64,000 nucleotides of DNA from Cohnella rhizosphaerae (GTDB lineage Bacteria > Bacillota > Bacilli > Paenibacillales > Paenibacillaceae), in contig NZ_JAPDIA010000007.1 in the NCBI RefSeq assembly GCF_029525575.1, positions 434,001-498,000 on the forward strand. The letters run 5' to 3'. Within the stretch, counting starts at the first letter, position 1, and every line of letters begins with the position of its first letter. Positions 1-64,000 of this stretch are shown here, one piece after another. The position numbers and the translations under genes were made by a program. The notes under the pieces were generated by a model. It was not told where the DNA came from. It saw nothing but the letters and a program-made list of their open reading frames with translations, and ran no database searches.

Positions 1-2
1 CT

Positions 3-456
3 TTGCCTCCGGCCAAGGCGCCAACAGCCAATCCGGCAAGCGGCACGACTGTATCGAACGGGAGCATCGTGACGTTGAATACGGAAACAGCCGGCGCAAC
101 GATTCATTATACGACCGACGGAACAATGCCGAATACGAACAGCCCCAGCGGCACAAGCGTCACGATCGCCGGCGTGCGGGGGGGCGGTCGTGACGATCAA
201 GGCGATCGTGGTGAAGGACGGCATCCCCAATAGCCCTACGACGGTCGCCGCATACACGATTCCTTCCATCATGAAAGGCGATGCAAACGGAGACGGGAAG
301 GCGACTGCCGCAGATGCACTCATCGTTTATAAATATATTCAGCATAAAATAACGCTGACGAATGACGAGTTCGAGGCGCTGGATATGAATGATGACGGGA
401 AAGTCGATGCGCAGGATGCAGAATTGATTATGCAAATCTATACGAATTCGAAATAA
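3..456 (+). CDS. C-terminal part of a secreted dockerin-type protein (frameshifted, cut by window start)
   Basis: The first part (about 3-178) resembles the chitobiase/beta-hexosaminidase C-terminal (CHB_HEX_C) domain, with the typical IHYTTDGT and PNTNSP patterns. Reading then moves to another frame at a seven-G run (178-184) and continues to the stop at 454-456. The last 60 residues form a type I dockerin: two calcium-loop repeats, GDANGDGKATAADALIVYKY and DMNDDGKVDAQDAELIMQIY. Dockerins plug into cohesin domains, and the next gene, 13 nt downstream, carries two cohesin-like domains and an SLH anchor, so the pair may form one surface complex. The catalytic part of this protein lies outside the window, so its substrate is unknown. 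The frameshift is probably a read error because both sides encode consistent domains. Confidence 0.75.
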
Positions 457-469
457 GGAGTGGGATAAA

Positions 470-3301
470 TTGAGGCAACAGTCGATGAAGCTGCTCTCAT
501 TCATCATGACGCTTTCTATATTGCTGTTCGGATGGCATCCCCTCCGCGCGGCAGCTGCTCCGGCGCCCGAACATCCTGTACGGGTTGAAGTCGGCCAGGC
601 ATCGGGTGCCCGCGAGGACATCGTCGATGTACCGGTGTTTATCGATCCCGGCGATTACGGGGTGTGGAAATATTCGTTGAACATCTCTTACGACCCGGCG
701 GTGCTTGAGCTTGCGGAAGGCGCGAGTGTCACGGACGAAGCGGATGCAGCCGGCCCGCTTGAGGTGACAACCGCCGGCGGCGTTTTGCAGGTGGAGGCCT
801 CCAGCTTCGGGGATTCCTATTTTATAATGGACGAGAAGCAGAAGGTATTCACCATTCATTTCAAGATCAAGAAGACGGCGCCATCCGGGCCTTCCCATGT
901 GACCGTCAATGACAGTACTTACGTAGAGGATGAGGAGCCGCAAGCCGTCACAACCGTGACGCCCGGCATGGTCACCGTAAGCGATACTGCGGCCGTCACG
1001 ATCGGAAGCGGCAGCGGGTCGGCAGGACAAACGGCTTCGGTTCCTGTGTACCTGGAGAACGCGTCGGCAGACGTAGGCTCGTACGGCATACGAATCGGGT
1101 TTGATCCGACAGCGCTTGAAGTATCAAGCATCGCTGGAGATTCCGGAGAGAGGTTCATCTCCAGCTTTGACAACACCGAAGGCACGCTGATCGGGCTATG
1201 GGCGGACGCTGCGGGCGGCGACCGGCCGCTGCGTGCCGGGGATAGGCTGTTCACGATCCATTTCAAGGTGAAGGCCGCTGCGGCGGCGGGCGATCGATTG
1301 CCGCTTGTCGTTACGGATGCAAATGCGCTGGAGAGCTTCAGCGTGACGGATACGTCCGGCAAAGAAATGATGAAGACGGTAAATTCGGGGATGGTAACGA
1401 TAGGCTTGACCGTTGCGTCGAGCGATCCGACCGGTGCAGGCACAGACGGCAAAACGAAGATAACGGTCGCAGAAACGGCGGGCGCCGGCAACATCTTCAA
1501 GTATAAAAATTTTGCCGGCGCTGCGGCGGATTTGCCCGACGTTGGCGACGCTATTGAAGCGGACTACGCCTTATTGCCCGAGGATGGCCTTGTCGAGGCG
1601 GCTAACGGCGATCGCATCGTTGTTGCGGAAGTGAACGCGGCAGGTCAAGCGGTCAGATCCGGTCAGACGACTGCAATGGTCGCGAGCGGGCAGGGAACAG
1701 TGCTTGCGGCGCCGTCCAATCTGAGCGCGACAGCCGGCGACGGGCAAGTCGCCTTGAGCTGGAACGGCGTAGCGGAAGCAACCTACTACAATATTTACAT
1801 GGGCACGTTAACCGGCGAATACGGCGCTACGCCTGCAGCCACTGTGACGGGAGCAACTTACGCTTATCACGTGACCGGACTTGCGAATGGTCAGACGTAC
1901 TATTTTGCGGTGAAGGCTGGCGACGAAGCCGGGATCGGCCCCAACTCGAATGAAGCGAGCGCAATCCCGCAATCGGCCGGCAGCAATCAGGGGGAGCGGC
2001 AGTACGACGGCGGGTTATGAAACCATAACGGTAAATGTGGAAAACGGCGGAATCGACAACGGGGCGATCGTAGCGACAACCGTCATCCACCGCAAGACGG
2101 CAGCCGATGGGAGCAAAAGGGATGAAGTCACGCTCACCCTGGAGCAGACGAACAAATCGATCGAGAAGCTTCAAGCGGCAGGCTCCGACGTGGCCAAAGT
2201 GGTGATCCCGGATCCGAAGGATGAGGTAGCCGAACTTGACGTTACGATTCCGCAGGCATCGGCAGAACGACTGGCCGCAAGCCATATCCATTTAGAGATT
2301 TTCACGGACAACGTGCGGATCGTCATTCCGAACGATTCACTGCAAGGCCTGACAGGCGATGGGTATTTCCGAATCGTACCGGTCAAAAAAGGAAACCGAA
2401 CGCAATGAAATCGAGCAGCGTGCGAAAACGGAGCAGGAGGCAGCCGGCAGCCAGCATGTCACCTTGGTCGGCCGACCGATGAAAATCGAAACGAATCTGC
2501 AGAGCCGCCCGATCACGCTGGTGCTGCCGCTGAAGGACGCGTCGATCGACCCGGCGCAACTTGCCAATCTGGGCATCTTCATTGAACACGGCGACGGCTC
2601 GAAGGAACTGGTTAAAGGGGAAGCCGTCGTTTATGACGCAAGCGGGCAGCGGGGGGATTCGCTTCACCGTCGACAAATTCAGTACATTTACGATTGTCCA
2701 TATCGACGGGGAGAAGCCATCGCAGCTCAAAGCGTACGTGCAGGGCTATGCGGACGGCACTTTCGGTCCGGAGAGAGGCATCACGCGGGCTGAAATGGCG
2801 GCGATTCTGACGCGCGTATCCGGCAACGCGGAAAACACGGAAAAGCAAGCCGGCAAAAGCTACACGGATGTGAGCGCAGGGCATTGGGCCAAGGACGCTA
2901 TCGTTGACGTGACGAAAGCGGGCTTGATGGACGGTTATCCGGATGGCAGCTTCAAGCCGGGGCAGACGATGACACGCGCGGAGATGGCGAAAATTGCGGC
3001 TCGCATGCTCGCAACAACGCCTGGCGGCAATGGAAGCTTCTCCGACATTAGCGGCCACTGGGCGCAAAGCGCCATTGAACTGGCGAAAGCTGCGGGAATA
3101 ATCGGCGGCTATAGCGATGGCAGCTTCCGTCCGGATCAAACGCTCACGCGTGCCGAAGCGGTCGCGATGATAAGCAAGCTGTCAGGCAGAGCCCCGCTAT
3201 CCGAGGCGCCCGCGAAGTGGCGTGACGTGCCGAAGTCGCACTGGGCGTTCGGATTCATTCAGGAAGCGTCTATCGACCACGACGACGCCGGAAGACAATA
3301 A
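470..3301 (+). CDS. Secreted SLH-anchored protein with two cohesin-like domains and FN3 (three homopolymer frameshifts)
   Basis: A TTG start at 470 follows AAGGAG (455-460) and opens a signal peptide. Two cohesin-like beta-sandwich domains follow (about residues 35-165 and 170-305; FTIHFKIK and FTIHFKVK are their matching strands), then an FN3 domain (about 410-500). Coding shifts frame at G5 (1990-1994), A6 (2385-2390) and G6 (2651-2656). Beyond the breaks the protein continues with an Ig-like stretch and three C-terminal SLH motifs (YADGTFGPERGITRAEM, YPDGSFKPGQTMTRAEM, YSDGSFRPDQTLTRAEA), which bind pyruvylated wall polymer. All three shifts are in homopolymers and the joined product is a normal family architecture, so I read this as one intact gene. 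It probably displays the dockerin protein encoded just upstream on the cell surface. The exact last residues are uncertain. Confidence 0.8.
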
Positions 3302-3318
3302 ATTAAAGCGAAGCAAGG

Positions 3319-3372
3319 CCGACGGCGGCGGGAATCATGCACCTTAACGGTGCACGAACCCGCCGCCGTCGG
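3319..3372 (+). terminator. Long hairpin after the SLH anchoring gene
   Basis: CCGACGGCGGCGGG (from 3319) pairs with CCCGCCGCCGTCGG (to 3372), and an inner GCACC/GGTGC stem extends it. It starts 18 nt after the stop codon. The downstream T-tract is weak (TCGTTCCC), so termination strength is uncertain. Confidence 0.65.
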
Positions 3373-3626
3373 TCGTTCCCCCGATCCGTCCGCTGTCTGC
3401 GCCCTCGCTCATTCGAAGTTTGAAAGCTGCCCCTTTGCTTCCGATGCTCCTGCCTGGCATGCGTGCTCGTGACACGTATCGCGAACGATTCACGATCCTT
3501 CCTTGGGATTCAAGCTTATTTTTCCGTATTTTGGGTGCCTTTAAGCAAATTGTCTAGGACGATCGGCACTTTATCTTTACTATTAAATTATGTTTTGTAA
3601 TAATCGCACATCCAGGGAGGCAGACA

Positions 3627-5312
3627 ATGAATTTCACGATACGGAAAAAGCTCATGGCAGGCTTTTTGGGCGTCATTATTCTTCTCGGCATGATCAGCGC
3701 GATCTCGTATGTGCAACTGCTGCATATCGACAACGCGTACTCCGATCTCGTCGGCCGCCGGACCGCGATACTGATTCAGGCCAAGGAAATCCAAAACTAC
3801 GCCTCCCGGGAGAACGGCAGCTTGCGCGGCGCCTTGCTCCAGGAGGAAGGCGCATCCGACACGCTGGCTGAAATGATCGCCGGTCTTGACGGCGCCATTC
3901 GATCGGCGAGCGATCTGGCTCAACGCGCAGAGACAAAAGATACGCTTAGCCAGCTTGCGTCCTTGAACGGCGAATTTAAACAGGAGGCGGATAAGGTTCT
4001 CGCGCTCCTGCGAACCGACCCGACGGCGGCGAAGGAGCAATTCGTCGAAAAAACGTCTCCGATCGCTGTTCAAATCAGGGACTTGGCGGATCGGATCGTC
4101 GAATCTCAATCTTCGTCGATGGATGAAGGAAGCAAGGAAAACTCGAAGCTGGTGGACGACGTTATCCGGACCGTGCTTACGCTTAGCGCGATTTCCTTGA
4201 TACTCGCGGTCGGCATCGCGCTGCTGATATCCCGCGTCATCGCAAGGCCCATCCTGGCGTTGGCGGACGGCGCCGAGAGAATCGCGTCGGGCGATCTGAC
4301 GCAGCCGGACATCCGAGCGAAAAACAGGGATGAAATCGCCCGGCTGGCGACCGCCTTCAACCTGATGAAGGCGAAGCTTCGGCAGCTGATCGGCGAAGTC
4401 GGGATGAACACCGGGCAAGTGGCGGCAACCTCGGAAGAGCTTGCGGCCAGCGCCGAACAGACGAGCAGGGCGACCGAGCAGATCTCGGCGGCGATTCAAG
4501 AGGTGGCGGAGGGATCGAGCGTCCAAGTGTCCAGCGTGACGGCGGCGGCGGAAGCGGCCGACGAGATCTCGAAGGGCATGGCGCAGGCGGCTGCCTCGAT
4601 ACAAAGGGTCGCGGCGCTTAATACGGATGCGAACGAAAAGGCCGATGACGGCCATCAAGTGGTGTCGCGGGCGATTGAACAGATGGAACGCATCGGGAAC
4701 GCCGTCACCGAGGCGTCGGAAGTCGTTTACGCCTTGAGCGGGAAGTCCAAAGCCATTAAACAAATCGCAGAGACGATCGCAGGCCTCTCCGCCCAGACCA
4801 ACATTCTCTCCCTGAATGCCGCCATAGAGGCCACGCGAGCCGGCGAGCATGGGCTCGGCTTCGCCGTCGTGGCCCGCGAAGTAAGGCGCCTGGCCGAGCA
4901 GTCCAGCGAGGCTGCGGGGCAAGTTCAGGAGCTCGTTCTGGAGATTCAGAAGGAAGCGGATACGGCTGTAGGATCGATGGATGCCGGCGCGTCCGTCGTC
5001 ATCGAAGGCATCGAGCTGGTCAACCGGTCGGGAACCTCTTTCTCGCTCATCTCGGGCGCCGTCGAGCAAGCGGCTGCCGAATCCCAGGCGGTCGCTTCCA
5101 TTGTGGAGCAGGTGAACGCCAGCGCGCAGCGTATGCTGCAGATGATGGAAAACGTAGCCCACATTGCAGAGCAATCCGCGGCCAATATGCAGAACGTGGC
5201 CGCTTCGTCGGAGGAACAGAACGCGGCCATGGAGGAAGTGTCCGCGTCGGCCGAGGCGCTGAGCCAGATGGCGCAGGAGCTTCAGGAAGCGATCGGTCAT
5301 TTTAAAGTTTAG
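3627..5312 (+). CDS. Methyl-accepting chemotaxis protein
   Basis: 561 aa chemoreceptor. TM1 is at residues 9-28, followed by a helical 4HB-type periplasmic-side domain (about 30-185), TM2 (about 186-208), a HAMP linker ([20 protein letters not shown]) and a long signalling helix pair. The hairpin tip that contacts CheA/CheW reads [20 protein letters not shown], close to the family consensus but with L in place of the usual R before GF. The start ATG at 3627 is preceded by AGGGAGG (3613-3619). The gene stands alone, with hairpins on both sides. The ligand cannot be predicted. The 250 bp upstream (3373-3626) hold no gene and no strong promoter that I can recognise. Confidence 0.95.
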
Positions 5313-5402
5313 CGACTTGTACAGAATATACAGCAATGTTCAATCCCTACCGTATCCGACCGCCGGACGGGGGTGCTAACGTAGATGACGCACCACCTAT
5401 CC

Positions 5403-5420
5403 GAGCGGGCGCGCCCGCTC
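5403..5420. promoter_or_regulatory. Perfect 18-bp palindrome upstream of the PPC-type gene
   Basis: GAGCGGGCGCGCCCGCTC is a perfect palindrome placed 7 nt before the Shine-Dalgarno of the next gene. It may be an operator or part of a hairpin ending the chemoreceptor transcript. There is no T-tract, so the role is open. Confidence 0.4.
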
Positions 5421-5441
5421 TATCCAAAGGAGCGAATTGAT

Positions 5442-5906
5442 ATGATTCAGGCAGTATGGCAACCGCGCAAAGCGCTCGCGACGCTGACCGTGCTCGGTAT
5501 GCTGCTCGCCGGCGCGAGCGCCGCGTCCGCGGCGACCGTGCTCGAGAGCGAGAGCAACAACTCGGCCGCCACGGCGGATGCGGTCAACATCGGCGACACC
5601 GTGCTCGGACAGTTGAACGGGCCGGGCGGCGGCGCGGACAACGACTACTTCGCGTTCACGGCGCCGACCGCCGGCACCGTAACGGTGACGTTCTCGTCCG
5701 ACGGCGGGACGAGCGAGGCCGTCAACCAGTACATCTCCGTCATCGACGCGACGACCGCGACGACGCTCGCCACCGGCAGCATCTCGCCGACAAGCCCGTC
5801 GCGGACGATCACCTTCAGCAAGACGGCGGGCCATACCTACCACGTCGTGCTCGTCAAGCCGACGGGCTCGCCCGCGCTGTACGGCTATCACCTCGCGATC
5901 TCCTGA
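5442..5906 (+). CDS. Small secreted protein with a PPC-like beta-sandwich domain
   Basis: 154 aa. I chose ATG 5442 over the upstream in-frame codon at 5385 because AAAGGAGCG (5427-5435) sits at the right distance and the signal peptide then starts cleanly (MIQAVWQPRK, hydrophobic core, cleavage near SAASAA). The mature part, with ESESNNSAATADAV, GGGADNDYFAFTAP and a C-terminal YHLAIS, fits the bacterial pre-peptidase C-terminal (PPC) fold, which usually rides at the end of secreted proteases and glycosidases. Here it forms the whole protein. A strong terminator follows. Function is unknown; an extracellular binding module is the likeliest role. Confidence 0.8.
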   Translation: MIQAVWQPRKALATLTVLGMLLAGASAASAATVLESESNNSAATADAVNIGDTVLGQLNGPGGGADNDYFAFTAPTAGTVTVTFSSDGGTSEAVNQYISVIDATTATTLATGSISPTSPSRTITFSKTAGHTYHVVLVKPTGSPALYGYHLAIS

Positions 5907-5928
5907 TCGTCGGGGCCGCATCCAAATG

Positions 5929-5971
5929 AATGACGGTGTCGGGACAATCGTCCTGGCGCCGTCATTTTTTT
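5929..5971 (+). terminator. Strong intrinsic terminator
   Basis: A 17-bp stem (5929-5945 with 5950-5966, including three G-T pairs) closes a four-base loop and is followed by a run of seven T. It ends the PPC-type gene. Confidence 0.92.
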
Positions 5972-6128
5972 GCGCGCGAACGCGGAATTATTGCATGCAT
6001 TTCCCCTCCGCGTGCGTCCATTAGCGTATAAGCGCGCGAGACTGCGCAAATCATTTTAAAAAAAAATCCGACCGCCATGAAAAATATCCGCCCGCTCGAT
6101 TGTATTCAAAGGGAAAGGAGGTGCTGAG

Positions 6129-6626
6129 GTGTACAATTCATTTGAGCTCAATGAATCTGTGCGACGGGCCTTGGATCGCTATTCGCAAAGTCTGATCAAA
6201 ATCGCCTTCGCATACCTGAAAAATATGGCCGACGCGGAAGAGGTGGCGCAAGACGTCTTCCTCGCCTATCTGCAGAAACGTCCGGTTTTTGAAAATAACG
6301 AACACGAAAAAGCGTGGTTGATCCGCACGACGATCAATAAAAGCAAAAATATGCTCAAAGCCGGCTGGTTCAGGAGCCGCAACCCGGTTCCCGAAAACCT
6401 GAGCTACCTCCCGCGTGAAGAAAACGAGGTGCTGCAGGCCGTGCTGGCGCTGGACAAGAAGTACCGGATCCCGATTCACCTGCACTATTACGAAGGCTAT
6501 TCGATCCAGGAGATCGCCGACATTTTGCAGGCCAAGCCCGCTACGGTCGGGACGTGGCTCGCCAGAGGACGGATGCTGTTAAAAGAGAAGATCGGAGGCG
6601 CAGAGGATGAAGCGTTCAGTATATAA
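6129..6626 (+). CDS. ECF-family RNA polymerase sigma factor
   Basis: 165 aa, the usual ECF length. Region 2 is seen in YLKNMADAEEVAQDVFLAYL (core binding and -10 recognition). Region 4 is a helix-turn-helix, YYEGYSIQEIADILQAKPATVGTWLARGR, which reads the -35 element. The GTG start at 6129 lies 7 nt after AAGGAGG (6115-6121). It overlaps the next gene by 20 bp, the classic arrangement in which the second gene encodes the anti-sigma factor. The signal is unknown. Upstream (5972-6128) there is no recognisable GAAAC-type autoregulated ECF promoter. Confidence 0.93.
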   Translation: MYNSFELNESVRRALDRYSQSLIKIAFAYLKNMADAEEVAQDVFLAYLQKRPVFENNEHEKAWLIRTTINKSKNMLKAGWFRSRNPVPENLSYLPREENEVLQAVLALDKKYRIPIHLHYYEGYSIQEIADILQAKPATVGTWLARGRMLLKEKIGGAEDEAFSI

Positions 6627-7476
6627 ATCCGCGATGTCTCATTTGAAAACGAGCGAGGACTTTAACGAGGCTACGTACGAGAAGTTAATGCGGGAAATGG
6701 CAAAATCGGAGCAGAACGGCCCGATCGATCAAACACAATCCAAGGAGATGGTTAAAATGGAAAAGGCAAAGAAGAAGACGATGACGGGTTGGACGGTCGG
6801 CGTGGCGGCTTGCGCGGTGCTGGCGGTCGGCATCTTCGCGCTGAATCAGAACGGTCCGGCGAAGGATTCGGTCGCATCCCCGTCGGCGACGGCGCAGCCC
6901 TCTTCGGTCGTGTCCGAACGGCCGCCGATTCTGGGCAAGGTCCAGGTCAACATCGACGGCGTCATCTCCGAGGTGAGCGCGGACGGCAAGAGCTTTAAGG
7001 TCGGCGATCTGTGGGTAGAAATCACGGATCAGACGAAGCTGGGCAGCAACGAGCCGACGGCGACCGCGCCGTCCGAAGAGCTGCTGCAAAAGGAGTTCAA
7101 GGTCGGCAACATCGTGTCCGGCTTCACTTCCCAGGACGTCTCGTCCGGCCGCGTGACGGCTGACGTCATCTACAACAATATGGCACCTGCGAAGGAGGAA
7201 GCGCCGATCAAAGGGAAAGCGATGGTCAACATCGACGGCGTCATCTCCGAAGTGAGCGCGGACGGCAAAAGCTTCAAGGTCGGCGATCTCTGGGTGACGA
7301 TCACGCCGGACACCGCCATGGGCATCGACGGCCCGACGGCCGCAGAGCCGTCCGAAGAGCTGCTGCAAAAGGAGTTCAAGGTCGGTAACATCGTGTCGGG
7401 CTACACAAGCGAAGACGTGTCCACGGGCAAAGTCGACGCAACGCGCATTTACAACAACATGGCGCCGCAGCAGTAA
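6607..7476 (+). CDS. Membrane protein, likely anti-sigma factor, with a duplicated extracytoplasmic domain
   Basis: 289 aa. A short cytoplasmic N-terminus (1-60), which would hold the sigma factor, is followed by one membrane segment (TGWTVGVAACAVLAVGIFAL, about 60-80) and an outer part made of two near-identical ~75-residue units. Each unit starts NIDGVISEVSADGKSFKVGD and contains EELLQKEFKVGNIVSG. The start lies inside the sigma gene, so the two are translationally coupled. The sequence does not match the zinc-finger (HXXXCXXC) anti-sigma class. The duplicated unit could be the sensing surface. Role assignment rests on context and topology. Confidence 0.75.
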   Translation: MKRSVYKSAMSHLKTSEDFNEATYEKLMREMAKSEQNGPIDQTQSKEMVKMEKAKKKTMTGWTVGVAACAVLAVGIFALNQNGPAKDSVASPSATAQPSSVVSERPPILGKVQVNIDGVISEVSADGKSFKVGDLWVEITDQTKLGSNEPTATAPSEELLQKEFKVGNIVSGFTSQDVSSGRVTADVIYNNMAPAKEEAPIKGKAMVNIDGVISEVSADGKSFKVGDLWVTITPDTAMGIDGPTAAEPSEELLQKEFKVGNIVSGYTSEDVSTGKVDATRIYNNMAPQQ

Positions 7477-7522
7477 GATGGACGATCGGACAGGGTTCGG
7501 GCCCTGCGCAACGCCAATCGGA

Positions 7523-7549
7523 AAGCCTCCGCGTGAAGCGGAGGTTTTT
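7523..7549 (+). terminator. Intrinsic terminator of the sigma/anti-sigma operon
   Basis: CCTCCGC (7526-7532) pairs with GCGGAGG (7538-7544), followed by TTTTT. It lies 47 nt after the anti-sigma stop codon. Confidence 0.9.
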
Positions 7550-7674
7550 CGCGTTCGGCGGATGCATGCGATGTGTTAGTATTTGAGTAAGCAGGAGAAG
7601 ACATTCGCGTCAGACGGGGTTTGAACGACGATCCGGCGAACCAATCGCGCAAGCGTAAGGGAGGTTATATTGAG

Positions 7675-8193
7675 ATGACGCAAGACACATGGGCATGCCG
7701 CCCGGCGACGATTGAGGACGTGCGGACCGTGGCCGCGCTTGCCGCGGAGATCTGGCATGAATATTACGGGGCGCTTCTGTCCCTCGAGCAAATCGTCTAT
7801 ATGGTGGACAAGTTCCAGTCGCCGGATGCGATCGCGGATCAGATATCGGAGCAAGGCTACGAATATTACCTGATGCGGGCGGACGGGGCTGATGTCGGTT
7901 ACCTGGCCGTCAAGGCGGAGGACGGGAAGCTGTTTTTGAGCAAGCTGTACGTGCTGAAGGCGCATCGAGGACGCGGCTATGCGAGCAGCGCCATGGCTTT
8001 TCTAATACGGCTGTGCCGGGAGCGCGGCCTTGGGGCCGTCTGGCTGACCGTCAACCGGCACAACGACGCTTCGATCGCAGTGTACGAAAAGAAGGGATTT
8101 CGCAAGGTGCGCGAGCAGGTGGCGGATATCGGGAACGGCTACGTGATGGACGACTTTATCATGGAGAAAGCAATCGGCGAGACGGACCGCTGA
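7675..8193 (+). CDS. GNAT-family N-acetyltransferase
   Basis: 172 aa. I chose ATG 7675 because AAGGGAGG (7657-7664) precedes it; an in-frame TTG at 7621 has no such site. The acetyl-CoA loop is clear in KLYVLKAHRGRGYASSAM (about residue 90-107), followed by LGAVWLTVNRHN and AVYEKKGF, hallmark strands of the GNAT fold. The substrate is unknown; the N-terminus (RPATIEDVRTVAALAAEIWHEYY) is of the type found in general small-molecule acetyltransferases. The gene is monocistronic and ends at the edge of a GGCAG minisatellite. Confidence 0.92.
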   Translation: MTQDTWACRPATIEDVRTVAALAAEIWHEYYGALLSLEQIVYMVDKFQSPDAIADQISEQGYEYYLMRADGADVGYLAVKAEDGKLFLSKLYVLKAHRGRGYASSAMAFLIRLCRERGLGAVWLTVNRHNDASIAVYEKKGFRKVREQVADIGNGYVMDDFIMEKAIGETDR

Positions 8194-8213
8194 CGCGGTG
8201 TCGCGAAGGTGCG

Positions 8214-8575
8214 CAGGCAGCCAGGCAGGCAGGACAGGCGGGCAGGGCAGGCGGGCAGGGCAGGCAGGGCAGGCAGGGCAGGGCAGGGCAGGGCAGGGCA
8301 GGGCAGGGCAGGGCAGGCAGGCAGGGCAGGGCAGGCAGGCAGGGCAGGGCAGGCAAGGCAAGGCAGGGCAGGCAAGGCAAGGCAAGGCAGGGCAGGGCAG
8401 GCAGGCAGGGCAGGCAAGTCATGCGGGTCAGGCAGGCAGGGCAGGGCAGGCAAGTCATGCGGGTCAGGCAGGCAGGGCAGGGCAGGGCAGGGCAGGGCAG
8501 GGCAGGCAAGTCATGCGGGTCAGGCAGGCAGGGCAGCCAGGCAGTCAGGGCAGGCAAGGCAAGGCATGCGGGTTT
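8214..8575. repeat. GGCAG/GGCA minisatellite with an embedded longer repeat
   Basis: About 360 bp consist almost only of GGCAG, GGGCA and GGCAA words on the plus strand. Inside the second half, the word GGCAAGTCATGCGGGTCAGG recurs three times. The array opens long frames on both strands (AGQGRQ- and PALPCL-like products), but these are artefacts of the repeat. It fills the gap between the GNAT gene and the next repeat element. The strong purine/pyrimidine strand bias could allow slipped or G-rich structures. Confidence 0.95.
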
Positions 8576-8605
8576 CTCGGTCAATTCAAGTCAAGCAGAT
8601 GGCGT

Positions 8606-8784
8606 CGGACTCAGGCGCCGCTATTTTCCTAAAAAACGGTCCAAATGACGATTGGGCGGACTGGAGGGACGTTATTTACTCGGATCGAGGCTAAAAAAAG
8701 CTGGAAATCCCGAAATAGCGTTACTTGAGTCCGCGAGCGGGCCGCAAATCGCGATCGGAGCAAGGATAACGGCTCCTGGGTCCG
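8606..8784. repeat. Four-module inverted element, copy A
   Basis: Four 20-bp copies of a CGGACTCAGG-GCCGTTATT-like module lie at 8606, 8657 (forward) and 8714, 8765 (reverse complement). The spacings are 51, 57 and 51 bp, so outer and inner modules can pair in one nested hairpin. A second copy with the same geometry is at 24860-25037. The rest of 8576-8993 shows no coding pattern; a promoter for the coiled-coil gene probably sits near 8900-8970. Confidence 0.85.
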
Positions 8785-8993
8785 AACGCGCCGTTATAGG
8801 ATCAAACCGCCGTGCAAGAGATCCGCGTCCCGATGATTGCGCTATCATCCTCGCTCCCCCCCGCCTTTTAGCCTAAGTTCCGGTATTTAAATAGGTACTT
8901 CGGCCCCGCAAATAAATTGGAAAATTCATCTATAATGGAAATAACATCATTCGACACGAATCAACATTTTTTTAGAAAAAGGTGAATTCATCG

Positions 8994-9720
8994 ATGTTTT
9001 CTCCCTTCCTTAAAAAGAAGAACGGCGCGGAGCAGCGGCCTTCGCGCGAAGAAATAGACTTGAGGAAGGAAGCGCCGGAAGCGCCGGTCGAGGGAACGGC
9101 CTTCGCGACGGGGGGCGGGGGATGGCGAAGCGGCGCAGGACGCGGCATTAGTGCCTAGGAGCCATATGGACAAAAGGTCGCTCGATCTGATTTTTGCCGT
9201 CGAACAGATGATCAAGGAAAAGCAGCACGTCGAGATGAGCCATCGGGATCTGGAGGACCGGCTCAGTCATGCCAACGGCCAGACCGACCGCCTGAACCGG
9301 GACCTCAGAAACTTGGGCAAGGTCATCGAGGAGCGCGAAAAAAGCATTCAGGAGCTGGAACGGCGATTGGGCGACAAGAACCTGAAGGTCGATCAGATGA
9401 TGGAGGATTACCGGGAGCTGCAGGCGGCGCTGACCGGCGAGATCGAGGAGCTCAAGGGCATGCTCGAGCTCGAACGGCAGAACTACGCGGGCTTGCTCCA
9501 GAAGTACAACGCCACCTCCGCGGAGAAAAACAAAAAGATCGGCGAGCTCGAGGAAAAGAGCGAACGGCTGGAGTCGGAGCTCGCCCAGATGAAGCAAAAA
9601 TTCGACGCCCTGCGCCAGGAAAAGACGCATTTGCTGACGATCGTGAACGACTTCACCAACCGGCTGACGTCTCCGTTCGGCTCGAACCAGGGCCGGACGG
9701 ACGGCGTCTCCGCCGACTAA
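8994..9720 (+). CDS. Coiled-coil protein of unknown function (frameshift in a G-run)
   Basis: Translation from ATG 8994 (after AAAAAGGTG) gives MFSPFLKKKNGAEQRPSREE and hits a stop after the G-rich stretch 9110-9121. One base fewer joins it in frame to the body that ends at 9720. The joined product is about 241 aa. From about residue 60 it is one long charged coiled coil (ELERRLGDKN, LEEKSERLESELAQMKQK) with a short serine- and threonine-rich tail. No membrane segment or catalytic motif is visible. The next gene is a membrane-bound polysaccharide deacetylase 42 nt downstream, so the two may be co-transcribed. I do not recognise a specific family. Confidence 0.7.
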
Positions 9721-9762
9721 GGCTATTACAATCGGGACCGGGAGCAGAAGGGCGAAGACGGC

Positions 9763-11082
9763 ATGGAGACTTACAGCATACAGGTAATGGAGCTGCTGTC
9801 GCTCGGGCGAACCGAGGACGGCAGGAATCGCATGGTGATCGCCGTGTCCCGCGAAGACGGGCAGCATACCTACGCGATCGATATCGACGAGCTTACTTTT
9901 TCGGAACTGGAAGCGTTGCGGCCGTTGGACGGCGGCAGGGCGAGGCTCTCGCCGTATCCCAAGTGGGATCCGTACAGGCAAACTTATTATAGCGCGCTGG
10001 TCAGGATGACGAGCGCGTTGCAGGACACGCTGTATTTCGCTTGCAGCGAGGCGTATCTGGCGCAGATTCGCCTGATTCGGCAGGGCGAGCCTTCGCTCCT
10101 CGCGCCGGGCGGAGCAGGCGGGAAGATCGCCCGGGAGCTGCCTGCCCGGAGCCGATGGACGCTGCCGCGGAAGCTTGCGGCGTACGGTCCGCGGCTGTCG
10201 GCGCTGCTCCTCCTGCTGCTATGCGGAGCGGCGATCTTCCTCTATGTGTCCGCCGGCGGCAGGGCGGATGCGCTGCCCGGCGCCGAGACGAAGCCGGCCG
10301 GCGCTGCGGAGACGAGCGCTCCGGTCGAGCCCGTCAAGCCGGTCGCCGCGCGGGACGACGTCAAGGAAGCGGCCGTCCATGCGGACGTCCGCGCAGACGC
10401 GCACGAGGCGGCCCCTGCAGAGGCCGCCGCGATTCCCGACAAGCAGGCGGCGCCGGCGCAAGCCTCGCTTCAGCAGGGCGCCAAGGCAGCCGGATACGTC
10501 GTCGTGGACATCGACGCGAAGAAGAAGTTTTTCGGACTGCCCAAAGACGAGGTCGCCCTGACCTTCGATGACGGGCCTTCCCCGCTTACGAAGAAGATCG
10601 TGGATATTTTGACCGCGCACAAGATCGCGGCGACGTTCCTGTTCGTCGGGAAAAACGCGGAGCGCCATCCGGAAGGCGTGGTCTACGCGCACGAGCATGG
10701 CATGTCTGTCGGGAATCACTCGTGGGATCACAGCGTGCTTACCAAGGCTTCGGCGAAGGACCGGAGCAAAAACCTGTCCATGACGAGCAGCCTGCTGGAG
10801 TCGTTGACCGGCGAGAAGGTGACCCTGTTCCGGCCGCCTTACGGCGCCGTCGACGACGCGCTCGTCTCCGCGGCCGCGAAGGAGCGGATGAAGACGCTCC
10901 TGTGGAACCGCGATCCGGAAGACTGGAACGCCAAAAGCGCCGACGACATCATCCGGTACTTCAAGGAGATCGAGGCGGCCGGCGGCGTGTACGTGATGCA
11001 CGAAGACCAGCATACGGTAGAAGCCTTGCCCGCCATCATCGAATATCTTAAAAAAGAAGGATTTAAAATTCGTTGTTTTTAA
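9763..11082 (+). CDS. Membrane-anchored polysaccharide deacetylase (NodB domain)
   Basis: 439 aa. A cytoplasmic N-terminal domain of about 140 residues (METYSIQVMELLSLGRTEDG) has no clear family. A single membrane helix (about 145-165) and an Ala/Pro-rich linker follow, then a NodB homology domain (about 260-439). Its CE4 motifs are complete: TFDDGPS (about 265, catalytic Asp and metal Asp), NHSWDH (about 317-322, metal histidines), RPPYG (about 356) and a late MHE. This class deacetylates peptidoglycan or other GlcNAc polymers outside the membrane. The N-terminal extension is unusual and may be regulatory. It follows the coiled-coil gene and is closed by a strong terminator. Confidence 0.93.
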   Translation: METYSIQVMELLSLGRTEDGRNRMVIAVSREDGQHTYAIDIDELTFSELEALRPLDGGRARLSPYPKWDPYRQTYYSALVRMTSALQDTLYFACSEAYLAQIRLIRQGEPSLLAPGGAGGKIARELPARSRWTLPRKLAAYGPRLSALLLLLLCGAAIFLYVSAGGRADALPGAETKPAGAAETSAPVEPVKPVAARDDVKEAAVHADVRADAHEAAPAEAAAIPDKQAAPAQASLQQGAKAAGYVVVDIDAKKKFFGLPKDEVALTFDDGPSPLTKKIVDILTAHKIAATFLFVGKNAERHPEGVVYAHEHGMSVGNHSWDHSVLTKASAKDRSKNLSMTSSLLESLTGEKVTLFRPPYGAVDDALVSAAAKERMKTLLWNRDPEDWNAKSADDIIRYFKEIEAAGGVYVMHEDQHTVEALPAIIEYLKKEGFKIRCF

Positions 11083-11101
11083 ATAAGGCGCTGGCGAAAA
11101 G

Positions 11102-11128
11102 AACGGCTTCCTCGCGGAAGCCGTTTTT
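11102..11128 (+). terminator. Intrinsic terminator after the deacetylase
   Basis: AACGGCTTCC (11102-11111) and GGAAGCCGTT (11116-11125) form a perfect 10-bp stem with a TCGC loop, followed by T residues. Confidence 0.93.
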
Positions 11129-11161
11129 GCCGTGGGCCCGACGAGCGGCTTGGCAAGCGGC

Positions 11162-11815
11162 CTAATGAAGCGCGCTCGTCTCTGTTCGCTGCCGGTTCGG
11201 GACGGTCCGCCGTACGACCCATTCCGCGATTGCGGCGAGGAGCAGGATCGTGACATAGACGCTGACGGCATATGCCGTCTTGTAAGGCATGCCGAACGTA
11301 CGCGTCAACACCGTCTCGATCAGATGGATGGACAGGTTGGTGAAGCAGAACGCATAGCTGCGAATCATCCACCGGCGATGACGGTCGACTTGCTTGCGCC
11401 GGATCGTCACGAGCGCGGCGAGCGTCACGGCGATCCAGAGCATGTTCAGCAGGTTAAAAGCCATGGACACCGCACGGCCGCCGGTCGCGTAGGGCGCCAT
11501 GTAACCCGATGTCGCGACGACGATAAGCACGCTGGCGAGATACAAATACCCGGCCGCCCGATGGCGGGTTCTGCGCTCGCTTGGCGGACGGCCCGCGAAG
11601 TTCAGCGCGCCGGCCAGCAGCGCCAGACAGGCGAACGCGATATGGACATCCAATACGCGCAGCCATGCCGTCAGCCGCAGCGGACGCGCCAGATCGGTCT
11701 TGTGAGCGAGGAAGGCGGCGAACTGCGGATCGAAGACGAGCCGGTTCAGAATCGTCCAGACGACGAAGCCGATCGCGACGATAACGACGGCGCGAAGCGA
11801 GGCCTTAGCGTTCAT
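11162..11815 (-). CDS. DUF2306-like multi-pass membrane protein
   Basis: 217 aa from the ATG at 11815. Six to seven hydrophobic helices are visible, with the conserved features of the DUF2306 group: an early AWLRVLDVHIAFACLALLAG, RTRHRAAGYLYL with histidine, DRHRRWMIRSYA and LSIHLIETVL. Histidines at helix ends suggest heme or metal ligation, but this is inference. The start codon overlaps the end of a 43-codon gene immediately upstream (11805-11936), so translation is probably coupled. The longer upstream in-frame extension is low-complexity and unlikely. Confidence 0.8.
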   Translation of the reverse strand: MNAKASLRAVVIVAIGFVVWTILNRLVFDPQFAAFLAHKTDLARPLRLTAWLRVLDVHIAFACLALLAGALNFAGRPPSERRTRHRAAGYLYLASVLIVVATSGYMAPYATGGRAVSMAFNLLNMLWIAVTLAALVTIRRKQVDRHRRWMIRSYAFCFTNLSIHLIETVLTRTFGMPYKTAYAVSVYVTILLLAAIAEWVVRRTVPNRQRTETSALH

Positions 11816-11936
11816 CGCGGCGCCTGCGGAAGCCGCGCCCATCGCGAAGCCGCGCGAATCTGAAGATGACGAAGACGAGGAGGGAGGCCCCGAACCAGAG
11901 ATTGGCCGTGAGCAGAAGTTGACCGTGAAACGACAT
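11805..11936 (-). CDS. 43-aa single-pass membrane protein coupled to the DUF2306 gene
   Basis: A small ORF starting at 11936 has AAAGGAG (11945-11951 on the minus strand) at 8 nt and encodes MSFHGQLLLTANLWFGASLL, then a hydrophobic VFVIF segment and a very basic tail (RRRRDER). Its stop overlaps the first codons of the DUF2306 gene. Perfect ribosome binding site, good topology and coupling support it as real. Its role may be to assist or regulate the larger partner. No family is known to me. Confidence 0.65.
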   Translation of the reverse strand: MSFHGQLLLTANLWFGASLLVFVIFRFARLRDGRGFRRRRDER

Positions 11937-12157
11937 GCGAACCGCTCCTTTAATGGGTTTGGGCTAGCGGGATAAAGGCTAGCCGCTCGTTTAAGCTTAA
12001 TCGGGGCTTGTCTCGAAAGGGGACGTCCATTCGTCACGAAACCGTCAACGAACGATCACGATGTCGTCCGGAAGACGTTCGCCGGACCCGAAGTGCTATA
12101 CTGGCTATAACAATGAAAGGCCGCCGACTGCGGCCGGCGAAAAGGCGGGTATCGAAC

Positions 12158-12851
12158 ATGCGGCAGCGGACGATTCTGGTCGTGGACGATGACGAGAGCA
12201 TCGTAGAGCTGATGCGCGACTTTTTTGGAGAACGACGGATTTCGCGTGTCGACGGCACGCCACGCCGAGGAGGCGATGGCGCGGTTCCATGCGTCCGACG
12301 TCCATCTCATCCTGCTGGACATCATGATGCCGGGACAGGACGGCTTCGAGCTCTGCCGCAGCATCCGCGCGGTCAGCGGCGTGCCGATCCTGTTCCTCAG
12401 CGCGCGGGACGACGACATGCACAAGATCCGGGGCCTCGGGATCGGCGGCGACGATTACATCGTCAAGACGGCGTCTCCCAGCGAGATCGTCGCGCGGGTT
12501 AAGGCTGCGCTGCGGCGCGCCGAAGCGCCTCCGATGCATGCCGCGCCGCGGCTGCTCGACTTCGGCCGGCTGCAGATAGAACCGGCCAGCCGCGACGTGA
12601 AGGTCGACGGCGCCAGCGTGCCGCTGACGCCGAGGGAGTACGAACTGCTGCGGTTGCTGTGCGAGCGACCCGGCCAGGTGATCACTTACGAGCAGCTGCT
12701 CCGGCAATTTTGGGAAGGGATCGGCGACAAGCACACCGTTCGCGTCCATATCGCCCGGCTGCGGGAGAAGATCGAGCCCGATCCGGCCCGGCCCGGCTAT
12801 GTGGCGAACGTATGGGGCGTCGGGTACCGCTTCGAAGGCAAGCCCCGATGA
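12158..12851 (+). CDS. OmpR/PhoB-type response regulator (frameshift in T6)
   Basis: About 230 aa after joining across the T6 run at 12221-12226. The receiver begins RTILVVDDDESIVELM (acidic pocket), carries the phospho-acceptor Asp in HLILLDIMMPG (about residue 52) and the lysine in DYIVKTASP, where the usual Lys-Pro is Lys-Thr. The C-terminal winged helix is complete (LTPREYELLRLL, HTVRVHIARLREKI, GVGYRFE). An AAGGCGGG site precedes ATG 12158. Its stop overlaps the kinase start (ATGA at 12848-12851), so the pair is one operon. Target genes are unknown; the adjacent TetR cluster is only a neighbour. Confidence 0.88.
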
Positions 12852-13921
12852 GGCGCCTGCGGATTCGAAGCCTGCTGGCGCTCTCGCTGCTGGCGGTCCT
12901 GACGCTCGCCTGGACGGCGTACGCGATCGCCGCGATCGCAGATGCTGGCGGGCTTCATCTGGGAGAAGGGACGCCAAGCCGAACCGGCATTTGGATCGCG
13001 GCGCTGTCGGGCGTGCTGCTGATCGCTGCCTTCTTCGGATATGGCCTGCGCCGATGGATCGCGAAGCCGCTCGAGGCGATGGGGCGGAGCGCCCGGGAGA
13101 TCGCCGGCGGCGATCTGGACGTCGCCCTGCCCGAATCGCGGATCCGGGAGATCGCGGAGGTGCGGGACGGCTTCGAGGCGATGCTCGCCGGACTCCGGCA
13201 GTCGCTGGCGGAGCGGGAGGCGATGGAGGAGGAACGCCGATTTTTCATCGGGGCGATCGCTCACGACTTGCGTACGCCTTTGTTCGCGTTAAGAGGTTAT
13301 CTCGAGGGGTTGGAGCAAGGCATCGCCGCTTCGCCGGAGCAGGCGAAGAGATACGTCGCGGTATGTCAGGACAAGGCCGGCCAGTTGGACCGTCTCGTCT
13401 CGGATTTGTTCGCGTTCGCGAAGACGGAATATCCCCGCGCCGCGCTCGAAGGAGAGACGCTGGATCTGGCGGCCGAGGTTCGCCGCGCCGTCGAAGGCGC
13501 GCGCGGCGCCGCGCAAGCGAAGGGCGCTTCGATCGTAGCGGAGCTGCCGCGCGCCGGTTCTTGCGCCGTGCGCGGCGATGCCCATCAGCTCTCCCGCGCC
13601 TTCGGCAATCTGTTGGACAACGCGGTGAGACACGCCCCGCAGCATGGGGCCGTCGTCGTGCGCTGCGAGACGGAGGGCGACCGCGTCATCGTCATCGTCA
13701 GGGACACGGGCGCCGGATTCGCCCCCGCGGACCTCGGACGGGCTTTCGAGCCCCTGTACCGGGGCGAGTCGTCTCGCAGCCGGGATACGGGGGGAGCGGG
13801 TCTTGGATTGGCGATCGCGCGGCGCATCTTTCGCGCGCACGGCGGCGACCTGACGGCGGCCAACCGGCCGGAGGGCGGAGCGGAGCTGCGCGGCTGGATG
13901 CCCATTGAGAACGATCGGTAA
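12848..13921 (+). CDS. Sensor histidine kinase
   Basis: 357 aa. Two membrane helices (about 7-30 and 53-73) enclose a very short outer loop of about 22 residues, so it likely senses in the membrane or through a partner. HAMP (RRWIAKPLEAMGRSAREIAG), HisKA with the H-box IGAIAHDLRTPL and a HATPase domain (NLLDNAVRHAP, DTGAGFAP, GGAGLGLAIA) are complete. It overlaps the response-regulator gene by four bases. Short-loop sensors of this kind often respond to envelope stress or antimicrobial peptides, but nothing in the neighbourhood confirms that here. Confidence 0.93.
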   Translation: MRRLRIRSLLALSLLAVLTLAWTAYAIAAIADAGGLHLGEGTPSRTGIWIAALSGVLLIAAFFGYGLRRWIAKPLEAMGRSAREIAGGDLDVALPESRIREIAEVRDGFEAMLAGLRQSLAEREAMEEERRFFIGAIAHDLRTPLFALRGYLEGLEQGIAASPEQAKRYVAVCQDKAGQLDRLVSDLFAFAKTEYPRAALEGETLDLAAEVRRAVEGARGAAQAKGASIVAELPRAGSCAVRGDAHQLSRAFGNLLDNAVRHAPQHGAVVVRCETEGDRVIVIVRDTGAGFAPADLGRAFEPLYRGESSRSRDTGGAGLGLAIARRIFRAHGGDLTAANRPEGGAELRGWMPIENDR

Positions 13922-13927
13922 AAATAA

Positions 13928-13959
13928 TTCTTTACTGATCGTTCTCGATATGCTAATCT
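13928..13959 (+). promoter_or_regulatory. Promoter/operator of the STAS-domain gene
   Basis: TTTACT (13931-13936) and TAATCT (13954-13959) are 17 bp apart. The spacer carries GATCGTTCTC, which is the inverted mate of GAGAACGATC at 13907-13916. The block TTCTTTAC-G-TCGTTCTCGA-ATGCTA is shared with the TetR gene promoter at 14530-14561. A further half-conserved site, GAATGATCGTTC, lies at 14005-14016. Confidence 0.75.
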
Positions 13960-14054
13960 GTGTTCAGCAGCAACGACGCGGAACGTCAATCGGTCTTCAT
14001 TTGAGAATGATCGTTCCCGTTCGATCCGCAAAATGAGACGAGGAGTTGGACGGC

Positions 14055-14471
14055 ATGCGTTACTTTGAATCGAAGCACGGCAAGGTCTCTTGGGACGACG
14101 AGCTGCGGAGCGTCGTCATCGAGTGGAAGGGATTCGCGTACGGCGAGGAATTTCAGACGATTCTGCTCAAGGGCGCGGATCTGCTGAAGCTGCGATACGG
14201 CAGCAAGGTGCTGATGGATACGCGCGAGGGCTCGGCGATCAAGGCGGAGGACAAGGCGTGGATCGCCGAGTTTTTTGTCCGGCGCGCCTACGAGAGCGGG
14301 CTTCGCCATCTGGCCATGCTCGAGCCGCACAGCGCGATCGCCAGGATGAGCGTGAATCGCACGGTCGAAGGTCTCGGCACGCTGCCTTACCGGCAAGAGA
14401 GCTTCGAGGACCGGGACGAAGCCGTCCGCTGGCTGTCGGCACAGGGGCGGGAGCTGCGCGCGATCGGTTGA
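14055..14471 (+). CDS. STAS/SpoIIAA-like domain protein
   Basis: 138 aa. The alternating strand/helix pattern, with VVIEWKGFAYGEEFQTILLKGADLL and KVLMDTREG, fits the single-domain STAS/SpoIIAA-like family (SEC14-related fold). Members are small soluble proteins of largely unknown role. I use ATG 14055, about 10 nt after GACGAGGAG; a TTG at 14046 is possible but too close. Its promoter shares a 28-bp block with that of the TetR gene downstream, so the two are probably controlled together. Confidence 0.75.
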   Translation: MRYFESKHGKVSWDDELRSVVIEWKGFAYGEEFQTILLKGADLLKLRYGSKVLMDTREGSAIKAEDKAWIAEFFVRRAYESGLRHLAMLEPHSAIARMSVNRTVEGLGTLPYRQESFEDRDEAVRWLSAQGRELRAIG

Positions 14472-14529
14472 CGGTCTTTGCGCAGGCATTTTCCCGACAG
14501 ACGCGCCACAAGTTCGTTTGTCGCGAACA

Positions 14530-14561
14530 TTCTTTACCGTTCGTTCTCGAAATGCTATGAT
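14530..14561 (+). promoter_or_regulatory. Promoter/operator of the TetR gene
   Basis: TTTACC (14533-14538) and TATGAT (14556-14561) have the ideal 17-bp spacing. CGTTCGTTCTCG in the spacer matches the block upstream of the STAS gene and the GAACGATCGTTC palindrome at 15190, consistent with autoregulation by the encoded TetR protein. Confidence 0.8.
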
Positions 14562-14582
14562 GGGGGTCGGGAGGGAATTCCA

Positions 14583-15161
14583 ATGGCTAGAAGCAAAGAG
14601 TTCGAAGAAGCCGCCGTCCTGGAAAAAGCGATGAAGCTGTTCTGGGAGCAGGGCTACGAAAAAACGTCGCTGAACGATCTCGTCGAGCATATGGGCATTC
14701 ACCGCCGAAGCCTTTACGATACGTTTACCGACAAGCACACCTTGTTCCTCAAGGCGCTGGAGCGGTTCGAAGACCGCATCGGCAGCCGGCTGGCGGCCGG
14801 CGTCAAGCAGTCCGGCTCGGCCGGAGAAGCGCTGCGATTCGTCTTCGGCTTCATCATCCACGGCGAGGAAGACGCGCCTGCCGGCTGCATGCTCGTGAAT
14901 TCGGCCGCAGAGCTGGCGCTGCGGGACGCGGAGGTGGACGCGAAAGCCCGCGAAGCGTTCGCCGGGACGGAGCGGCTGCTGGCGGAGATCGTCGCATGGG
15001 GACAGGAGAGCGGGGAGTTCGCCAAGCGGTACGGCGCCTCGGAGCTCGCCGAATATTTGCACAATGCGTTGACGGGACTTCGCGTCATGACGCGGACGAC
15101 GGTCGCGAAGGAGAAGCTCGAACGAACCGCCGCACTGACGATGCGCATTCTGGAGCCTTAA
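14583..15161 (+). CDS. TetR/AcrR-family regulator
   Basis: 192 aa. The N-terminal helix-turn-helix is clear (AMKLFWEQGYEKTSLNDLVE, HMGIHRRSLYDTFTDKHTLF), typical of the subfamily that represses neighbouring oxidoreductase genes and often responds to quinones or electrophiles. The C-terminal ligand domain contains GCMLVNSAAELA with a cysteine that could be redox-active; this is inference. The start ATG 14583 follows GGAGGGAA (14570-14577). It is flanked by the STAS gene and an NAD(P)H oxidoreductase, and both have GAACGATCGTTC-like sites. Confidence 0.92.
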   Translation: MARSKEFEEAAVLEKAMKLFWEQGYEKTSLNDLVEHMGIHRRSLYDTFTDKHTLFLKALERFEDRIGSRLAAGVKQSGSAGEALRFVFGFIIHGEEDAPAGCMLVNSAAELALRDAEVDAKAREAFAGTERLLAEIVAWGQESGEFAKRYGASELAEYLHNALTGLRVMTRTTVAKEKLERTAALTMRILEP

Positions 15162-15189
15162 GCGCATCGCCCTTTTTTTCAACATAGTA

Positions 15190-15201
15190 GAACGATCGTT
15201 C
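15190..15201. promoter_or_regulatory. TetR operator palindrome
   Basis: GAACGATCGTTC is a perfect 12-bp palindrome 30 nt before the oxidoreductase start. Related sequences occur at the other two promoters of this cluster (13907-13946, 14005-14016, 14540-14550). Confidence 0.75.
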
Positions 15202-15230
15202 CCAATAATTCGCCTCGAAGGAGCATGACT

Positions 15231-15791
15231 ATGAAAACATTGATTGTCGTCGCGCATCCGGATTTGAATCGATCGCGAATCAACCGGGCCTGGGCCGAGC
15301 GCTTGACGCGGTTGCCGGATACGACCGTGCACGAACTGTATCGGACTTATCCCGACCGCCGGATCGACGTTCGCCGCGAGCAGGCGTTGCTGGACGCCCA
15401 CGACCGCATCGTTTTTCAATATCCGCTCTACTGGTACAGTACGCCTCCGCTGCTCAAGCAGTGGTTCGACGAAGTGCTGGAGCGGGGCTGGGCGTTCGGA
15501 CCGGGCGGCGAGCATCTGAAGGGCAAGGAGATCGGCATCGCGATCTCGACGGCGGGGACGGCGGATTCGTATCGGCCCGGCGGATCCAATCTGTTCACGA
15601 TCAGGGATATCGCGAGACCGGTCGAGGCGCTTGCGAACTATGTGGGCGCGCACTATCTGCCGCCCTTCGCGATGCATCACGCAAGGGATGCGACGGACGA
15701 ACAACTGGCCGAGAGCGCAGCCGCGTACGTTCGTCACCTGGCGACCGCTCGTCGCGTCTCTGCGGCGGACCTCGTTGCAAGCAACGGGTAA
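15231..15791 (+). CDS. Flavodoxin-fold NAD(P)H oxidoreductase (quinone reductase type)
   Basis: 186 aa. MKTLIVVAHPDLNRSRINRA, FQYPLYWYSTPPLLKQWFDE and GGEHLKGKEIGIAISTAGT are signatures of the KefF/YwrO/MdaB flavodoxin-fold family, which uses FMN or FAD to reduce quinones by two electrons. ATG 15231 is favoured over ATG 15225 because GAAGGAGC ends at 15223. A TetR operator sits just upstream, so the gene is presumably de-repressed by an inducing electrophile. The SDR gene follows after 123 bp, which contain a tandem copy of GGGACAACGAATATC (15832-15856). Confidence 0.9.
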   Translation: MKTLIVVAHPDLNRSRINRAWAERLTRLPDTTVHELYRTYPDRRIDVRREQALLDAHDRIVFQYPLYWYSTPPLLKQWFDEVLERGWAFGPGGEHLKGKEIGIAISTAGTADSYRPGGSNLFTIRDIARPVEALANYVGAHYLPPFAMHHARDATDEQLAESAAAYVRHLATARRVSAADLVASNG

Positions 15792-15914
15792 CGAGCGGCG
15801 GCAATAATAAGGCAGCGGGATCAAGGGGACAACGAATATCGGGACAACGAATATCGGACTAAGAGGCAACGGTTTTTCGCTGGATATCGAACCTATACGA
15901 GGAGGCATTTTATC

Positions 15915-16631
15915 ATGGCAAACCACGACAAAATCGCGTTAATAACCGGAGCAAGCGGCGGAATCGGACTTGAGGTCGCCCGGCAGCTGGGCCGCCAGGG
16001 CATCACGGTGCTGGTATCGGCGCGCACGATCGGCGCTGCCGGGAAGGCCGCGGCCGAGCTGCGCCTGGAAGGCATTCAGGCCGAAGGCGTCGAGCTCGAG
16101 GTGACCAATGCCGCGCATATCGCGGAGCTGGCCCGGTATATCGAGCAGCAATACGGCCGGTTGGACATATTGGTCAATAACGCGGGCATCTGGGCGGAAA
16201 GCGGCCCGTACGAGGGCGATGCGTTCAGAGATACGTTCGAGGTGAACACGTTCGCGCCGTTCCTGATCACGGAGACGCTCATGCCGCTTCTGCTCAAGAG
16301 CGAGGCGGGCCGCATCGTGAACCAGAGCAGCGCGCTCGGCTCGATTCATTTCATCCTGAACAACGAACTTGCGCAGCGGATCGCCACCCCGGCCTACGCG
16401 GCCTCGAAGGCGGCCCTCAATATGCTGACGGCATACTGGTCGCAGCGATCGAAGGGCACGAACCTGAAGGTCAATTCCGTTCATCCGGGTCTGGTGAAGA
16501 CGCGCATGGGCGGCGACAAGGCGGAGCTGACCGCGGAGGAAGGCGCGCTTACGGCCGTTCGCCTGGCGACGCTGCCCGAAGACGGGCCGACGGGCGGGTT
16601 TTACTACATGGACAGCGAGCTTCCCTGGTAA
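15915..16631 (+). CDS. Short-chain dehydrogenase/reductase (SDR)
   Basis: 238 aa. The nucleotide-binding motif TGASGGIG is near the N-terminus, followed by NNAG (about 87-90), the catalytic serine in NQSSALGS and the catalytic pair YAASK (about 158-162). It is a classical SDR in the carbonyl-reductase-like group that is often found beside TetR-controlled quinone reductases. RBS AGGAGG (15899-15904) precedes ATG 15915. It probably belongs to the TetR regulon with the preceding gene. Confidence 0.93.
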   Translation: MANHDKIALITGASGGIGLEVARQLGRQGITVLVSARTIGAAGKAAAELRLEGIQAEGVELEVTNAAHIAELARYIEQQYGRLDILVNNAGIWAESGPYEGDAFRDTFEVNTFAPFLITETLMPLLLKSEAGRIVNQSSALGSIHFILNNELAQRIATPAYAASKAALNMLTAYWSQRSKGTNLKVNSVHPGLVKTRMGGDKAELTAEEGALTAVRLATLPEDGPTGGFYYMDSELPW

Positions 16632-16671
16632 TGAAGCCTGAGCGCGGAATGCTTCCAGGCTAACATTCAGT

Positions 16672-16702
16672 TTGCACGTGACGCAGCGTCAGGTTTTATA
16701 CT
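16672..16702 (+). promoter_or_regulatory. MerR-type promoter with 19-bp spacer
   Basis: TTGCAC (16672-16677) and TATACT (16697-16702) are separated by 19 bp, the overlong spacing that MerR-family activators correct by DNA distortion. The spacer holds a perfect palindrome, TGACGCAGCGTCA (16679-16691). No merR gene lies nearby. A second arm GCTGCGTC at 16705-16712 could pair with GACGCAGC. Confidence 0.85.
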
Positions 16703-16748
16703 GAAGCTGCGTCTTTTGCTGCGCGCAAGACCAAAGGAGGAATCCAGA

Positions 16749-17229
16749 ATGAACGAAGCGGAGAATGAACTGGCGACGTCGCGCGATTATCGTTTCCCGA
16801 GGGCGCTTGTGTACGAGGCCTGGACGACACCCGAATGGCTTGCAAGGTGGTGGGGGCCGAAGGGATTTACGAACACGTTCGACGTGTGCGACATCACACC
16901 TGGCGGCGAGTGGCGCTTCACCATGCATGGGCCGGACGGCAAAACCTACCCGAATGTCAGCGCGTTTGTCGAAGTCGTGCCCCAGGAACGCATCGTAATT
17001 GATCATCTGTCGGGCCATCAATTCAGGGTAACTGCCACGTTCGAGTCGATTGCGGACGGGGGGCACGCGGGTCACGTTCAACCAGCGCTTTAAGCTGAAG
17101 CGGGCGTTCGAGCAGGCCAAGCCTTACTGTATCGAGGGCAATGAGCAGAATCTCGACCGACTGGGCGAGCTGCTGGAGGAGCTTGCTCAGAGGATTTCCG
17201 CCCCACCAACCGATAAGCCGTCAATCTAG
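16749..17229 (+). CDS. AHSA1/SRPBCC-domain protein (frameshift in G6)
   Basis: About 159 aa after joining across G6 (17059-17064). The N-terminal part (SRDYRFPRALVYEAWTTPEW, LARWWGPKGFTNTF) and GGEWRFTMHGPDG are textbook AHSA1 patterns. After the break the protein resumes as GTRVTFNQRFKLKRAFEQAK and ends with a helix typical of the fold (LDRLGELLEELA). The family binds hydrophobic ligands; a specific substrate is unknown. AAAGGAGG precedes ATG 16749. The MerR-type promoter upstream suggests induction by a hydrophobic drug-like ligand. A hairpin CCCTCCG/CGGAGGG (17317-17340) follows. Confidence 0.85.
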
Positions 17230-17408
17230 ATCGTATCGCCAGGCTGGGCTTGATGCTGCGCGAACAAACGGAGACAGGGCGCTGCCGGGGAATAATGCAC
17301 GATTCATGATAAACCCTCCGTTAGGATATAGACCGGAGGGGGACACGCGCGGTAAGCTGGTTTCAAGTTGCATGGCAGTTGCGCCAAGACGAACTTGAGG
17401 TGATACGC

Positions 17409-18200
17409 GTGAAATGGAAAATCATGACGTTTAATTTGCGCACCAACGTCCCTTCGGACGGAGACCATGCCTGGCCGCACCGGCCGCGTGCCGTCGCGCA
17501 GGCGATCCTTCGCCACGATCCGGACATCGTGTGCGTGCAGGAGGCGCTTTATGCGATGCTGCTGGATCTGGTGCCGCTGCTCCCGGATTATGCGTGGGTG
17601 GGCGAAGGCCGGCGCGGCGGGCAAGAAGACGAGTTCTGCGCGGTCTGGTACAAGAAGAGCAAGGCGAGCGTGGCGGAATACGGCAGCTTCGGGCTGTCGG
17701 AGACGCCCGGGCGGCTCGGCGAGCCGGACTGGGGGGGCGGACTATCCGCGGATGTGCACGTGGGTCCGGCTGAACGGCGTTGCTCGCGGAGACGGGGGGG
17801 GAGCGGACTGACGGTGTTCAACACGCATCTCGACCATATCAGCGAGCCGGCGCAGACGAACGGGATGCGGCTGATCGTGGATCGGATCGGGGCGTTGCGG
17901 GAGCGGACCGGGACGCCCGTCGCGCTGACGGGCGACTTCAACGTCGGTCCTTCGCACGCCGTCGTAAAAGGGCTGGAGCGGGCAGGCTTTATCAACGGCT
18001 ATTCGGCGTTGTCTGGCGGTGCGGCGGCGGCAGGGGCGACCTTCCACGATTTTCGCGGCGGCAAGACCGGAGAGCCGATCGACTACATTTTCGCTTCGCC
18101 GGACGTCGCAGTGGAGCGGATCGAAGTGGACCGAGGATTGTACGAGGGGCGGTATCCTTCGGATCACTACCCTGTTTGCGCGGTATTGTCGACAAAATAG
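17409..18200 (+). CDS. Endonuclease/exonuclease/phosphatase-family hydrolase (two compensating frameshifts)
   Basis: About 263 aa. The start GTG 17409 follows GAGGTGA (17397-17403). EEP signatures are MTFNLR (metal Asn), VCVQEA (metal Glu), FNTHLDH, LTGDFNVGPS and a C-terminal SDHYPV. Between G7 (17731-17737) and G8 (17794-17801) the reading frame is displaced; the other frame there reads YPRMCTWVRLNG, which is exactly the expected family segment, so two opposite indels flank it. The enzyme is probably a metal-dependent phosphodiesterase or sphingomyelinase-like hydrolase without a signal peptide. The substrate is unknown. Confidence 0.87.
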   Translation: MKWKIMTFNLRTNVPSDGDHAWPHRPRAVAQAILRHDPDIVCVQEALYAMLLDLVPLLPDYAWVGEGRRGGQEDEFCAVWYKKSKASVAEYGSFGLSETPGRLGEPDWGGGLSADVHVGPAERRCSRRRGGSGLTVFNTHLDHISEPAQTNGMRLIVDRIGALRERTGTPVALTGDFNVGPSHAVVKGLERAGFINGYSALSGGAAAAGATFHDFRGGKTGEPIDYIFASPDVAVERIEVDRGLYEGRYPSDHYPVCAVLSTK

Positions 18201-18455
18201 GTATGCGTTGAACGGCGGCCGGCAGCTTTGCCGACCTTTGGACCACGAATCTCCCGCCTCGGCCAGTATGCCCGGCAATCGCCGCCGTTACCGATTAATC
18301 TCGTTCGTCCGCATAGTTATGCCGCCGCAGGCAACAATAGCCAGCGTGAGCCCTTACGCTGAATCTATGGAAACGCGGCCGCTTTTCCCCGGAAAGCGGC
18401 GAGCGATCGCGGTCCCGCGGTCGGCGAATCGGAATCGGATCGGAGGTCGAATCGC

Positions 18456-19022
18456 GTGTCGAGGGAGTCCCTGCTGGGCGAAATGGAGGATGTCCACCGG
18501 AAGCTGACCGAGCTCGGCCATGAATATTGGCTGCGCTACGATCTGTTCGCGCCGCAGTGGTGGCTGCTGCTGGCGGCGTTGATCCTGCCCTGGATCGTCT
18601 GGTGGAGGCTTGTCGATCGGGCCAGACTCAAAGACATTTTGTTATTCGGCATCTCGATCGCCTTCATCGTTTTCTTGCTGGACCATATCGGCTATGAGCT
18701 GAACTTATGGATTTATCCGCATAAGCTGTTTCGGTTTATTCCGGAGATGACCGCGATCGACATGGGGATGCTGCCGGTTCTGCATATGCTGGTCTATCAG
18801 TATTTTCCGAAATGGCGGTCGTTTTTGATCGCGGAAACGATTATGGGAGCGGTATTTGCGTTCGTTCTGGAGCCCGTCAGCGTCTGGATCGATCTCTATG
18901 AAATGCTTAACTGGCATCACTTCTACTCGTTCCCGCTCTACGTCGCCAAATCCGCGCTTGTCAAAGGCGGCTTGGAAGCGCTGCTGCGCCGGGGCGGCCG
19001 GCGCGTGGCAGCGCCGTCTTGA
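18456..19022 (+). CDS. CBO0543-like multi-pass membrane protein
   Basis: 188 aa. GTG 18456 follows GGAGGTCG. Five hydrophobic helices are visible, with WWLLLAALILPWIVWWRLVD and FLLDHIGYELNLWIYPHKLF in the middle and LHMLVYQYFPKW, which is typical of the CBO0543 family common in Bacillus and Paenibacillus. No function is established for that family. It is monocistronic, with a 255-bp upstream gap (18201-18455) that shows no clear feature, and a shared terminator downstream. Confidence 0.82.
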   Translation: MSRESLLGEMEDVHRKLTELGHEYWLRYDLFAPQWWLLLAALILPWIVWWRLVDRARLKDILLFGISIAFIVFLLDHIGYELNLWIYPHKLFRFIPEMTAIDMGMLPVLHMLVYQYFPKWRSFLIAETIMGAVFAFVLEPVSVWIDLYEMLNWHHFYSFPLYVAKSALVKGGLEALLRRGGRRVAAPS

Positions 19023-19053
19023 GCAAGGGCCGAGCGCCACATCGAATACAAAG

Positions 19054-19094
19054 GAGCCGCCCCCGGGTCAAAGACATGACTTGGGGGGCGGCTC
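19054..19094. terminator. Bidirectional terminator between convergent genes
   Basis: GAGCCGCCCCC (from 19054) pairs with GGGGGGCGGCTC (to 19094). It separates the CBO0543 gene from the convergent chimeric ORF. On the minus strand the stem is followed by CTTTG. Confidence 0.8.
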
Positions 19095-19137
19095 TCTGCG
19101 TTCGGATCGGTTTAAGTCAAGCCGGAGGGCATCCGCC

Positions 19138-20142
19138 TTATTGCTGTACCGACCTGAACCAATCGTTGACTTCCTTGGTGACTTGATCGCCGCCGTTCGC
19201 CTTCCAACTGGCGACGAACGTGTCGAACGCGTCGACCGGCAGCTTGTCGTAGATGATCTTGTTGAACGTCTCGAGCTCGGATTGACGCAGGAGGTTCCAC
19301 TTGGCGATCATGGTCGGCGTCGCGGCGCCGGTGAAGTAGTTCTGCTTGCGCACGTCGATCTGCGACATGACGACCTTGGCGGCGTACCAGTTCTCCGGCT
19401 TGCGGGACTCGGCCTGCTGCTTCTCGAACGGCGTCTCCGGCTTGCCGCCGTCGGCGAGCTTGACGAGCGTCTTCATGTACAGGTCCGGAATGCGCGCCGG
19501 GCCGGTGATGAACGGGAACTTGTCGTTGTAGTTCTTGATCTTGGCCGAATCGCTCGTCGGCTGGCCGTCGACGATGTCCCAGTCGTAGCCTTTGGCGAAG
19601 CCGTGCTCGTAGGCACTGCCGGCGGCCGGGTTGGCCAGATTGTCCAGCATGTAGTTGTAGTACAGCAGGATCGCTTCCGGATGCGCGGCGTTCTTGTTGA
19701 CCATGAAGCTGCTGTTGACGCCGGAGTTCTGCCACTTGGTGCCGATCTTGCCGTCCGGACCCGCCGGGAGATCCCACGAGCAGCCGATGGCCAGCGGTAC
19801 GGGGAAGATCGTCTTGAAGCCGTGCACGATGTCGGCCATCATGAGGAGGGGAATGCCCAGGCGATTGTGCGCGAGATGCTCGCGCTGGACATTGATCGTC
19901 TCCTGCGCGCCGGCCATGCCGAGCACGGACCCGGCGCTGCGGACGGTGTCCTGGCCGATGCCGAGCGAAGCCATCGGGCCGGTGATCTGGCCGGCATCCG
20001 ACGCGCCTTCGAAGAAAGGAACGGCCAGTTGAATGAACTGGGCGATCTTCTCGTCCAGGGTCATTCGTTCAAGGTAGACGAGGAGCGGCAGCTTTTGAGG
20101 AGATAAAGGGGACGACGGAACTTTCGATTCGGACATGCGCAT
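19138..20142 (-). CDS. Chimeric ORF: GH3 glucosidase N-terminus fused to solute-binding-protein C-terminus
   Basis: 334 aa, read from ATG 20142 (after AGAAGGTT). Residues 1 to about 122 are the N-terminus of a BglX-like GH3 enzyme (YLERMTLDEKIAQFIQLAVP, NRLGIPLLMMADIVHGFKTI, FPVPLAIGCSWDL), cut where the barrel should continue. From about residue 123 (junction near 19765-19775) the sequence becomes the C-terminal half of an extracellular sugar-binding lipoprotein (AGPDGKIGTKWQ, HPEAILLYYNYMLDNLANPA, ending KEVNDWFRSVQQ, like the end of the binding protein at 41068-42645). Neither half should work: the glucosidase lacks its active site and the binding protein lacks its signal peptide. A deletion that fused two genes in frame is the simplest explanation; misassembly is the alternative. 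Confidence 0.85.
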   Translation of the reverse strand: MRMSESKVPSSPLSPQKLPLLVYLERMTLDEKIAQFIQLAVPFFEGASDAGQITGPMASLGIGQDTVRSAGSVLGMAGAQETINVQREHLAHNRLGIPLLMMADIVHGFKTIFPVPLAIGCSWDLPAGPDGKIGTKWQNSGVNSSFMVNKNAAHPEAILLYYNYMLDNLANPAAGSAYEHGFAKGYDWDIVDGQPTSDSAKIKNYNDKFPFITGPARIPDLYMKTLVKLADGGKPETPFEKQQAESRKPENWYAAKVVMSQIDVRKQNYFTGAATPTMIAKWNLLRQSELETFNKIIYDKLPVDAFDTFVASWKANGGDQVTKEVNDWFRSVQQ

Positions 20143-20173
20143 ATAACCTTCTTTCTGCTGATAACGCTTTATC

Positions 20174-20183
20174 GAAACGTTTC
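20174..20183. promoter_or_regulatory. LacI-type operator half of a divergent pair
   Basis: GAAACGTTTC, a perfect palindrome, lies 31 nt upstream of the chimeric ORF. The same 10-mer occurs at 20327-20336 in front of the LacI gene. This is the usual core of LacI-family operators. Confidence 0.75.
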
Positions 20184-20326
20184 TACGGACATTATAATTC
20201 CACAATAACAAGGCGTCAAACCTATATTTTATGTTGCTCGTGACGCCCTTTTCGGATAAATTTAGAGAAAGGATCTTAGCAAAAGGCATATATTGTTTGC
20301 TTGGGACCCTTCGTTTTGGAATAATT

Positions 20327-20336
20327 GAAACGTTTC
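20327..20336. promoter_or_regulatory. LacI-type operator in front of the LacI gene
   Basis: TTGAAACGTTTCGCAA contains the same GAAACGTTTC palindrome as 20174-20183, 153 bp apart. Autoregulation with looping between the divergent genes is plausible. Confidence 0.75.
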
Positions 20337-20385
20337 GCAAAACATAATTATTAAATTCAGCTTTGGAGGCAAGGAGAGGGGAAGC

Positions 20386-21373
20386 TTGGTCAGCATCAAG
20401 GATATCGCCGGCGCGGCGAAGGTCTCGATCTCCACGGTATCGTACGCGCTGAACGGCAGCGACCGGATCACGAAGGAGACCGCGGACCGGATCCGGTCGA
20501 TCGCGGACGAACTGGGCTACGTGCCCAACCGGGCGGCCCGCATGCTGAAGAAGCGGGAGACGATGCTCGTCGGCGTCTTCCTTACGGACTTCAGCGGCCA
20601 CTTCTACGGAGATCTGCTGTTCGGGCTCAAGGAAGAGCTGAACCGAAGGGACTATGACCTCATCGTCTGCAGCGGCCGCCGCTCGCACCGGATGATCCCG
20701 GAGCGGACGTTCGACGGGGCGATCATCCTCGACGCGACGTTCGCCGACGTGGAGCTGCTGGGCTACGCGGAGCGCGGCCACAAGCTGGTCGTCCTCGACC
20801 GGGAGCTCGAGCACCCCAACGTCAACCAGGTGCTGCTCGACAACAAGGCAGGCGCGACGCTGGCGGTGGAGCATCTGCTCGGGCGGGGACTCGACCGGAT
20901 TTTTGCCGTAAGCGGGCCCGAGTCGGCTTTTGACGCGCGGCAGCGGATGCGGGCGGTCAGGCAGGCGGCGGAGCGCGCGCCGGAGGCGAGGCTCGAGGAG
21001 CTCCCGGGTGCCTTCGACAAAGCCTCCGGCTATGCGGCGGGGCCGCGGATCGCGGAGGCCGCGGGTGAAGGGCCGGTCGGCGTCTTCTGTCTGAACGACG
21101 AGATGGCGATCGGCCTGTGCGACTACTTGCGGACGGAGACCTCGCTTGTGATCGGGCGCGACGTCCACGTGGTCGGCTACGACAACATCGAGCTTGCGCA
21201 GTATATGCAGCCTCGGCTGGCGACGATCGATTACTCCAAGCGCAAGTGGGGGAGCGCTCGCCGCCGAACAGCTGCTGAAAATGCTCGAGGGCCGGCCCGT
21301 CGAGCAGGAGCGGATCTACGTGCGGCTGGTCGAAGGCGAATCGGTCGGACAACTGAAGGAGGAGACGAAATGA
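20386..21373 (+). CDS. LacI-family transcriptional regulator (frameshift in G5)
   Basis: About 328 aa. TTG 20386 follows AAGGAGAGGGG. The helix-turn-helix is KDIAGAAKVSISTVSYALNG and is followed by the hinge helix VPNRAARMLKKRE; the periplasmic-binding-protein-like ligand domain includes GAIILDATF, NDEMAIGLCDYL and HVVGYDNIELAQYM. After G5 (21248-21252) the true frame gives GALAAEQLLKMLEGRPVEQE and ends VGQLKEETK at 21373, overlapping the GH3 start by ATGA. It likely senses a beta-glucoside or its product and controls the permuted GH3 gene and, originally, the divergent GH3/transport genes. Confidence 0.9.
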
Positions 21374-24171
21374 CGACATCGATGATCGGCGTTCCATTGG
21401 AGGGCTTCGCGGCGTTCAGCCGCAACGTAGCCGCCGAAGGCGCGGTGCTGCTGAAAAACGAGCGCGAGACGCTGCCCCTGCGCCAAGGGGACAACGTCGC
21501 CGTGTTCGGTAGAATACAAGTGAACTATTACCGCAGCGGCACGGGCTCGGGCGGCAGCGTCCATGTGGCGTATACGACAAACCTGCTGGACGGTCTTCGC
21601 GGCAAAGAAAACGTGGCGGTAAACGAGACGCTCGCGGCTGTCTACGAGCGGTGGATCGCGCAGAACCCGTTCGACAACGGCGGGGGCGGCTGGGCGGCGG
21701 AGCCCTGGCATCAGCGGGAGATGCCGCTGACGGACGAACTGGTCGCCGAGGCCAGGCGCGTCTCGAACAAGGCGATCGTCGTCATCGGACGTACGGCAGG
21801 CGAGGACCAGGACAACGCGGGCGAGCCGGGCAGCTACCTGCTCACGGACGAGGAGCGGGCGATGCTGAGGCAAGTGACGGCGCGCTTCGAGCGGACCGTC
21901 GTCGTGCTCAACGTTTCCAATATCGTGGATATGAGCTGGCTGGCGGACGACGCTTACGTTCACCCGATCGCAAGCGTCATCTATGCCTGGCACGGCGGCA
22001 TGGAGGGCGGCAACGCGATCGCCGACGTGCTCGCCGGCGACGCGACGCCGAGCGGCAAGCTGACGGACACGATCGCCTACGCGCTGGCCGACTATCCGTC
22101 CACCCGCAACTACGGCAACGAGCTCGCGAACCTGTACCAGGAGGACATCTATGTCGGCTACCGGTACTTCGAGACGTTTTGTCCGGATCGCGTGCAGTTC
22201 GAGTTCGGCTACGGCCTGTCCTATACGACGTTCGGCCTCGCGGCGGCGGACGCCCGTCTGATCGATGCCGGCGGAGAAGCCGCCATCGCGGTCGACGTCG
22301 TCGTGACGAATACAGGCGCGTTCTACGCCGGCAAAGAGGTCGTTCAGCTGTACGCCGAAGCGCCGCAAGGCGTGCTGGGACGCCCGGCCAGAGCGCTCGT
22401 CGCCTTCGCCAAGACCGAGCTGCTGCAGCCGGGACAGTCGCAGCGCCTGACGCTCGGCTTCCCGGTCAGCGCGCTGGCCGCCTATGACGACGCCGGCAAG
22501 ACGGGCCATGCTTCCGCCTACGTACTGGAAGCTGGAATCTACCGGCTATACGCGGGTACGAGCGTGAAAAAGGCGAGCGCCGTCGCCTTCGAGGGGCAAG
22601 AAGGCTACGTCGTCGACGCGCTTGGGATCGTGCGGCAGCTGGAGGAAGCGATGGCGCCGACCGCGAGCCTCTCGCGGATGAAGCCGGGCGCCCGCCGGGC
22701 GGACGGCGCCTACGAGCTTGCGTACGAGGACGCGCCGAAGCGCAAGCTCTCGCTGGCGGACCGCATCGAGCGCCGGCTTCCCCGGGAGATCGCGCAGACC
22801 GGAGATCGCGGCTACAAGCTGAGAGACGTTCGCGACGGCAAGGTCGGCCTGGAAGCCTTCGTCGCGCAGCTCGGCGACGAAGATCTGGCGGCGCTCGTCC
22901 GGGGCGAAGGCATGAGCAGCCCGCTCGTCACGCCAGGGACGGCTTCGGCGTTCGGCGGGGTGACCGACAGCCTGCTCGGCTACGGCATTCCGGCCGCCTG
23001 CACGTCGGACGGGCCGTCCGGCATTCGCATGGACAGCGGGCACAAGGCAACCCAGGTGTCGATCGGGACGCTGCTCGCGGCGACCTGGAACGCGGCGCTC
23101 GTCGAGGAGCTGTACGTGCTGGAGGGCCGAGAGCTCGTGCGCAACGAGATCGACGCGCTGCTCGGTCCGGGACTCAACATTCGGCGGAGCCCGCTTAACG
23201 GGCGCAACTTCGAATACTTTTCCGAAGACCCGCTCATCTCGGGCGCCTTCGCGGCGGCCTGCGTGCGGGGCATCAAGAGGGGCGGCTCGAACGCCACGCT
23301 CAAGCACTTCGCCTGCAACAACCAGGAGAAGCACCGCAGCAAGGTCGACGCCGTCGTATCGGAGCGCGCGCTGCGCGAGATCTACCTGAAGGGCTTCGAG
23401 ATCGCGGTCCGCGAGGGCGGAGCGAACGCGGTCATGACGTCCTACAACCCGATCAACGGGCACTGGGCGGCGTCGAATTACGACCTGAACACGACGATCC
23501 TTCGCGGCGAATGGGGCTTCGAGGGCATCGTCATGACGGACTGGTGGGCCGTCATGAACGACGCCGCGCGCGGCGGCGCTCCGGATCGCAAGTACACGAA
23601 CTGGATGGTGCGCGCGCAGAACGATCTGTACATGGTCGTCAGCAACTACGGGGCGGAGACCAACGCTTACGGGGACAACACGATCGAATCGCTGGCCGAC
23701 GGCACGCTTGCCAGGGGCGAGCTGCAGCGGTCCGCGATGAACATCCTCGGCTTCATCCTCCGCGCGCCGGCGGGCGCCCGGGACGACGTCACCCGGGAGC
23801 GCGCCCAAGCGTTCCGGGCGCTGGCCGCCCCTGCCCCGGAGCAGGCGCAAGGCGCGCAGCCGCTGACGGACGGCGCGCGGATCGCGCCGGAAGCCGCGGG
23901 CCCGACCTGCCTGCGGGTGGAGCAAGCGGGCGCCTACAGGCTGTTCGCGAGCGCCATGTCCGACGAATCCGAGCTTGCGCAGAGCGCGAGCAACCTGATC
24001 CTGAACGGCGAGCCGGTCGCGACCGTCCAGACGAACGGGACCGGCGGCGCCTGGATGCTGCACAAGCTGCCGAAGGTCGAGCTTGCGGCCGGCGTGTACG
24101 AGCTCAAGCTGGAAGCCGTCAAACCCGGCCTTGCGATCCGCTGGATCGAATTCAAGCTTGTAGAAGGATAA
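21370..24171 (+). CDS. Glycoside hydrolase family 3 beta-glucosidase with circularly permuted domains
   Basis: 933 aa, no signal peptide, hence cytoplasmic. Domain order is reversed compared with BglX: the alpha/beta sandwich comes first (about 1-285, VVIGRTAGEDQDNAGEPGSY with a candidate acid/base Glu), then an FN3-like domain (about 290-420, VVVTNTGAFYAGKEVVQLY), and the TIM barrel last (about 480-800). The barrel has CTSDGPSGIRMD, KHFACNNQEKHR, MTSYNPINGHWA and the nucleophile Asp in GIVMTDWW (about residue 724). A C-terminal tail may be a carbohydrate-binding fold. The family cleaves beta-glucosides or related sugars. Translation is coupled to the LacI gene. Codon use matches the neighbours. 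Confidence 0.93.
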   Translation: MTTSMIGVPLEGFAAFSRNVAAEGAVLLKNERETLPLRQGDNVAVFGRIQVNYYRSGTGSGGSVHVAYTTNLLDGLRGKENVAVNETLAAVYERWIAQNPFDNGGGGWAAEPWHQREMPLTDELVAEARRVSNKAIVVIGRTAGEDQDNAGEPGSYLLTDEERAMLRQVTARFERTVVVLNVSNIVDMSWLADDAYVHPIASVIYAWHGGMEGGNAIADVLAGDATPSGKLTDTIAYALADYPSTRNYGNELANLYQEDIYVGYRYFETFCPDRVQFEFGYGLSYTTFGLAAADARLIDAGGEAAIAVDVVVTNTGAFYAGKEVVQLYAEAPQGVLGRPARALVAFAKTELLQPGQSQRLTLGFPVSALAAYDDAGKTGHASAYVLEAGIYRLYAGTSVKKASAVAFEGQEGYVVDALGIVRQLEEAMAPTASLSRMKPGARRADGAYELAYEDAPKRKLSLADRIERRLPREIAQTGDRGYKLRDVRDGKVGLEAFVAQLGDEDLAALVRGEGMSSPLVTPGTASAFGGVTDSLLGYGIPAACTSDGPSGIRMDSGHKATQVSIGTLLAATWNAALVEELYVLEGRELVRNEIDALLGPGLNIRRSPLNGRNFEYFSEDPLISGAFAAACVRGIKRGGSNATLKHFACNNQEKHRSKVDAVVSERALREIYLKGFEIAVREGGANAVMTSYNPINGHWAASNYDLNTTILRGEWGFEGIVMTDWWAVMNDAARGGAPDRKYTNWMVRAQNDLYMVVSNYGAETNAYGDNTIESLADGTLARGELQRSAMNILGFILRAPAGARDDVTRERAQAFRALAAPAPEQAQGAQPLTDGARIAPEAAGPTCLRVEQAGAYRLFASAMSDESELAQSASNLILNGEPVATVQTNGTGGAWMLHKLPKVELAAGVYELKLEAVKPGLAIRWIEFKLVEG

Positions 24172-24233
24172 GGAGTAAGGGATAAGGGATAAGGGATAAG
24201 GGATAAGGGATAAGGGATAAGGGATAAGGGATA
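24171..24233. repeat. GGGATAA heptamer array
   Basis: About eight consecutive copies of GGGATAA start at the GH3 stop codon, which itself fits the repeat. Such 7-bp arrays change length by slippage. Here this would not alter the protein because the stop precedes most of it. Confidence 0.95.
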
Positions 24234-24249
24234 TGCAACAAGGATCGGC

Positions 24250-24277
24250 AAAGAGCGCCTAAGCGGGCGCTCTTTGT
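24250..24277 (+). terminator. Intrinsic terminator of the LacI-GH3 operon
   Basis: AAAGAGCGCC (24250-24259) pairs with GGCGCTCTTT (24265-24274) over a TAAGC loop, followed by GTTT. Confidence 0.88.
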
Positions 24278-24297
24278 TTACATAATAGAAAGTATAA

Positions 24298-24580
24298 AAT
24301 CGACAAGTAACGCTGCACAGCGCCTCTTCGGCCCGGAATACGCCACATCCCCGACAAGTAACGCTGTACAGCGCCTCTTCGGCCCGGAATACGTCACATC
24401 CCCGACAAGTAGCGCTGCACAGCGCCTCTTCGGCCCGGAATACGTCACATCCCCGACAAGTAACGCTGCACAGCGCCTCTTCGGCCCGGAATACGTCACA
24501 TCCCCGACAAGTAACGCTGTACAGCGCCTCTTCGGCCCGAAATACGCCATAGTCCCGACAGGTAACGCTGCACAGCGCCT
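24298..24580. repeat. 51-bp tandem repeat, five full units and a partial one
   Basis: Units begin at 24301, 24352, 24403, 24454 and 24505, with a truncated unit at 24556. The core is GTAACGCTGCACAGCGCCTC followed by TTCGGCCCGGAATACGTCAC; the units differ at a few positions. The period is divisible by three, so a minus-strand frame stays open with 17-residue repeats, but no start signal or homology supports a gene. The rest of 24580-24859 shows no gene. Confidence 0.95.
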
Positions 24581-24859
24581 TACGCCCCGCTCTCGCATCG
24601 TCGCGCGAGGCGAGAAAGGGGAAAGCTGGATAACGCAGGCTTTCCAGCCGATTGGATGAGCCGAGGCGGATATGCCTGCCAATCCTTTGCAGGCATCATA
24701 GGTTATCCCTTGCGCATGCATATTGCGAACAGGAGCGGCGGCGTCCAATCACCCTCGCTGGCTTCACTTGCTAACCTTACGATGACGTTAAGCGGAAAGG
24801 TAAGTGTGAGATGCAAATGAAACTCCGGGAGTAACCGAAGGCAAGTCGAGCGAAGATAC

Positions 24860-25037
24860 CGGACTCAGATGACGCTATTTCGTAAAAAAACGGTGCAATT
24901 GTGATCATTACGGACTGGAGAGCCGTTATTCACCCAGATCAAGACTAAAATAGTCTCTAATCCCGCAATAGGGGCTCCTGGGTCCGCGAGCGGGCTGCAA
25001 AGCGCGATCGGAACAAATATAAGGGCTCCTATGTCCG
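24860..25037. repeat. Four-module inverted element, copy B
   Basis: Modules at 24860 and 24911 (forward) and 24967 and 25018 (reverse) repeat the geometry of copy A (8606-8784), with spacings 51, 56 and 51 bp. The text between modules, such as CGCGAGCGGGCTGCAAAGCG, is also conserved. Both copies are intergenic. Confidence 0.85.
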
Positions 25038-25061
25038 TCCGCTGCGCGCCATTGCGCAAAC

Positions 25062-25082
25062 AAAGGCCGCCGGCGGCTTTTC
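25062..25082. terminator. GC-rich palindrome with T-tract
   Basis: AAAGGCCGCCGGCGGCTTTT is a loop-free palindrome followed by CTTATT. It may be a terminator, but no gene obviously ends here. The remaining sequence to 25315 shows only the presumed promoter region of the RND gene. Confidence 0.4.
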
Positions 25083-25315
25083 TTATTGCCTGCGGCGGGG
25101 GCTTCCCGGACTTTAGCGAATCTTTAACGAACGTACGGGCAAATCAAACCTGTTTTTTCCAATTCCAGACCTAGGTCCAGGACTTGCACCACCTGCAGGC
25201 CATGTTCGGCGCGATTCAGGTGCCATACAATAGGTTTCGCCGGCGTCTTTCGGATCGGCGCTTAGCATGGCATACCATTAACCATAAAACGACTAAAGAG
25301 AAAGTGGGAGAGAAC

Positions 25316-28300
25316 ATGAAGTTTTTCACGAATTTTTCGCTGCGCAATCCGGTGGCGATTGTTCTGCTCGTCATCCTGGTGGCGATCGGGGGGCGTTTAC
25401 GCTTCGACCAAGTTCCAGCAGGAGCAGCAGCCGGAGATTCAATTTCCGGGCATCATGGTTCAGGCGATTTATCCCGGCGCTGCGCCGGGCGAGGTGCTGA
25501 GCCAGGTGACCTTGCCGCTGGAGGCGGCGCTTAAAAACGTGGAAGGCGTCAAAAACGTGACGTCGCAGTCCGCCAACAGCGTATCGGGGCTGCAGCTCGA
25601 ATTCAGCTACAACGACGATATGAAAAAGAAGCAGGAGCTCGTCAAGCAGGCGGTCGGCGAGGTTCGGCTGCCGGAGGGCGTCGACAAGCCTCAGGTCATG
25701 TATTATTCGACGACCAATCAGCCGATCATGTACTCGACGGTCATCGCCCGGGGCGACATGACGGAATCGGAGCTTAGCGATTACGTAAAAAACACGCTGC
25801 GGCCGAAGCTCGAGGCGCTCGAAGGCGTCGGCGAAGTGCAGACCGTCGGGCTGAAGGACGACGGGGTCTATATCCGCCTCGACGCCGCCAAGATGAACGA
25901 GCGCGGGATCGCCTTCGAGCAGATCACGGGCGCGCTGCAAGCCAACAACCTGAGCGTGCCGCTCGGGGAAGCGACGGTGGGACAGTCGACGCTGCCGGTA
26001 TTCGTCCAGGGCGACTTGCGTTCGGTCGAACAGTTGAAGGCATGGCCGCTGACGGCGGACGGCACGGTCAAGCTGACCGACGTCGCCTCGATCGGGCAGC
26101 GCGAAGACCTTGCGATCGTCAATCGGACGAACGGCAAGCCGAGCGTCACGCTGAACGTCGTCAAGACGGCCACGGCCAACACGGTGGATGTGTCCGAGCG
26201 GGTGCTCGAAGCATACGACGAAGCGGAAAAAAGCGGCCAGGTCGATACGCTGATCATGTACGACCGCGCGGTCGACATTAAGGAATCCGTCGGTTCCCTG
26301 GCGCGCGAGGGCGGACTGGGCGCCTTGTTCGCCTCGATCCTGATCCTCTTCTTCCTGCGGAACTTCCGCGCGACGCTGATCGCGATCGTCTCGATCCCGC
26401 TGTCCATGCTGATCGCGATGATCTGCCTCAAGACGTTCACGGACGTCACGCTGAACATCATGACGCTCGGCGGCCTGGCCGTCGCGACGGGGCGCGTCGT
26501 GGACGACAGCATCGTCGTCATCGAGAACATCATCCGGCGAATCCGCGGGGAAAAGGCGGACAGCGGACTGATCGCCGCCGCGACGGCGGAGGTCGGCAGG
26601 GCGATCACGTCGTCAACGATCACGACGGTTGCCGTGTTCGCGCCGCTCGGACTGCTGCAGGGCATGATTGGCGGCTACTTCCGCCCGTTCGCGCTGACCG
26701 TCGGCTTCGCGCTTCTGTCCTCGCTGCTCGTCGCGCTGACGGTCGTGCCGCTCATGGCTTGGGGACTGATGAAAAACAAGGTGCCGAAGGAAACCGGCGA
26801 ATCGGCGATGAGCCGCGGCTACAAGCGGGTGCTCGAATGGTCGCTGGCCCACAAGGGAACGGTGCTCGTGCTCGCCACCCTGATCTTCCTGGGCAGCCTG
26901 GCCCCCATTTTCGCCGGCAAGATCGGCGTCACGCTGCTGCCCGAATCCGACTACAAATACATTTTCGCCGATCTGAAGATGCCGAAGGGCACGACGGCCA
27001 GCGCCGTTCGGACGGAAGCCGCCAAGCTCGACAAGCTGATCGCCGAGCATCCGGCCGTCAAAAATTCGAGCGTCACGATGGGCGGCACCTTCTTCGGCGA
27101 GGAGAGCGCGAATGCCGCCGGCTGGTTCATCGGCCTCAAGAACGGCACGGACCTCGACCGATTCAGCGACGAGATCGCCGCGAAGGTCGCGGTGCCGGAA
27201 GGCGCCGAGTTCAGCCTGACGCAGGACGACATGTCCGGCGGCGGCGCGATCGACGTGACGGTGACCGGCCCTTCGACGGGCGATATCCGGACGGGTACCG
27301 GGATGATCACGGAAGCGATCGCCAAGATCGCCGGCACGGAGAATGTCGCGAACAATCTGCAGGACGGCACTAAAGGCATCGCGATCGAAGTGCGCCAGGC
27401 CGACGCGCAGAAGTACGGCCTGTCCGCCGCGCAAGCGTCGATGCAGCTGCGTCCGTTCCTGTCGGAGACGAGCGCCGGCCAGATCGGCGACGGCTCGGGC
27501 GCGAGCGACCTGCACGTGACGCTCGGCGGGATATCGATCGCTTCGCGGGACGACATCGCCGGCCTCAAGCTGCTGTCCCCGGACGGCGCCGCGATCCGCG
27601 TCAGGGACATCGCGGACGTGAAGGAAGTGCAGCTGCCGAGCACGCTGCTGTACAAGAACGGCGCGGAGTTCGCGACCGTCTCCGGCAAGATCGCGGACAA
27701 GAACGCAGGCAAGGTCAATTCGGAGATCGAGCGCGCGCTGAAGGACCTGAAGCTTCCCGCCGGCGTAGAATATGAATTCGGCGGCAGCAACGCCGACATT
27801 CAGCAGATGATGAGCGATATGATGATGGCGATGCTGGTCGCGGTCGGCATGGTGTACATCGTCATGGTCATCGCGTTCCGCGAAGGCCGCGCGCCGCTGG
27901 CCGTACTGTTCTCTCTGCCGTTCGCGCTCATCGGCGGCCTCGTCGGCACGCTGATCGGCGGCGAGCCGATGTCGGTATCGAGCATGATCGGCTTCCTGAT
28001 GCTGATCGGCATCGTCGTCACCAACGCGATCGTGCTGCTCGAACGCGTCCATCAGCAGATCGAGCGCGGCCTGACGATCCGCGCCGCGCTGATCGAAGCC
28101 GGCGGCACGCGCCTCCGTCCGATCCTGATGACCGCGATCGCGACGATCTGCGCCCTGATCCCGCTCGCGATCGGCATGGGCGGCGGCAGCATCATCTCGA
28201 GCGGCCTCGCCGTCGTCGTCATCGGCGGCCTCGCCAGCTCGACGCTGCTAACGCTTGTCGTCGTGCCGGTCATGTACGAGCTGCTCTACTTCAAACGCGC

Positions 28301-28352
28301 TCGCCGCGAGCGCTTGTCGCTAAGTGCCGAGCCGGCGGAGCCGGCTGCCTGA
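25316..28352 (+). CDS. RND-family efflux permease, SwrC/AcrB type (frameshift in G6)
   Basis: About 1011 aa after joining across G6 (25388-25393). It begins MKFFTNFSLRNPVAIVLLVI (TM1) and resumes as VYASTKFQQEQQPEIQFPGI. Twelve membrane helices and two large outer loops are present. The proton-relay aspartates are in TM4 (GRVVDDSIVVIENI). The GRVVDDSIVV pattern is that of the Firmicute SwrC/YerP group, which in Bacillus subtilis gives self-resistance to surfactin. No membrane-fusion or outer-membrane partner is nearby, as usual for this group. The ATG at 25316 has a weak GTGGGAG site. It probably exports lipophilic compounds. Confidence 0.92.
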
Positions 28353-28485
28353 TCGATCCTGCGGACGGGCGATGTCCCGCTCGCATGCCTGCGTGGAAAT
28401 TCGCCGGCTCTCGGCGCCGCCTTCCGGCCGGCTCTGGCGGAGGCATGGAGAAGGACGCCCCGCAGTTCGATTCGACGCTGTCTTG

Positions 28486-28518
28486 AACGACCCTCCTTTG
28501 CGGAGCGGTCGTTTTTCT
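28486..28518 (+). terminator. Intrinsic terminator
   Basis: AACGACC (28486-28492) pairs with GGTCGTT (28507-28513), with further CTCC/GGAG pairing and a run of T. It ends the RND transcript; the 133 bp between gene and hairpin show no feature. Confidence 0.85.
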
Positions 28519-28530
28519 TTTTCGCGACGC

Positions 28531-29232
28531 TCAAACTTCCCGGATCGCGTACGTACGATACCGGTCCGTGACCGCGACGGGCCGGCTGTCCTTCAAGTAA
28601 TAGCGGTCGTTCACCTTCCACGTATGCGTGCGCTTGTCTTTGCGGCGCACGTAGACGTAGTTGTAGGGCGAGGTCGCGTACACCCGATGTCCTTTTCTGG
28701 CGCAGCTTCGCAGGAACCGCACGTCCTCGCCCAGGGAGATGTCGGCGAACCGGGCGTCCTTCAGCACTTTTCGGCGGAACAGGATCGTGCCTCCCTGCAC
28801 GAAGTTCATGAAGCGGTGCCGCTCGCCCGGCGAACGAACGATCAACCGGCGGCTCGCGGCCAGATATACGAGGCAGGCATGCTTGCCGACGACGGAACTG
28901 CCGGTCCGCAGGAGCGCCCGAACCTGCTCGCGCAGATAATACGGCGAGTAATAGTCGTCGTGATCGAACTTGGCGATGAGCGGGTACCTGGCGCGGGAGA
29001 TGCCGCAGTTAAGACATTGGCCGAGCGAGATCCGCTCCGGTACGCGGTAGACGGCGACGTCAGGGCAGCGGGCCGCCTGTCGGCGCAGCGCCTTTAGATC
29101 GACGCCGTCTTTGTTGACGATGACGATCAATTGTTTGCGCGGATAGCGTTGGCGCGCGTAGTTGCCGAGCACGTTGGCAAAAAATTCGGGACGGTTCGTG
29201 CAAGCCACGATGGATACGCCTGGTTTGCTCAA
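28531..29232 (-). CDS. Glycosyltransferase family 2
   Basis: 233 aa from a TTG start at 29232 preceded by GGAGGGG. The GT-A fold is seen in VSIVACTNRPEFFANVLGNY, VIVNKDGVDL, the nucleotide-sugar metal motif KFDHDDYY (about residue 90, the DxD equivalent) and GGTILFRRKVL. No membrane helix is present, so it is a cytoplasmic transferase. The C-terminal half (YNYVYVRRKDKRTHTWKVND) is typical of small GT2 proteins found in Paenibacillus and Bacillus. Acceptor unknown; the gene stands alone between the RND pump and the riboswitch, divergent from the latter. Confidence 0.9.
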   Translation of the reverse strand: MSKPGVSIVACTNRPEFFANVLGNYARQRYPRKQLIVIVNKDGVDLKALRRQAARCPDVAVYRVPERISLGQCLNCGISRARYPLIAKFDHDDYYSPYYLREQVRALLRTGSSVVGKHACLVYLAASRRLIVRSPGERHRFMNFVQGGTILFRRKVLKDARFADISLGEDVRFLRSCARKGHRVYATSPYNYVYVRRKDKRTHTWKVNDRYYLKDSRPVAVTDRYRTYAIREV

Positions 29233-29392
29233 GGCTGATTCCCCTCCGTTCGTCTTTCATCATATGTGACGAATCCGCTTCTGCGTATCGCCACCCGCCT
29301 ATCGCGAATGATAGCGGAATCTTTTCTTTTATAGGAAAAAAGTTCTATGTATTTAACTCGGAAAATGATAGTATATATCCAGTTGAATACGT

Positions 29393-29473
29393 TGTGAGAA
29401 AGGCAAACTCGCCGAAAGGCGAGGACGCAAAGCTACGGGCCTAAGGGAAACTACGGTCGCCGGGTTGCCAGGG
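29393..29473 (+). ncRNA. Cyclic di-GMP-I riboswitch aptamer (GEMM-I)
   Basis: The core signature is intact: GGCAAAC, a GAAA-capped helix (CTCGCCGAAAGGCGAG), GACGCAAAGC, then a second helix containing GGCCTAA (the usual tetraloop-receptor region) and the closing GCCGGGTTGCC that pairs with the start. A promoter-like TATATA lies at 29372-29377. An intrinsic terminator follows at 29492-29517, and the gene controlled is a GGDEF-EAL protein that makes or degrades the same ligand. Confidence 0.96.
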
Positions 29474-29491
29474 AACAGTGCCGCATACAAG

Positions 29492-29517
29492 GTTATTTCC
29501 ATGGGAAATAGCTTTTT
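29492..29517 (+). terminator. Riboswitch expression-platform terminator
   Basis: GTTATTTCC (29492-29500) and GGAAATAGC (29504-29512) form a nine-pair stem with an ATG loop, followed by TTTTTG. It stands 85 nt before the coding start, so c-di-GMP binding can decide read-through. Confidence 0.88.
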
Positions 29518-29601
29518 GTTTTCTCTTTTTTCCAACCGTTTTCATAGACGTATTTCCTCGATTGCATCGCTGCCCAATATTAGTCATCGTGAGGGATTAC
29601 T

Positions 29602-31893
29602 ATGTTACGTGCTCGACGTTTGCCGCTGCTGCTGCTATCCGGATTCGCCGCGACCATCGGATGCTGGTATCTGATCTTCTGGGAAAATGAATGGATGCGC
29701 GTCTTGGGCTCGAACGTGCTTCAGATTTTGGCAGGCGCCGTCGGCGCTTTTTGGACATTGCGGACAGGTATTAGGCTGAACGGCAAGCGCCGCAGATTTT
29801 GGCTGATGATCGGCACGGGCCTGATCCTCAATGTGCTAGCTAATTTTCAACTGCTCTACACGCAGCTTGCTTCGTCCGCCACGGAATATTCCGCGTTCTC
29901 CTACGTTTTCTGGCTGATCGCCTACTGTTTTTTTCTCGTCGCCCTGTTCGGCAAATACAGGTATGTCCAAGGTCGTTCGACGGGGTCCGGCTATCTGTTC
30001 AACATCGTCGTCTTTACGGTCACGGCCGCCAGCGTCAGCATTCACTTCGTGATCAATCCGATCGTCTCCATCCCCGACGAATCGCCATTCGTCACGCTGC
30101 TCTCCGTCGCTTACCCCCTGGCGTCGCTGAGCATCTTCCTGATTACGCTTATTCTGTACTATACCTTGCTGCAGCAGGGCGCGCTGAGCGCCTCGATGCT
30201 GTACGTCGTCTGGGGCATGCTGTGCCAGGTCGCGAGCGATCTCGGCTTCGCCTACCTCTCCGAGCGCCAGGCGCAGAGCTCTGGCGAGTTCGTGGACGTG
30301 TTATGGGTGCTTGCCTTGCTGTTGATCGGACTGGGCGGCCGTTATGCGGCGGGAGAGAAGGTGACCGATCCTTTAAAGGAAAGCGAGTCCGGCGGGCAGA
30401 TCAAGGAGTCCGTCTTCCCGTATGCCAGCATCGCCGTACTCGTCATTTTTTTCGTATTCGGCAGCCGCTGGGATTTTAACGCGCTCAGCCTGGGCTTGCT
30501 GCTGCTGTTTCTGTTGATCGCGGGGCGCCAGCTCCGTATGATGCGCGTCCTGAACAAGCTGATGGGCGAGTACCGTTATCTGGCTTACCACGACCCGCTC
30601 ACGGGCCTGAAGAACCGAATCGGCTTCCTGGAGGATCTGGAACGCATGATCGGCAGGACCGGCGTGCGCGCAGGCTTGCTGCTGATCGACCTCGACCGCT
30701 TCAAGGTGATCAACGATACGCTCGGGCATCATGCCGGGGACCGGATTCTGGTTCAGACGGCAGAACGGCTCAGGCGCTCCGTCGGCTGTGTCCGGGTGCC
30801 GCTCTACAGGCTGGGCGGCGACGAATTCGTCGTCATCTTGACGGATGCCGAGAATTCCTGGTGCGCGGCAGCGGCCGAGCGGATTTTGGAGCAGTTTCGC
30901 GAGCCGTTCCGCTTCGAGGAGATCGAGATCATCGCGACGCCTAGCATCGGCATCAGCATCTATCCGGATAACGGCTGCACGAGCAACGACCTGTTAAAAT
31001 ACGCGGATGCCGCGATGTACCTGGCGAAGGAAAACGGCAAAAACAGCTTCCGGTTCTATAATACGGAGCTGCACGCGATTCTGGCCCGCAAAATGAAGCT
31101 GGAACACGAGCTCAGGCGGGCGATCGAACGCAGCCAATTCAAGCTCAGCTACCAGCCGAAGGTCGAGCTGCGCACGGAGCGGATCATCGGCATGGAGGCG
31201 CTGCTTCGCTGGGAGCATCCTGAGCTCGGCATTGTTTCCCCCGCGGAGTTCATTCCCGTCGCCGAAGAGACGGGCCAGATCGTCGCGATCGGGAACTGGG
31301 TGCTCGAACGCGCCTGCGAGCAGAACAAGGCATGGCAGGATAAAGGCTACCCGCCGTTGTGCATCTCGGTCAACGTATCGGTGCGCCAGTTTCAGCATCG
31401 CGAATTCCTGATGTCGGTACGCAGCGTGCTGCAGCGGACGGGCTTGTCCGCCGCGTACCTGGAGCTTGAGATCACGGAAAGCATCATGCAAAACGTGAAG
31501 GAGAGCACCGACGTGCTGCACGCGCTCAGAAAGATGGGCATCGGCGTCTCGATCGACGACTTCGGCACGGGCTATTCGTCGCTGTTCATCATTCCCAAGC
31601 TGCCGATCGATACGATCAAGATCGACAAGTCTTTCATCGACGATATCGACGACCGGGTTCAGCTGTCGATGCTCAAGACGATCATCGATCTGGGGCTGAG
31701 TCTCAACCTGGGCGTCGTCGCGGAAGGGATCGAGTCGGAGCACCAACGGCAGGTGCTCGTCGCGCACGGCTGTCCGGTCGGTCAGGGGTATCTCTATTCC
31801 AGGCCGGTGAGCCCGGAAGCGTTCGAGGAGATGCTGTCGGCCGCGAGGGCGGCGGGAACCGGATCGAATACGTGCCCGGACATCGCGAATTAA
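29602..31893 (+). CDS. Membrane GGDEF-EAL protein (diguanylate cyclase/phosphodiesterase)
   Basis: 763 aa. The first 310 residues carry about ten membrane helices, a sensor module of no family that I can name. The GGDEF domain (about 325-480) has an intact active-site LGGDEFVVIL (about residue 404). The EAL domain (about 500-750) keeps MEALLRWEHP, the NVSVRQF strand, ITES, DDFGTGYSS and DKSF, so both activities may be present. ATG 29602 follows GTGAGGGA. Because a c-di-GMP-I riboswitch precedes it, the protein sits in a feedback loop on the second messenger; the sign of the loop depends on the dominant activity. Confidence 0.95.
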   Translation: MLRARRLPLLLLSGFAATIGCWYLIFWENEWMRVLGSNVLQILAGAVGAFWTLRTGIRLNGKRRRFWLMIGTGLILNVLANFQLLYTQLASSATEYSAFSYVFWLIAYCFFLVALFGKYRYVQGRSTGSGYLFNIVVFTVTAASVSIHFVINPIVSIPDESPFVTLLSVAYPLASLSIFLITLILYYTLLQQGALSASMLYVVWGMLCQVASDLGFAYLSERQAQSSGEFVDVLWVLALLLIGLGGRYAAGEKVTDPLKESESGGQIKESVFPYASIAVLVIFFVFGSRWDFNALSLGLLLLFLLIAGRQLRMMRVLNKLMGEYRYLAYHDPLTGLKNRIGFLEDLERMIGRTGVRAGLLLIDLDRFKVINDTLGHHAGDRILVQTAERLRRSVGCVRVPLYRLGGDEFVVILTDAENSWCAAAAERILEQFREPFRFEEIEIIATPSIGISIYPDNGCTSNDLLKYADAAMYLAKENGKNSFRFYNTELHAILARKMKLEHELRRAIERSQFKLSYQPKVELRTERIIGMEALLRWEHPELGIVSPAEFIPVAEETGQIVAIGNWVLERACEQNKAWQDKGYPPLCISVNVSVRQFQHREFLMSVRSVLQRTGLSAAYLELEITESIMQNVKESTDVLHALRKMGIGVSIDDFGTGYSSLFIIPKLPIDTIKIDKSFIDDIDDRVQLSMLKTIIDLGLSLNLGVVAEGIESEHQRQVLVAHGCPVGQGYLYSRPVSPEAFEEMLSAARAAGTGSNTCPDIAN

Positions 31894-31923
31894 GGCTGAA
31901 GGAGCGTTTCGCTGACGCAGCCG

Positions 31924-32547
31924 TCAATTCCGCTCGGGGTAAAAGGTCAGGCCGAGCTGTTCGACGATCTCTTCCGGCGACAGTCCGCGAACGTCCCGCT
32001 GCGCGGCGTAGGATTCGCTGCTGAGCGCGACGAGCAGCATGTCCGCCTTGAATACGGCGCTCGCCTGCGCGACGGCCATGTCCTGGCCGCTTCCGGGCAT
32101 CTTCTCGAACTGCGCGACGAGAATCTCGTGCAGCTGCCCGTAGAGCGGACTTAGCGCTTTGGGCCGGGCGCGGGCAGCGGGAGGGGATTCCTCTACGCCC
32201 GCCAGCAGCCGGTTCTTTTTCTCGCGGAAACCGACGAACAAGCTCACGATCCCACGAAGACGCAGACTCGGCGAGTCGTCGCGATGCGTCTCGAGATAGG
32301 CTTCGATATCGTCGAACAACAGCACGATGTTGTCCTTCATCAGGTCGAGGCACAGCTCGCTTTTGTTGCGGTACCGGCGATACAGCGTCCCCGGGCCGAT
32401 CTGGGCTTCGGTCGCGATCTGATTCATGCTGACCTGGCCTGCGCCGTGCCGGTCGAACAGCCGGAGCGCCGCATCCAGTATGCGCTGACGGTTCTCCGCG
32501 GCATCGCGCCGTTCCGGGCGAGCGCCGGCTTCTTGTCTCTCATCCAT
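31924..32547 (-). CDS. TetR/AcrR-family regulator
   Basis: 207 aa. I place the start at ATG 32547, preceded by TGGAGG; a longer frame to 32580 lacks a site. The DNA-binding helices are clear (RILDAALRLFDRHGAGQVSM, NQIATEAQIGPGTLYRRYRN). The C-terminal domain contains LFVGFREKKNRLLAGVEES, found in regulators of multidrug or hydrolase genes. It is divergent from an isochorismatase-like gene with a canonical promoter overlapped by two direct repeats containing GGAGAGGTCTCC, its likely operators. The MFS gene beyond is probably in the same regulon. Confidence 0.92.
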   Translation of the reverse strand: MDERQEAGARPERRDAAENRQRILDAALRLFDRHGAGQVSMNQIATEAQIGPGTLYRRYRNKSELCLDLMKDNIVLLFDDIEAYLETHRDDSPSLRLRGIVSLFVGFREKKNRLLAGVEESPPAARARPKALSPLYGQLHEILVAQFEKMPGSGQDMAVAQASAVFKADMLLVALSSESYAAQRDVRGLSPEEIVEQLGLTFYPERN

Positions 32548-32573
32548 TCTCCGCAACCTCCATTGAATGCTTC

Positions 32574-32628
32574 TTGACATCGGAGAGGTCTCCGCTTAAT
32601 ATCAAGTGGAGAGGTCTCCGGTTAATAT
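32574..32628 (+). promoter_or_regulatory. Promoter with tandem TetR operators
   Basis: TTGACA (32574-32579) and TAATAT (32597-32602) are 17 bp apart. GGAGAGGTCTCCGCTTAATA (32582) recurs as GGAGAGGTCTCCGGTTAATA (32608), a 26-bp period. Each carries the dyad GGAGA-N2-TCTCC, the first between -35 and -10, so bound repressor would block the promoter. Confidence 0.85.
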
Positions 32629-32654
32629 TATCATGGTGATGAGGAGGATTCAAC

Positions 32655-33224
32655 ATGGATCGACAAATCGGCAAAACGGCGCTGCTCGTGATGGATATGC
32701 AGCAGTCGATCGTCGCGAGATACGCGATGGACGAGGCGCGGTGGCGGCCATTTCAGACGGCCGTTCGCGCGGCGCGCGAGCACGGCGTTCAGGTTATTTA
32801 TGTCCGGCTCGCCTTCCGCGAGGGGTACCCCGAGGTCCACGCTGGCAATAAGATGTTCGCGGGTCTGGCCCAATACGGCGGCGCGACGGTCGCGGACGCG
32901 GGCACGCAAATTCTCGACGAGGTGCGGCCCGAACCGGGCGAGCCGGTCGTCACCAAGGTCCGCGTCAGCGCGTTCGCGGGCAGCGGGCTCGACGTCCTGC
33001 TTCGCGCGCGCGGGATCGATTCGCTCGTCCTCTGCGGCGTCTCCACGAGCGGCGTCGTGCTGTCGACGCTGCGGGAAGCGGCGGACCGCGATTTTACGCT
33101 GACGGTGCTGTCGGACGCCTGTATCGACGCCGATCCCGAGGTTCATCGCGTGCTCGCCGAGAAAGTTTTCCCGCGCCAGGCGGACGTGCTGACCGCGGAA
33201 GAATGGGCGAACCGGCTGTTTTAA
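32655..33224 (+). CDS. Isochorismatase-like hydrolase without the usual catalytic cysteine
   Basis: 189 aa, one domain. LLVMDMQQSI supplies the catalytic Asp (about residue 14) and VVTKVRVSAF the Lys (about 97). At the position of the nucleophilic Cys the sequence reads LCGVSTSGVVLSTLREAA; the Cys that normally follows ST-x-x is replaced by Val or Gly. A cysteine just before GV is not at the catalytic place. So either it uses another chemistry, as true isochorismatases do, or it is a binding protein. It is regulated by the divergent TetR protein and followed by an MFS exporter. Confidence 0.85.
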   Translation: MDRQIGKTALLVMDMQQSIVARYAMDEARWRPFQTAVRAAREHGVQVIYVRLAFREGYPEVHAGNKMFAGLAQYGGATVADAGTQILDEVRPEPGEPVVTKVRVSAFAGSGLDVLLRARGIDSLVLCGVSTSGVVLSTLREAADRDFTLTVLSDACIDADPEVHRVLAEKVFPRQADVLTAEEWANRLF

Positions 33225-33277
33225 CGAAACGCGGAATCCTGCATTCGGTTTCGCGGCGGAAAGAAGGCTTGTCGGCT

Positions 33278-34502
33278 ATGCCGATATGGAAAAGAAACCT
33301 GATCGTATGCTGGTTCGGGATGTTCGTCACGGGCATCGGCATGAGCCAGCTGGCACCGGTGCTGCCGCTTTTCATCAATCATCTGGGCATCGAAAATAAA
33401 GCTTACGTCTCTCAGCTGTCCGGTCTCGCGTTCGGCATTACGTTTATCGTGTCGGCGATCTTCTCGCCGATCTGGGGGGCACGCGGCCGACCGATTCGGC
33501 CGCAAGCCGATGCTGCTGCGCGCAAGCCTCGGCATGGCGATCGTCATCGGGTGCATGGGCTTCGCGCATAACGTGTACATGTTGATCGGGCTCCGGCTGC
33601 TGCAAGGCGTCATCACGGGCTACGGGACGGCCTGCACGACCATGATCGCGACGCAGACGGACAAGGCGCATGCGGGCTACGCGCTCGCTACCCTCTCTAC
33701 GGCGAGCATCGCCGGATCGCTGCTCGGTCCGACGGTCGGCGGCTTCATCGGCGAGAACCTCGGGATGCGCGACGTGTTCTTCTTTACGGGCGCGCTGCTG
33801 TTCGTCGCTTTCGTCGCGACCGCGCTATTCGTACGGGAGTCGTTCGTCCGCGAGGACAAGTTGCAGGTGCGAGGGTTTCGGGAGGTGTGGGATTCCGTGC
33901 CGGACAAGGGCCTCACGCTAATCCTGTTCGCGACGTTTTTCGTGCTCACGGTCGCCTTGTACTCGGTGGAGCCGATTCTCACCGTCTATATCACGCATCT
34001 ATCCGGCGGCGCAGGCCATGTTGCGTTGATCGCCGGCATTACGTTCTCGGCGTCGGGCCTCGCCAACATCTTCGCCGCCCCGCGGCTCGGCAAGCTGTCC
34101 GACCGGATCGGCGCCCACAAAGTCATGCTCGTCTCGATCGCCGTCGCGGGACTGCTGTTCATCCCCCAAGCGTTCGTGACCGCCCCGTGGCAGCTCATGG
34201 TCCTGCGCTTTCTGCTGGGGCTTACGTCCGCCGGACTCACGCCATCGGTCAATATTCTGCTGAAAAAGATCACGCCGCAGCAGATCACGGGCAGGGTGTT
34301 CGGATTTTCCATGTCCGCGGGCTACCTGGGCGTGTTCGCCGGCTCCGTGCTTGGCGGCCAGGTCGCGGCATGGTTCGGCCTTCGGTACGTGTTTGGCTTG
34401 ACAGGCGCGCTGCTGCTGATCAACGCCGCTTGGGTGTACGCGAAGGTGTATCGGAAGCTAGCGGCGCAGCAAGTCGATGCGGAGGGCGTTGCGGCGAACT
34501 AA
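33278..34502 (+). CDS. MFS multidrug transporter (frameshift in G6)
   Basis: About 407 aa. ATG 33278 follows AAAGAAGG. The first part ends with PIWG at G6 (33474-33479); the other frame continues HAADRFGRKPMLLRASLGMA, which completes motif A of the major facilitator family. Twelve helices are then present, with the antiporter motif in LGPTVGGFIGENLGMRDVFF and a second motif A, RLGKLSDRIGAHKVML. This places it with the MdtG-like drug:H+ antiporters. It lies 53 nt downstream of the isochorismatase-like gene and is probably co-induced by relief of TetR repression. Confidence 0.9.
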
Positions 34503-34553
34503 GGATGCGGGATATCGCTATTGCGCTTTAAGGACGGTTTTACGCCTGAATAA

Positions 34554-34682
34554 GAATGTCGAACATCGTTACTTTGCACGAAAAGTGCGATAGAGCCGAA
34601 ATAAGTATGTCGCACATCTTTATTTCAACAAAACCATGCGACAACGACGGAATAAGGATACGGCGCATCATTATCCGCGCAG
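34554..34682. repeat. Three degenerate ~55-bp repeats with inner dyads
   Basis: GAATAAGAATGTCGAACATC, GAAATAAGTATGTCGCACAT and GAATAAGGATACGGCGCATC start three successive units; each is a near-palindrome (AATAAG..ATGTCG..ACAT..TTATT) that can fold back. The region between 34503 and 34683 has no gene. Confidence 0.7.
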
Positions 34683-34683
34683 A

Positions 34684-34836
34684 GGTGGGATCGCCCCTCT
34701 TTGGACGCCGTCAGCCTACGTGCCGCCGGCGCATCTGCCGCGCCTGACCGCAAGCGACTGGCGGCAGGATTATCTGGACGGCCTGCGGCGTCTCGGGCTT
34801 CACCGGACGATCTCGGGCGCGGTCGTACAGGCGTAA
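34684..34836 (+). pseudogene. Possible C-terminal remnant of a gene
   Basis: From about 34684 to the stop at 34834-34836 the frame has a strongly coding-like codon pattern and gives YVPPAHLPRLTASDWRQDYL then DGLRRLGLHRTISGAVVQA. There is no start or ribosome binding site, and the upstream part dissolves into the repeat block at 34554. It looks like the tail of a gene whose front was lost. I do not recognise the family. Confidence 0.35.
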
Positions 34837-34870
34837 AGGAGCAAGCATCTTCACACATCCTTGCGATTTG

Positions 34871-34915
34871 GTGTGATCGAGATCACACTGGCGCGACTCC
34901 GCGCTTTTATATACT
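34871..34915 (+). promoter_or_regulatory. CRP/FNR-type box and promoter of the flavohemoglobin gene
   Basis: GTGTGATCGAGATCACAC (34871-34888) is a dyad with perfect 8-bp arms, the CRP/FNR consensus. A -10, TATACT, is at 34910-34915. The box centre is about 42 bp before the expected start point, the classical class II activator position, and no good -35 exists. Confidence 0.88.
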
Positions 34916-34953
34916 TGGCTCATCCCAAGTCCATGAAAGCGAGGAAAACCGCT

Positions 34954-36201
34954 ATGCTCAGTTCCCGCACGATCGAAATCATCAAATCCACGGTGCCCGT
35001 GCTCGAGCGGCACGGCACGTCGATCACGAAGCGCTTCTACCAGACGATGTTCGCCGCTCATCCGGAGCTGCTCAACCTGTTCAACCATGCGAACCAGAGC
35101 CAGGGCAGGCAGCAGACGGCGCTCGCCAACGTCGTCTACGCCGCGGCGCTGCATATCGACAAGCTGGAATCGATCCTGCCGGTCGTGAAGCAGATCGCGC
35201 ACAAGCACCGCAGCCTCGGCGTGACGGCCGATCAGTATCCGATCGTCGGCAAGTATCTGCTGGGCGCGATCAAGGACGTGCTCGGCGACGCGGCGACGGA
35301 CGATATTTTGCAGGCTTGGGCGGAAGCGTACGGCATCATCGCGAACGTCTTTATCCAGGTCGAGGAAGGCATGTACGCGCAGGCGGAAAAGCAGGACGGC
35401 GGCTGGGCGGGCTTCAGGGCGTTCCGCGTCGCGCGCAAGACGGCGGAGAGCGATGTCGTCACGTCGTTCTACCTGGTGCCGGCGGACGGCGGGGCGGTCG
35501 CGGCCTTCGAGCCGGGACAGTACATCAGCGTGCGGCTGGACATTCCGGGCGAGGCGAATACGCATATCCGCCAGTACAGCCTGTCGGATGCGCCGGGCAG
35601 GCCGTATTACCGGATCTCGGTGAAACGGGAGGACGCGCTTCCCGGCAAACCGGCGGGCATCGTGTCGTCGTACCTGCACGCGCAGGTTGAGGAAGGGGAC
35701 GTGCTGCATCTGTCGGCGCCGGCGGGCGAATTCGTCCTCGACCTGGCGGATAAGCGGCCGCTCGCGCTCATCAGCGGCGGCGTGGGGCTGACGCCCATGG
35801 TCAGCATGCTGAAGGCTGCGGCGGAGGCGCAGCCCGATCGCGAGATCGCGTTTATACACGCCGCCCGGCGCGGGGACGCCCATGCGCTGCGGCAGGAAGC
35901 GGAGCAAGTCGCGGCGGGCAGCCCGCGCGTGTCGACGCACTGGTGCTACAGCCGTCCGTCGGCGTCGGACCGGGAGACGGGTGCTTTTCACAAGGAAGGC
36001 TACGTGGATCTGTCCTGGCTTAAGCAGGTTGTTCCGACGACGGATGCCAGCTTCTACTTCTGCGGGCCGACCCCGTTCATGAAGACGGTGTACGCCGCGC
36101 TGCGGTCGTGGGGGATCGCGGAGGAGCGAATTCGATTCGAGTTTTTCGGCCCGTCCGGCAGCCTGCGGGAGGCGGAGACAACGGAGAGCATTCGCGCTTG
36201 A
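34954..36201 (+). CDS. hmp: Flavohemoglobin (nitric oxide dioxygenase)
   Basis: 415 aa. The globin domain (1-140) has the proximal His in AHKHRSLG (about residue 85), a distal Tyr in KRFYQTMF and the FNHANQSQGRQQTALA segment. The FAD domain (about 150-260) has RQYSLSDAP and the NAD domain has LISGGVGLTPM and FYFCGPTPFM. The enzyme turns NO plus O2 into nitrate using NAD(P)H. I start at ATG 34954 (MLSSRTIEIIKSTVPVLE), which has AGCGAGGA at 8 nt and matches other family starts. A CRP/FNR box in class II position and a convergent Crp/Fnr gene point to control by oxygen or NO. Confidence 0.97.
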   Translation: MLSSRTIEIIKSTVPVLERHGTSITKRFYQTMFAAHPELLNLFNHANQSQGRQQTALANVVYAAALHIDKLESILPVVKQIAHKHRSLGVTADQYPIVGKYLLGAIKDVLGDAATDDILQAWAEAYGIIANVFIQVEEGMYAQAEKQDGGWAGFRAFRVARKTAESDVVTSFYLVPADGGAVAAFEPGQYISVRLDIPGEANTHIRQYSLSDAPGRPYYRISVKREDALPGKPAGIVSSYLHAQVEEGDVLHLSAPAGEFVLDLADKRPLALISGGVGLTPMVSMLKAAAEAQPDREIAFIHAARRGDAHALRQEAEQVAAGSPRVSTHWCYSRPSASDRETGAFHKEGYVDLSWLKQVVPTTDASFYFCGPTPFMKTVYAALRSWGIAEERIRFEFFGPSGSLREAETTESIRA

Positions 36202-36219
36202 GCCTGTCTTGGGGCGGCA

Positions 36220-36726
36220 TCAGGTCGGCGGCTGACGCTTGCGCAGCAGCCGGTTGACCGTCTCCCGGCGCAGCCCGACGAATTGCCCGATCTCCTCCTG
36301 CGTCAGCACGTCGGTGAGCGGGGCCGGCCCGATATACGTCTCGAACCAGGCTGCGAGCTTGCTCAGCTTTTCGGCGGGAGACGTCTCCGTCAATTGATCG
36401 AACCGCTGCTGCAGCAGGCTCAGCCTGCCCTGCAGGAGCAGCGCCACGTTCCGATAGCGCGCGGGGTCCTGCGCCAGCTCCTCATACCAATTCGCGGCGG
36501 GCAGCAAGTCGATCTCGCTGGTGGAGAGCGCGACGGCCGTGCCGAAGTACGGCTTCGGACTGATGAGCGAGTGATGGGGAATCGTCTCGCCCGGCACGAT
36601 GATGTTGACCAGGTACTGCGAGCCGTCCGGATGAAGGCGAACGATCTTGAGCAGACCGCTTTTCAGATGGTACAGGGGTCCCGATTCGCCTTGCCGGAAC
36701 AGCGTCTCGCCTTTGTGCAGGATCAT
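36220..36726 (-). CDS. Crp/Fnr-family transcriptional regulator
   Basis: 168 aa from ATG 36726, which has GCGGAGGC at 36734-36741 on the minus strand. An effector-binding beta-barrel begins HKGETLFRQGESGPLYHLKSG. The C-terminal helix-turn-helix is LTQEEIGQFVGLRRETVNRL. No cysteine cluster is present, so it is not a classical [4Fe-4S] FNR. The recognition helix (E-T-V-x-R) matches readers of TGTGA-N6-TCACA boxes such as the one at 34871-34888 before hmp. Short for the family (usually 220 aa or more); the N-terminal cap is missing. An upstream extension without ribosome binding site is less likely. Confidence 0.88.
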   Translation of the reverse strand: MILHKGETLFRQGESGPLYHLKSGLLKIVRLHPDGSQYLVNIIVPGETIPHHSLISPKPYFGTAVALSTSEIDLLPAANWYEELAQDPARYRNVALLLQGRLSLLQQRFDQLTETSPAEKLSKLAAWFETYIGPAPLTDVLTQEEIGQFVGLRRETVNRLLRKRQPPT

Positions 36727-36752
36727 ATCGATCGCCTCCGCTTGGGGGATAT

Positions 36753-36797
36753 AAAAAAAAGCGAATGCGCCGCGGTCGGGGTCCATTCGCTTTTTTT
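36753..36797 (-). terminator. Terminator of the HPP-family gene
   Basis: AAAAAAAAGCGAATG (36753-36767) pairs with CATTCGCTTTTTTT (36784-36797). On the minus strand the stem is followed by a T run. It separates the HPP gene from the Crp/Fnr gene. Confidence 0.88.
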
Positions 36798-36802
36798 GGT
36801 CT

Positions 36803-37267
36803 TTAGCCGGACTCCGCCTGGTTCGCGCGCCGGGACTGAACGGGGATGATGCGCTCGACGTGGTGAGCGATCCAGAGCGTGAGCAGCAGCCCGATCAGGG
36901 AGACGCAGACGGATGCGGGAATGACCCAAATGAAGGACGCATGCACGAAAAACGGAATGAGCGACACGGCCAGGATCGGCGGCGCATTCCATTTAAACCG
37001 GTTGATCAGGTAGATGACGACGAGCATGTCGATCAACAAGGAGACCGCGCCCGGATACAAGGAGGATAAAGCGGTGCCGATCAGAACGGAGACGACCGCC
37101 CCGAAGGCGACCTTGCCCAGTTTGCCCGGAGAAAAAGGGTGCGCGATAAAAAGAAGGCTAAAAGCGCCGAGCGTCGGAAAAAATAAAGCGTGCATCGCGG
37201 GCAAACGCGAGGAAATCCAATAGATGCCTACGATATATAAGCAGATAGCGACGGCCTTGAAATTCAA
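36803..37267 (-). CDS. HPP-like integral membrane protein
   Basis: 154 aa with five hydrophobic helices. MHALFFPTLGAFSLLFIAHP and KVAFGAVVSVLIGTALSS fit the HPP family, which in some organisms supports nitrite transport into plastids or cells. A TTG start at 37267 is preceded by GAAGAGGTTG. It lies next to NO-related genes (Crp/Fnr regulator, hmp), which gives the nitrite link some context, but this is inference. It ends in a strong terminator. Confidence 0.75.
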   Translation of the reverse strand: MNFKAVAICLYIVGIYWISSRLPAMHALFFPTLGAFSLLFIAHPFSPGKLGKVAFGAVVSVLIGTALSSLYPGAVSLLIDMLVVIYLINRFKWNAPPILAVSLIPFFVHASFIWVIPASVCVSLIGLLLTLWIAHHVERIIPVQSRRANQAESG

Positions 37268-37466
37268 AACGGTTCAACCTCTTCCTGTTCGGCTTGCATA
37301 TCGGATCAATTCCCGGCGGACATGCCGACATTATTTTACGCCTCATCCTTTCCGCGCGTCAATGTTCGGATCGGAACGGCAGCGTCGTTTGGTTGAAGGG
37401 ACGTCGATTCGGTTTAAAGAATAGGGAGAGCGCCGAAAGGCTTAATCTTAACGATGAGGTGAGGAC

Positions 37467-37958
37467 ATGCCAAATATGCATACGGCCAGCCAGGAAGCGA
37501 TCGATAAGGTGCGGGACCTGATCAACGGAATCGATACCGCCATGCTCACGACGGTGACGCCCGAAGGTCTGGTATCGCGCCCGCTGAAGACGCAGGAGGT
37601 CGAATTCGACGGGGACCTGTGGTTTCTGACATCGAAGGACACGGACAAATACGAGGAACTGCTCGAGGACCCGCGCGTGAACGTCGCCTACGTCGGCAAA
37701 TCGTACGTGTCGGTGCGCGGGGAGGCCGAGCTCGTGAGCGATCCGGCCAAGATTCGCGAGTTCTGGAACGTCGCGTACGAAAAGCTGCTGGACACGACTT
37801 ACGACGATCCGAATCTGGTGCTGATCAAGGTCCGTGCGGAAACGGCCGAGTATTGGGACACGGGCAGCAAGATCAAGATGGTCGCGCATCTGTTCCAGCG
37901 GCTGACCGGTCGCGACAAACCGGACTCGGACCTGAACCAGACGGTGGATTTGCACTGA
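37467..37958 (+). CDS. PPOX-fold general stress protein (GSP26-like)
   Basis: 163 aa. The split beta-barrel flavin-binding fold of the pyridoxamine-phosphate-oxidase superfamily is seen in TAMLTTVTPEGLVSRPLKTQ, DGDLWFLTSKDTDKYEEL, VNVAYVGKSYVSVRG and LVLIKVRAETAEYWDTGSK. The last motif is typical of the GSP26/YdaG subgroup induced under general stress. ATG 37467 follows GATGAGGTGAGGA. Monocistronic; divergent from the HPP gene. The true cofactor (FMN, F420 or none) cannot be told from sequence. Confidence 0.9.
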   Translation: MPNMHTASQEAIDKVRDLINGIDTAMLTTVTPEGLVSRPLKTQEVEFDGDLWFLTSKDTDKYEELLEDPRVNVAYVGKSYVSVRGEAELVSDPAKIREFWNVAYEKLLDTTYDDPNLVLIKVRAETAEYWDTGSKIKMVAHLFQRLTGRDKPDSDLNQTVDLH

Positions 37959-38009
37959 TCGGGACGGTGAGAGGCCTCGCATGAGCCCTGCGCCCCGCTG
38001 GCAGAGGGA

Positions 38010-38196
38010 TTCGGATCGTACAAGTGCTTTCGAGTGAAAGCACTTGTACGATCCGAAGGCGCGAAGGGTGCTTGAGTGCTTTCATTCGAAAGCACATCGG
38101 GCATTGAGACGAAGGGCGGGCGCGAGTGCTTTCGATTGACAGCACATTCGGCCTGTAAGGTAGGTGTGACGGTCCAATGCTTTCATAGGGAAGCAC
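38010..38196. repeat. Cluster of four GTGCTTTC/GAAAGCAC hairpins
   Basis: The first (38010-38057) has a perfect 22-bp stem, TTCGGATCGTACAAGTGCTT..., with loop GAGT. Three more hairpins built on GTGCTTTC-N4-GAAAGCAC follow at about 38076-38095, 38126-38145 and 38177-38196, increasingly degenerate. The unit spacing is about 50 bp. The first hairpin may double as a terminator for the PPOX gene. Confidence 0.85.
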
Positions 38197-38210
38197 AAAT
38201 GAGCATGGCC

Positions 38211-38253
38211 CAAAAAGGATGAAGCAGCGCGCTCGCTGTCTCATCCTTTTTTG
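38211..38253 (+). terminator. Intrinsic terminator before the satellite
   Basis: AAAAAGGATGA-AGCAGCG pairs with CGCTGT-C-TCATCCTTTTTT around a short loop. It lies between the hairpin cluster and the 52-bp array. Confidence 0.8.
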
Positions 38254-38256
38254 TGT

Positions 38257-39003
38257 TGTGCGCGGCCGATAGTGCCCAAAAGCGCTTATCTCCGGGCAGG
38301 TAGGCGGTTGTGCGCGGCCGATAGTGTCCAAAAGCGCTTATCTCCGGGAAGGTGGGCGGTTGTGCGCGGCCGATAGTGTCCAAAAGCGCTTATCTCCGGG
38401 CAAGTGAGCGGTTGTGCGCGGCCGATAGTGCCCAAAAGCGCTTATCTCCGGGCAGGTGAGTGGTTGTGCGCGGCCGATAGTGCCCAAAAGCGCTTATCTC
38501 CGGGCAGGTGGGTGGCTGTGCGCGGCCGATAGTGTCCAAAAGCGCTTATCTCCGGGCAGGTAAGTGGCTGTGCGCGGCCGATAGTGTCCAAAAGCGCTTA
38601 TCTCCGGGCGGGGAGGCGGTTGTGCGCGACCGATAGTGCCCAAAAGCGCTTATCTCCGGGCAGGTAGGTGGCTGTGCGCGGCCGATAGTGCCCAAAAGCG
38701 CTTATCTCCGGGCAGGTGGACGGTTGTGCGCGGCCGATAGTGCCCAAAAGCGCTTATCTCCGGGCAGGTGGGCGGCTGTGCGCGGCCGATAGTGCCCAAA
38801 AGCGCTTATCTCCGTGCAGGTGGGCGGTTGTGCGCGGCCGATAGTGCCCAAAAGCGCTTATCTCCGGGCAGGTGGGCGGCTGTGCGGGATGGATAGTGTC
38901 CAAAAGCGCTTATCTCCGGGCAGGTGGGCGGTTGTGCGCGACGGATAGTGCCCAAAAGCGCTTATCTCCGGGCAGGTGGGCGGTTGTGCGCGACCGATAG
39001 CGC
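38257..39003. repeat. 52-bp tandem satellite, 14 full units plus one partial
   Basis: Units start every 52 bp exactly from 38257 to 38985. The consensus is TGTGCGCGGCCGATAGTGCC + CAAAAGCGCTTATCTCCGGG + CAGGTGGGCGGT. Each unit has a NotI-like CGCGGCCG stretch and an AAGCGCTT palindrome; the last two thirds are nearly invariant, variation clusters at GTGCCC/GTGTCC and in the GCAGGTGGGCGG end. There are no spacers, so it is not a CRISPR array. No reading frame is conserved. It fills the gap between the PPOX gene and the sugar importer. Confidence 0.97.
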
Positions 39004-39076
39004 TCGCCCCCAAACTTCTATACAAATGTACCAGAAATCGAAGCATTGCCTTCTACAGCCCGCCGGGCCGCCTCTC

Positions 39077-39082
39077 TATAAT
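39077..39082 (+). promoter_or_regulatory. -10 element of the importer operon
   Basis: TATAAT sits inside the small dyad GCCTCT-CTATAATT-AGAGGC, 34 nt before the permease start. There is no convincing -35, so activation, perhaps by the YesN-type regulator, is likely. Confidence 0.5.
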
Positions 39083-39115
39083 TAGAGGCACGACACAGAA
39101 AAGAAGGTGACGCGC

Positions 39116-40082
39116 ATGAGCAAAACCGAAGCCTCCCTGGCCGCAAGACCGCCGCTGGCCGCGCCCGCTGCCCATAAGGGGCGCAAATGGAAGCTGATCC
39201 GCGGCAATCTGGACATGTATTTGCTCCTCGTGCCCGGCCTGGTCTTCCTGCTGCTATTCAAATACACGCCGATGTACGGCATTCTGATCGCGTTCCAGGA
39301 CTTCAACATCTTCAGCGGCATCCGGGGCAGCGAATGGGTGGGGACGGCGCAGTTCGAGAAGCTGGTGCATTCGGACGAGTTCCTCCAGGTGCTGTGGAAT
39401 ACGCTGCTGATCAGCCTGTACAAGATCGTCATCCTGTTCCCGATCCCGATCGTGCTCGCGCTGTTCCTGAACGAGGTTCGCCGCATGTTTTTCAAGCGCA
39501 CGATCCAGACGATCATCTACCTGCCGCACTTTTTGTCCTGGGTCATCATCTCGGGATTGTTCATCAACATCCTCTCGCCGTCAGGCGGCCTCGTCAACGA
39601 GATCATCCGCGCGCTGGGCGGCGAGCCGATCTCCTTTTTTTACCGACAACGCGTTCTTCCGCAGCATCGTCGTCTTCACGGCGGGGTGGAAGGAGATCGG
39701 CTGGAACGCCATCGTCTTCATCGCCGCGATCGCGAGCATCGACCAGGAGCAGTACGAGGCGGCGGCTATCGACGGCGCGGGACGCATCCGCCAGATGATC
39801 TCGATCTCGCTGCCCGGCATGCTGCCCACGATCGTGCTCATGTTCATCCTGCGGATCGGCAGCCTGCTCGAAGCGGGCACGGAGCAGATTCTCACCATGT
39901 ACAATCCGCTCGTCTACCAGACGGGCGACGTCATCGGCACCTTCGTGTACCGCATGGGTCTCGGCCAGCAGGATTACAGCTTCAGCACGGCGGTCGGCCT
40001 TTTCAACTCCGCGGTCGGCTTCCTTCTGATCGTCATCGGCAACATGCTGAGCCGCAAGTTCCTGCAACGAAGCATCTGGTAA
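39116..40082 (+). CDS. Sugar ABC transporter permease, LplB type (frameshift in T7)
   Basis: About 321 aa, six helices. ATG 39116 follows AGAAGGTG. It begins with a basic tail and LIRGNLDMYLLLVPGLVFLL, and contains FKYTPMYGILIAFQDFN, the hallmark of the LplB/YtaP group. At T7 (39635-39641) the frame changes; beyond it the protein resumes as TDNAFFRSIVVFTAGWKEIG with the ABC-interaction EAA loop (EQYEAAAIDGAGRIRQMISI). The family imports oligosaccharides such as rhamnogalacturonan or xylan fragments, together with a shared ATPase encoded elsewhere. First gene of a permease-permease-binding protein operon. Confidence 0.92.
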
Positions 40083-40095
40083 AGGAGGGGCATCC

Positions 40096-40971
40096 ATGCG
40101 ACAACGAAAATTCGGCGATTACGCGCTCGACACGACGATCTATACGATCCTGATCGCGATGGGGCTGGCGACGCTGCTGCCGTTCGCCAACGTGCTGTCC
40201 AAGGCGATCAGCGAGGAATGGGCGATCACGGCGGGCAAGGTCGGCATTTTCCCGGTCGGCTTCCAGCTCGATACGATGAAGTTCGTCGTCACGAACGGCC
40301 AGTTCCTGCATTCGCTCGGCATCTCCGCGCTGGTCACCGTCGTCGGCACCCTGCTATCGCTGCTCGTCACGGCGCTGACGGCTTACCCGCTGTCGAAGCG
40401 GGAGCTGCCGGGGATGGGCATCATCATCGTACTGTTCATTTTCACCATGATGTTCAATGGCGGCATCATCCCGAACTATTTGCTCATCCGCGAGCTTCAT
40501 CTGATCGACCATCTGGGCTCGCTCGTGCTGCCCGCGCTCGTCAGCGTGTTCAACATGCTCGTCATCAAAAGCTACTTCGAAGGATTGCCCGCCAGTCTCG
40601 AAGAGTCGGCCAGACTGGAAGGCGCGAGCAACTTCACGATCCTCTTCCGCATCATCTTGCCGCTCAGCGGGCCGGTGCTCGCGACGATCGGACTTTTTTA
40701 CGCCGTCTCGTTCTGGAACGACTACTTTAACCCGATGCTGTATATCAACAGCACTTCGCTGAAGCCGCTTCAGCTCTACCTGCAGGATATCGTCATGAAC
40801 GCCGACACGTCCTCGATTCTGAACCAGAGCGCCGACGATCTGATGAACGTGCAGCCCGAGGCGATCCGCTCGGCGACGGTCATCGCGTCCACCATCCCGA
40901 TTTTGCTGGTCTATCCGTTTTTGCAGAAGTACTTCATCAAAGGCGTCCTGATCGGCTCGGTCAAGGGCTGA
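40096..40971 (+). CDS. Sugar ABC transporter permease, LplC/YtcP type
   Basis: 291 aa with six helices. AAAGGAGG ends 7 nt before ATG 40096, 13 nt after the partner permease. FNGGIIPNYLLIRELHLIDH is the signature of this subgroup and EESARLEGASNFTILFRIIL is the loop that docks the ATPase. The C-terminus FLQKYFIKGVLIGSVKG is conserved in the family. It forms a heterodimer with the preceding permease. No ATPase gene is in the operon, as usual for these importers, which use an MsmX-like protein. Confidence 0.95.
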   Translation: MRQRKFGDYALDTTIYTILIAMGLATLLPFANVLSKAISEEWAITAGKVGIFPVGFQLDTMKFVVTNGQFLHSLGISALVTVVGTLLSLLVTALTAYPLSKRELPGMGIIIVLFIFTMMFNGGIIPNYLLIRELHLIDHLGSLVLPALVSVFNMLVIKSYFEGLPASLEESARLEGASNFTILFRIILPLSGPVLATIGLFYAVSFWNDYFNPMLYINSTSLKPLQLYLQDIVMNADTSSILNQSADDLMNVQPEAIRSATVIASTIPILLVYPFLQKYFIKGVLIGSVKG

Positions 40972-41067
40972 CGCCGACTGGACTAACGCAACCTGGACAT
41001 TAACTCGCCCGGGGACGCCCGGGAGATTAATGATATATTGTTCATACCAGTACAGGAGGGTCATACC

Positions 41068-42645
41068 ATGAGAAAAGGCACCAAATGGCTCACGCTTACG
41101 GCGATGTCCGCGCTGCTGGCCTCGTCGCTCGCGGCTTGCGGCTCCGGCAACAACGGCAATAACGGCAATAACGCTTCTTCCGCTTCCGCGGACGCATCGG
41201 CCTCGGGCTCCGCGTCAAGCTCCGCGCCGGCTTCGGCAGCCGCGGGCGGCGACAAGCCGGCGCTCAAGCGTCTCGACGTCTGGCAGGATAAGGACTACAA
41301 CACCTATCCCGTCGCCAAGCTGCTCGAAGAGAAGACCGGCTACAAGGTCCAGTACGACATGCTCCCGCAGGACAAATGGGCCGAAAAGCTCAACCTGCTC
41401 ATGGCTTCCGGCGAAGCCTACGACATCGTCACTTCCTACAGCGACATGGCGCTCTATTCGGACTATGCGCAGCAGGGCGCGCTCGTGGACCTGACGCCGC
41501 TCATCGACCAGTACGGCCCCAATATCAAGGCGTCCATCTCCCAGCAATCGATCGACGCGCTTAAGGTAAACGGCAAGTTGTATGCGATTCCAACCTCGGT
41601 CACGTACAAGATCGGCACCAGCATCCTGATCCGTACGGACTGGCTGGACAAAGTCGGCATGCAGATGCCGACGACGACGGACGAGTTCAAGGCGGTGCTG
41701 CAGGCGTTCAAGGACAAGGATCCGGGCGGTCACGGAGACCAGGACGTCTCGCTGACGGGGAAGGGCGACATGCCGATGATGGACAATCTCGTCGGCGCGT
41801 TCGGGATGCCGAACGCCTGGAACGACGTGGACGGACAGCTCACGCCGCGATTGCTCGATCCGGCATTCAAGGACTACGTTGCCTTTATGAGCGAGCTCTA
41901 CAAGGGCGGGCTGCTGGATAAGCAGTTCGTCGTCAACAAGGACGCGACGGCCAAGGAGAAGTTCTCGAGCGGCAAAGCGGGCGCCATCGTCGTCCACTGG
42001 GCGGACATTCCGGGGTTGTCGGACGCGCTGGCCAAGGCCGATCCGAACGCGAAGTTCGCTTACATCGGCGCCCTGAAGGGTCCGGGCGGCGAAGCGGGCT
42101 TCAGCGCCAACGCCGGCTTCGACCGGCTGACCTATGTTCCGAAAGCCTCCAAGCATCCGGAGGACGCCATCAAGTGGATCGACGCGAGCCTCGAGCCGGA
42201 GACGTTCAAGGAGATGGCGATCGGCGTGGAGGGTACGCACTACAAGGTCGTGGACGGCGCGTACGAGCCGATCCTGCCGATTTTCACCGACGAGCGCAAC
42301 CTCGCCAACAACTACATGGCGGGCACGGACGAAGCGAAGTATCCGCAGTACTGGCAGGCGCGCGTGCGCAAGAGCCCGATCATGTTCGAAGCGTTCGACT
42401 TCCTGAACAACAAGCAGCCGGACGACGTGAAAATCACCAATATGCTGGGACTCGCGCCGTTCATGCCGAACTACGCGAAGAACAACCAGCAGCTCGAGAC
42501 GATGGCCGGCGACTACACCGTCAAGCTGATCGCGGGCGCCGAGTCGATCGACGGACTCGAGGCGTTCCAGGCGAAGTATAAGGCGGCCGGCGGCGAAGCG
42601 AGCGTCAAGGAAGTCAATGATTGGTACGCAACGGGCAACAAATAA
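41068..42645 (+). CDS. Extracellular sugar-binding lipoprotein
   Basis: 525 aa. AGGAGGG precedes ATG 41068. A lipoprotein signal ends at LAAC (about residues 21-24); a low-complexity Gly/Asn/Ser/Ala linker (about 25-60) then lifts the domain from the membrane. The two-lobed binding fold includes LNLLMASGEAYDIVTSYSD and FNKDPxx-like loops common in the LplA family. The C-terminus SVKEVNDWYATGNK matches the end of the chimeric ORF at 19138. It captures the sugar for the two permeases just upstream. The ligand is unknown; the co-located YesM/YesN pair suggests plant cell-wall oligosaccharides. Confidence 0.94.
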   Translation: MRKGTKWLTLTAMSALLASSLAACGSGNNGNNGNNASSASADASASGSASSSAPASAAAGGDKPALKRLDVWQDKDYNTYPVAKLLEEKTGYKVQYDMLPQDKWAEKLNLLMASGEAYDIVTSYSDMALYSDYAQQGALVDLTPLIDQYGPNIKASISQQSIDALKVNGKLYAIPTSVTYKIGTSILIRTDWLDKVGMQMPTTTDEFKAVLQAFKDKDPGGHGDQDVSLTGKGDMPMMDNLVGAFGMPNAWNDVDGQLTPRLLDPAFKDYVAFMSELYKGGLLDKQFVVNKDATAKEKFSSGKAGAIVVHWADIPGLSDALAKADPNAKFAYIGALKGPGGEAGFSANAGFDRLTYVPKASKHPEDAIKWIDASLEPETFKEMAIGVEGTHYKVVDGAYEPILPIFTDERNLANNYMAGTDEAKYPQYWQARVRKSPIMFEAFDFLNNKQPDDVKITNMLGLAPFMPNYAKNNQQLETMAGDYTVKLIAGAESIDGLEAFQAKYKAAGGEASVKEVNDWYATGNK

Positions 42646-42708
42646 AAGCATAGGCGGCGGTCGGCTCGAAGCGGGCCTGCCGCCTCTTGCATGGGAGGAT
42701 AACCGGAT

Positions 42709-43974
42709 ATGAGTACGACAGGATACGCTTTTACGCGAGAGGTCAAGACTTATCTGGAGGCGGACGTCGTCGTCATCGGAGGCGGCCCCGCCGGCACGGC
42801 GGCGGCGATCGCGGCGGCGCGCGGGGGCAAGAAGGTCGCGCTGCTCGAGAAGTCCGCCCAGCTCGGCGGCATGGGCACGCTGGCCAACGTGAGCGTCTTT
42901 ATGCCCGTCGGCAACGTAACCGGCATCTACCGCGAGATCATCGCCGACATGCTGGCCGAGTATTTGCCGCCGGATCACGACGAGTCCATCGCGCCGCAAT
43001 ATTCGCCGTTTCTGCTGCGGCAGTACTTGAACGAGAAGATGAAAAAGGAGAACGTCGACGTTTTCTTCCACTGCGAATTCGTCGGCTCGGTGGTGGAGGG
43101 CCGGCGAATGAAGGCGGCGATCGTCTCGACGCGCGAGGGACTGCGGGCGTTCGAGGCCGGCTGCTTCATCGACTGCACGGGAGACGCGCGGGTCGCGATC
43201 GACGCGGGGGTGCCGTACCATGCGGGACGGGAGGCGGACGGTCTGACGCAGCCGATGACGCTCATGTTCACGATGCAGGATACCGGCAAGCCGGTGCGGC
43301 AGATTTTGCCCGAAGGGTGCTACGAATACAACGAAGTATCCGACCTGCCGCAGGGACGCCGGCTGTACTGGGAGCGGAACGGCGACGGCTCGCTGCTCGT
43401 CAACATGTCGCGCGTCAAGGGCAACGGCGCTAAAATAGAGGATGTCAATCATGCGGAGACCGAGGCGCTGCGGCAGGTGTTCTCGATCGCGAATTACTTG
43501 CAGCGCACCGGATTCGAGACGTACGCCATCTCCCACATCGCCCCGCAGACGGGCGTGCGGGAGACGAACCAGATCGAGGGGTTGTACACGCTGACCGAGG
43601 CGGATGTCGTGGGCGGAGCGCGCTTCCCCGACGTCGTCGCGCAGACGAACTACGAGATCGACATCCACAGCCCCGACGCGCAGAAGACGACGGACGAACG
43701 CAAGGTCGACGGCTACGACATCCCGTACCGGTGCATGGTGCCGGCGGGGCTCGACAATGTGCTCGTGGCGGGCCGCGCGATCTCCGCGACGCATGTCGCG
43801 ATGTCGTCGATGCGCGTGCAGGCGACGTGCTACGCGCTCGGCCAGGCGGCCGGCGCCGCCGTCGCGCTGACGCCAGCGGGCACGCCGCTCAAGGACGCGC
43901 CGATGGCGGAGCTGCACGCCGAGCTGGAGCGCCAGGGCGTGCGGCTGTACCGGCAAGGGGCGTCGGCGGTGTGA
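42709..43974 (+). CDS. FAD-dependent oxidoreductase
   Basis: 421 aa. The N-terminus has VVVIGGGPAGTAAAIAAARG, the Rossmann motif that binds FAD, then LLEKSAQLGGMGTLANVSVF. Further FAD contacts are FIDCTGDARVAIDAGVPYH and the C-terminal NVLVAGRAISATHVAMSSMR and CYALGQAAGAAVAL. The GGMGT and THVAMSS patterns place it in the FAD-dependent oxidoreductase family (PF12831) common in Paenibacillus sugar-uptake loci. The reaction is unknown; oxidation or reduction of an imported sugar derivative is the contextual guess. GGGAGGATAACC precedes ATG 42709. It lies 63 nt after the binding-protein gene and may be co-transcribed. Confidence 0.9.
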   Translation: MSTTGYAFTREVKTYLEADVVVIGGGPAGTAAAIAAARGGKKVALLEKSAQLGGMGTLANVSVFMPVGNVTGIYREIIADMLAEYLPPDHDESIAPQYSPFLLRQYLNEKMKKENVDVFFHCEFVGSVVEGRRMKAAIVSTREGLRAFEAGCFIDCTGDARVAIDAGVPYHAGREADGLTQPMTLMFTMQDTGKPVRQILPEGCYEYNEVSDLPQGRRLYWERNGDGSLLVNMSRVKGNGAKIEDVNHAETEALRQVFSIANYLQRTGFETYAISHIAPQTGVRETNQIEGLYTLTEADVVGGARFPDVVAQTNYEIDIHSPDAQKTTDERKVDGYDIPYRCMVPAGLDNVLVAGRAISATHVAMSSMRVQATCYALGQAAGAAVALTPAGTPLKDAPMAELHAELERQGVRLYRQGASAV

Positions 43975-44026
43975 GGTAGCCGCGAGCGCAGGAAGCGCGG
44001 TGCTTGGAAGGCGGGCTGCGGATGTT

Positions 44027-44103
44027 CGGATGAGCGGAGTTAGCAGGAAGAACGGCTAACTTGGGGCAGCCGCGGCTCGGATGAGCGGAGATAGCAGGAA
44101 GAA
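44027..44103. repeat. Direct repeat of 28 bp
   Basis: CGGATGAGCGGAGTTAGCAG (44027) and CGGATGAGCGGAGATAGCAG (44076), both followed by GAAGAAC, lie 49 bp apart between the oxidoreductase and regulator genes. The rest of 43975-44169 shows no gene. Confidence 0.75.
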
Positions 44104-44169
44104 CCGAGCAACTCGGGACCGTGGAGTTCGCGGGCGCATTGAGGCATAGTGGCGGAAGGGGATGGCGGC

Positions 44170-45858
44170 ATGTACAAATTGCTGATCGTAGACGACGAAC
44201 CGACGGTGCGCGCGGGCTTGCGCGGTTATTTCGACTGGGCTTCCCGCGGCATCGAAGTCGCGGGCGAGGCGGACGACGGCGACGTGGCGCTGGAGCTCAT
44301 CGAGCGCGAGCCGCCCGACCTGGTGCTGACGGACGTCCGCATGCCGAACCTGGACGGCATCTCCCTGTCGCAGCACATCTCCGCGCGCTTCCCCGAGGTC
44401 AAGATCATCTTCGTCAGCGGGCACGACGACGCCGAGTACCTGAAGTCCGCGCTGAAGGTGAGCGCGGTCGATTACATTTTCAAGCCGGTCAACCTGCACG
44501 AGCTCGGAGAGGTCGTCCGGCGCGTCGTCGCCGAGCTGGACGCGCGGGGCCGGGAGCGTCAGGCGAACGAGGAGCGGCTCCGCAAGCTTCAGGAGAGCAT
44601 GCCCCTGCTGCGCGAGAAGTTCCTGCTGTCGCTCGTCGGAGGCGCGCCGCGGACGGACTTGCGCGAGCGGGCGGCTTTCCTTGGGCTGGACCTGCCCGAG
44701 GAGGCGCCGTATTGGGTCATCGCCCTGTCGGTCGACGACCTGGCGGAGGTGACGGGCAGCCGGTCGGAGCTGGACCGCCAGCTGCTATGGTATTCGGTGC
44801 TCAACATCTGCCAGGAGCTGATCGACCGGAGCCTGGGCGGCTATATGTTCGAGCACGGCGTCGGGGCGTTCGTCGGCATCCTGCGGGCGGACGGGGCGAA
44901 CGGGGCGAACGGTGCGAACGGGGCGAACGGTGCGGAGGGGGCAGGCGGCGCGGATGGGCCGGACGGGCCGGACGCGGCGGAGTCGCTGCTCAAGCTCGCC
45001 GGCGACATCCGGGACAATCTCGAGCGCTGGCTCAAGCTGAGCGTGACGATCGGCATCGGAGAGCAGGCCGGCAGCCTCGGCGGTGTCGCGTCCAGCTACA
45101 GGCAGGCGCGCGAGGCGGCCGAACACAAGTGGTATTTGGGCAAAAACCAGATCATCACGATGGACAGCCTGGACGGCGCCGAAGAGGACGCGGACAGTCC
45201 CGGCGGCTATGGCCGCGACGACCGGGAAGCGCTGGTCTCCGCCTTGAAGGCAGCCAATCCGGATACGCTGCGGGAAGTGCTGGACCGGCTGTTCGCGGAT
45301 CTGAACCGCGGCCGCAGGGACGGGCTGCGTTACGGCCGCAACGTCTGCTTGCAGATCGTCCTGGCGGTCGGCCAGCTGATGCTCGAGCTGAACGCGCAGT
45401 CGGCGTTCGAGCGGGAGGAGGCGGAGCTGCTCGAGTCGCTGCTCGCCCAGGAGACGCTGAGCGGCATGCGCGGGCTCGTCGAATCTTATGTGGCGGCGGC
45501 ATACGAACGCATTCGCGACAAGCGCTCCGGCAAGACGGCCAATCTGGTGGAGCGGGTACGGGACATTATCGGGCGGCGGTATGCGGAAGGCGGCTTGACC
45601 GTGGCCGAGATCGGCAAGGAGGTCTACTTGACCCCGACTTACGTCAGCCTCCTTTTCAAGCAGGAGACCGGCGGGACGATCGGCGAGTATCTTACGCAGG
45701 TTCGGATCGAGCGGGCGAAGGCGATGCTGCGCGATCCGCAGTACAAGCTGTACGACATCTGCCACGCGATCGGATTCACCGACCCGAGCTACTTCACCAA
45801 GCTGTTCAAAAAGGAAACGGGTCTCACGCCGAGCGCGTTCCGGGACGGACATGCGTAA
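44170..45858 (+). CDS. AraC-type response regulator (YesN-like)
   Basis: 562 aa. The receiver domain starts MYKLLIVDDEPTVRAGLRGY, carries the phospho-Asp in DLVLTDVRMPNLDG (about residue 56) and the lysine in DYIFKPVNL. The middle region holds a simple-sequence linker, (GAN)4-GAEGAGGADGPDGPDAAE (about 240-270), encoded by near-identical nonamers. The C-terminus is a double AraC helix-turn-helix with YLTPTYVSLLFKQETGGTIG and the signature IGFTDPSYFTKLFKKETGLT. It overlaps the kinase gene by 8 bp. The pair probably activates the sugar importer at 39116-42645. Confidence 0.95.
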   Translation: MYKLLIVDDEPTVRAGLRGYFDWASRGIEVAGEADDGDVALELIEREPPDLVLTDVRMPNLDGISLSQHISARFPEVKIIFVSGHDDAEYLKSALKVSAVDYIFKPVNLHELGEVVRRVVAELDARGRERQANEERLRKLQESMPLLREKFLLSLVGGAPRTDLRERAAFLGLDLPEEAPYWVIALSVDDLAEVTGSRSELDRQLLWYSVLNICQELIDRSLGGYMFEHGVGAFVGILRADGANGANGANGANGAEGAGGADGPDGPDAAESLLKLAGDIRDNLERWLKLSVTIGIGEQAGSLGGVASSYRQAREAAEHKWYLGKNQIITMDSLDGAEEDADSPGGYGRDDREALVSALKAANPDTLREVLDRLFADLNRGRRDGLRYGRNVCLQIVLAVGQLMLELNAQSAFEREEAELLESLLAQETLSGMRGLVESYVAAAYERIRDKRSGKTANLVERVRDIIGRRYAEGGLTVAEIGKEVYLTPTYVSLLFKQETGGTIGEYLTQVRIERAKAMLRDPQYKLYDICHAIGFTDPSYFTKLFKKETGLTPSAFRDGHA

Positions 45859-47707
45859 GCCGCTGCGCTGGCTCGCGCGGCTGTCGGGAGCGGTGTCCGG
45901 CGGCCTCGTCCGGTTCCTGCGCCGCATCGCCATCCCCAAGGAATGGCTGCTCGTCTATCTCGCGCTCATCGTCTTGCCGGCCGGCATCATTTTGTACGGC
46001 TATTACGAGCGGTCGGCGTCCATTCTCAAGAACGAAGTGTTGCGCACGATGCAGCAGGCGCTGAAGCAGGCGGGCAGCAATCTGTCCTACCGGCTCGCGC
46101 ACATCGAGGACATCAGCGACGCGGCGTTCATGAACAGCAACCTGCACAAGTACCTGTCCGTCGGCGCGGACGACCAATCGATCGGGGTCCAGCTCGAAGT
46201 CGTGAAGGATTTGCGGTTTCTGGTCGAGTCCGTGCAGTCCAACCCGGACGTGTTTCGCATTCGTCTGTTCGTGAACAAGTCCAAGATTTATGCCGACGAA
46301 AAAATCAATTTCTTTTCCCTCGAGAGCATCAAGGATAAGCCGTGGTACGCGGATATCATCGCAGGCAACGGGGGCGTGGTCTGGATCGGGGACTACGAGG
46401 AAACCTACCTGCAGGACGGCCGGGTACGGGTCATCTCCGCCGCGCGCATGCTCCGCGATCCCGACCGGTACGATCAGGTGTCCGGCGTGGAGATGATCGA
46501 CGTCAAGGAAAAGCTCGTGACGGATATTCTGTCGGGGCTTCAATTCGCGCCCGGCACGCAAATTTATCTTGCGGACGCGGCGGGCACGATCGTTTATCAT
46601 CCGGATGCGTCGCTCGTCGGCACGCAGGTGCCGCCGCAGGTGCAGGAGGTGCTGGGCAGCGGGCCGGAGGGCAGCCGCTCGGTCGTCCTCGGAGCGGAAG
46701 ACGGCGAGGTGCTGTACACGACGCTCGAGCCGACCGGCTGGAAGCTCGTGGCCCAGGGGACCGCGTCCCAGCTGTCCCGCCGCGCGGCCAAGCTCACGCA
46801 AGCGTCGGGGCTGACCTCGCTGCTCGAGTATACGGCGCTGTTCCTCTTTCTGCCGTTCGTGCTGCTCGCTTTTATCGTGCGGGGCATGAACCGGCGGATG
46901 AAAAAGGTCATCACGACGATCCGCCGCGAAGGCACGGACGGTCTAAGCGATCTGCCGGCGTTGACCAGCGACTTCCTCGTGCTGGAACGCAGCGTGGATC
47001 ATCTCGTTCTGCGCGTCCGCACGCTCGTGGAGGAGAAGTACAAGGCGCAGCTCCACGAGCGGGAGGCCCAATTGACTGCGCTGCAGGCGCAGATCAACCC
47101 GCACTTCCTCTACAACACGCTCGACACGATCAACTGGATCGCGATCGGCCGAGGCGCAACGGATATCAGCCAGATGATCGACAGCCTGGCGAAGTATTTC
47201 CGCCTTAGCCTGAACAAGGGGCAGAGCATCGTCGGCGCGAGGGACGAGCTGCGTCTGGCAGAGGTATATCTGGAAATTCAGCAGAGCCGCTTCCCCGACA
47301 CGTTCGGCTTCCGGCTGGACGTCGAGCCGGGCCTTGACGCCTGCCGGATGCCGAAGCTGATCCTCCAGCCGATCGTCGAGAACGCGCTGCTGCACGGCAT
47401 CCGCAAGACCAAGGGCAAGCGCGGCACGATCGTCATCTCCGCCCGCGCGGAGGACGGGGATCTCGTCTTCGCCGTATCCGACGACGGCATCGGCATGGAC
47501 GAGGCCCAGGCGCGCCGGCTCCTCGCCGAGGCGCCGACGGACGCGAAGCCGGACGGAACCGGCAGCTCGTACGGCTTGTACAACGTCAACGAGCGCATCC
47601 GGCTGTACGCGGGAGACGGGTACGGGCTCACGATCGTATCCGCGCCGGGAGTGGGCACGACGGTCACGGTCCGGCTGAGAGCGGAGGACGGCGGCGGAGG
47701 AGCGTAG
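45851..47707 (+). CDS. Sensor histidine kinase, YesM-like
   Basis: 618 aa. TM1 (about 30-50) and TM2 (about 320-340) enclose a large outer sensor of about 270 residues of the Cache type. A HAMP-like segment follows, then the His_kinase domain, whose conserved phospho-His lies in QAQINPHFLYNTLDTINWIA, and a HATPase with LILQPIVENALLHGI, DDGIGMD and GSSYGLYNVNERI. The start overlaps the regulator gene by 8 bp. With the YesN-type regulator it senses an extracellular sugar, possibly via the binding lipoprotein nearby. The next gene is convergent. Confidence 0.95.
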   Translation: MRKPLRWLARLSGAVSGGLVRFLRRIAIPKEWLLVYLALIVLPAGIILYGYYERSASILKNEVLRTMQQALKQAGSNLSYRLAHIEDISDAAFMNSNLHKYLSVGADDQSIGVQLEVVKDLRFLVESVQSNPDVFRIRLFVNKSKIYADEKINFFSLESIKDKPWYADIIAGNGGVVWIGDYEETYLQDGRVRVISAARMLRDPDRYDQVSGVEMIDVKEKLVTDILSGLQFAPGTQIYLADAAGTIVYHPDASLVGTQVPPQVQEVLGSGPEGSRSVVLGAEDGEVLYTTLEPTGWKLVAQGTASQLSRRAAKLTQASGLTSLLEYTALFLFLPFVLLAFIVRGMNRRMKKVITTIRREGTDGLSDLPALTSDFLVLERSVDHLVLRVRTLVEEKYKAQLHEREAQLTALQAQINPHFLYNTLDTINWIAIGRGATDISQMIDSLAKYFRLSLNKGQSIVGARDELRLAEVYLEIQQSRFPDTFGFRLDVEPGLDACRMPKLILQPIVENALLHGIRKTKGKRGTIVISARAEDGDLVFAVSDDGIGMDEAQARRLLAEAPTDAKPDGTGSSYGLYNVNERIRLYAGDGYGLTIVSAPGVGTTVTVRLRAEDGGGGA

Positions 47708-47760
47708 TCGTCACATAGACAGGGGGACTCCGCCGTTTCCGGCGAACAACGGCCGACGCC

Positions 47761-48657
47761 TTAGTACGCGAGGCGCGTCAGCTTCTCCGGATTGGACACC
47801 ATGTAGATGGCGCGAATCCCGCCATGGCCGTCAGGTTCGAACGCATAGGCGACCGGCGTCAGGCGGTCCCGCTCCAGCAGGAGGCCGGGCTGCCCGCTGA
47901 TGCGCACGCGCCGCCATTTGCCGTCGAGCGAGCCCTTGCCGGCGATGCCCTTGAAGAAGGCGGCGATGCGAGCCGGGCCTTCGATCGGGTTGATCGCCGC
48001 GCGCGCGACGCCGCCCCCGTCGCTCAGCAGCACCGCATCCTCGGCAAGCAGGTGGATGAACGAATCCGGGCGTCCGGAGGCGAGCGCCTCTTCGAACGAG
48101 CGGACGAAGCGATCCATCGCGGGTTCCGCGGACGTCTCCCGCTCCGCCGCCAGGTGACCGAGCTTGGCCGATGCTCGGCTGAAGAGCTTGCGGCAGGCGG
48201 CTTCGCTCTTGTTGAGCATCGACGCGATCTCGGCGTAGTCGTAACCGAACGATTCGCGCAGCACGAACACGGCCCGCTCGGGCGGCGTGCATGTCTGCAG
48301 CAGCACGAGCATCGCGTAGCCGAGCCGCTCCTGCAACAGCATGCGTTCCAGCGGCTGCTCCTTGTCGTCCGGCTCGGTGATCGGCTCGGGAAGCCACTGC
48401 CCCGGGTAGCTTTCCCGGCGGCGGGGCGCGGCCTTCATCATATTGAGCGCGCGGTTCGTCGTCATCTTGACGAGATACGCCTTCGGGTGCTCGATCGCCC
48501 CGCCGCCCTCCATCTTGTTGACGGAGACGAACACGTCCTGCACCGCATCCTCCGCCTCGCTCATCGAGCCGAGCATCCGGTAGGCGATCGAAGTCAGCAG
48601 GGGCTTGTATTCGCGGTAAAGCCGTTCGACGTCTTGGGGCGCTTCGCCGTTGTTCAA
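47761..48657 (-). CDS. ECF41-type sigma factor with SnoaL-like C-terminal domain
   Basis: 298 aa, far longer than a plain ECF factor. Region 2 includes YRMLGSMSEAEDAVQDVFVS and region 4 ESFGYDYAEIASMLNKSEAA (typical SigJ/ECF41 wording). The extra 110-residue C-terminus (RSFEEALASGRPDSFIHLLA, EDAVLLSDGGG, KWRRVRISGQPGLLL) is the SnoaL-like module that regulates the sigma factor in place of an anti-sigma. The TTG start at 48657 has CGGAGGCGG upstream. ECF41 factors are known to control neighbouring carboxymuconolactone decarboxylase, oxidoreductase or epimerase genes; both an AhpD-like gene and an epimerase gene follow here. Confidence 0.93.
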   Translation of the reverse strand: MNNGEAPQDVERLYREYKPLLTSIAYRMLGSMSEAEDAVQDVFVSVNKMEGGGAIEHPKAYLVKMTTNRALNMMKAAPRRRESYPGQWLPEPITEPDDKEQPLERMLLQERLGYAMLVLLQTCTPPERAVFVLRESFGYDYAEIASMLNKSEAACRKLFSRASAKLGHLAAERETSAEPAMDRFVRSFEEALASGRPDSFIHLLAEDAVLLSDGGGVARAAINPIEGPARIAAFFKGIAGKGSLDGKWRRVRISGQPGLLLERDRLTPVAYAFEPDGHGGIRAIYMVSNPEKLTRLAY

Positions 48658-48717
48658 GGAGTCCGCCTCCGTTTCTGGGTTGCCATTATTTTATCCGACT
48701 TCTTCTTGCCAAGCCAA

Positions 48718-48743
48718 CAAAGCCACCCGGCCGGGTGGCTTTG
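48718..48743. terminator. Perfect 26-bp palindromic terminator
   Basis: CAAAGCCACCCGG and its exact complement CCGGGTGGCTTTG abut with no loop base. It lies between the AhpD-like gene and the sigma gene, so these are separate transcripts. The 136 bp on to 48880 show no feature. Confidence 0.85.
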
Positions 48744-48879
48744 CTTCATGAATGTTCCTACGCGTCGTACGCGAACCGGCAGCGTCATCGAATGAACGCC
48801 TTTATCCCATATAGCGGAAACCGTAACGCAAACTGAGCCCTGAGCCCGCATACCGCTTAACGACGGCAAACCGGCGTCT

Positions 48880-49344
48880 TCATGCCTGCGTCGCCTGCTT
48901 GTCGAAGCAGCCGGGGAACATGCCCGTCGAGATCGCGACGCGGTTCCAACTGCCGATGGCGTTGACCGCCATGACGATCGCGATGTACTCGCCCTCGTTG
49001 AAGTAACGGCGAGCTTCCTCGTAGATATGTTGCGGCACGCCTGCGTCGGCGATGCGCACGAGCGCTTCCGTCAGGGCGAGCGCGGCCCGCTCCTTTTCGG
49101 TGAACTGCGGGGCTTCGCGCCAAACGGGGATCAGGTTGATCCGCCGTTCGGACTCGCCCATTTTGCGCAGGTCGGCCGTATGCATGTCGACGCAGAAGGC
49201 GCAACCGTTGATCTGCGACGCGCGAATCTTGATCAGCTCGTAGAGCGCGGGCTCAAGGCCCAGCTTTTTGACCGAGTCCTCCAGCTTCAGCAGCGTCTGG
49301 AAAGCGGCCTGGTTCGCCGTCCTATAGTTCATTCGCAATTGCAT
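48880..49344 (-). CDS. Carboxymuconolactone decarboxylase/AhpD-like protein
   Basis: 154 aa from ATG 49344, preceded by CGGAGGAAT. The AhpD core has the redox pair CAFCVDMH (Cys-X-X-Cys with His) in a helix after YELIKIRASQINGCA, and the WREAPQFTEKERAALALTEA segment. Members act as alkylhydroperoxidase-type thiol reductases. A promoter fitting the ECF41 consensus lies just upstream (TGTCACA at 49410-49416, GTCATA at 49387-49392, 17 bp apart, minus strand), so the adjacent ECF41 factor likely drives it. Confidence 0.93.
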   Translation of the reverse strand: MQLRMNYRTANQAAFQTLLKLEDSVKKLGLEPALYELIKIRASQINGCAFCVDMHTADLRKMGESERRINLIPVWREAPQFTEKERAALALTEALVRIADAGVPQHIYEEARRYFNEGEYIAIVMAVNAIGSWNRVAISTGMFPGCFDKQATQA

Positions 49345-49386
49345 GTCGATTCCTCCGTTTAGCTCGTATTTGTCGTTCCTGTTATC

Positions 49387-49416
49387 TATGACAATGAGGC
49401 GGACGGATTTGTGACA
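49387..49416 (-). promoter_or_regulatory. Candidate ECF41 promoter of the AhpD-like gene
   Basis: On the minus strand TGTCACA (-35) and GTCATA (-10) are separated by 17 bp. TGTCACA is the -35 reported for ECF41 sigma factors; the -10 is a less exact match to the CGTC type. Confidence 0.6.
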
Positions 49417-49596
49417 GGACGGCTGCATGCGATTTTCCGATCCCACTCCAATGGTTCCCCAAGCACGGCAGCGTGAAACGAAAGGACGTATTCAGGAACT
49501 TATCCGTTCCGAGACAGGACCGGTCCCGCCGGCGGCGAATATAGGTAGAGTCGGATGTTGCCGCATGCCACCCAAATTTCGCGGAGGTGTTTTTAA

Positions 49597-50625
49597 ATGA
49601 AAGCGTTATTTATCGGCGGCACGGGTACGATCAGCGCCGCGATCACGAGACAGCTGGCGGCGCAAGGCTGCGAGCTGTATGTGCTGAACCGGGGCACGCG
49701 CAACGAAGGGCTGCCATCGAGCGTCAAGACGCTGGAGGCCGACATCAACGACGAGTCCTGCGTGGCGGATTTGATCCGGGACATGTCGTTCGACGTGGTG
49801 GCGGATTTTATCGCCTTCGTGCCTGCCCAGCTGGAGCGGGATTACCGACTTTTCGCTGGGAAAACCAAGCAGTTCATTTTCATCAGCTCCGCATCCGCCT
49901 ACCAGAAGCCGCTGTCCGACTACCGGGTCACGGAGAGTACGCCGCTCGCCAATCCGTATTGGGAATATTCGAGGAACAAGATCGCTTGCGAGGAGTACCT
50001 GATGAAGCAGTACCGCGAGCAGCGCTTCCCGATCACGATCGTTCGGCCGAGCCATACGTACGACGAGCGTTCGATACCGCTTGGCGTACACGGGAGCAAG
50101 GGCTCTTGGCAGGTAGCCAAAAGAATGCTCGAGGGCAAGCCTGTCCTTATTCACGGGGATGGCACTTCGCTGTGGACGATGACGCACAACGAGGACTTTG
50201 CCAAAGGGTTCATCGGACTCATGGGCAACTTGCATGCGATCGGCGAATCGGTGCAGATCACGTCGGACGAGTCGTTGACCTGGAACCAGATCTATACGGC
50301 GATTGCAGACGCGCTCGACGTACCGCTGAGCGCGGTTCATGCGCCTTCCGAATTTCTGGCGGCGTGCAGCCGGGAGGATTTTACGGGCGGGTTAATCGGA
50401 GACAAGGCGAACTCCGTCGTCTTCGACAACGCCAAACTCAAGCGTCTGGTCCCCGGCTTCACGGCCGACATCCGCTTTGATCAGGGGATCAAGCGGACCG
50501 TCGCGCACATTCTGGCGCATCCCGAGCTGCAGCGGGAGGATCCCGAATTCGACGCATGGTGCGACAGCGTGATCGCGGCGCTCGACGAAGCGGCCTCGGC
50601 TGTCAGACGATCGCTTGCCGACTAG
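49597..50625 (+). CDS. NAD-dependent epimerase/dehydratase family protein
   Basis: 342 aa extended SDR. The Rossmann motif is MKALFIGGTGTISAAITRQL; the active-site tyrosine probably lies in YWEYSRNKIACEEYLMKQYR (YSRNK, about residue 127), and RPSHTYDER follows. The variant GGTGTIS instead of GxxGxxG is typical of this atypical group. GCGGAGGTG precedes ATG 49597. It is divergent from the AhpD-like gene and the ECF41 factor, which fits the known ECF41 partner set. No TGTCACA element is visible upstream, so direct control is not proven. Confidence 0.9.
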   Translation: MKALFIGGTGTISAAITRQLAAQGCELYVLNRGTRNEGLPSSVKTLEADINDESCVADLIRDMSFDVVADFIAFVPAQLERDYRLFAGKTKQFIFISSASAYQKPLSDYRVTESTPLANPYWEYSRNKIACEEYLMKQYREQRFPITIVRPSHTYDERSIPLGVHGSKGSWQVAKRMLEGKPVLIHGDGTSLWTMTHNEDFAKGFIGLMGNLHAIGESVQITSDESLTWNQIYTAIADALDVPLSAVHAPSEFLAACSREDFTGGLIGDKANSVVFDNAKLKRLVPGFTADIRFDQGIKRTVAHILAHPELQREDPEFDAWCDSVIAALDEAASAVRRSLAD

Positions 50626-50645
50626 CGTCCAAGCATACCATTAGA

Positions 50646-50679
50646 GGGAAGCTGCAGCGAGGGCGCGGCTTCCCTTTTT
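50646..50679 (+). terminator. Intrinsic terminator
   Basis: GGGAAGC (50646-50652) pairs with GCTTCCC (50668-50674), followed by TTTTT. It ends the epimerase gene. Confidence 0.88.
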
Positions 50680-50727
50680 CGAGGCAATTCCGGAAAGAAA
50701 CGCTTATCCGGCGCGCGGTCGCAGATG

Positions 50728-50763
50728 TTGACATTTTAAGTAAGACGTAACTATAATAGTTAC
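50728..50763 (+). promoter_or_regulatory. Promoter with operator of the Rrf2 gene
   Basis: TTGACA (50728-50733) and TATAAT (50752-50757), spacing 18 bp. The dyad GTAACTA-TAA-TAGTTAC (50747-50763) covers the -10, consistent with autorepression. Confidence 0.85.
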
Positions 50764-50781
50764 AACGAAAGGGTGTTGCTT

Positions 50782-51231
50782 ATGCAAATCAGCAGCAGAT
50801 TTTCCATCGGCGTACACATTCTGTCCCTGCTCGCGATTCGGCCGCAGGATCACCATACGTCCGAGTGGCTGGCCGGCAGCGTCGGGACGAATCCGGTCGT
50901 CATCCGCCGGGTGCTCGGCCATCTGAAGAAGGCGGGACTCGCGAACGTCAAGGCGGGGAGCGGCGGCGCCACGCTGGCGCGCGAGCTGGACGAGATCACC
51001 CTGCTGGACGTTTATCGCGCGGTTGACGTCGTGGAGGAAGGCCGGCTGTTCCATATGCACGAGCAGCCGAATCCGGCTTGTCCGGTAGGCGCCAATATCG
51101 AGCAGGTGCTGCGCTTGATGATGGTCAAGGCGCAAGCGGCGATGGAAGGCGTGCTGGCGGCCGTGACGATGCGCGAGCTCGTCGACGTGCTTGCTCGGGA
51201 GATCGAAGGAAAGCGTGCCGGGAACGGCTAA
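50782..51231 (+). CDS. Rrf2-family transcriptional regulator
   Basis: 149 aa. ATG 50782 follows GAAAGGG. The winged helix is at the N-terminus: MQISSRFSIGVHILSLLAIR, then SEWLAGSVGTNPVVIRRVLG, HLKKAGLANVKAGSGGATLA. The C-terminal cysteine cluster of IscR/NsrR is absent; a single Cys in NPACPVGANIEQVL places it with the YwnA-like group, which senses oxidants or unknown ligands. A dyad over its own -10 suggests autoregulation. No other target is visible; the divergent/adjacent genes have different operators. Confidence 0.93.
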   Translation: MQISSRFSIGVHILSLLAIRPQDHHTSEWLAGSVGTNPVVIRRVLGHLKKAGLANVKAGSGGATLARELDEITLLDVYRAVDVVEEGRLFHMHEQPNPACPVGANIEQVLRLMMVKAQAAMEGVLAAVTMRELVDVLAREIEGKRAGNG

Positions 51232-51434
51232 TCGCTTTTCTTTGATTGGGATGTACCCATTTCGGTTACAACGTACCTTTGCTCATTTCCGCGCATAAGC
51301 GACATCCGTTCGAAAGAAGCCCTTATTTATGGAGCAGGCAACGAATAAGAATATCGGAGTCATCAAGCGCACCGGCGCTTACCGCAAAGGACGGGACCGG
51401 CTCCTCGTCAATGCGAAGGGAGACAGCTACGTCG

Positions 51435-51472
51435 AAATTTGTCATTTGTCCGTCATCGAAGGGGTGTATACT
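51435..51472 (+). promoter_or_regulatory. Promoter of the 7TM kinase/BTAD operon
   Basis: GTCAT occurs at 51441 and 51452 (11-bp step) and TATACT at 51467-51472, with no canonical -35. The block GTCGAAATTTGTCATTTG-CCGTCAT is nearly identical to that at 54608-54632 upstream of the surface-protein genes, with the same 26-bp distance from the first GTCAT to the -10. Confidence 0.82.
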
Positions 51473-51568
51473 GGAAAAGCGGATTCTGCGGCCAACCTCT
51501 GCCGACGGCGAACCGCGCATCCCGAACGTATATTCAGCCTGTCAGCTGCGCGAGGAGCCTCCCTCTTT

Positions 51569-53378
51569 ATGAACTTCAATTTATACTTGTCGGCCTTGCT
51601 AATCGCGTCTACCGGCGGCTCCGCAGTCGTCGTCTACCTGTGCTGGAAAAGAAGGGAACTGCCCATCGCGCTCAGCTACGGCTTGTGCATTTTGAGCACG
51701 GCGTTTTATACGTTCGGCTACGCATCGGAGCTTGTCAGCACGTCGCTCGACACCATCCGCTTCTGGCTGCGCATCGAATACATCGGCATCCCGTTCGGCA
51801 CCGTATTTTGGTTCATCATGGTACTCCAGTATACGGGGCGGCAGGCTTACATACGCAAATGGTCCGTTGTCGCCGCGATGGTCATACCCGTCATGACGTT
51901 TATCGCCCACAATACGAACGAGTGGCATCATCTCTTTTACAGAAGCCTCACGCTCGATTACTCCGAGGGCTTCCCGCTGGCGCGGATCGTCAGAGGGCCG
52001 TTGTACTACGTTCACGTGGTGTACGCTTACGCGCTGATCCTCGTCGGGGTCGTTCTGCTCTTTCGCATGTATTTCAAGTCCGCCCCTGCCATGAAAAAGC
52101 ATGTCGTTCTCATGCTGATCGGATCGCTTGCGCCCTACAGCTCCACGCTCGTCTATCTCAGCGAAGCGTTGCCCACGCCTTTCGATATATCTCCCTTCGG
52201 CTTCTTCCTCTCGAACATCTTTTTCCTGTTCGGCATCTATCAGTTCAACTTGCTGCGGCTCGCGCCGATGGCGCTGCAGAAGGTATTCGAGTCCATGCAG
52301 GACGCCGTCGTGCTGCTGGATCTGGAACACAACATTACCGGCTTCAATCAAGCGGCGGGCCGCACGATTCAAGGCTTGAGCCGCAAAAAAGGCATCGGCC
52401 AGCCGGCATCGGTCGCTTTTGCCTCCAATCCCGAGCTTCTCAGACGAATCGACCGAATGCCGGGCACCGAGGACAATGAGCTGCTGAGGGACGAAGCGGC
52501 GGGCCGTTATTACAGCCTGCAGGTGTCGTTCATCGCCGATTTTCGATCCAGGCCAGCGGGCAAGATGCTGCTGCTGCGCGACGTGACGGACGCGGTACGC
52601 TCGGAGGAGCAGTTGATCGAGAACGCCAGGCAGCTGCGCGAGCTGAACGCCTTCAAGGATCAGATGTTCAACGTGGTGGCGCACGATATTCGGGATCCGA
52701 TGGCGGTGCTTCTCAATCTGACCGAGCTCCTGGAGGAGGAGGCGTCGGTTTGCGGGGGAGGATCACGAGGAGATCGTGCAGGAGATGAGCCGGCAGGTGC
52801 ACAGCACCTTCGCGCTGGTCGAGAGCTTGCTCGAATGGTTTCGCAGCCAACGGGGAGGCATGGTGTTCGCGCCGATCGCGCAGAGCCTCTCCCATTCCGT
52901 GCAGCGGAATGTCCGGCTTCTGCAAGGCCGCAGCGACGGCAAGGGCATTCGGATTACATCCGACATCGATCCGGCCGCGATCGTATTCGCGGATAAGGAG
53001 ATGCTCGATCTCGTGCTGCGAAACCTGCTGTCCAACGCGGTCAAGTTCACCGAGCTCGGCAGCGACATCGTGGTGCGGGCTTCGCGGTCGGGCGGGATGT
53101 TCACCGTCAGCGTCAGCGATTCGGGCATGGGCATTCCCGAAGAAAGGCTCTATACGCTGCTGCGGGAGGCGCACGCCGTCTCTACGGAAGGAACGGCGGG
53201 CGAGCGAGGCGTCGGACTGGGACTCGCGCTCTGCAAGGAGTTCGTGCGGCTGAACGGAGGCGAGTTCTGGTTCGACAGCACGCCGGAGCTTGGCAGCACC
53301 TTTTACTTCACCGTACCGGCTGCGGAGGGCAATGCCGCGCGTGGCGGCGATCCGATGGCGGAGCGGGTGAGCGGATGA
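51569..53378 (+). CDS. Histidine kinase with 7TM N-terminal sensor and PAS (frameshift in G5)
   Basis: About 602 aa. I start at ATG 51569, 11 nt after AGGAG; a frame open from 51329 crosses the promoter. Seven helices (about 5-225) of the histidine-kinase N-terminal 7TM type are followed by a PAS domain (about 245-355, MQDAVVLLDLEHNITGFNQA), a HisKA with FNVVAHDIRDPMAVLLNLTE (phospho-His) and a HATPase. At G5 (52754-52758) the frame changes and resumes as EDHEEIVQEMSRQVHSTFAL, then LLSNAVKFTELG, DSGMGIP and GVGLGLALCKEF. It overlaps the regulator gene by ATGA. Confidence 0.9.
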
Positions 53379-54517
53379 AAGTATTGATCGTGGACGACGA
53401 AAAGGCGATGCATCTGATCATGAAGCGCATGCTGGCCAAAATCGAAGGCGTCGAAGTCGTCGGCAGCTTCGGGAATACCGCATCGGCCGAGGCTTTTTTG
53501 AGGGACGCCGCGGTCGACCTGATCTTTATCGACATCAACATGCCCAAGGAGAGCGGCATGGACTTCGCGCAACGCCTTCGGGCAAGCGGCAGGGACGTGA
53601 AGCTCGTCTTCGTGACCTCGCATACCGAGTTCGCGCTGTCCGCGTTCGACGTCTATGCTTACGACTTCATGGTGAAGCCCGTCGTTCAGGAGAGGCTCCA
53701 GCATACCGTCCGACGGGCGATGGCAGAAGCGAGCGAACATAGAGGAGGGCCGGTTCGCCCGACAGCTCCCGTGCCGCAAGTGCGGGTGAATGGCCTCGGG
53801 CGGATGGAGATCCGCGGCGCGCAGGGCGAGCTGGTCAAGTGGAAATCCAGCAAAAGCGCGGAGCTATGCGCCTATCTGGTCCTGCAGCGCGGAAGCCTCG
53901 TCTCCAGGGCGCGGCTCATCGAGGACATCTTCGGCGGCATGCCCCGCAAGAACGCGGAGATCTATCTGAACACGACGGCCTATCAGCTTCGCAAGCTGCT
54001 CGAGGCGATCGGCATGAAGGGAAGCCTGCACTCGGACGCCAATCACTATGCGCTGAATCTCGCCTTGGCGGAGGTCGATATCCACCGTTTCGAAGAGGGC
54101 TGCCGCGAGATGGCTGTCATCGACGGGGCCAACCTGGAACGCGCGATTGACCTGGAACGGGCCTATGTCGGCCAGCTGTTCGGGGATCTCTCTTATCCCT
54201 GGGCGTGGAGCGAGGTCGAGCGAGTCTCCCAAATGTACGCGTCTTTCGTCCTGCGGCTCAGCCAGACACTGCTGGACCGCGGGGATACGCAAGCCGCGAT
54301 CCGTCTGCTCTCGAAGCTCTCGGCGCATAACGAGCTCGACGAGGATACGGTCAAGCTCTACATGAAGGCGCTGGCTGCGCAGCACAATCGCGAAGCCCTG
54401 GTCAGGCTGTTCACGAAATATTCGGGCGTGCTCCAGGAAGAACTGGGCGTCCGGCCGTCGATCGAGGTGAACCAGCTGTACGGGCAGCTGCTGACGCAGC
54501 TGGAAGCCGTCGAGTAA
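53375..54517 (+). CDS. Response regulator with BTAD (SARP-like) output domain
   Basis: 380 aa. The receiver begins MKVLIVDDEKAMHLIMKRML, has the phospho-Asp in LIFIDINMPKESG (about residue 53) and the lysine in YDFMVKPVVQ. Next comes a winged-helix DNA-binding segment (about 140-225, ELCAYLVLQRGSLVSRARLI, NAEIYLNTTAYQLRKLLEAI) and then a bacterial transcriptional activator domain of TPR type (about 235-380, AVIDGANLERAIDLERAYVG). This is the layout of SARP-like response regulators. Such activators bind direct repeats overlapping the -35 region; GTCAT direct repeats in that position occur before its own operon and before the surface-protein operon downstream. Confidence 0.93.
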   Translation: MKVLIVDDEKAMHLIMKRMLAKIEGVEVVGSFGNTASAEAFLRDAAVDLIFIDINMPKESGMDFAQRLRASGRDVKLVFVTSHTEFALSAFDVYAYDFMVKPVVQERLQHTVRRAMAEASEHRGGPVRPTAPVPQVRVNGLGRMEIRGAQGELVKWKSSKSAELCAYLVLQRGSLVSRARLIEDIFGGMPRKNAEIYLNTTAYQLRKLLEAIGMKGSLHSDANHYALNLALAEVDIHRFEEGCREMAVIDGANLERAIDLERAYVGQLFGDLSYPWAWSEVERVSQMYASFVLRLSQTLLDRGDTQAAIRLLSKLSAHNELDEDTVKLYMKALAAQHNREALVRLFTKYSGVLQEELGVRPSIEVNQLYGQLLTQLEAVE

Positions 54518-54545
54518 GAGATAGATCGATAGAGGAAGCTGACCG

Positions 54546-54579
54546 GAAGACTCGTTCCCGCTCGGGATGAGTCTTTTTT
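54546..54579 (+). terminator. Intrinsic terminator of the kinase/regulator operon
   Basis: AAGACTCGTTCCC pairs with GGGATGAGTCTT (with G-T pairs) and a run of T follows. It separates the operon from the surface-protein promoter. Confidence 0.88.
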
Positions 54580-54606
54580 CGCATGCGGCGGAAGCAATGG
54601 ATTTTC

Positions 54607-54648
54607 GTCGAAGTTTGTCATTTTGCCGTCATTGGCGTCATTTATACT
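54607..54648 (+). promoter_or_regulatory. BTAD-type promoter of the surface-protein cluster
   Basis: GTCAT at 54617 and 54628 (11-bp step), a third at 54637, and TATACT at 54643-54648. There is no canonical -35. It matches the promoter at 51435-51472 base for base over most of the first 25 positions, so both are probably activated by the BTAD regulator. Confidence 0.82.
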
Positions 54649-54699
54649 TGCGGATAGGCCAAAGGAATTAATAAAACACATAGGAGTGACCAAAGAAGA

Positions 54700-56837
54700 A
54701 TGAAAAAAGTTTCAGTCTTTCTGATGCTGGCGACGTTAATCTTCGCCGCGTTTTCGTACGCGCCTGCAGCGAGTGCGGAACCGAACCCGGATATGACGCC
54801 GCCGGTATTTGTCGGCGCCGAGAGCGGCTCCGGCTACGTTACCTTGCATTTCAACGAAAATATTGAAGCAGTACCAGCACTGCCCGAAACCATAGACGAA
54901 GACGATGAAGCCGCGGTCGAGGCTTACCGGCTAAGCCAGATTCAGATCGCGCAGGATGGCGAGCACTTCTCGCCGCTGGTGAACGGACTAGCGCACCTCT
55001 ATTGGGGAGAAAGCGACTTCTTGACGATCGGATACGATAACGGCCTGCAGATCGTTACCGGACCGAAGACGCGCGTCAAGCTCGCCGCAGGCTTGCTACA
55101 AGATACGAATGGCAACGTCTTGACGGAAGAATTAAATCTCTCCGTAAGCCCGCCAGTTATCGAAGGCGCCGCGGTCAGCGACGATTATAAGGTCATTACA
55201 GTTACGTTCGACCGGAATTTGCAGGCGCTGGCTACTGAAGAGGACAAGGAAGCGCTGAAATCGCGCATTTCTCTGATTGGGGATCCTGACAAGTATTTTG
55301 ATTTGGGCGAAAACGACAGTGTAACGGTGATCGATGATTCGCTCACCATAACCTTGGATAAGCCGCTGAGCGGAGCCAATTATCAGGTGCGTATTTACGG
55401 CGGAGCATTGAAGAGTGCCGAGGGCAATTATTTGAACGCAGAAGATTCCTTCATCACGCCTTATCTTCAAGGCGGTTCTACAGACACGGACGGCCCCGAA
55501 GTGTTAAATTACTACTTTTCGGACGAGCTGCTGAGCCTCACGCTCCAATTCAACGAAGATGTCACGATCTCGGATGCTGATCTGGCGACGTTCAAACAGA
55601 ATATCAAGCTCTATGATTGGAACCAAGGAAACTACACCAGACCACTTCCGGAAGACGCGACAGTGACCGTTCAAGGCTCCGAGATTAAGATTCACGTAAC
55701 CTCGATTCTGGACAGCCATTATCACAACTTCCAAGTCAACCTGACGCCTGTCCAGGATCTTCACGGAAATCGCAACGAAGAGACATTTTACACAGAAAAC
55801 ATTTATGTGCCGAATCTATCTAACCCTTTTGTCGCCACCTGGGGTTCCTTCCAACTAGGCGGCAAATATTTGACAATTGGTTTCTACAATTATTATTACG
55901 GATTTGAGCCTGGTAATCTTGTCGATGCGACTATCGATCAAGACGGCTCTCATCTTAAGAATGAGATTTTGATCTCACGTGATAACGGCGTTAACTTCAT
56001 GCCGCTGTCCGCCGGAGACAAGGTTTTTTTTAAACGATAGACGGGTCGATATTCTGCTTCAAGATCCGATCTCTACAGGGACCGTCCGCGTCAAGATCAA
56101 GGCCGGTGCATTGTCGGACGAGCACCGGATCGCGGTCAATGAGGAGAGCGAGATGCTAGTCGGCACCGAAGAATCGGTGCTCAGCGGCTATCTCTTCAGC
56201 AACTCGGACAGTGAGTTGAACTTCTCGGGCAATGCAGCATGGCTTGCTCATGCAGGTTCTGTTATCATCTGGGACGATTATGCAGGTTCCAGTCGTGTGC
56301 TGTCCGCCTCCGAGTACAAGATCGAATCCGGTAAAGTGAAGATTAAAAAAGGGTGTCTTCGCAAAAGGCCGCAACTATCAAGTGGGAATTCAAGCGGAGG
56401 GCTATCGCTTCACTTATATGTGGAGCAAAGCCATTCTGACCTCGGATGTTTTTTATATGACATCCCCTACCGTAACGAAATCCGGCGGCATTACGGCAAA
56501 AGTCTTTATTTATAATAACCAATCGTACAACAATAACAGTCTGGCCATGATGAACAGTTCGAACGCGAATGTCGGTTCGCAAGCTGTCGTATTCGAATTG
56601 TTCGACGGCACGACGCCGGTCAGCATCGCTACCGCGGAGCTGGCGATCGGGACGGGGACCTATACCGCAAAATTCAACATTGGCGACAAGGACAGCACGA
56701 ATTACACCGTCAAAGCGTTTGTCGTCAGCAGCTTTGACAGCGATACCGGATATATGGGGCTGAACCTCGGCACAGTGAAGACGCAGGCGGAGATCGACGA
56801 AGCGATGATCATGCCGCAAAATAATTACAATCCATGA
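54700..56837 (+). CDS. Large secreted Ig-like/HID-domain surface protein (two frameshifts)
   Basis: About 711 aa when joined across T8 (56024-56031) and A6 (56345-56350). A signal peptide (MKKVSVFLMLATLIFAAFSY, cleavage near ASA) leads into a series of about 110-residue beta domains, each opening with patterns such as DMTPPVFVGAESGSGYVTLH or DTDGPEVLNYYFSDELLSLT, which resemble Big/SwmB-type repeats in other SLH proteins. After the second break, KIKKGVFAKGRNYQVGIQAE-GY resembles the hemoglobin-interacting (HID, DUF1533) domain. No SLH or sortase anchor is seen. The next gene, with SLH motifs, begins 26 nt downstream, so the two may be displayed together. Ligand unknown. Confidence 0.83.
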
Positions 56838-56863
56838 TCGATAAGGGAGCGGGGAAACAAGCA

Positions 56864-58552
56864 GTGAAATCGCGCATGCTTCGTATATTCATGATTTTGA
56901 CGCTGTGCATGGCCTTCGTGCCGGCTGCGGCGGCTTATGCCGAGAGCTCGGTCGTCTCGTTGCAGGACGTGAAGGATGTCACGGCGGGCGATCAAGTCGA
57001 AATAAATGGCACCGCCACGCTGGATGAAGTCATCGTCAAGGTGCTGCGTCCTGACAGCAGCATCGTGTACTTCAATATCGTGCCCGTGACCGCAGGTCAA
57101 TACGCGGCGCCGTTTACGATCGGGTCCGGCGAACCGGGAGGTACGTATACGGTCGTTGCCGGGCAGGGCAGCGAGGTCGCCAGCAAGACCTTTAAAGTGA
57201 CGGCAAAAACGGTAACGCCGCCTCCGAGCGGATCGGTGTCGACGCCAACGCCTTCTCCTACGCCGGGCAAGGTCATCACGCCGGTAGGCGGCGCTGAACC
57301 GGTCGTGGTCGATACTGGCAAGAATACGACCTCAACGGTAGACGTCAACGGCCGCTCGACGACCGTCATCACGCAAGACGGCGCATCGCTCGCCGACGCG
57401 CTGAAGAAGGCTGCGCAGCAGGACAACAAGGGCGCGGCGCCTGTCGTATACATTGCCTACGAGGGCAAGCAGGGCGATGCCGTGCAGTTTAACCTGCCGT
57501 TCTCCGTTTTGAAGGACGCCGCCTCGTTGGGCGCGATCGTATCGCTTCAGACCGGCGAAGGAGAGTATTCGCTGCCGCTCGGCGTGCTGAACTTCGACGC
57601 GATCGCGGCGAGTCTCGGCGCTGAGCCGGGAAGCATCAGCCTTCAAGTCAATATCGTCCCGTCCGCAGAAGACATTAACGCCAAGATTAAAGCAAGTGCG
57701 GCAAGTATCGGCGCTTCGCAGCAAGGCGGCGCGATCGAATTTTCGATCGTCGCTTCCGGCGGCGGCAAGACTTCCGAGCTGAATGAATTCGGATCGACCT
57801 ATGTATCGCGTACGGTCGTCGCTTCCGGCACGATTGACGCTTCGCATTCGACCGTCGCGCTGTACGATCCGCAGACGGGCGCGCTGACCTTCGTGCCTGC
57901 GCAGTTCACGAAGCAGTCGGACGGAACTTTTAAAATCTCGTTCAAGCGCAACGGCAACAGCGTCTATACGGTGCTGACGGCCAATAAGGCGTTTGCGGAT
58001 CTGACCGCGCCTTGGGCCAAAGCTGACGTCGAGCTGCTTGCCTCCAAGCTCGTCGTGAACGGCGTGTCCGACGCGAAGTTTGCGCCGAACAGCAGCATCA
58101 CGCGCGCCGAGTTCGCTGCGCTGCTTGTCCGCGCGCTGGGCCTCGCGCCCGACGCGGATGGCGCAGCAGGCTTCAAGGATGTCGCTTCCGGCGCATGGTA
58201 TGCCGGCGCGACCGGCGCCGCCGTAAAGGCGAAGCTGATCGAAGGCTTCGAAGACGGCAGCTTCAAGCCGGGCGCTACGATCACCCGTGAGCAGATGGCG
58301 GTGATGATCGCGAGAGCCGTCGCATACGCGCAAGGCTCCACGTCGACGGCGTCTTCGGAAGCCTCGTTGAACGGCTTCAAGGACAAGTCCGCGATCGGCG
58401 GCTGGGCCCGCGCCTCGGTAGCGCAAGCCGTGGATGCCGGCATCATCACCGGCATGACGAACGACACGTTCGTGCCGGCGGCGAACGCGAGCCGCGCGCA
58501 AGCGGCCGTCATGCTGAAGCGGTTTATGCAGTACGCGGATTTGATCGACTGA
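56864..58552 (+). CDS. Secreted protein with three C-terminal SLH motifs
   Basis: 562 aa. I start at GTG 56864, which follows AGGGAGCGGGG and opens a clean signal peptide (MKSRMLRIFMILTLCMAFVP, cleavage after AYA). An upstream ATG at 56834 overlaps the previous stop and is possible. An Ig-like domain (about 30-105) and a Pro/Thr linker (TPPPSGSVSTPTPSPTPG) lead to a beta-rich domain (about 130-370), then three SLH motifs: ADVELLASKLVVNGVSDAKF, GAAVKAKLIEGFEDGSFKPG and AVDAGIITGMTNDTFVPAAN. It anchors to the wall polymer. A GC-rich hairpin (58578-58604) without T-tract follows. Confidence 0.92.
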   Translation: MKSRMLRIFMILTLCMAFVPAAAAYAESSVVSLQDVKDVTAGDQVEINGTATLDEVIVKVLRPDSSIVYFNIVPVTAGQYAAPFTIGSGEPGGTYTVVAGQGSEVASKTFKVTAKTVTPPPSGSVSTPTPSPTPGKVITPVGGAEPVVVDTGKNTTSTVDVNGRSTTVITQDGASLADALKKAAQQDNKGAAPVVYIAYEGKQGDAVQFNLPFSVLKDAASLGAIVSLQTGEGEYSLPLGVLNFDAIAASLGAEPGSISLQVNIVPSAEDINAKIKASAASIGASQQGGAIEFSIVASGGGKTSELNEFGSTYVSRTVVASGTIDASHSTVALYDPQTGALTFVPAQFTKQSDGTFKISFKRNGNSVYTVLTANKAFADLTAPWAKADVELLASKLVVNGVSDAKFAPNSSITRAEFAALLVRALGLAPDADGAAGFKDVASGAWYAGATGAAVKAKLIEGFEDGSFKPGATITREQMAVMIARAVAYAQGSTSTASSEASLNGFKDKSAIGGWARASVAQAVDAGIITGMTNDTFVPAANASRAQAAVMLKRFMQYADLID

Positions 58553-58729
58553 TCGCGCCGCATACGAAAACGGAAGGCCGTCGGGAATACGCCTGACGGT
58601 TCTTCCGCTTGTATAAGGAGGCGTGGCGCTCATCGAATCGGCGAAGGTGTCGAGGTTACGGAGGCGGCGCTTCGGATCGAAATCGCAATCGCAGCGTTAA
58701 GATAATTCATCAAGAGGGATGGGATCACA

Positions 58730-61408
58730 TTGGCGACGAATTGGAAAGCAGTATTATTGGCAAGCATGATCGCCACATCTGCATTCGGAGCGAGGAACGT
58801 GCTCGCAGCTCCTCCGGTGTCCGTAGCGCAAGCTTCGTTAAAAGATATCGATTCGGTCTCGGCCGACCGGCAGGCGGCTATCCGCCAAGCGGTCTCGCTT
58901 GGGCTGATCAGCGGTTATCCGAACGGAGCGTTCAAACCGGAAGAGTCGCTCACGCGAACGCAATTGGCCGTGCTGTTGGCTAAAGCGCTGCATCTTCCGA
59001 TCGATACGAATGCCGGATCAAGCTTTAAGGATGTTGCATCGGACAGCTGGAGCGCCGGTTATATCGATGCGGTTCGCAAGGCTGGATTGATGAACGGAAC
59101 GGATACCGGCTTCGATCCGAACCGCAAGGTTACCCGTCAGGAGCTGGCATCCGTATTTGTGCGCGCAGTCAACGGCCTGAACACGACCGGCGGGCTGGAG
59201 ACGGACCCTGCGCTCGCCTCGGGAGCAAGCGGTTGGGCGGCAGCATCCGTGCAAGCCGCGCTCCGGCTAGGTTTGATGACCCCGGAAGACGATGGCTTCC
59301 AACCGCAGCAGACGGTAGCGAGGGCGGATATCGCGCAGTTCCTGGTAGATATTTTCGCTGAAAAGGAGCAGACAGCGACCATAACGAAGGTCGATGGCGA
59401 CGTGATCACGGTAGGCGGGACGCCTTTGCTCGTGTCGGACGCGTTGAAACGGCTTCTGCTTGAAGGCGGCAACAAAGAGGCGCTCTTGGGCGCGGTGCTT
59501 AAATTCAAATCCGCCGTTCGGAACGTGAACGAGCTGAAAGAGCTGGAGATCGTTTCCGCAGGCACGAAGGAGACTCCGGTAAAGCTGGATACAACAGGGA
59601 TGCCCGCCGGAGGTACGCTGAAGGTATCGGGCGATCATGTAGCGATTAGCGGAGGAACGATTAAACATCTTACCCTTCAAAATCAGGCTTCCAGCGTATC
59701 CGTCGACGCGAGCGTCGATCGCTTGGAGCTGACCGGGCAGGCGGTGACGCTTTCCGGCAAAGGCTCCTATCGCGAGATACAGATTACCGATCCAAAAGCT
59801 AAACTGACCATCGGCAGCGACGTGCGGATCGACCGGCTGGTCTTGCCGGACGGTATCGCGCTGGCGGACATCGTCACGAATCTGAGCCAGGTTCAGGCGC
59901 AGATCGGCAGTATCGTATCGGCAAGCGGCGCGCCGGTAACGAAGCCATCGGCACCCGTATCGTACAATCCGCCCACGGTTGCGGACAAGAGCGCGCTCGA
60001 TGCAGCGATCGCCGACGCTTCGGGCATTGCCGATGCGGCGGTCGCAGGCGCAGCGGAGGGCCAGTATCCGCAGGGCGCGATTGACGCGTTGAAAGCAACG
60101 ATTGAAGCTGCCAGTGCAGTAAAGGCCGACACCGGGGCAACGCAGGTGGCGATTGATAGCGCGGCGGCGACATTGCGCACGGCTATCAATGTATTTAAAA
60201 ATGCTGTCGTACATGTCGGTACTACGCTGCTCGACGATGCGATCGCCGACGCATCGGGCTATGCCGATACGGCGGTGGCAGGCGGAGCGGAGGGTCAGTA
60301 TCCTCGGGGCGCGATCGACGCGCTGAAAGAGGCAATTGAGGCTGCCGAAGCTGTCAAGGCCGATAAAAGAGCAACGCAGACGGTGATCGACGGCGCAGCC
60401 TTCACGTTGCGAGAGGCAATCGATACGTTTAAGGATGCGGTCGTCCATATCGATCTCGCGCAGTTGAATGCAGCGATCGCAGCCGCTTCGGATCTTGCCG
60501 ATACGGCAGTGGTCGGCACCTTGGAAGGCGAATACCCGCAGAGCGCGATCGACGCGCTGAACGAAGCGATTGAAGCTGCGGAAGAGGCGAAGGCCAATTC
60601 CGGAGCCACGCAGGCGGAGGTCGACAGCGCGGAGGCGGCCTTGCAGGAAGCGCTCGCGACGTTCCGGGAAGCGGTCTCGCATTCGCTGAAGGCCTCGCTG
60701 CTTGAGCGCCCTTTCTACCTCAACAGCGGCAAAACCGGTACGGCGGGCGATACGGTACTGTCTGCCGAGAGCTATGAACAGTACAACAAGCGCAACATTA
60801 AAAATTATTTGCAAATTAAACGCGGCATTCAGAACGAAACGATTGAATATGACAGCGACAATCCGGCGTTTAACGTGTTTAACGTGGTAGAGGACGAAGG
60901 CAACGTCGTAGGTACCGTTACCGTTGAATCCACGTCCGAATACGTTGTGCTCTCTGAAGCGACTAACGGCATTACCGTCCATCCGATTGACGACGCCACG
61001 GAGAGCACGGAAGCGGCCTTGGTGTTTACTGTCAAGGAAGACGGCAGGGAGGTCAGCCGCGTGACGATGCCGATCATTATGGACGAGACGACGCCAACCT
61101 TGCTGGGCAGCGAATACGGCAACGGTCAGTTCACGCTGACGTCGAGCGAGGCGTTGTCGGCAAGTTTGTACTCATGCTACGTGACGTTTTCGCAAGACGG
61201 CACTGGCAGTGATTATGTGCCGCTGGAATCGGACGATTTTGTTTATGATTTTGTCGACAATCGCATTATCGTTACGCTAACCGACAAAGGCAAAGCGACA
61301 CATATTCTGGGGTCTTCGAGCAAATTCCGCATCACGGGCAGTGGGTTTACAGATTATGCAGGGAATGACCTCCTCGTCGACTCAACGGTCGCCGTATCTG
61401 AATACTGA
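58730..61408 (+). CDS. SLH protein with three FIVAR-like repeats and Ig-like end
   Basis: 892 aa. TTG 58730 has AGAGGGATGGG upstream; a signal peptide follows. Here the SLH motifs are N-terminal (YPNGAFKPEESLTRTQLAVL, GFDPNRKVTRQELASVFVRA, a degenerate third). After a beta region (about 215-400), three FIVAR-like repeats of about 78 residues occur (each with ADASG-ADTAVAGGAEGQYPRG and ATQ-VID-AA-TLR), usually wall-polysaccharide binding. The last 250 residues are Ig-like, and TPTLLGSEYGNGQFTLTSSE resembles the repeats of the protein at 54700. A different anchor topology from the previous protein: N-terminal SLH and a free C-terminus. Confidence 0.92.
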   Translation: MATNWKAVLLASMIATSAFGARNVLAAPPVSVAQASLKDIDSVSADRQAAIRQAVSLGLISGYPNGAFKPEESLTRTQLAVLLAKALHLPIDTNAGSSFKDVASDSWSAGYIDAVRKAGLMNGTDTGFDPNRKVTRQELASVFVRAVNGLNTTGGLETDPALASGASGWAAASVQAALRLGLMTPEDDGFQPQQTVARADIAQFLVDIFAEKEQTATITKVDGDVITVGGTPLLVSDALKRLLLEGGNKEALLGAVLKFKSAVRNVNELKELEIVSAGTKETPVKLDTTGMPAGGTLKVSGDHVAISGGTIKHLTLQNQASSVSVDASVDRLELTGQAVTLSGKGSYREIQITDPKAKLTIGSDVRIDRLVLPDGIALADIVTNLSQVQAQIGSIVSASGAPVTKPSAPVSYNPPTVADKSALDAAIADASGIADAAVAGAAEGQYPQGAIDALKATIEAASAVKADTGATQVAIDSAAATLRTAINVFKNAVVHVGTTLLDDAIADASGYADTAVAGGAEGQYPRGAIDALKEAIEAAEAVKADKRATQTVIDGAAFTLREAIDTFKDAVVHIDLAQLNAAIAAASDLADTAVVGTLEGEYPQSAIDALNEAIEAAEEAKANSGATQAEVDSAEAALQEALATFREAVSHSLKASLLERPFYLNSGKTGTAGDTVLSAESYEQYNKRNIKNYLQIKRGIQNETIEYDSDNPAFNVFNVVEDEGNVVGTVTVESTSEYVVLSEATNGITVHPIDDATESTEAALVFTVKEDGREVSRVTMPIIMDETTPTLLGSEYGNGQFTLTSSEALSASLYSCYVTFSQDGTGSDYVPLESDDFVYDFVDNRIIVTLTDKGKATHILGSSSKFRITGSGFTDYAGNDLLVDSTVAVSEY

Positions 61409-61409
61409 G

Positions 61410-62285
61410 ATGGATTGCTTGAAAGTCGCGGAGATACGGGGCGCGCTGCGCGGTGTTTTTGCCTATTTGGCGCCGCTCGAATTGCGGCAATCGTTGCAGC
61501 GGCTGCCGTCGTCGTTTTTGGTGCTGGGCGCCTTTCGAGGAAGCGAGCCCGTCGGACTGGCGATCGCCGATCGCCGGGAGGGGGGCGGTACGGCCAGCCT
61601 GCTTGCGCTGACCGTAGCGGAGCGGGAGCGCCGCCAGGGCGTGGGACGCGCGCTTTTCGGCGAGATGGAGACGGCGCTGAAGCGGACGGGGACACGGACG
61701 ATCGGAGCCGAGCATCTTGGCGGTATCGACGCGGCCACGGCAGAGACCGCCTTCTTACAGGCATGCGGATTCGATGAACCGCGACCCGGCATTCATATTT
61801 GGGGCGGCTTGACGGGACTTCATCCGGAGATGCCGTGGGTCCATCGAATACGGCTGCCGGACGTGTTTGCGGCCGCCTCCTTTACGACGCTGACGGCGAA
61901 GGAGCGCGACGAATTGCGGCAAGGAGAGGGCAACTGGTATACGCCGGACTATACGCCGTTTGCGGACGAAGACCTGATCGACAAGGAGCGCAGTTTGGTT
62001 CTGCGCTATAGCGGAGCGGTCGTCGGATGGACGATCCTCGAGCCGTTCGACGCCCGAACGATGCTGTTCAAAACGATGTTCGTGCATCCCCGGCATCAGC
62101 GCATGGGGCGCGGCATCGCGTTGGCGGCCGAGGCGGGCCGGCGCTTGATCCGGGATCCGGCATTCTCCGAATGGCTCTTGTTCGTCGAGGCGCGCAACGC
62201 GGATATGGTCCGCTTTCTAGCCCGGCATGTTTCCTGCCCTGGTGTTCAAAAAGAAGTGCTTTGGAGAACGGTCAAACGTCTTTGA
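61410..62285 (+). CDS. Protein with two GNAT acetyltransferase domains
   Basis: About 291 aa. I take ATG 61410, one base after the previous stop; an in-frame start near 61362 is possible, so the exact N-terminus is uncertain. Domain 1 has LLALTVAERERRQGVGRALF (acetyl-CoA loop R-R-x-G-V-G), domain 2 has KTMFVHPRHQRMGRGIALAA with the same loop. Duplicated GNAT proteins act on small molecules or peptides; the substrate is unknown. It may be read from the surface-protein operon. A terminator overlaps its stop. Confidence 0.88.
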   Translation: MDCLKVAEIRGALRGVFAYLAPLELRQSLQRLPSSFLVLGAFRGSEPVGLAIADRREGGGTASLLALTVAERERRQGVGRALFGEMETALKRTGTRTIGAEHLGGIDAATAETAFLQACGFDEPRPGIHIWGGLTGLHPEMPWVHRIRLPDVFAAASFTTLTAKERDELRQGEGNWYTPDYTPFADEDLIDKERSLVLRYSGAVVGWTILEPFDARTMLFKTMFVHPRHQRMGRGIALAAEAGRRLIRDPAFSEWLLFVEARNADMVRFLARHVSCPGVQKEVLWRTVKRL

Positions 62286-62300
62286 TCGTTCTTTTTTTTT
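62266..62300 (+). terminator. Intrinsic terminator overlapping the GNAT stop
   Basis: GAACGGTCAAA (62266-62276) pairs with TTTGATCGTTC (62281-62291, one G-T pair), followed by nine T. The stop codon is inside the right arm. Confidence 0.92.
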
Positions 62301-62395
62301 TATGAATATCGCCATGCACGTACTGCCTTCGACGCGCATGCAAAAATAGAACTGCCGATTTGGAAGTTCTTAGGGGGTTGTAGAGTCAGTATTCA

Positions 62396-63637
62396 TTAAG
62401 CCAATTTGGTGACGGAAAAGCCGCTTTCTTCAAGCTGTTTAATCATTTGAGACTGCTTGCGAAGCTGACGTTCAGCGCGATGCCGATCCAGGTAATCGGG
62501 TCCCAACTCCTGATACGGACGGCGATGAAGCAGGAGGTGATAGACGATTCGAAGCAAAGTATGGCCCAGCGCAACCAACGCTTTCTTCTTGCCCAGTCGT
62601 TTTACCCACGACCAATAACGGGCAGAAAGCCTTGTATTTCGTGTCATCGAGGCCGCCCAAGCACATTCGCAAAGGATCGCTTTTAGTTGACTGTTTCCGG
62701 ACCTTGCCCGCTGCCGTTTTTTTTACCCGCACTCTCGTGATTGCCCGGGCTCATACCTGCCCAAGCTGCCAGACTGTGGTCGCTTTTGAATTGACTCATG
62801 TCCGTTCCGATTTCGGCCAAGATCACGGCCGCCGCGTTTTCGTTGATTCCCGGTACGGTCAGCAGCAGGTTGAAGCTCTCCTCTTTGTCTTTGGTGTAGT
62901 TGCGAATATGCGTTTCCATCTGAGCGATGGAGGACTCGATGTATTGCAAATGCTCCCAGGACATACGGATCATGCTGCGATGGTGAGCGCGAAGGCGGCT
63001 GTTAAGCGATTGAAGCAGCTTGGGAGATTTATGCCTTAGCGCACCCTTCATGTGCGTCTCCAGAAAATCCATCGTGATGACCTCGTGATCCACAATCTTC
63101 TGGAGCAACAGGCGGCCGGAAACGCCGAAGATGTCGGACATGTGCGAGGTCAGCTTCACATTGGCATCCTGCAGCAGCTTGTGAATGCGGTTTTTCTCCG
63201 CTGTCGCTTCCTGGACCAACTTCTTGCGGTATCGTGTCAGATCACGCAATTCGCGAATATCGACCGGGGGGGACGAAGCTGTTCTCGATCAAACCGCAGC
63301 GAAGCAGCTTGGCAATCCATTCAGCATCCTTGATGTCGGTCTTACGGCCGGGTAGATTCTTGATATGATGTGCATTGGCAAGCAGCAGATCGAAATCGAA
63401 GGATTCCAGCACGTTCCAAACGGGCTTCCAGTACACGCCGGTACTTTCCATGGCGACCTGACTACAACCTTGTTCCGACAGCCACTCGCCAAGGGCCAGC
63501 AGTTCGTCGGTCATCGTGCCAAACGTGCGAATTTCGCACTTGGGCTTTTGGTCAAGCGGACCGGACAGCACACAAGCGACGACGGATTCCTGGTGCACGT
63601 CCAGTCCAGCACAACGCTCTAGAATGGCTTCAAGCAT
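62396..63637 (-). CDS. IS110-family transposase (two frameshifts)
   Basis: About 413 aa from ATG 63637, which has GGAAAGGAG upstream (ATG 63643 is too close to the site). The DEDD catalytic domain has GLDVHQESVVACVL (first Asp), AMESTGVYWKPVW (Glu) and KTDIKDAEWIAKLL (Asp pair). The frame breaks at G7 (63266-63272 on the plus strand), where PPVDIRELRDLTRYRKKL should follow, and at T8 (62717-62724), where KKKRQRARSGNSQLKAIL should follow. The transposase_20 domain is LLTVPGINENAAAVILAEIG and AAWAGMSPGNHESAG. If the breaks are read errors the element may be active. Confidence 0.92.
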
Positions 63638-63649
63638 ACCCATGCGCTC

Positions 63650-63822
63650 CTTTCCATCATGAAAACCAGGAAGACAACCTGAAACGTGAAAATTTTTTAT
63701 CCGGACTCGCAGTCCAATAGCCTGTGCTTCGAAGGTTGTCCATTCAGTTTTGTGTTCGGGGTAAGATCCACCGCAAAAAACCACGAACTTGACCTGGTCA
63801 ACTTCAGTATCTTAGAAATCAC
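63650..63822 (-). ncRNA. Candidate bridge RNA region of the IS110 element
   Basis: IS110 elements encode a bridge RNA in the non-coding end 5 prime of the transposase that pairs with donor and target DNA. The 170 bp before the start codon are free of genes and have room for it. I cannot identify the loops by eye. Prediction by position only. Confidence 0.35.
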
Positions 63823-63826
63823 TAAA

Positions 63827-63857
63827 AAAAGGCTACGATGAGATATTCATCATAGCC
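63827..63857 (-). terminator. Terminator of the minus-strand gene at the window end
   Basis: AGGCTACGATGA pairs with TCATCATAGCCT around GATAT. Read on the minus strand the stem is followed by seven T. It ends the partial gene at 63873-64000 and limits the IS element. Confidence 0.9.
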
Positions 63858-63872
63858 TGTGACCCGGCAGGA

Positions 63873-64000
63873 TCATGAATGTTTTGTGAATGATCGATCC
63901 GCCCGTCCCGGTTTCTTCCGGATCCCGATCGATACGAGCGGGCCGTAATTCATCAAGCGGACCATCAGCTTGGCCATTTGAGCGGGCGCCAGCTGTCGGC
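63873..64000 (-). CDS. C-terminal end of an unidentified gene (cut by window end)
   Basis: A minus-strand frame entering from the right border reads QLAPAQMAKLMVRLMNYGPL then VSIGIRKKPGRADRSFTKHS and stops at 63873-63875. A strong terminator follows directly, which supports it as the true end of a gene. The tail does not let me name a family. Confidence 0.5.
   Translation of the reverse strand, partial: RQLAPAQMAKLMVRLMNYGPLVSIGIRKKPGRADRSFTKHS

Follow-up and report, generated by a model that had tools for sequence, protein, structure and literature searches.

Acetivibrio cellulosomes show a neighbouring cipA-olpB gene order. In SLH-anchoring scaffoldins of Acetivibrio, one or more cohesins and SLH motifs are combined in a protein that sits on the cell wall and receives a dockerin-bearing protein (PMC11557425, in part), and the gene pair that we describe here, from Cohnella rhizosphaerae, is laid out likewise; it differs from the Acetivibrio systems in that the partner is a propeller protein and not a multi-enzyme scaffoldin, in that its cohesins are type I-like, and in that no enzyme complex is seen. 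In the same genus group, Paenibacillus guangzhouensis has 35 cohesin proteins; in 28 of these, just one dockerin-cohesin pair is present, in many cases along with an N-terminal glycoside hydrolase, and the set further contains five SLH-anchoring scaffoldins, a largest scaffoldin of two cohesins, and one dockerin outside scaffoldins (PMC11557425, in part). This set is close to both classes of unit defined below; the account of it in section 15 of that paper is silent on gene pairing, on propeller cargo, and on SLH motifs in a two-cohesin protein. Paenibacillus curdlanolyticus B-6 offers a further SLH-bearing protein of an extracellular complex, S1, which is without cohesin or dockerin modules (PMC6823336, in part). 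The cohesin fold also occurs outside cellulosomes, in the cohesins of Archaeoglobus fulgidus and Clostridium perfringens (PDB 2xdh, 2vo8, 2jh2; Foldseek matches). The cargo of these proteins differs from the cargo analysed here. To our knowledge, no SLH anchor gene pair is known for them.

The window is a 64,000-nt stretch of the 8.5 Mb genome of C. rhizosphaerae (genus Cohnella), and the features at its start are collected in Table 1. The dockerin with two loops, the two cohesins, the fibronectin type III domain, the three SLH motifs and the 13-nt spacing named in the original prediction are all present, with profile matches far beyond chance (Pfam). The dockerin match, within ORF piece 79-453 (E 3.4e-14), covers a duplicated calcium loop-helix that exceeds the cut-off for a type I dockerin, with both 12-residue loops complete. 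Compared with 10 dockerin segments from relatives and paralogues, the window's dockerin shows 33-55% identity; across these 11 dockerins, positions 1, 5, 6 and 12 of loop 1 and positions 1, 6 and 12 of loop 2 are invariant. Its best PDB sequence matches include the dockerin-bearing endoglucanase 2yik and the dockerins of XynY and CelS. From the dockerin stop (454-456), 13 nt lead to the TTG at 470 that opens the cohesin gene. ORF 470-2017 matches PF00963 twice (E 2.8e-30 for the whole ORF), and both domains exceed the cohesin cut-off; the cohesin assignment, on which the original prediction depended, is borne out by this profile search. The nearest PDB sequence to cohesin 2 is 2vn5, from a C. 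cellulolyticum scaffolding protein (phmmer, E 1.3e-6), and the A. cellulolyticus ScaC and C. acetobutylicum CohA2 cohesins are also near. The Pfam scan gives no family for anchor interval 1950-2405, and places the three SLH motifs within ORF piece 2534-3298. A promoter scan of the locus gives match counts at chance level, and a terminator scan makes no call at the hairpin that follows the anchor gene.

Table 1. Parts of the dockerin-cohesin junction, in window coordinates.
Feature	Position	Strand	Evidence
C-terminal part of propeller-dockerin gene before frame change; CHB_HEX_C_1 / Fn3_assoc beta-sandwich spacer	3..185	+	Pfam PF13290, E 1.7e-10
Seven-G run; reading frame changes here; probable assembly indel	178..184	+	
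Dockerin type I domain, end of upstream protein; stop 454-456	274..432	+	PF00404, E 3.4e-14
Dockerin calcium loop 1, 12 residues, DANGDGKATAAD	280..315	+	Sequence; loop conservation
Dockerin calcium loop 2, 12 residues, DMNDDGKVDAQD	382..417	+	Sequence; loop conservation
AAGGAG, ribosome-binding-site-like, overlaps dockerin stop	455..460	+	By eye
Start of cohesin anchor: TTG, with in-frame ATG at 485, then hydrophobic N-terminus resembling a signal peptide	470..560	+	Translation, by eye
Cohesin 1	581..970	+	PF00963, E 9.0e-14
Cohesin 2	992..1402	+	PF00963, E 2.5e-16
SbsC C-terminal-like domain (S-l_SbsC_C)	1439..1669	+	PF18316, E 1.5e-6
Fibronectin type III domain (fn3)	1709..1960	+	PF00041, E 4.9e-7
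Conserved middle region of anchor, in two frames (about 2019-2435 and 2386-2655)	2019..2655	+	tblastn of intact relatives, 37-53% identity
Anchor gene, 3' end: last part of middle region plus three SLH motifs	2603..3298	+	PF00395 x3, E 1.2e-42; tblastn
Strong GC-rich hairpin 3' of anchor gene, terminator-like, no clear T run	3317..3374	+	RNA fold, -49.9 kcal/mol, z -6.95

The window's dockerin protein is predicted to consist of an NHL beta-propeller, spacers and, at its C-terminus, a type I-like dockerin. Its gene begins near position 10274 of the upstream-extended locus (L019), 1.7 kb ahead of the window, with a hydrophobic, signal-like start (by eye), and three of its frame pieces match NHL/TEN_NHL repeats, the gene also encoding a Flg_new repeat, CHB_HEX_C_1 and the dockerin (Pfam). 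The original prediction looked to an upstream extension for a catalytic module; the extension could be read through the rest of the gene, but what it supplies is the NHL beta-propeller, and a Pfam scan of the frame pieces gives no recognised catalytic domain. An NCBIfam scan gives nothing above cut-off except one Flg_new-type repeat in this same protein. The CHB_HEX_C_1/Fn3_assoc domain is a common beta-sandwich spacer. A chitin- or glycan-directed role had been suggested from this chitobiase-type domain, which is a weak hint; the scanned pieces contain no chitin-active domain, we found nothing more in its favour, and we dropped the suggestion of a chitin-directed role.

Attachment of SLH motifs to pyruvylated wall polymer needs CsaB, the enzyme of wall-polymer pyruvylation. 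The genome has a CsaB match (TIGR03609, 258.9 bits; cut-off, 213.1) in a comparison in which 4/14 control genomes also exceed the cut-off. With three SLH motifs in the protein and a CsaB match in the genome, the downstream protein has the features of an SLH-anchored surface protein, and with cohesins and SLH motifs it has those of an SLH-anchoring scaffoldin as defined in PMC11557425 (in part), in one continuous ORF only in relatives. Both window domains are cohesins by profile, and the predicted fold of cohesin 1 of a paralogous unit of this genome (L020) matches cohesin structures. A plasmid origin was considered and rejected: there is no near DNA match among 72,556 plasmid records, and a protein search gives only an FN3-region match in two records. 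On its upstream side the locus adjoins a UvrD-like helicase, and on its downstream side a chemotaxis receptor; because these are the window's neighbours, we also dropped a signalling link that had been considered from 7TMR-DISM kinases adjoining the units of two relatives.

Across 37 Cohnella genomes, there are 54 dockerin matches in 23 genomes and 101 cohesin matches in 22 genomes; the present genome has 12 cohesin matches in 7 loci. For 41 of the 54 dockerins, a cohesin lies in the same ORF or at most 6 kb downstream on the same strand, and none of the other 13 dockerins matches better than E 1.5e-7. We surveyed the architecture of 54 dockerin ORFs in 48 loci with profiles built from the genus's own cohesin and dockerin domains. 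Dockerin-only ORFs lie directly before a cohesin gene in 12/23 cases; the other 11 comprise two that stand in tandem and nine weak dockerin-like matches, most of them inside long proteins (L026, L063-L070). The two tandem ORFs are the leading genes of a three-dockerin tandem in C. phaseoli (L029), which ends in one double-cohesin anchor. ORFs that contain both cohesin and dockerin lie directly before a cohesin gene in 20/31 cases, and the remaining 11 are without an anchor as next gene. SLH motifs occur in the same ORF in 27 of the 32 anchors; of the five others, three belong to the present genome, where frame breaks place the SLH motifs in a different frame, one runs off its contig (L045), and in the fifth no SLH motif is seen (L046).

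The units fall into two classes. In class A, to which the window's pair belongs, the cargo protein has no cohesin, the dockerin is type I-like, and the anchor has two cohesins in 7/12 genus cases and one in 5/12; in class B, the cargo protein carries its own cohesin ahead of the dockerin. Among 18 class A dockerin-only proteins from this genome and relatives, none has a catalytic Pfam domain above cut-off (0/18), the cargo of the paralogous unit L020 having a sub-threshold mannosidase jelly-roll match. Propeller-type Pfam matches (NHL, Rax2, HVO_0234 or DPPIV_N) are found in 9/18, that of L027 being below cut-off, and Ig-like, Flg_new, X2 or other non-catalytic domains are found in the rest. 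Among class B cargo are rhamnogalacturonan lyase, a heparinase-like protein, esterases, polysaccharide deacetylase, amidase and carbohydrate-binding domains, and some class B proteins are without a recognised cargo domain. In Foldseek comparisons of predicted folds, the class A cohesin of L020 is nearest to cohesins solved in type I complexes, and for the class B anchor cohesin of the C. phaseoli unit L043 the top match is a type II cohesin, with several more of this type among the best matches.

The arrangement extends to the family. Among 245 genomes of the family, a dockerin profile (E 1e-12 or better) matches in 36, a double-cohesin profile (E 1e-20 or better) in 32, and both in 31, each profile reaching 7 of the 19 genera. 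A double-cohesin match lies downstream of the 52 dockerin matches within 300 nt in 24 cases, within 2 kb in 35, and within 6 kb in 40 (domain to domain). Of the 12 left over, six have a single-cohesin anchor next door (L023, L044, L059, L103, L104, L105), three are extra dockerin genes downstream of an anchor (L089, L091, L100), and the remaining ones are L107, L106 and G236. We read 25 more loci, 18 of which had been picked for already neighbouring matches (L083-L100) and 7 of which were doubtful or outlying, one from another family (L102-L108), and found a cohesin-SLH gene directly after the dockerin gene in 23/25; the exceptions are L107, with the reverse order, and L106, without an anchor. 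In 398 genomes drawn from the class, the double-cohesin profile matches in 12 at 1e-15, 11 of which are in this family. Judged by domains and gene order, the window's pair is one case of a two-gene unit that recurs across Paenibacillaceae.

The wall-anchored double-cohesin protein is most likely the socket of the dockerin protein, with putative binding between the two. The co-folding check proposed in the original prediction was approached through related pairs. In two units, L020 (this genome's paralogous unit, contig C6) and L043 (C. phaseoli), both genes share a frame and are separated by just one stop, and reading through this stop gives a natural dockerin-linker-cohesin chain in which the cohesin is the anchor's first or only one. 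AlphaFold2 folds of these chains give pTM 0.69 and mean pLDDT 78.3 for L020 from a shallow alignment (14 rows), and pTM 0.73 and a best-model mean pLDDT of 81.5 for L043, also from a shallow alignment (6 rows) and with only the best of five models high (81.5 vs 63.4-66.8 for the other four). Because the cohesin makes up only about 58% (L020) and 52% (L043) of these chains, about 15% of which has pLDDT under 50, the pTM values, although indirect, suggest that the dockerin is docked on the cohesin. Pairwise distances point the same way: over 27 loci, dockerin distances correlate with those of the anchor's last cohesin with r 0.85 and of its first cohesin with r 0.75, as compared to r 0.57 for the SLH part, which serves as linkage control. 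Such tracking, closer than in the linkage control, favours a putative dockerin-cohesin partnership, although shared ancestry confounds the correlations. For class A alone (11 loci, window excluded), r is 0.94 for the first cohesin, 0.87 for the last and 0.84 for the SLH part, a slight gain over the control.

The pairing could be read in another way, namely that the dockerin is not the partner of the adjoining cohesins and binds cohesins elsewhere, for example on cohesin-dockerin proteins, adjacency reflecting shared regulation only. Known dockerins can cross-bind, this genome has 12 cohesin matches in 7 loci, and at the 16 class B loci the dockerins follow the cohesin of their own protein (0.61) somewhat more closely than that of the anchor (0.52), which speaks against tying class B dockerins to the anchor alone. 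However, if the nine weak matches are set aside, 12 dockerin-only genes of the genus lie immediately upstream of an anchor and the other 2 are at the front of a tandem closed by an anchor, the tracking over all 27 loci and the folds of L020 and L043 point to the neighbour, and the cohesins separate into a type I-like kind (class A) and a type II-like kind (class B); we consider the non-partner reading unlikely. The original prediction saw in the pair the parts of a minimal cellulosome, and a true minimal cellulosome would have an anchor that holds polysaccharide-degrading enzymes. What stands of this prediction is a dockerin protein, predicted to be secreted, whose gene adjoins that of a wall-anchored double-cohesin protein: the interaction modules and the SLH anchor are shared with cellulosomes. 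Within the genus, moreover, cohesin-dockerin tails are found at some loci on carbohydrate-active cargo (rhamnogalacturonan lyase, heparinase-like, DUF4838 with GH2_N), and some other dockerin proteins of this genome carry enzyme domains (esterase, amidase, polysaccharide deacetylase), the deacetylase and the esterase with cohesin-dockerin tails. Against this, the cargo here is an NHL propeller and the class A dockerin-only proteins lack catalytic matches above cut-off. The components that a cellulosome would require, dockerin-tagged glycoside hydrolases and a primary scaffoldin with several cohesins and CBM3, likewise go undetected: the 8 dockerin ORFs identified in the genome yield no glycoside-hydrolase domain (0/8; frame breaks may hide gene parts, and weak dockerins away from the surveyed loci may be missed), a profile search of the genome gives no CBM3 match (the B. 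subtilis control matches), and no ORF at the 48 loci has more than two cohesins. The cargo, glycoside-hydrolase and CBM3 results led us to reject the cellulosome, which we hold to be highly improbable.

Whether the genes are functional has also to be weighed, since several frame breaks across about 5 kb would fit a decaying pair of pseudogenes. In this assembly, both genes are spread over several frames. The dockerin gene changes frame near 178-184 and the cohesin gene near 1990-2019, 2385-2390 and 2651-2656 (tblastn of relatives' proteins, intact in the case of the cohesin gene; frame scan), and the upstream gene has more breaks ahead of the window start. Homopolymers of at least 6 nt occur in 1-3400 only at 178, 2385 and 2651, and each coincides with a frame change: that is, 3/4 breaks of the interval fall at homopolymer runs. 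By a codon-usage frame scan of nine stretches of this genome (163 kb coding), 38 of 70 frame changes lie within 30 nt of a run of at least 6, whereas in 40 loci of relatives (584 kb coding) only 3 of 80 lie near such a run; gene boundaries are among the changes tallied, and owing to the 4-kb overlap of L019 with the window five changes enter the tally two times. Relatives carry the dockerin/cohesin pair as intact ORFs, and the domains of the window's pair are still recognisable in most frame pieces. Because most breaks of the interval sit at homopolymers and the relatives' genes are intact, assembly errors at homopolymers are likelier than gene decay; the estimated completeness of this genome, 91.5% vs 98-100% for most genomes of the genus, fits such errors. 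The homopolymer analysis disfavours a pseudogene pair, which we regard as very unlikely.

We conclude that the pair is probably a surface-display unit of the plug-and-socket type that presents a module for binding, adhesion or sensing, and not a cellulosome, the window containing the 3' end of the gene for the predicted secreted NHL-propeller/dockerin protein and the whole gene of its dedicated SLH anchor, in which the SbsC-like and FN3 domains would be spacers. The direct basis of this reading is the domains, the gene order, the recurrence of the pair and its intact genes in relatives, the CsaB match, the absence of detectable CBM3 in the genome, and the absence of glycoside hydrolases on the dockerin ORFs found. 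In the mechanism that we propose, both genes would most likely be translated from one message and their products exported; the SLH motifs would hold the anchor on pyruvylated wall polymer; the two cohesins would capture up to two propeller proteins through the calcium-loaded dockerin; and the propeller would be displayed as a binding, adhesion or sensing module.

The original prediction regarded a two-gene version in such a genome as new, and this held only in part: the pair recurs across the family, and Paenibacillus cohesin, dockerin and SLH proteins were already reported in 2024 (PMC11557425, in part), but in the open-access PMC literature (subscription journals lying outside this scope) we found neither a description of the two-gene unit with propeller cargo nor a paper on a dockerin with an NHL repeat, and the paired unit with such cargo is apparently undescribed there. 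For Paenibacillaceae as a whole, the surveys raise a wider proposal that we consider about as likely as not: that cohesin-dockerin chemistry serves as a general surface-display kit. Each unit would be complete in two genes, one for a plug-bearing cargo and one for an SLH socket of its own. The units would come in two parallel kinds, a type I-like one whose cargo is a non-enzymatic propeller or Ig protein and a type II-like one whose cargo is mostly carbohydrate-active; a genome would contain several of them, and their function would not depend on the breakdown of cellulose. If so, cognate specificity could be tested from gene adjacency, and the many genomes with cognate pairs side by side would offer a natural supply of new and possibly orthogonal plug-socket parts. 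In these bacilli, cohesin-dockerin pairs would then serve the modular surface display of binding proteins, and would not be a cellulosome remnant.

The window contains a single open frame of 1261 aa in which LacI regulator domains are followed, in order, by GH3_C, Fn3-like and GH3_N domains, and which is either an unusual regulator-enzyme fusion or the product of an assembly indel that merged two genes. Some 5 kb before the window begins, a 72-bp unit is repeated in tandem, with 5.6 copies and 91% matches.

Coordinates of features at the window and at related loci
Locus	Positions	Strand	Feature
Window	20386-24168	+	LacI/GH3 frame
L019 (overlaps window)	6682-7088		72-bp repeat array
L025	745-3327		CBM96/lyase-domain frame
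L027	2858-4927		7TMR-DISM histidine kinase
L030	9397-12447		7TMR-DISM histidine kinase
L029 (Cohnella phaseoli)	5459-13565		Dockerin genes, SLH anchor gene
L089	1044-10916		Interleaved genes
L091	2025-11859		Interleaved genes

The genus loci L064-L070 encode long proteins (1058-1647 aa) with an internal dockerin-like segment, which shares its protein with SLH motifs in three cases (L064, L065 and L067); no cohesin neighbours were found at these loci. In the cohesin-dockerin proteins of L024, L025 and L037, a FIVAR domain sits between cohesin and dockerin, an arrangement reminiscent of the FIVAR-dockerin pairs of Clostridium perfringens. The L025 frame that precedes the deacetylase-cohesin-dockerin ORF holds CBM96 and a rhamnogalacturonan-lyase beta-sheet domain, and this frame and the ORF are possibly one gene split by a frame break.

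In relatives, 7TMR-DISM histidine kinases adjoin the propeller-dockerin unit at two loci. In Cohnella phaseoli, three tandem dockerin genes precede one SLH anchor gene with a double cohesin, with NHL and cadherin-like matches in the first dockerin gene scanned. In two family genomes (L089 and L091), dockerin genes alternate with single-cohesin SLH genes, in the order dockerin-cohesin-dockerin-cohesin-dockerin.
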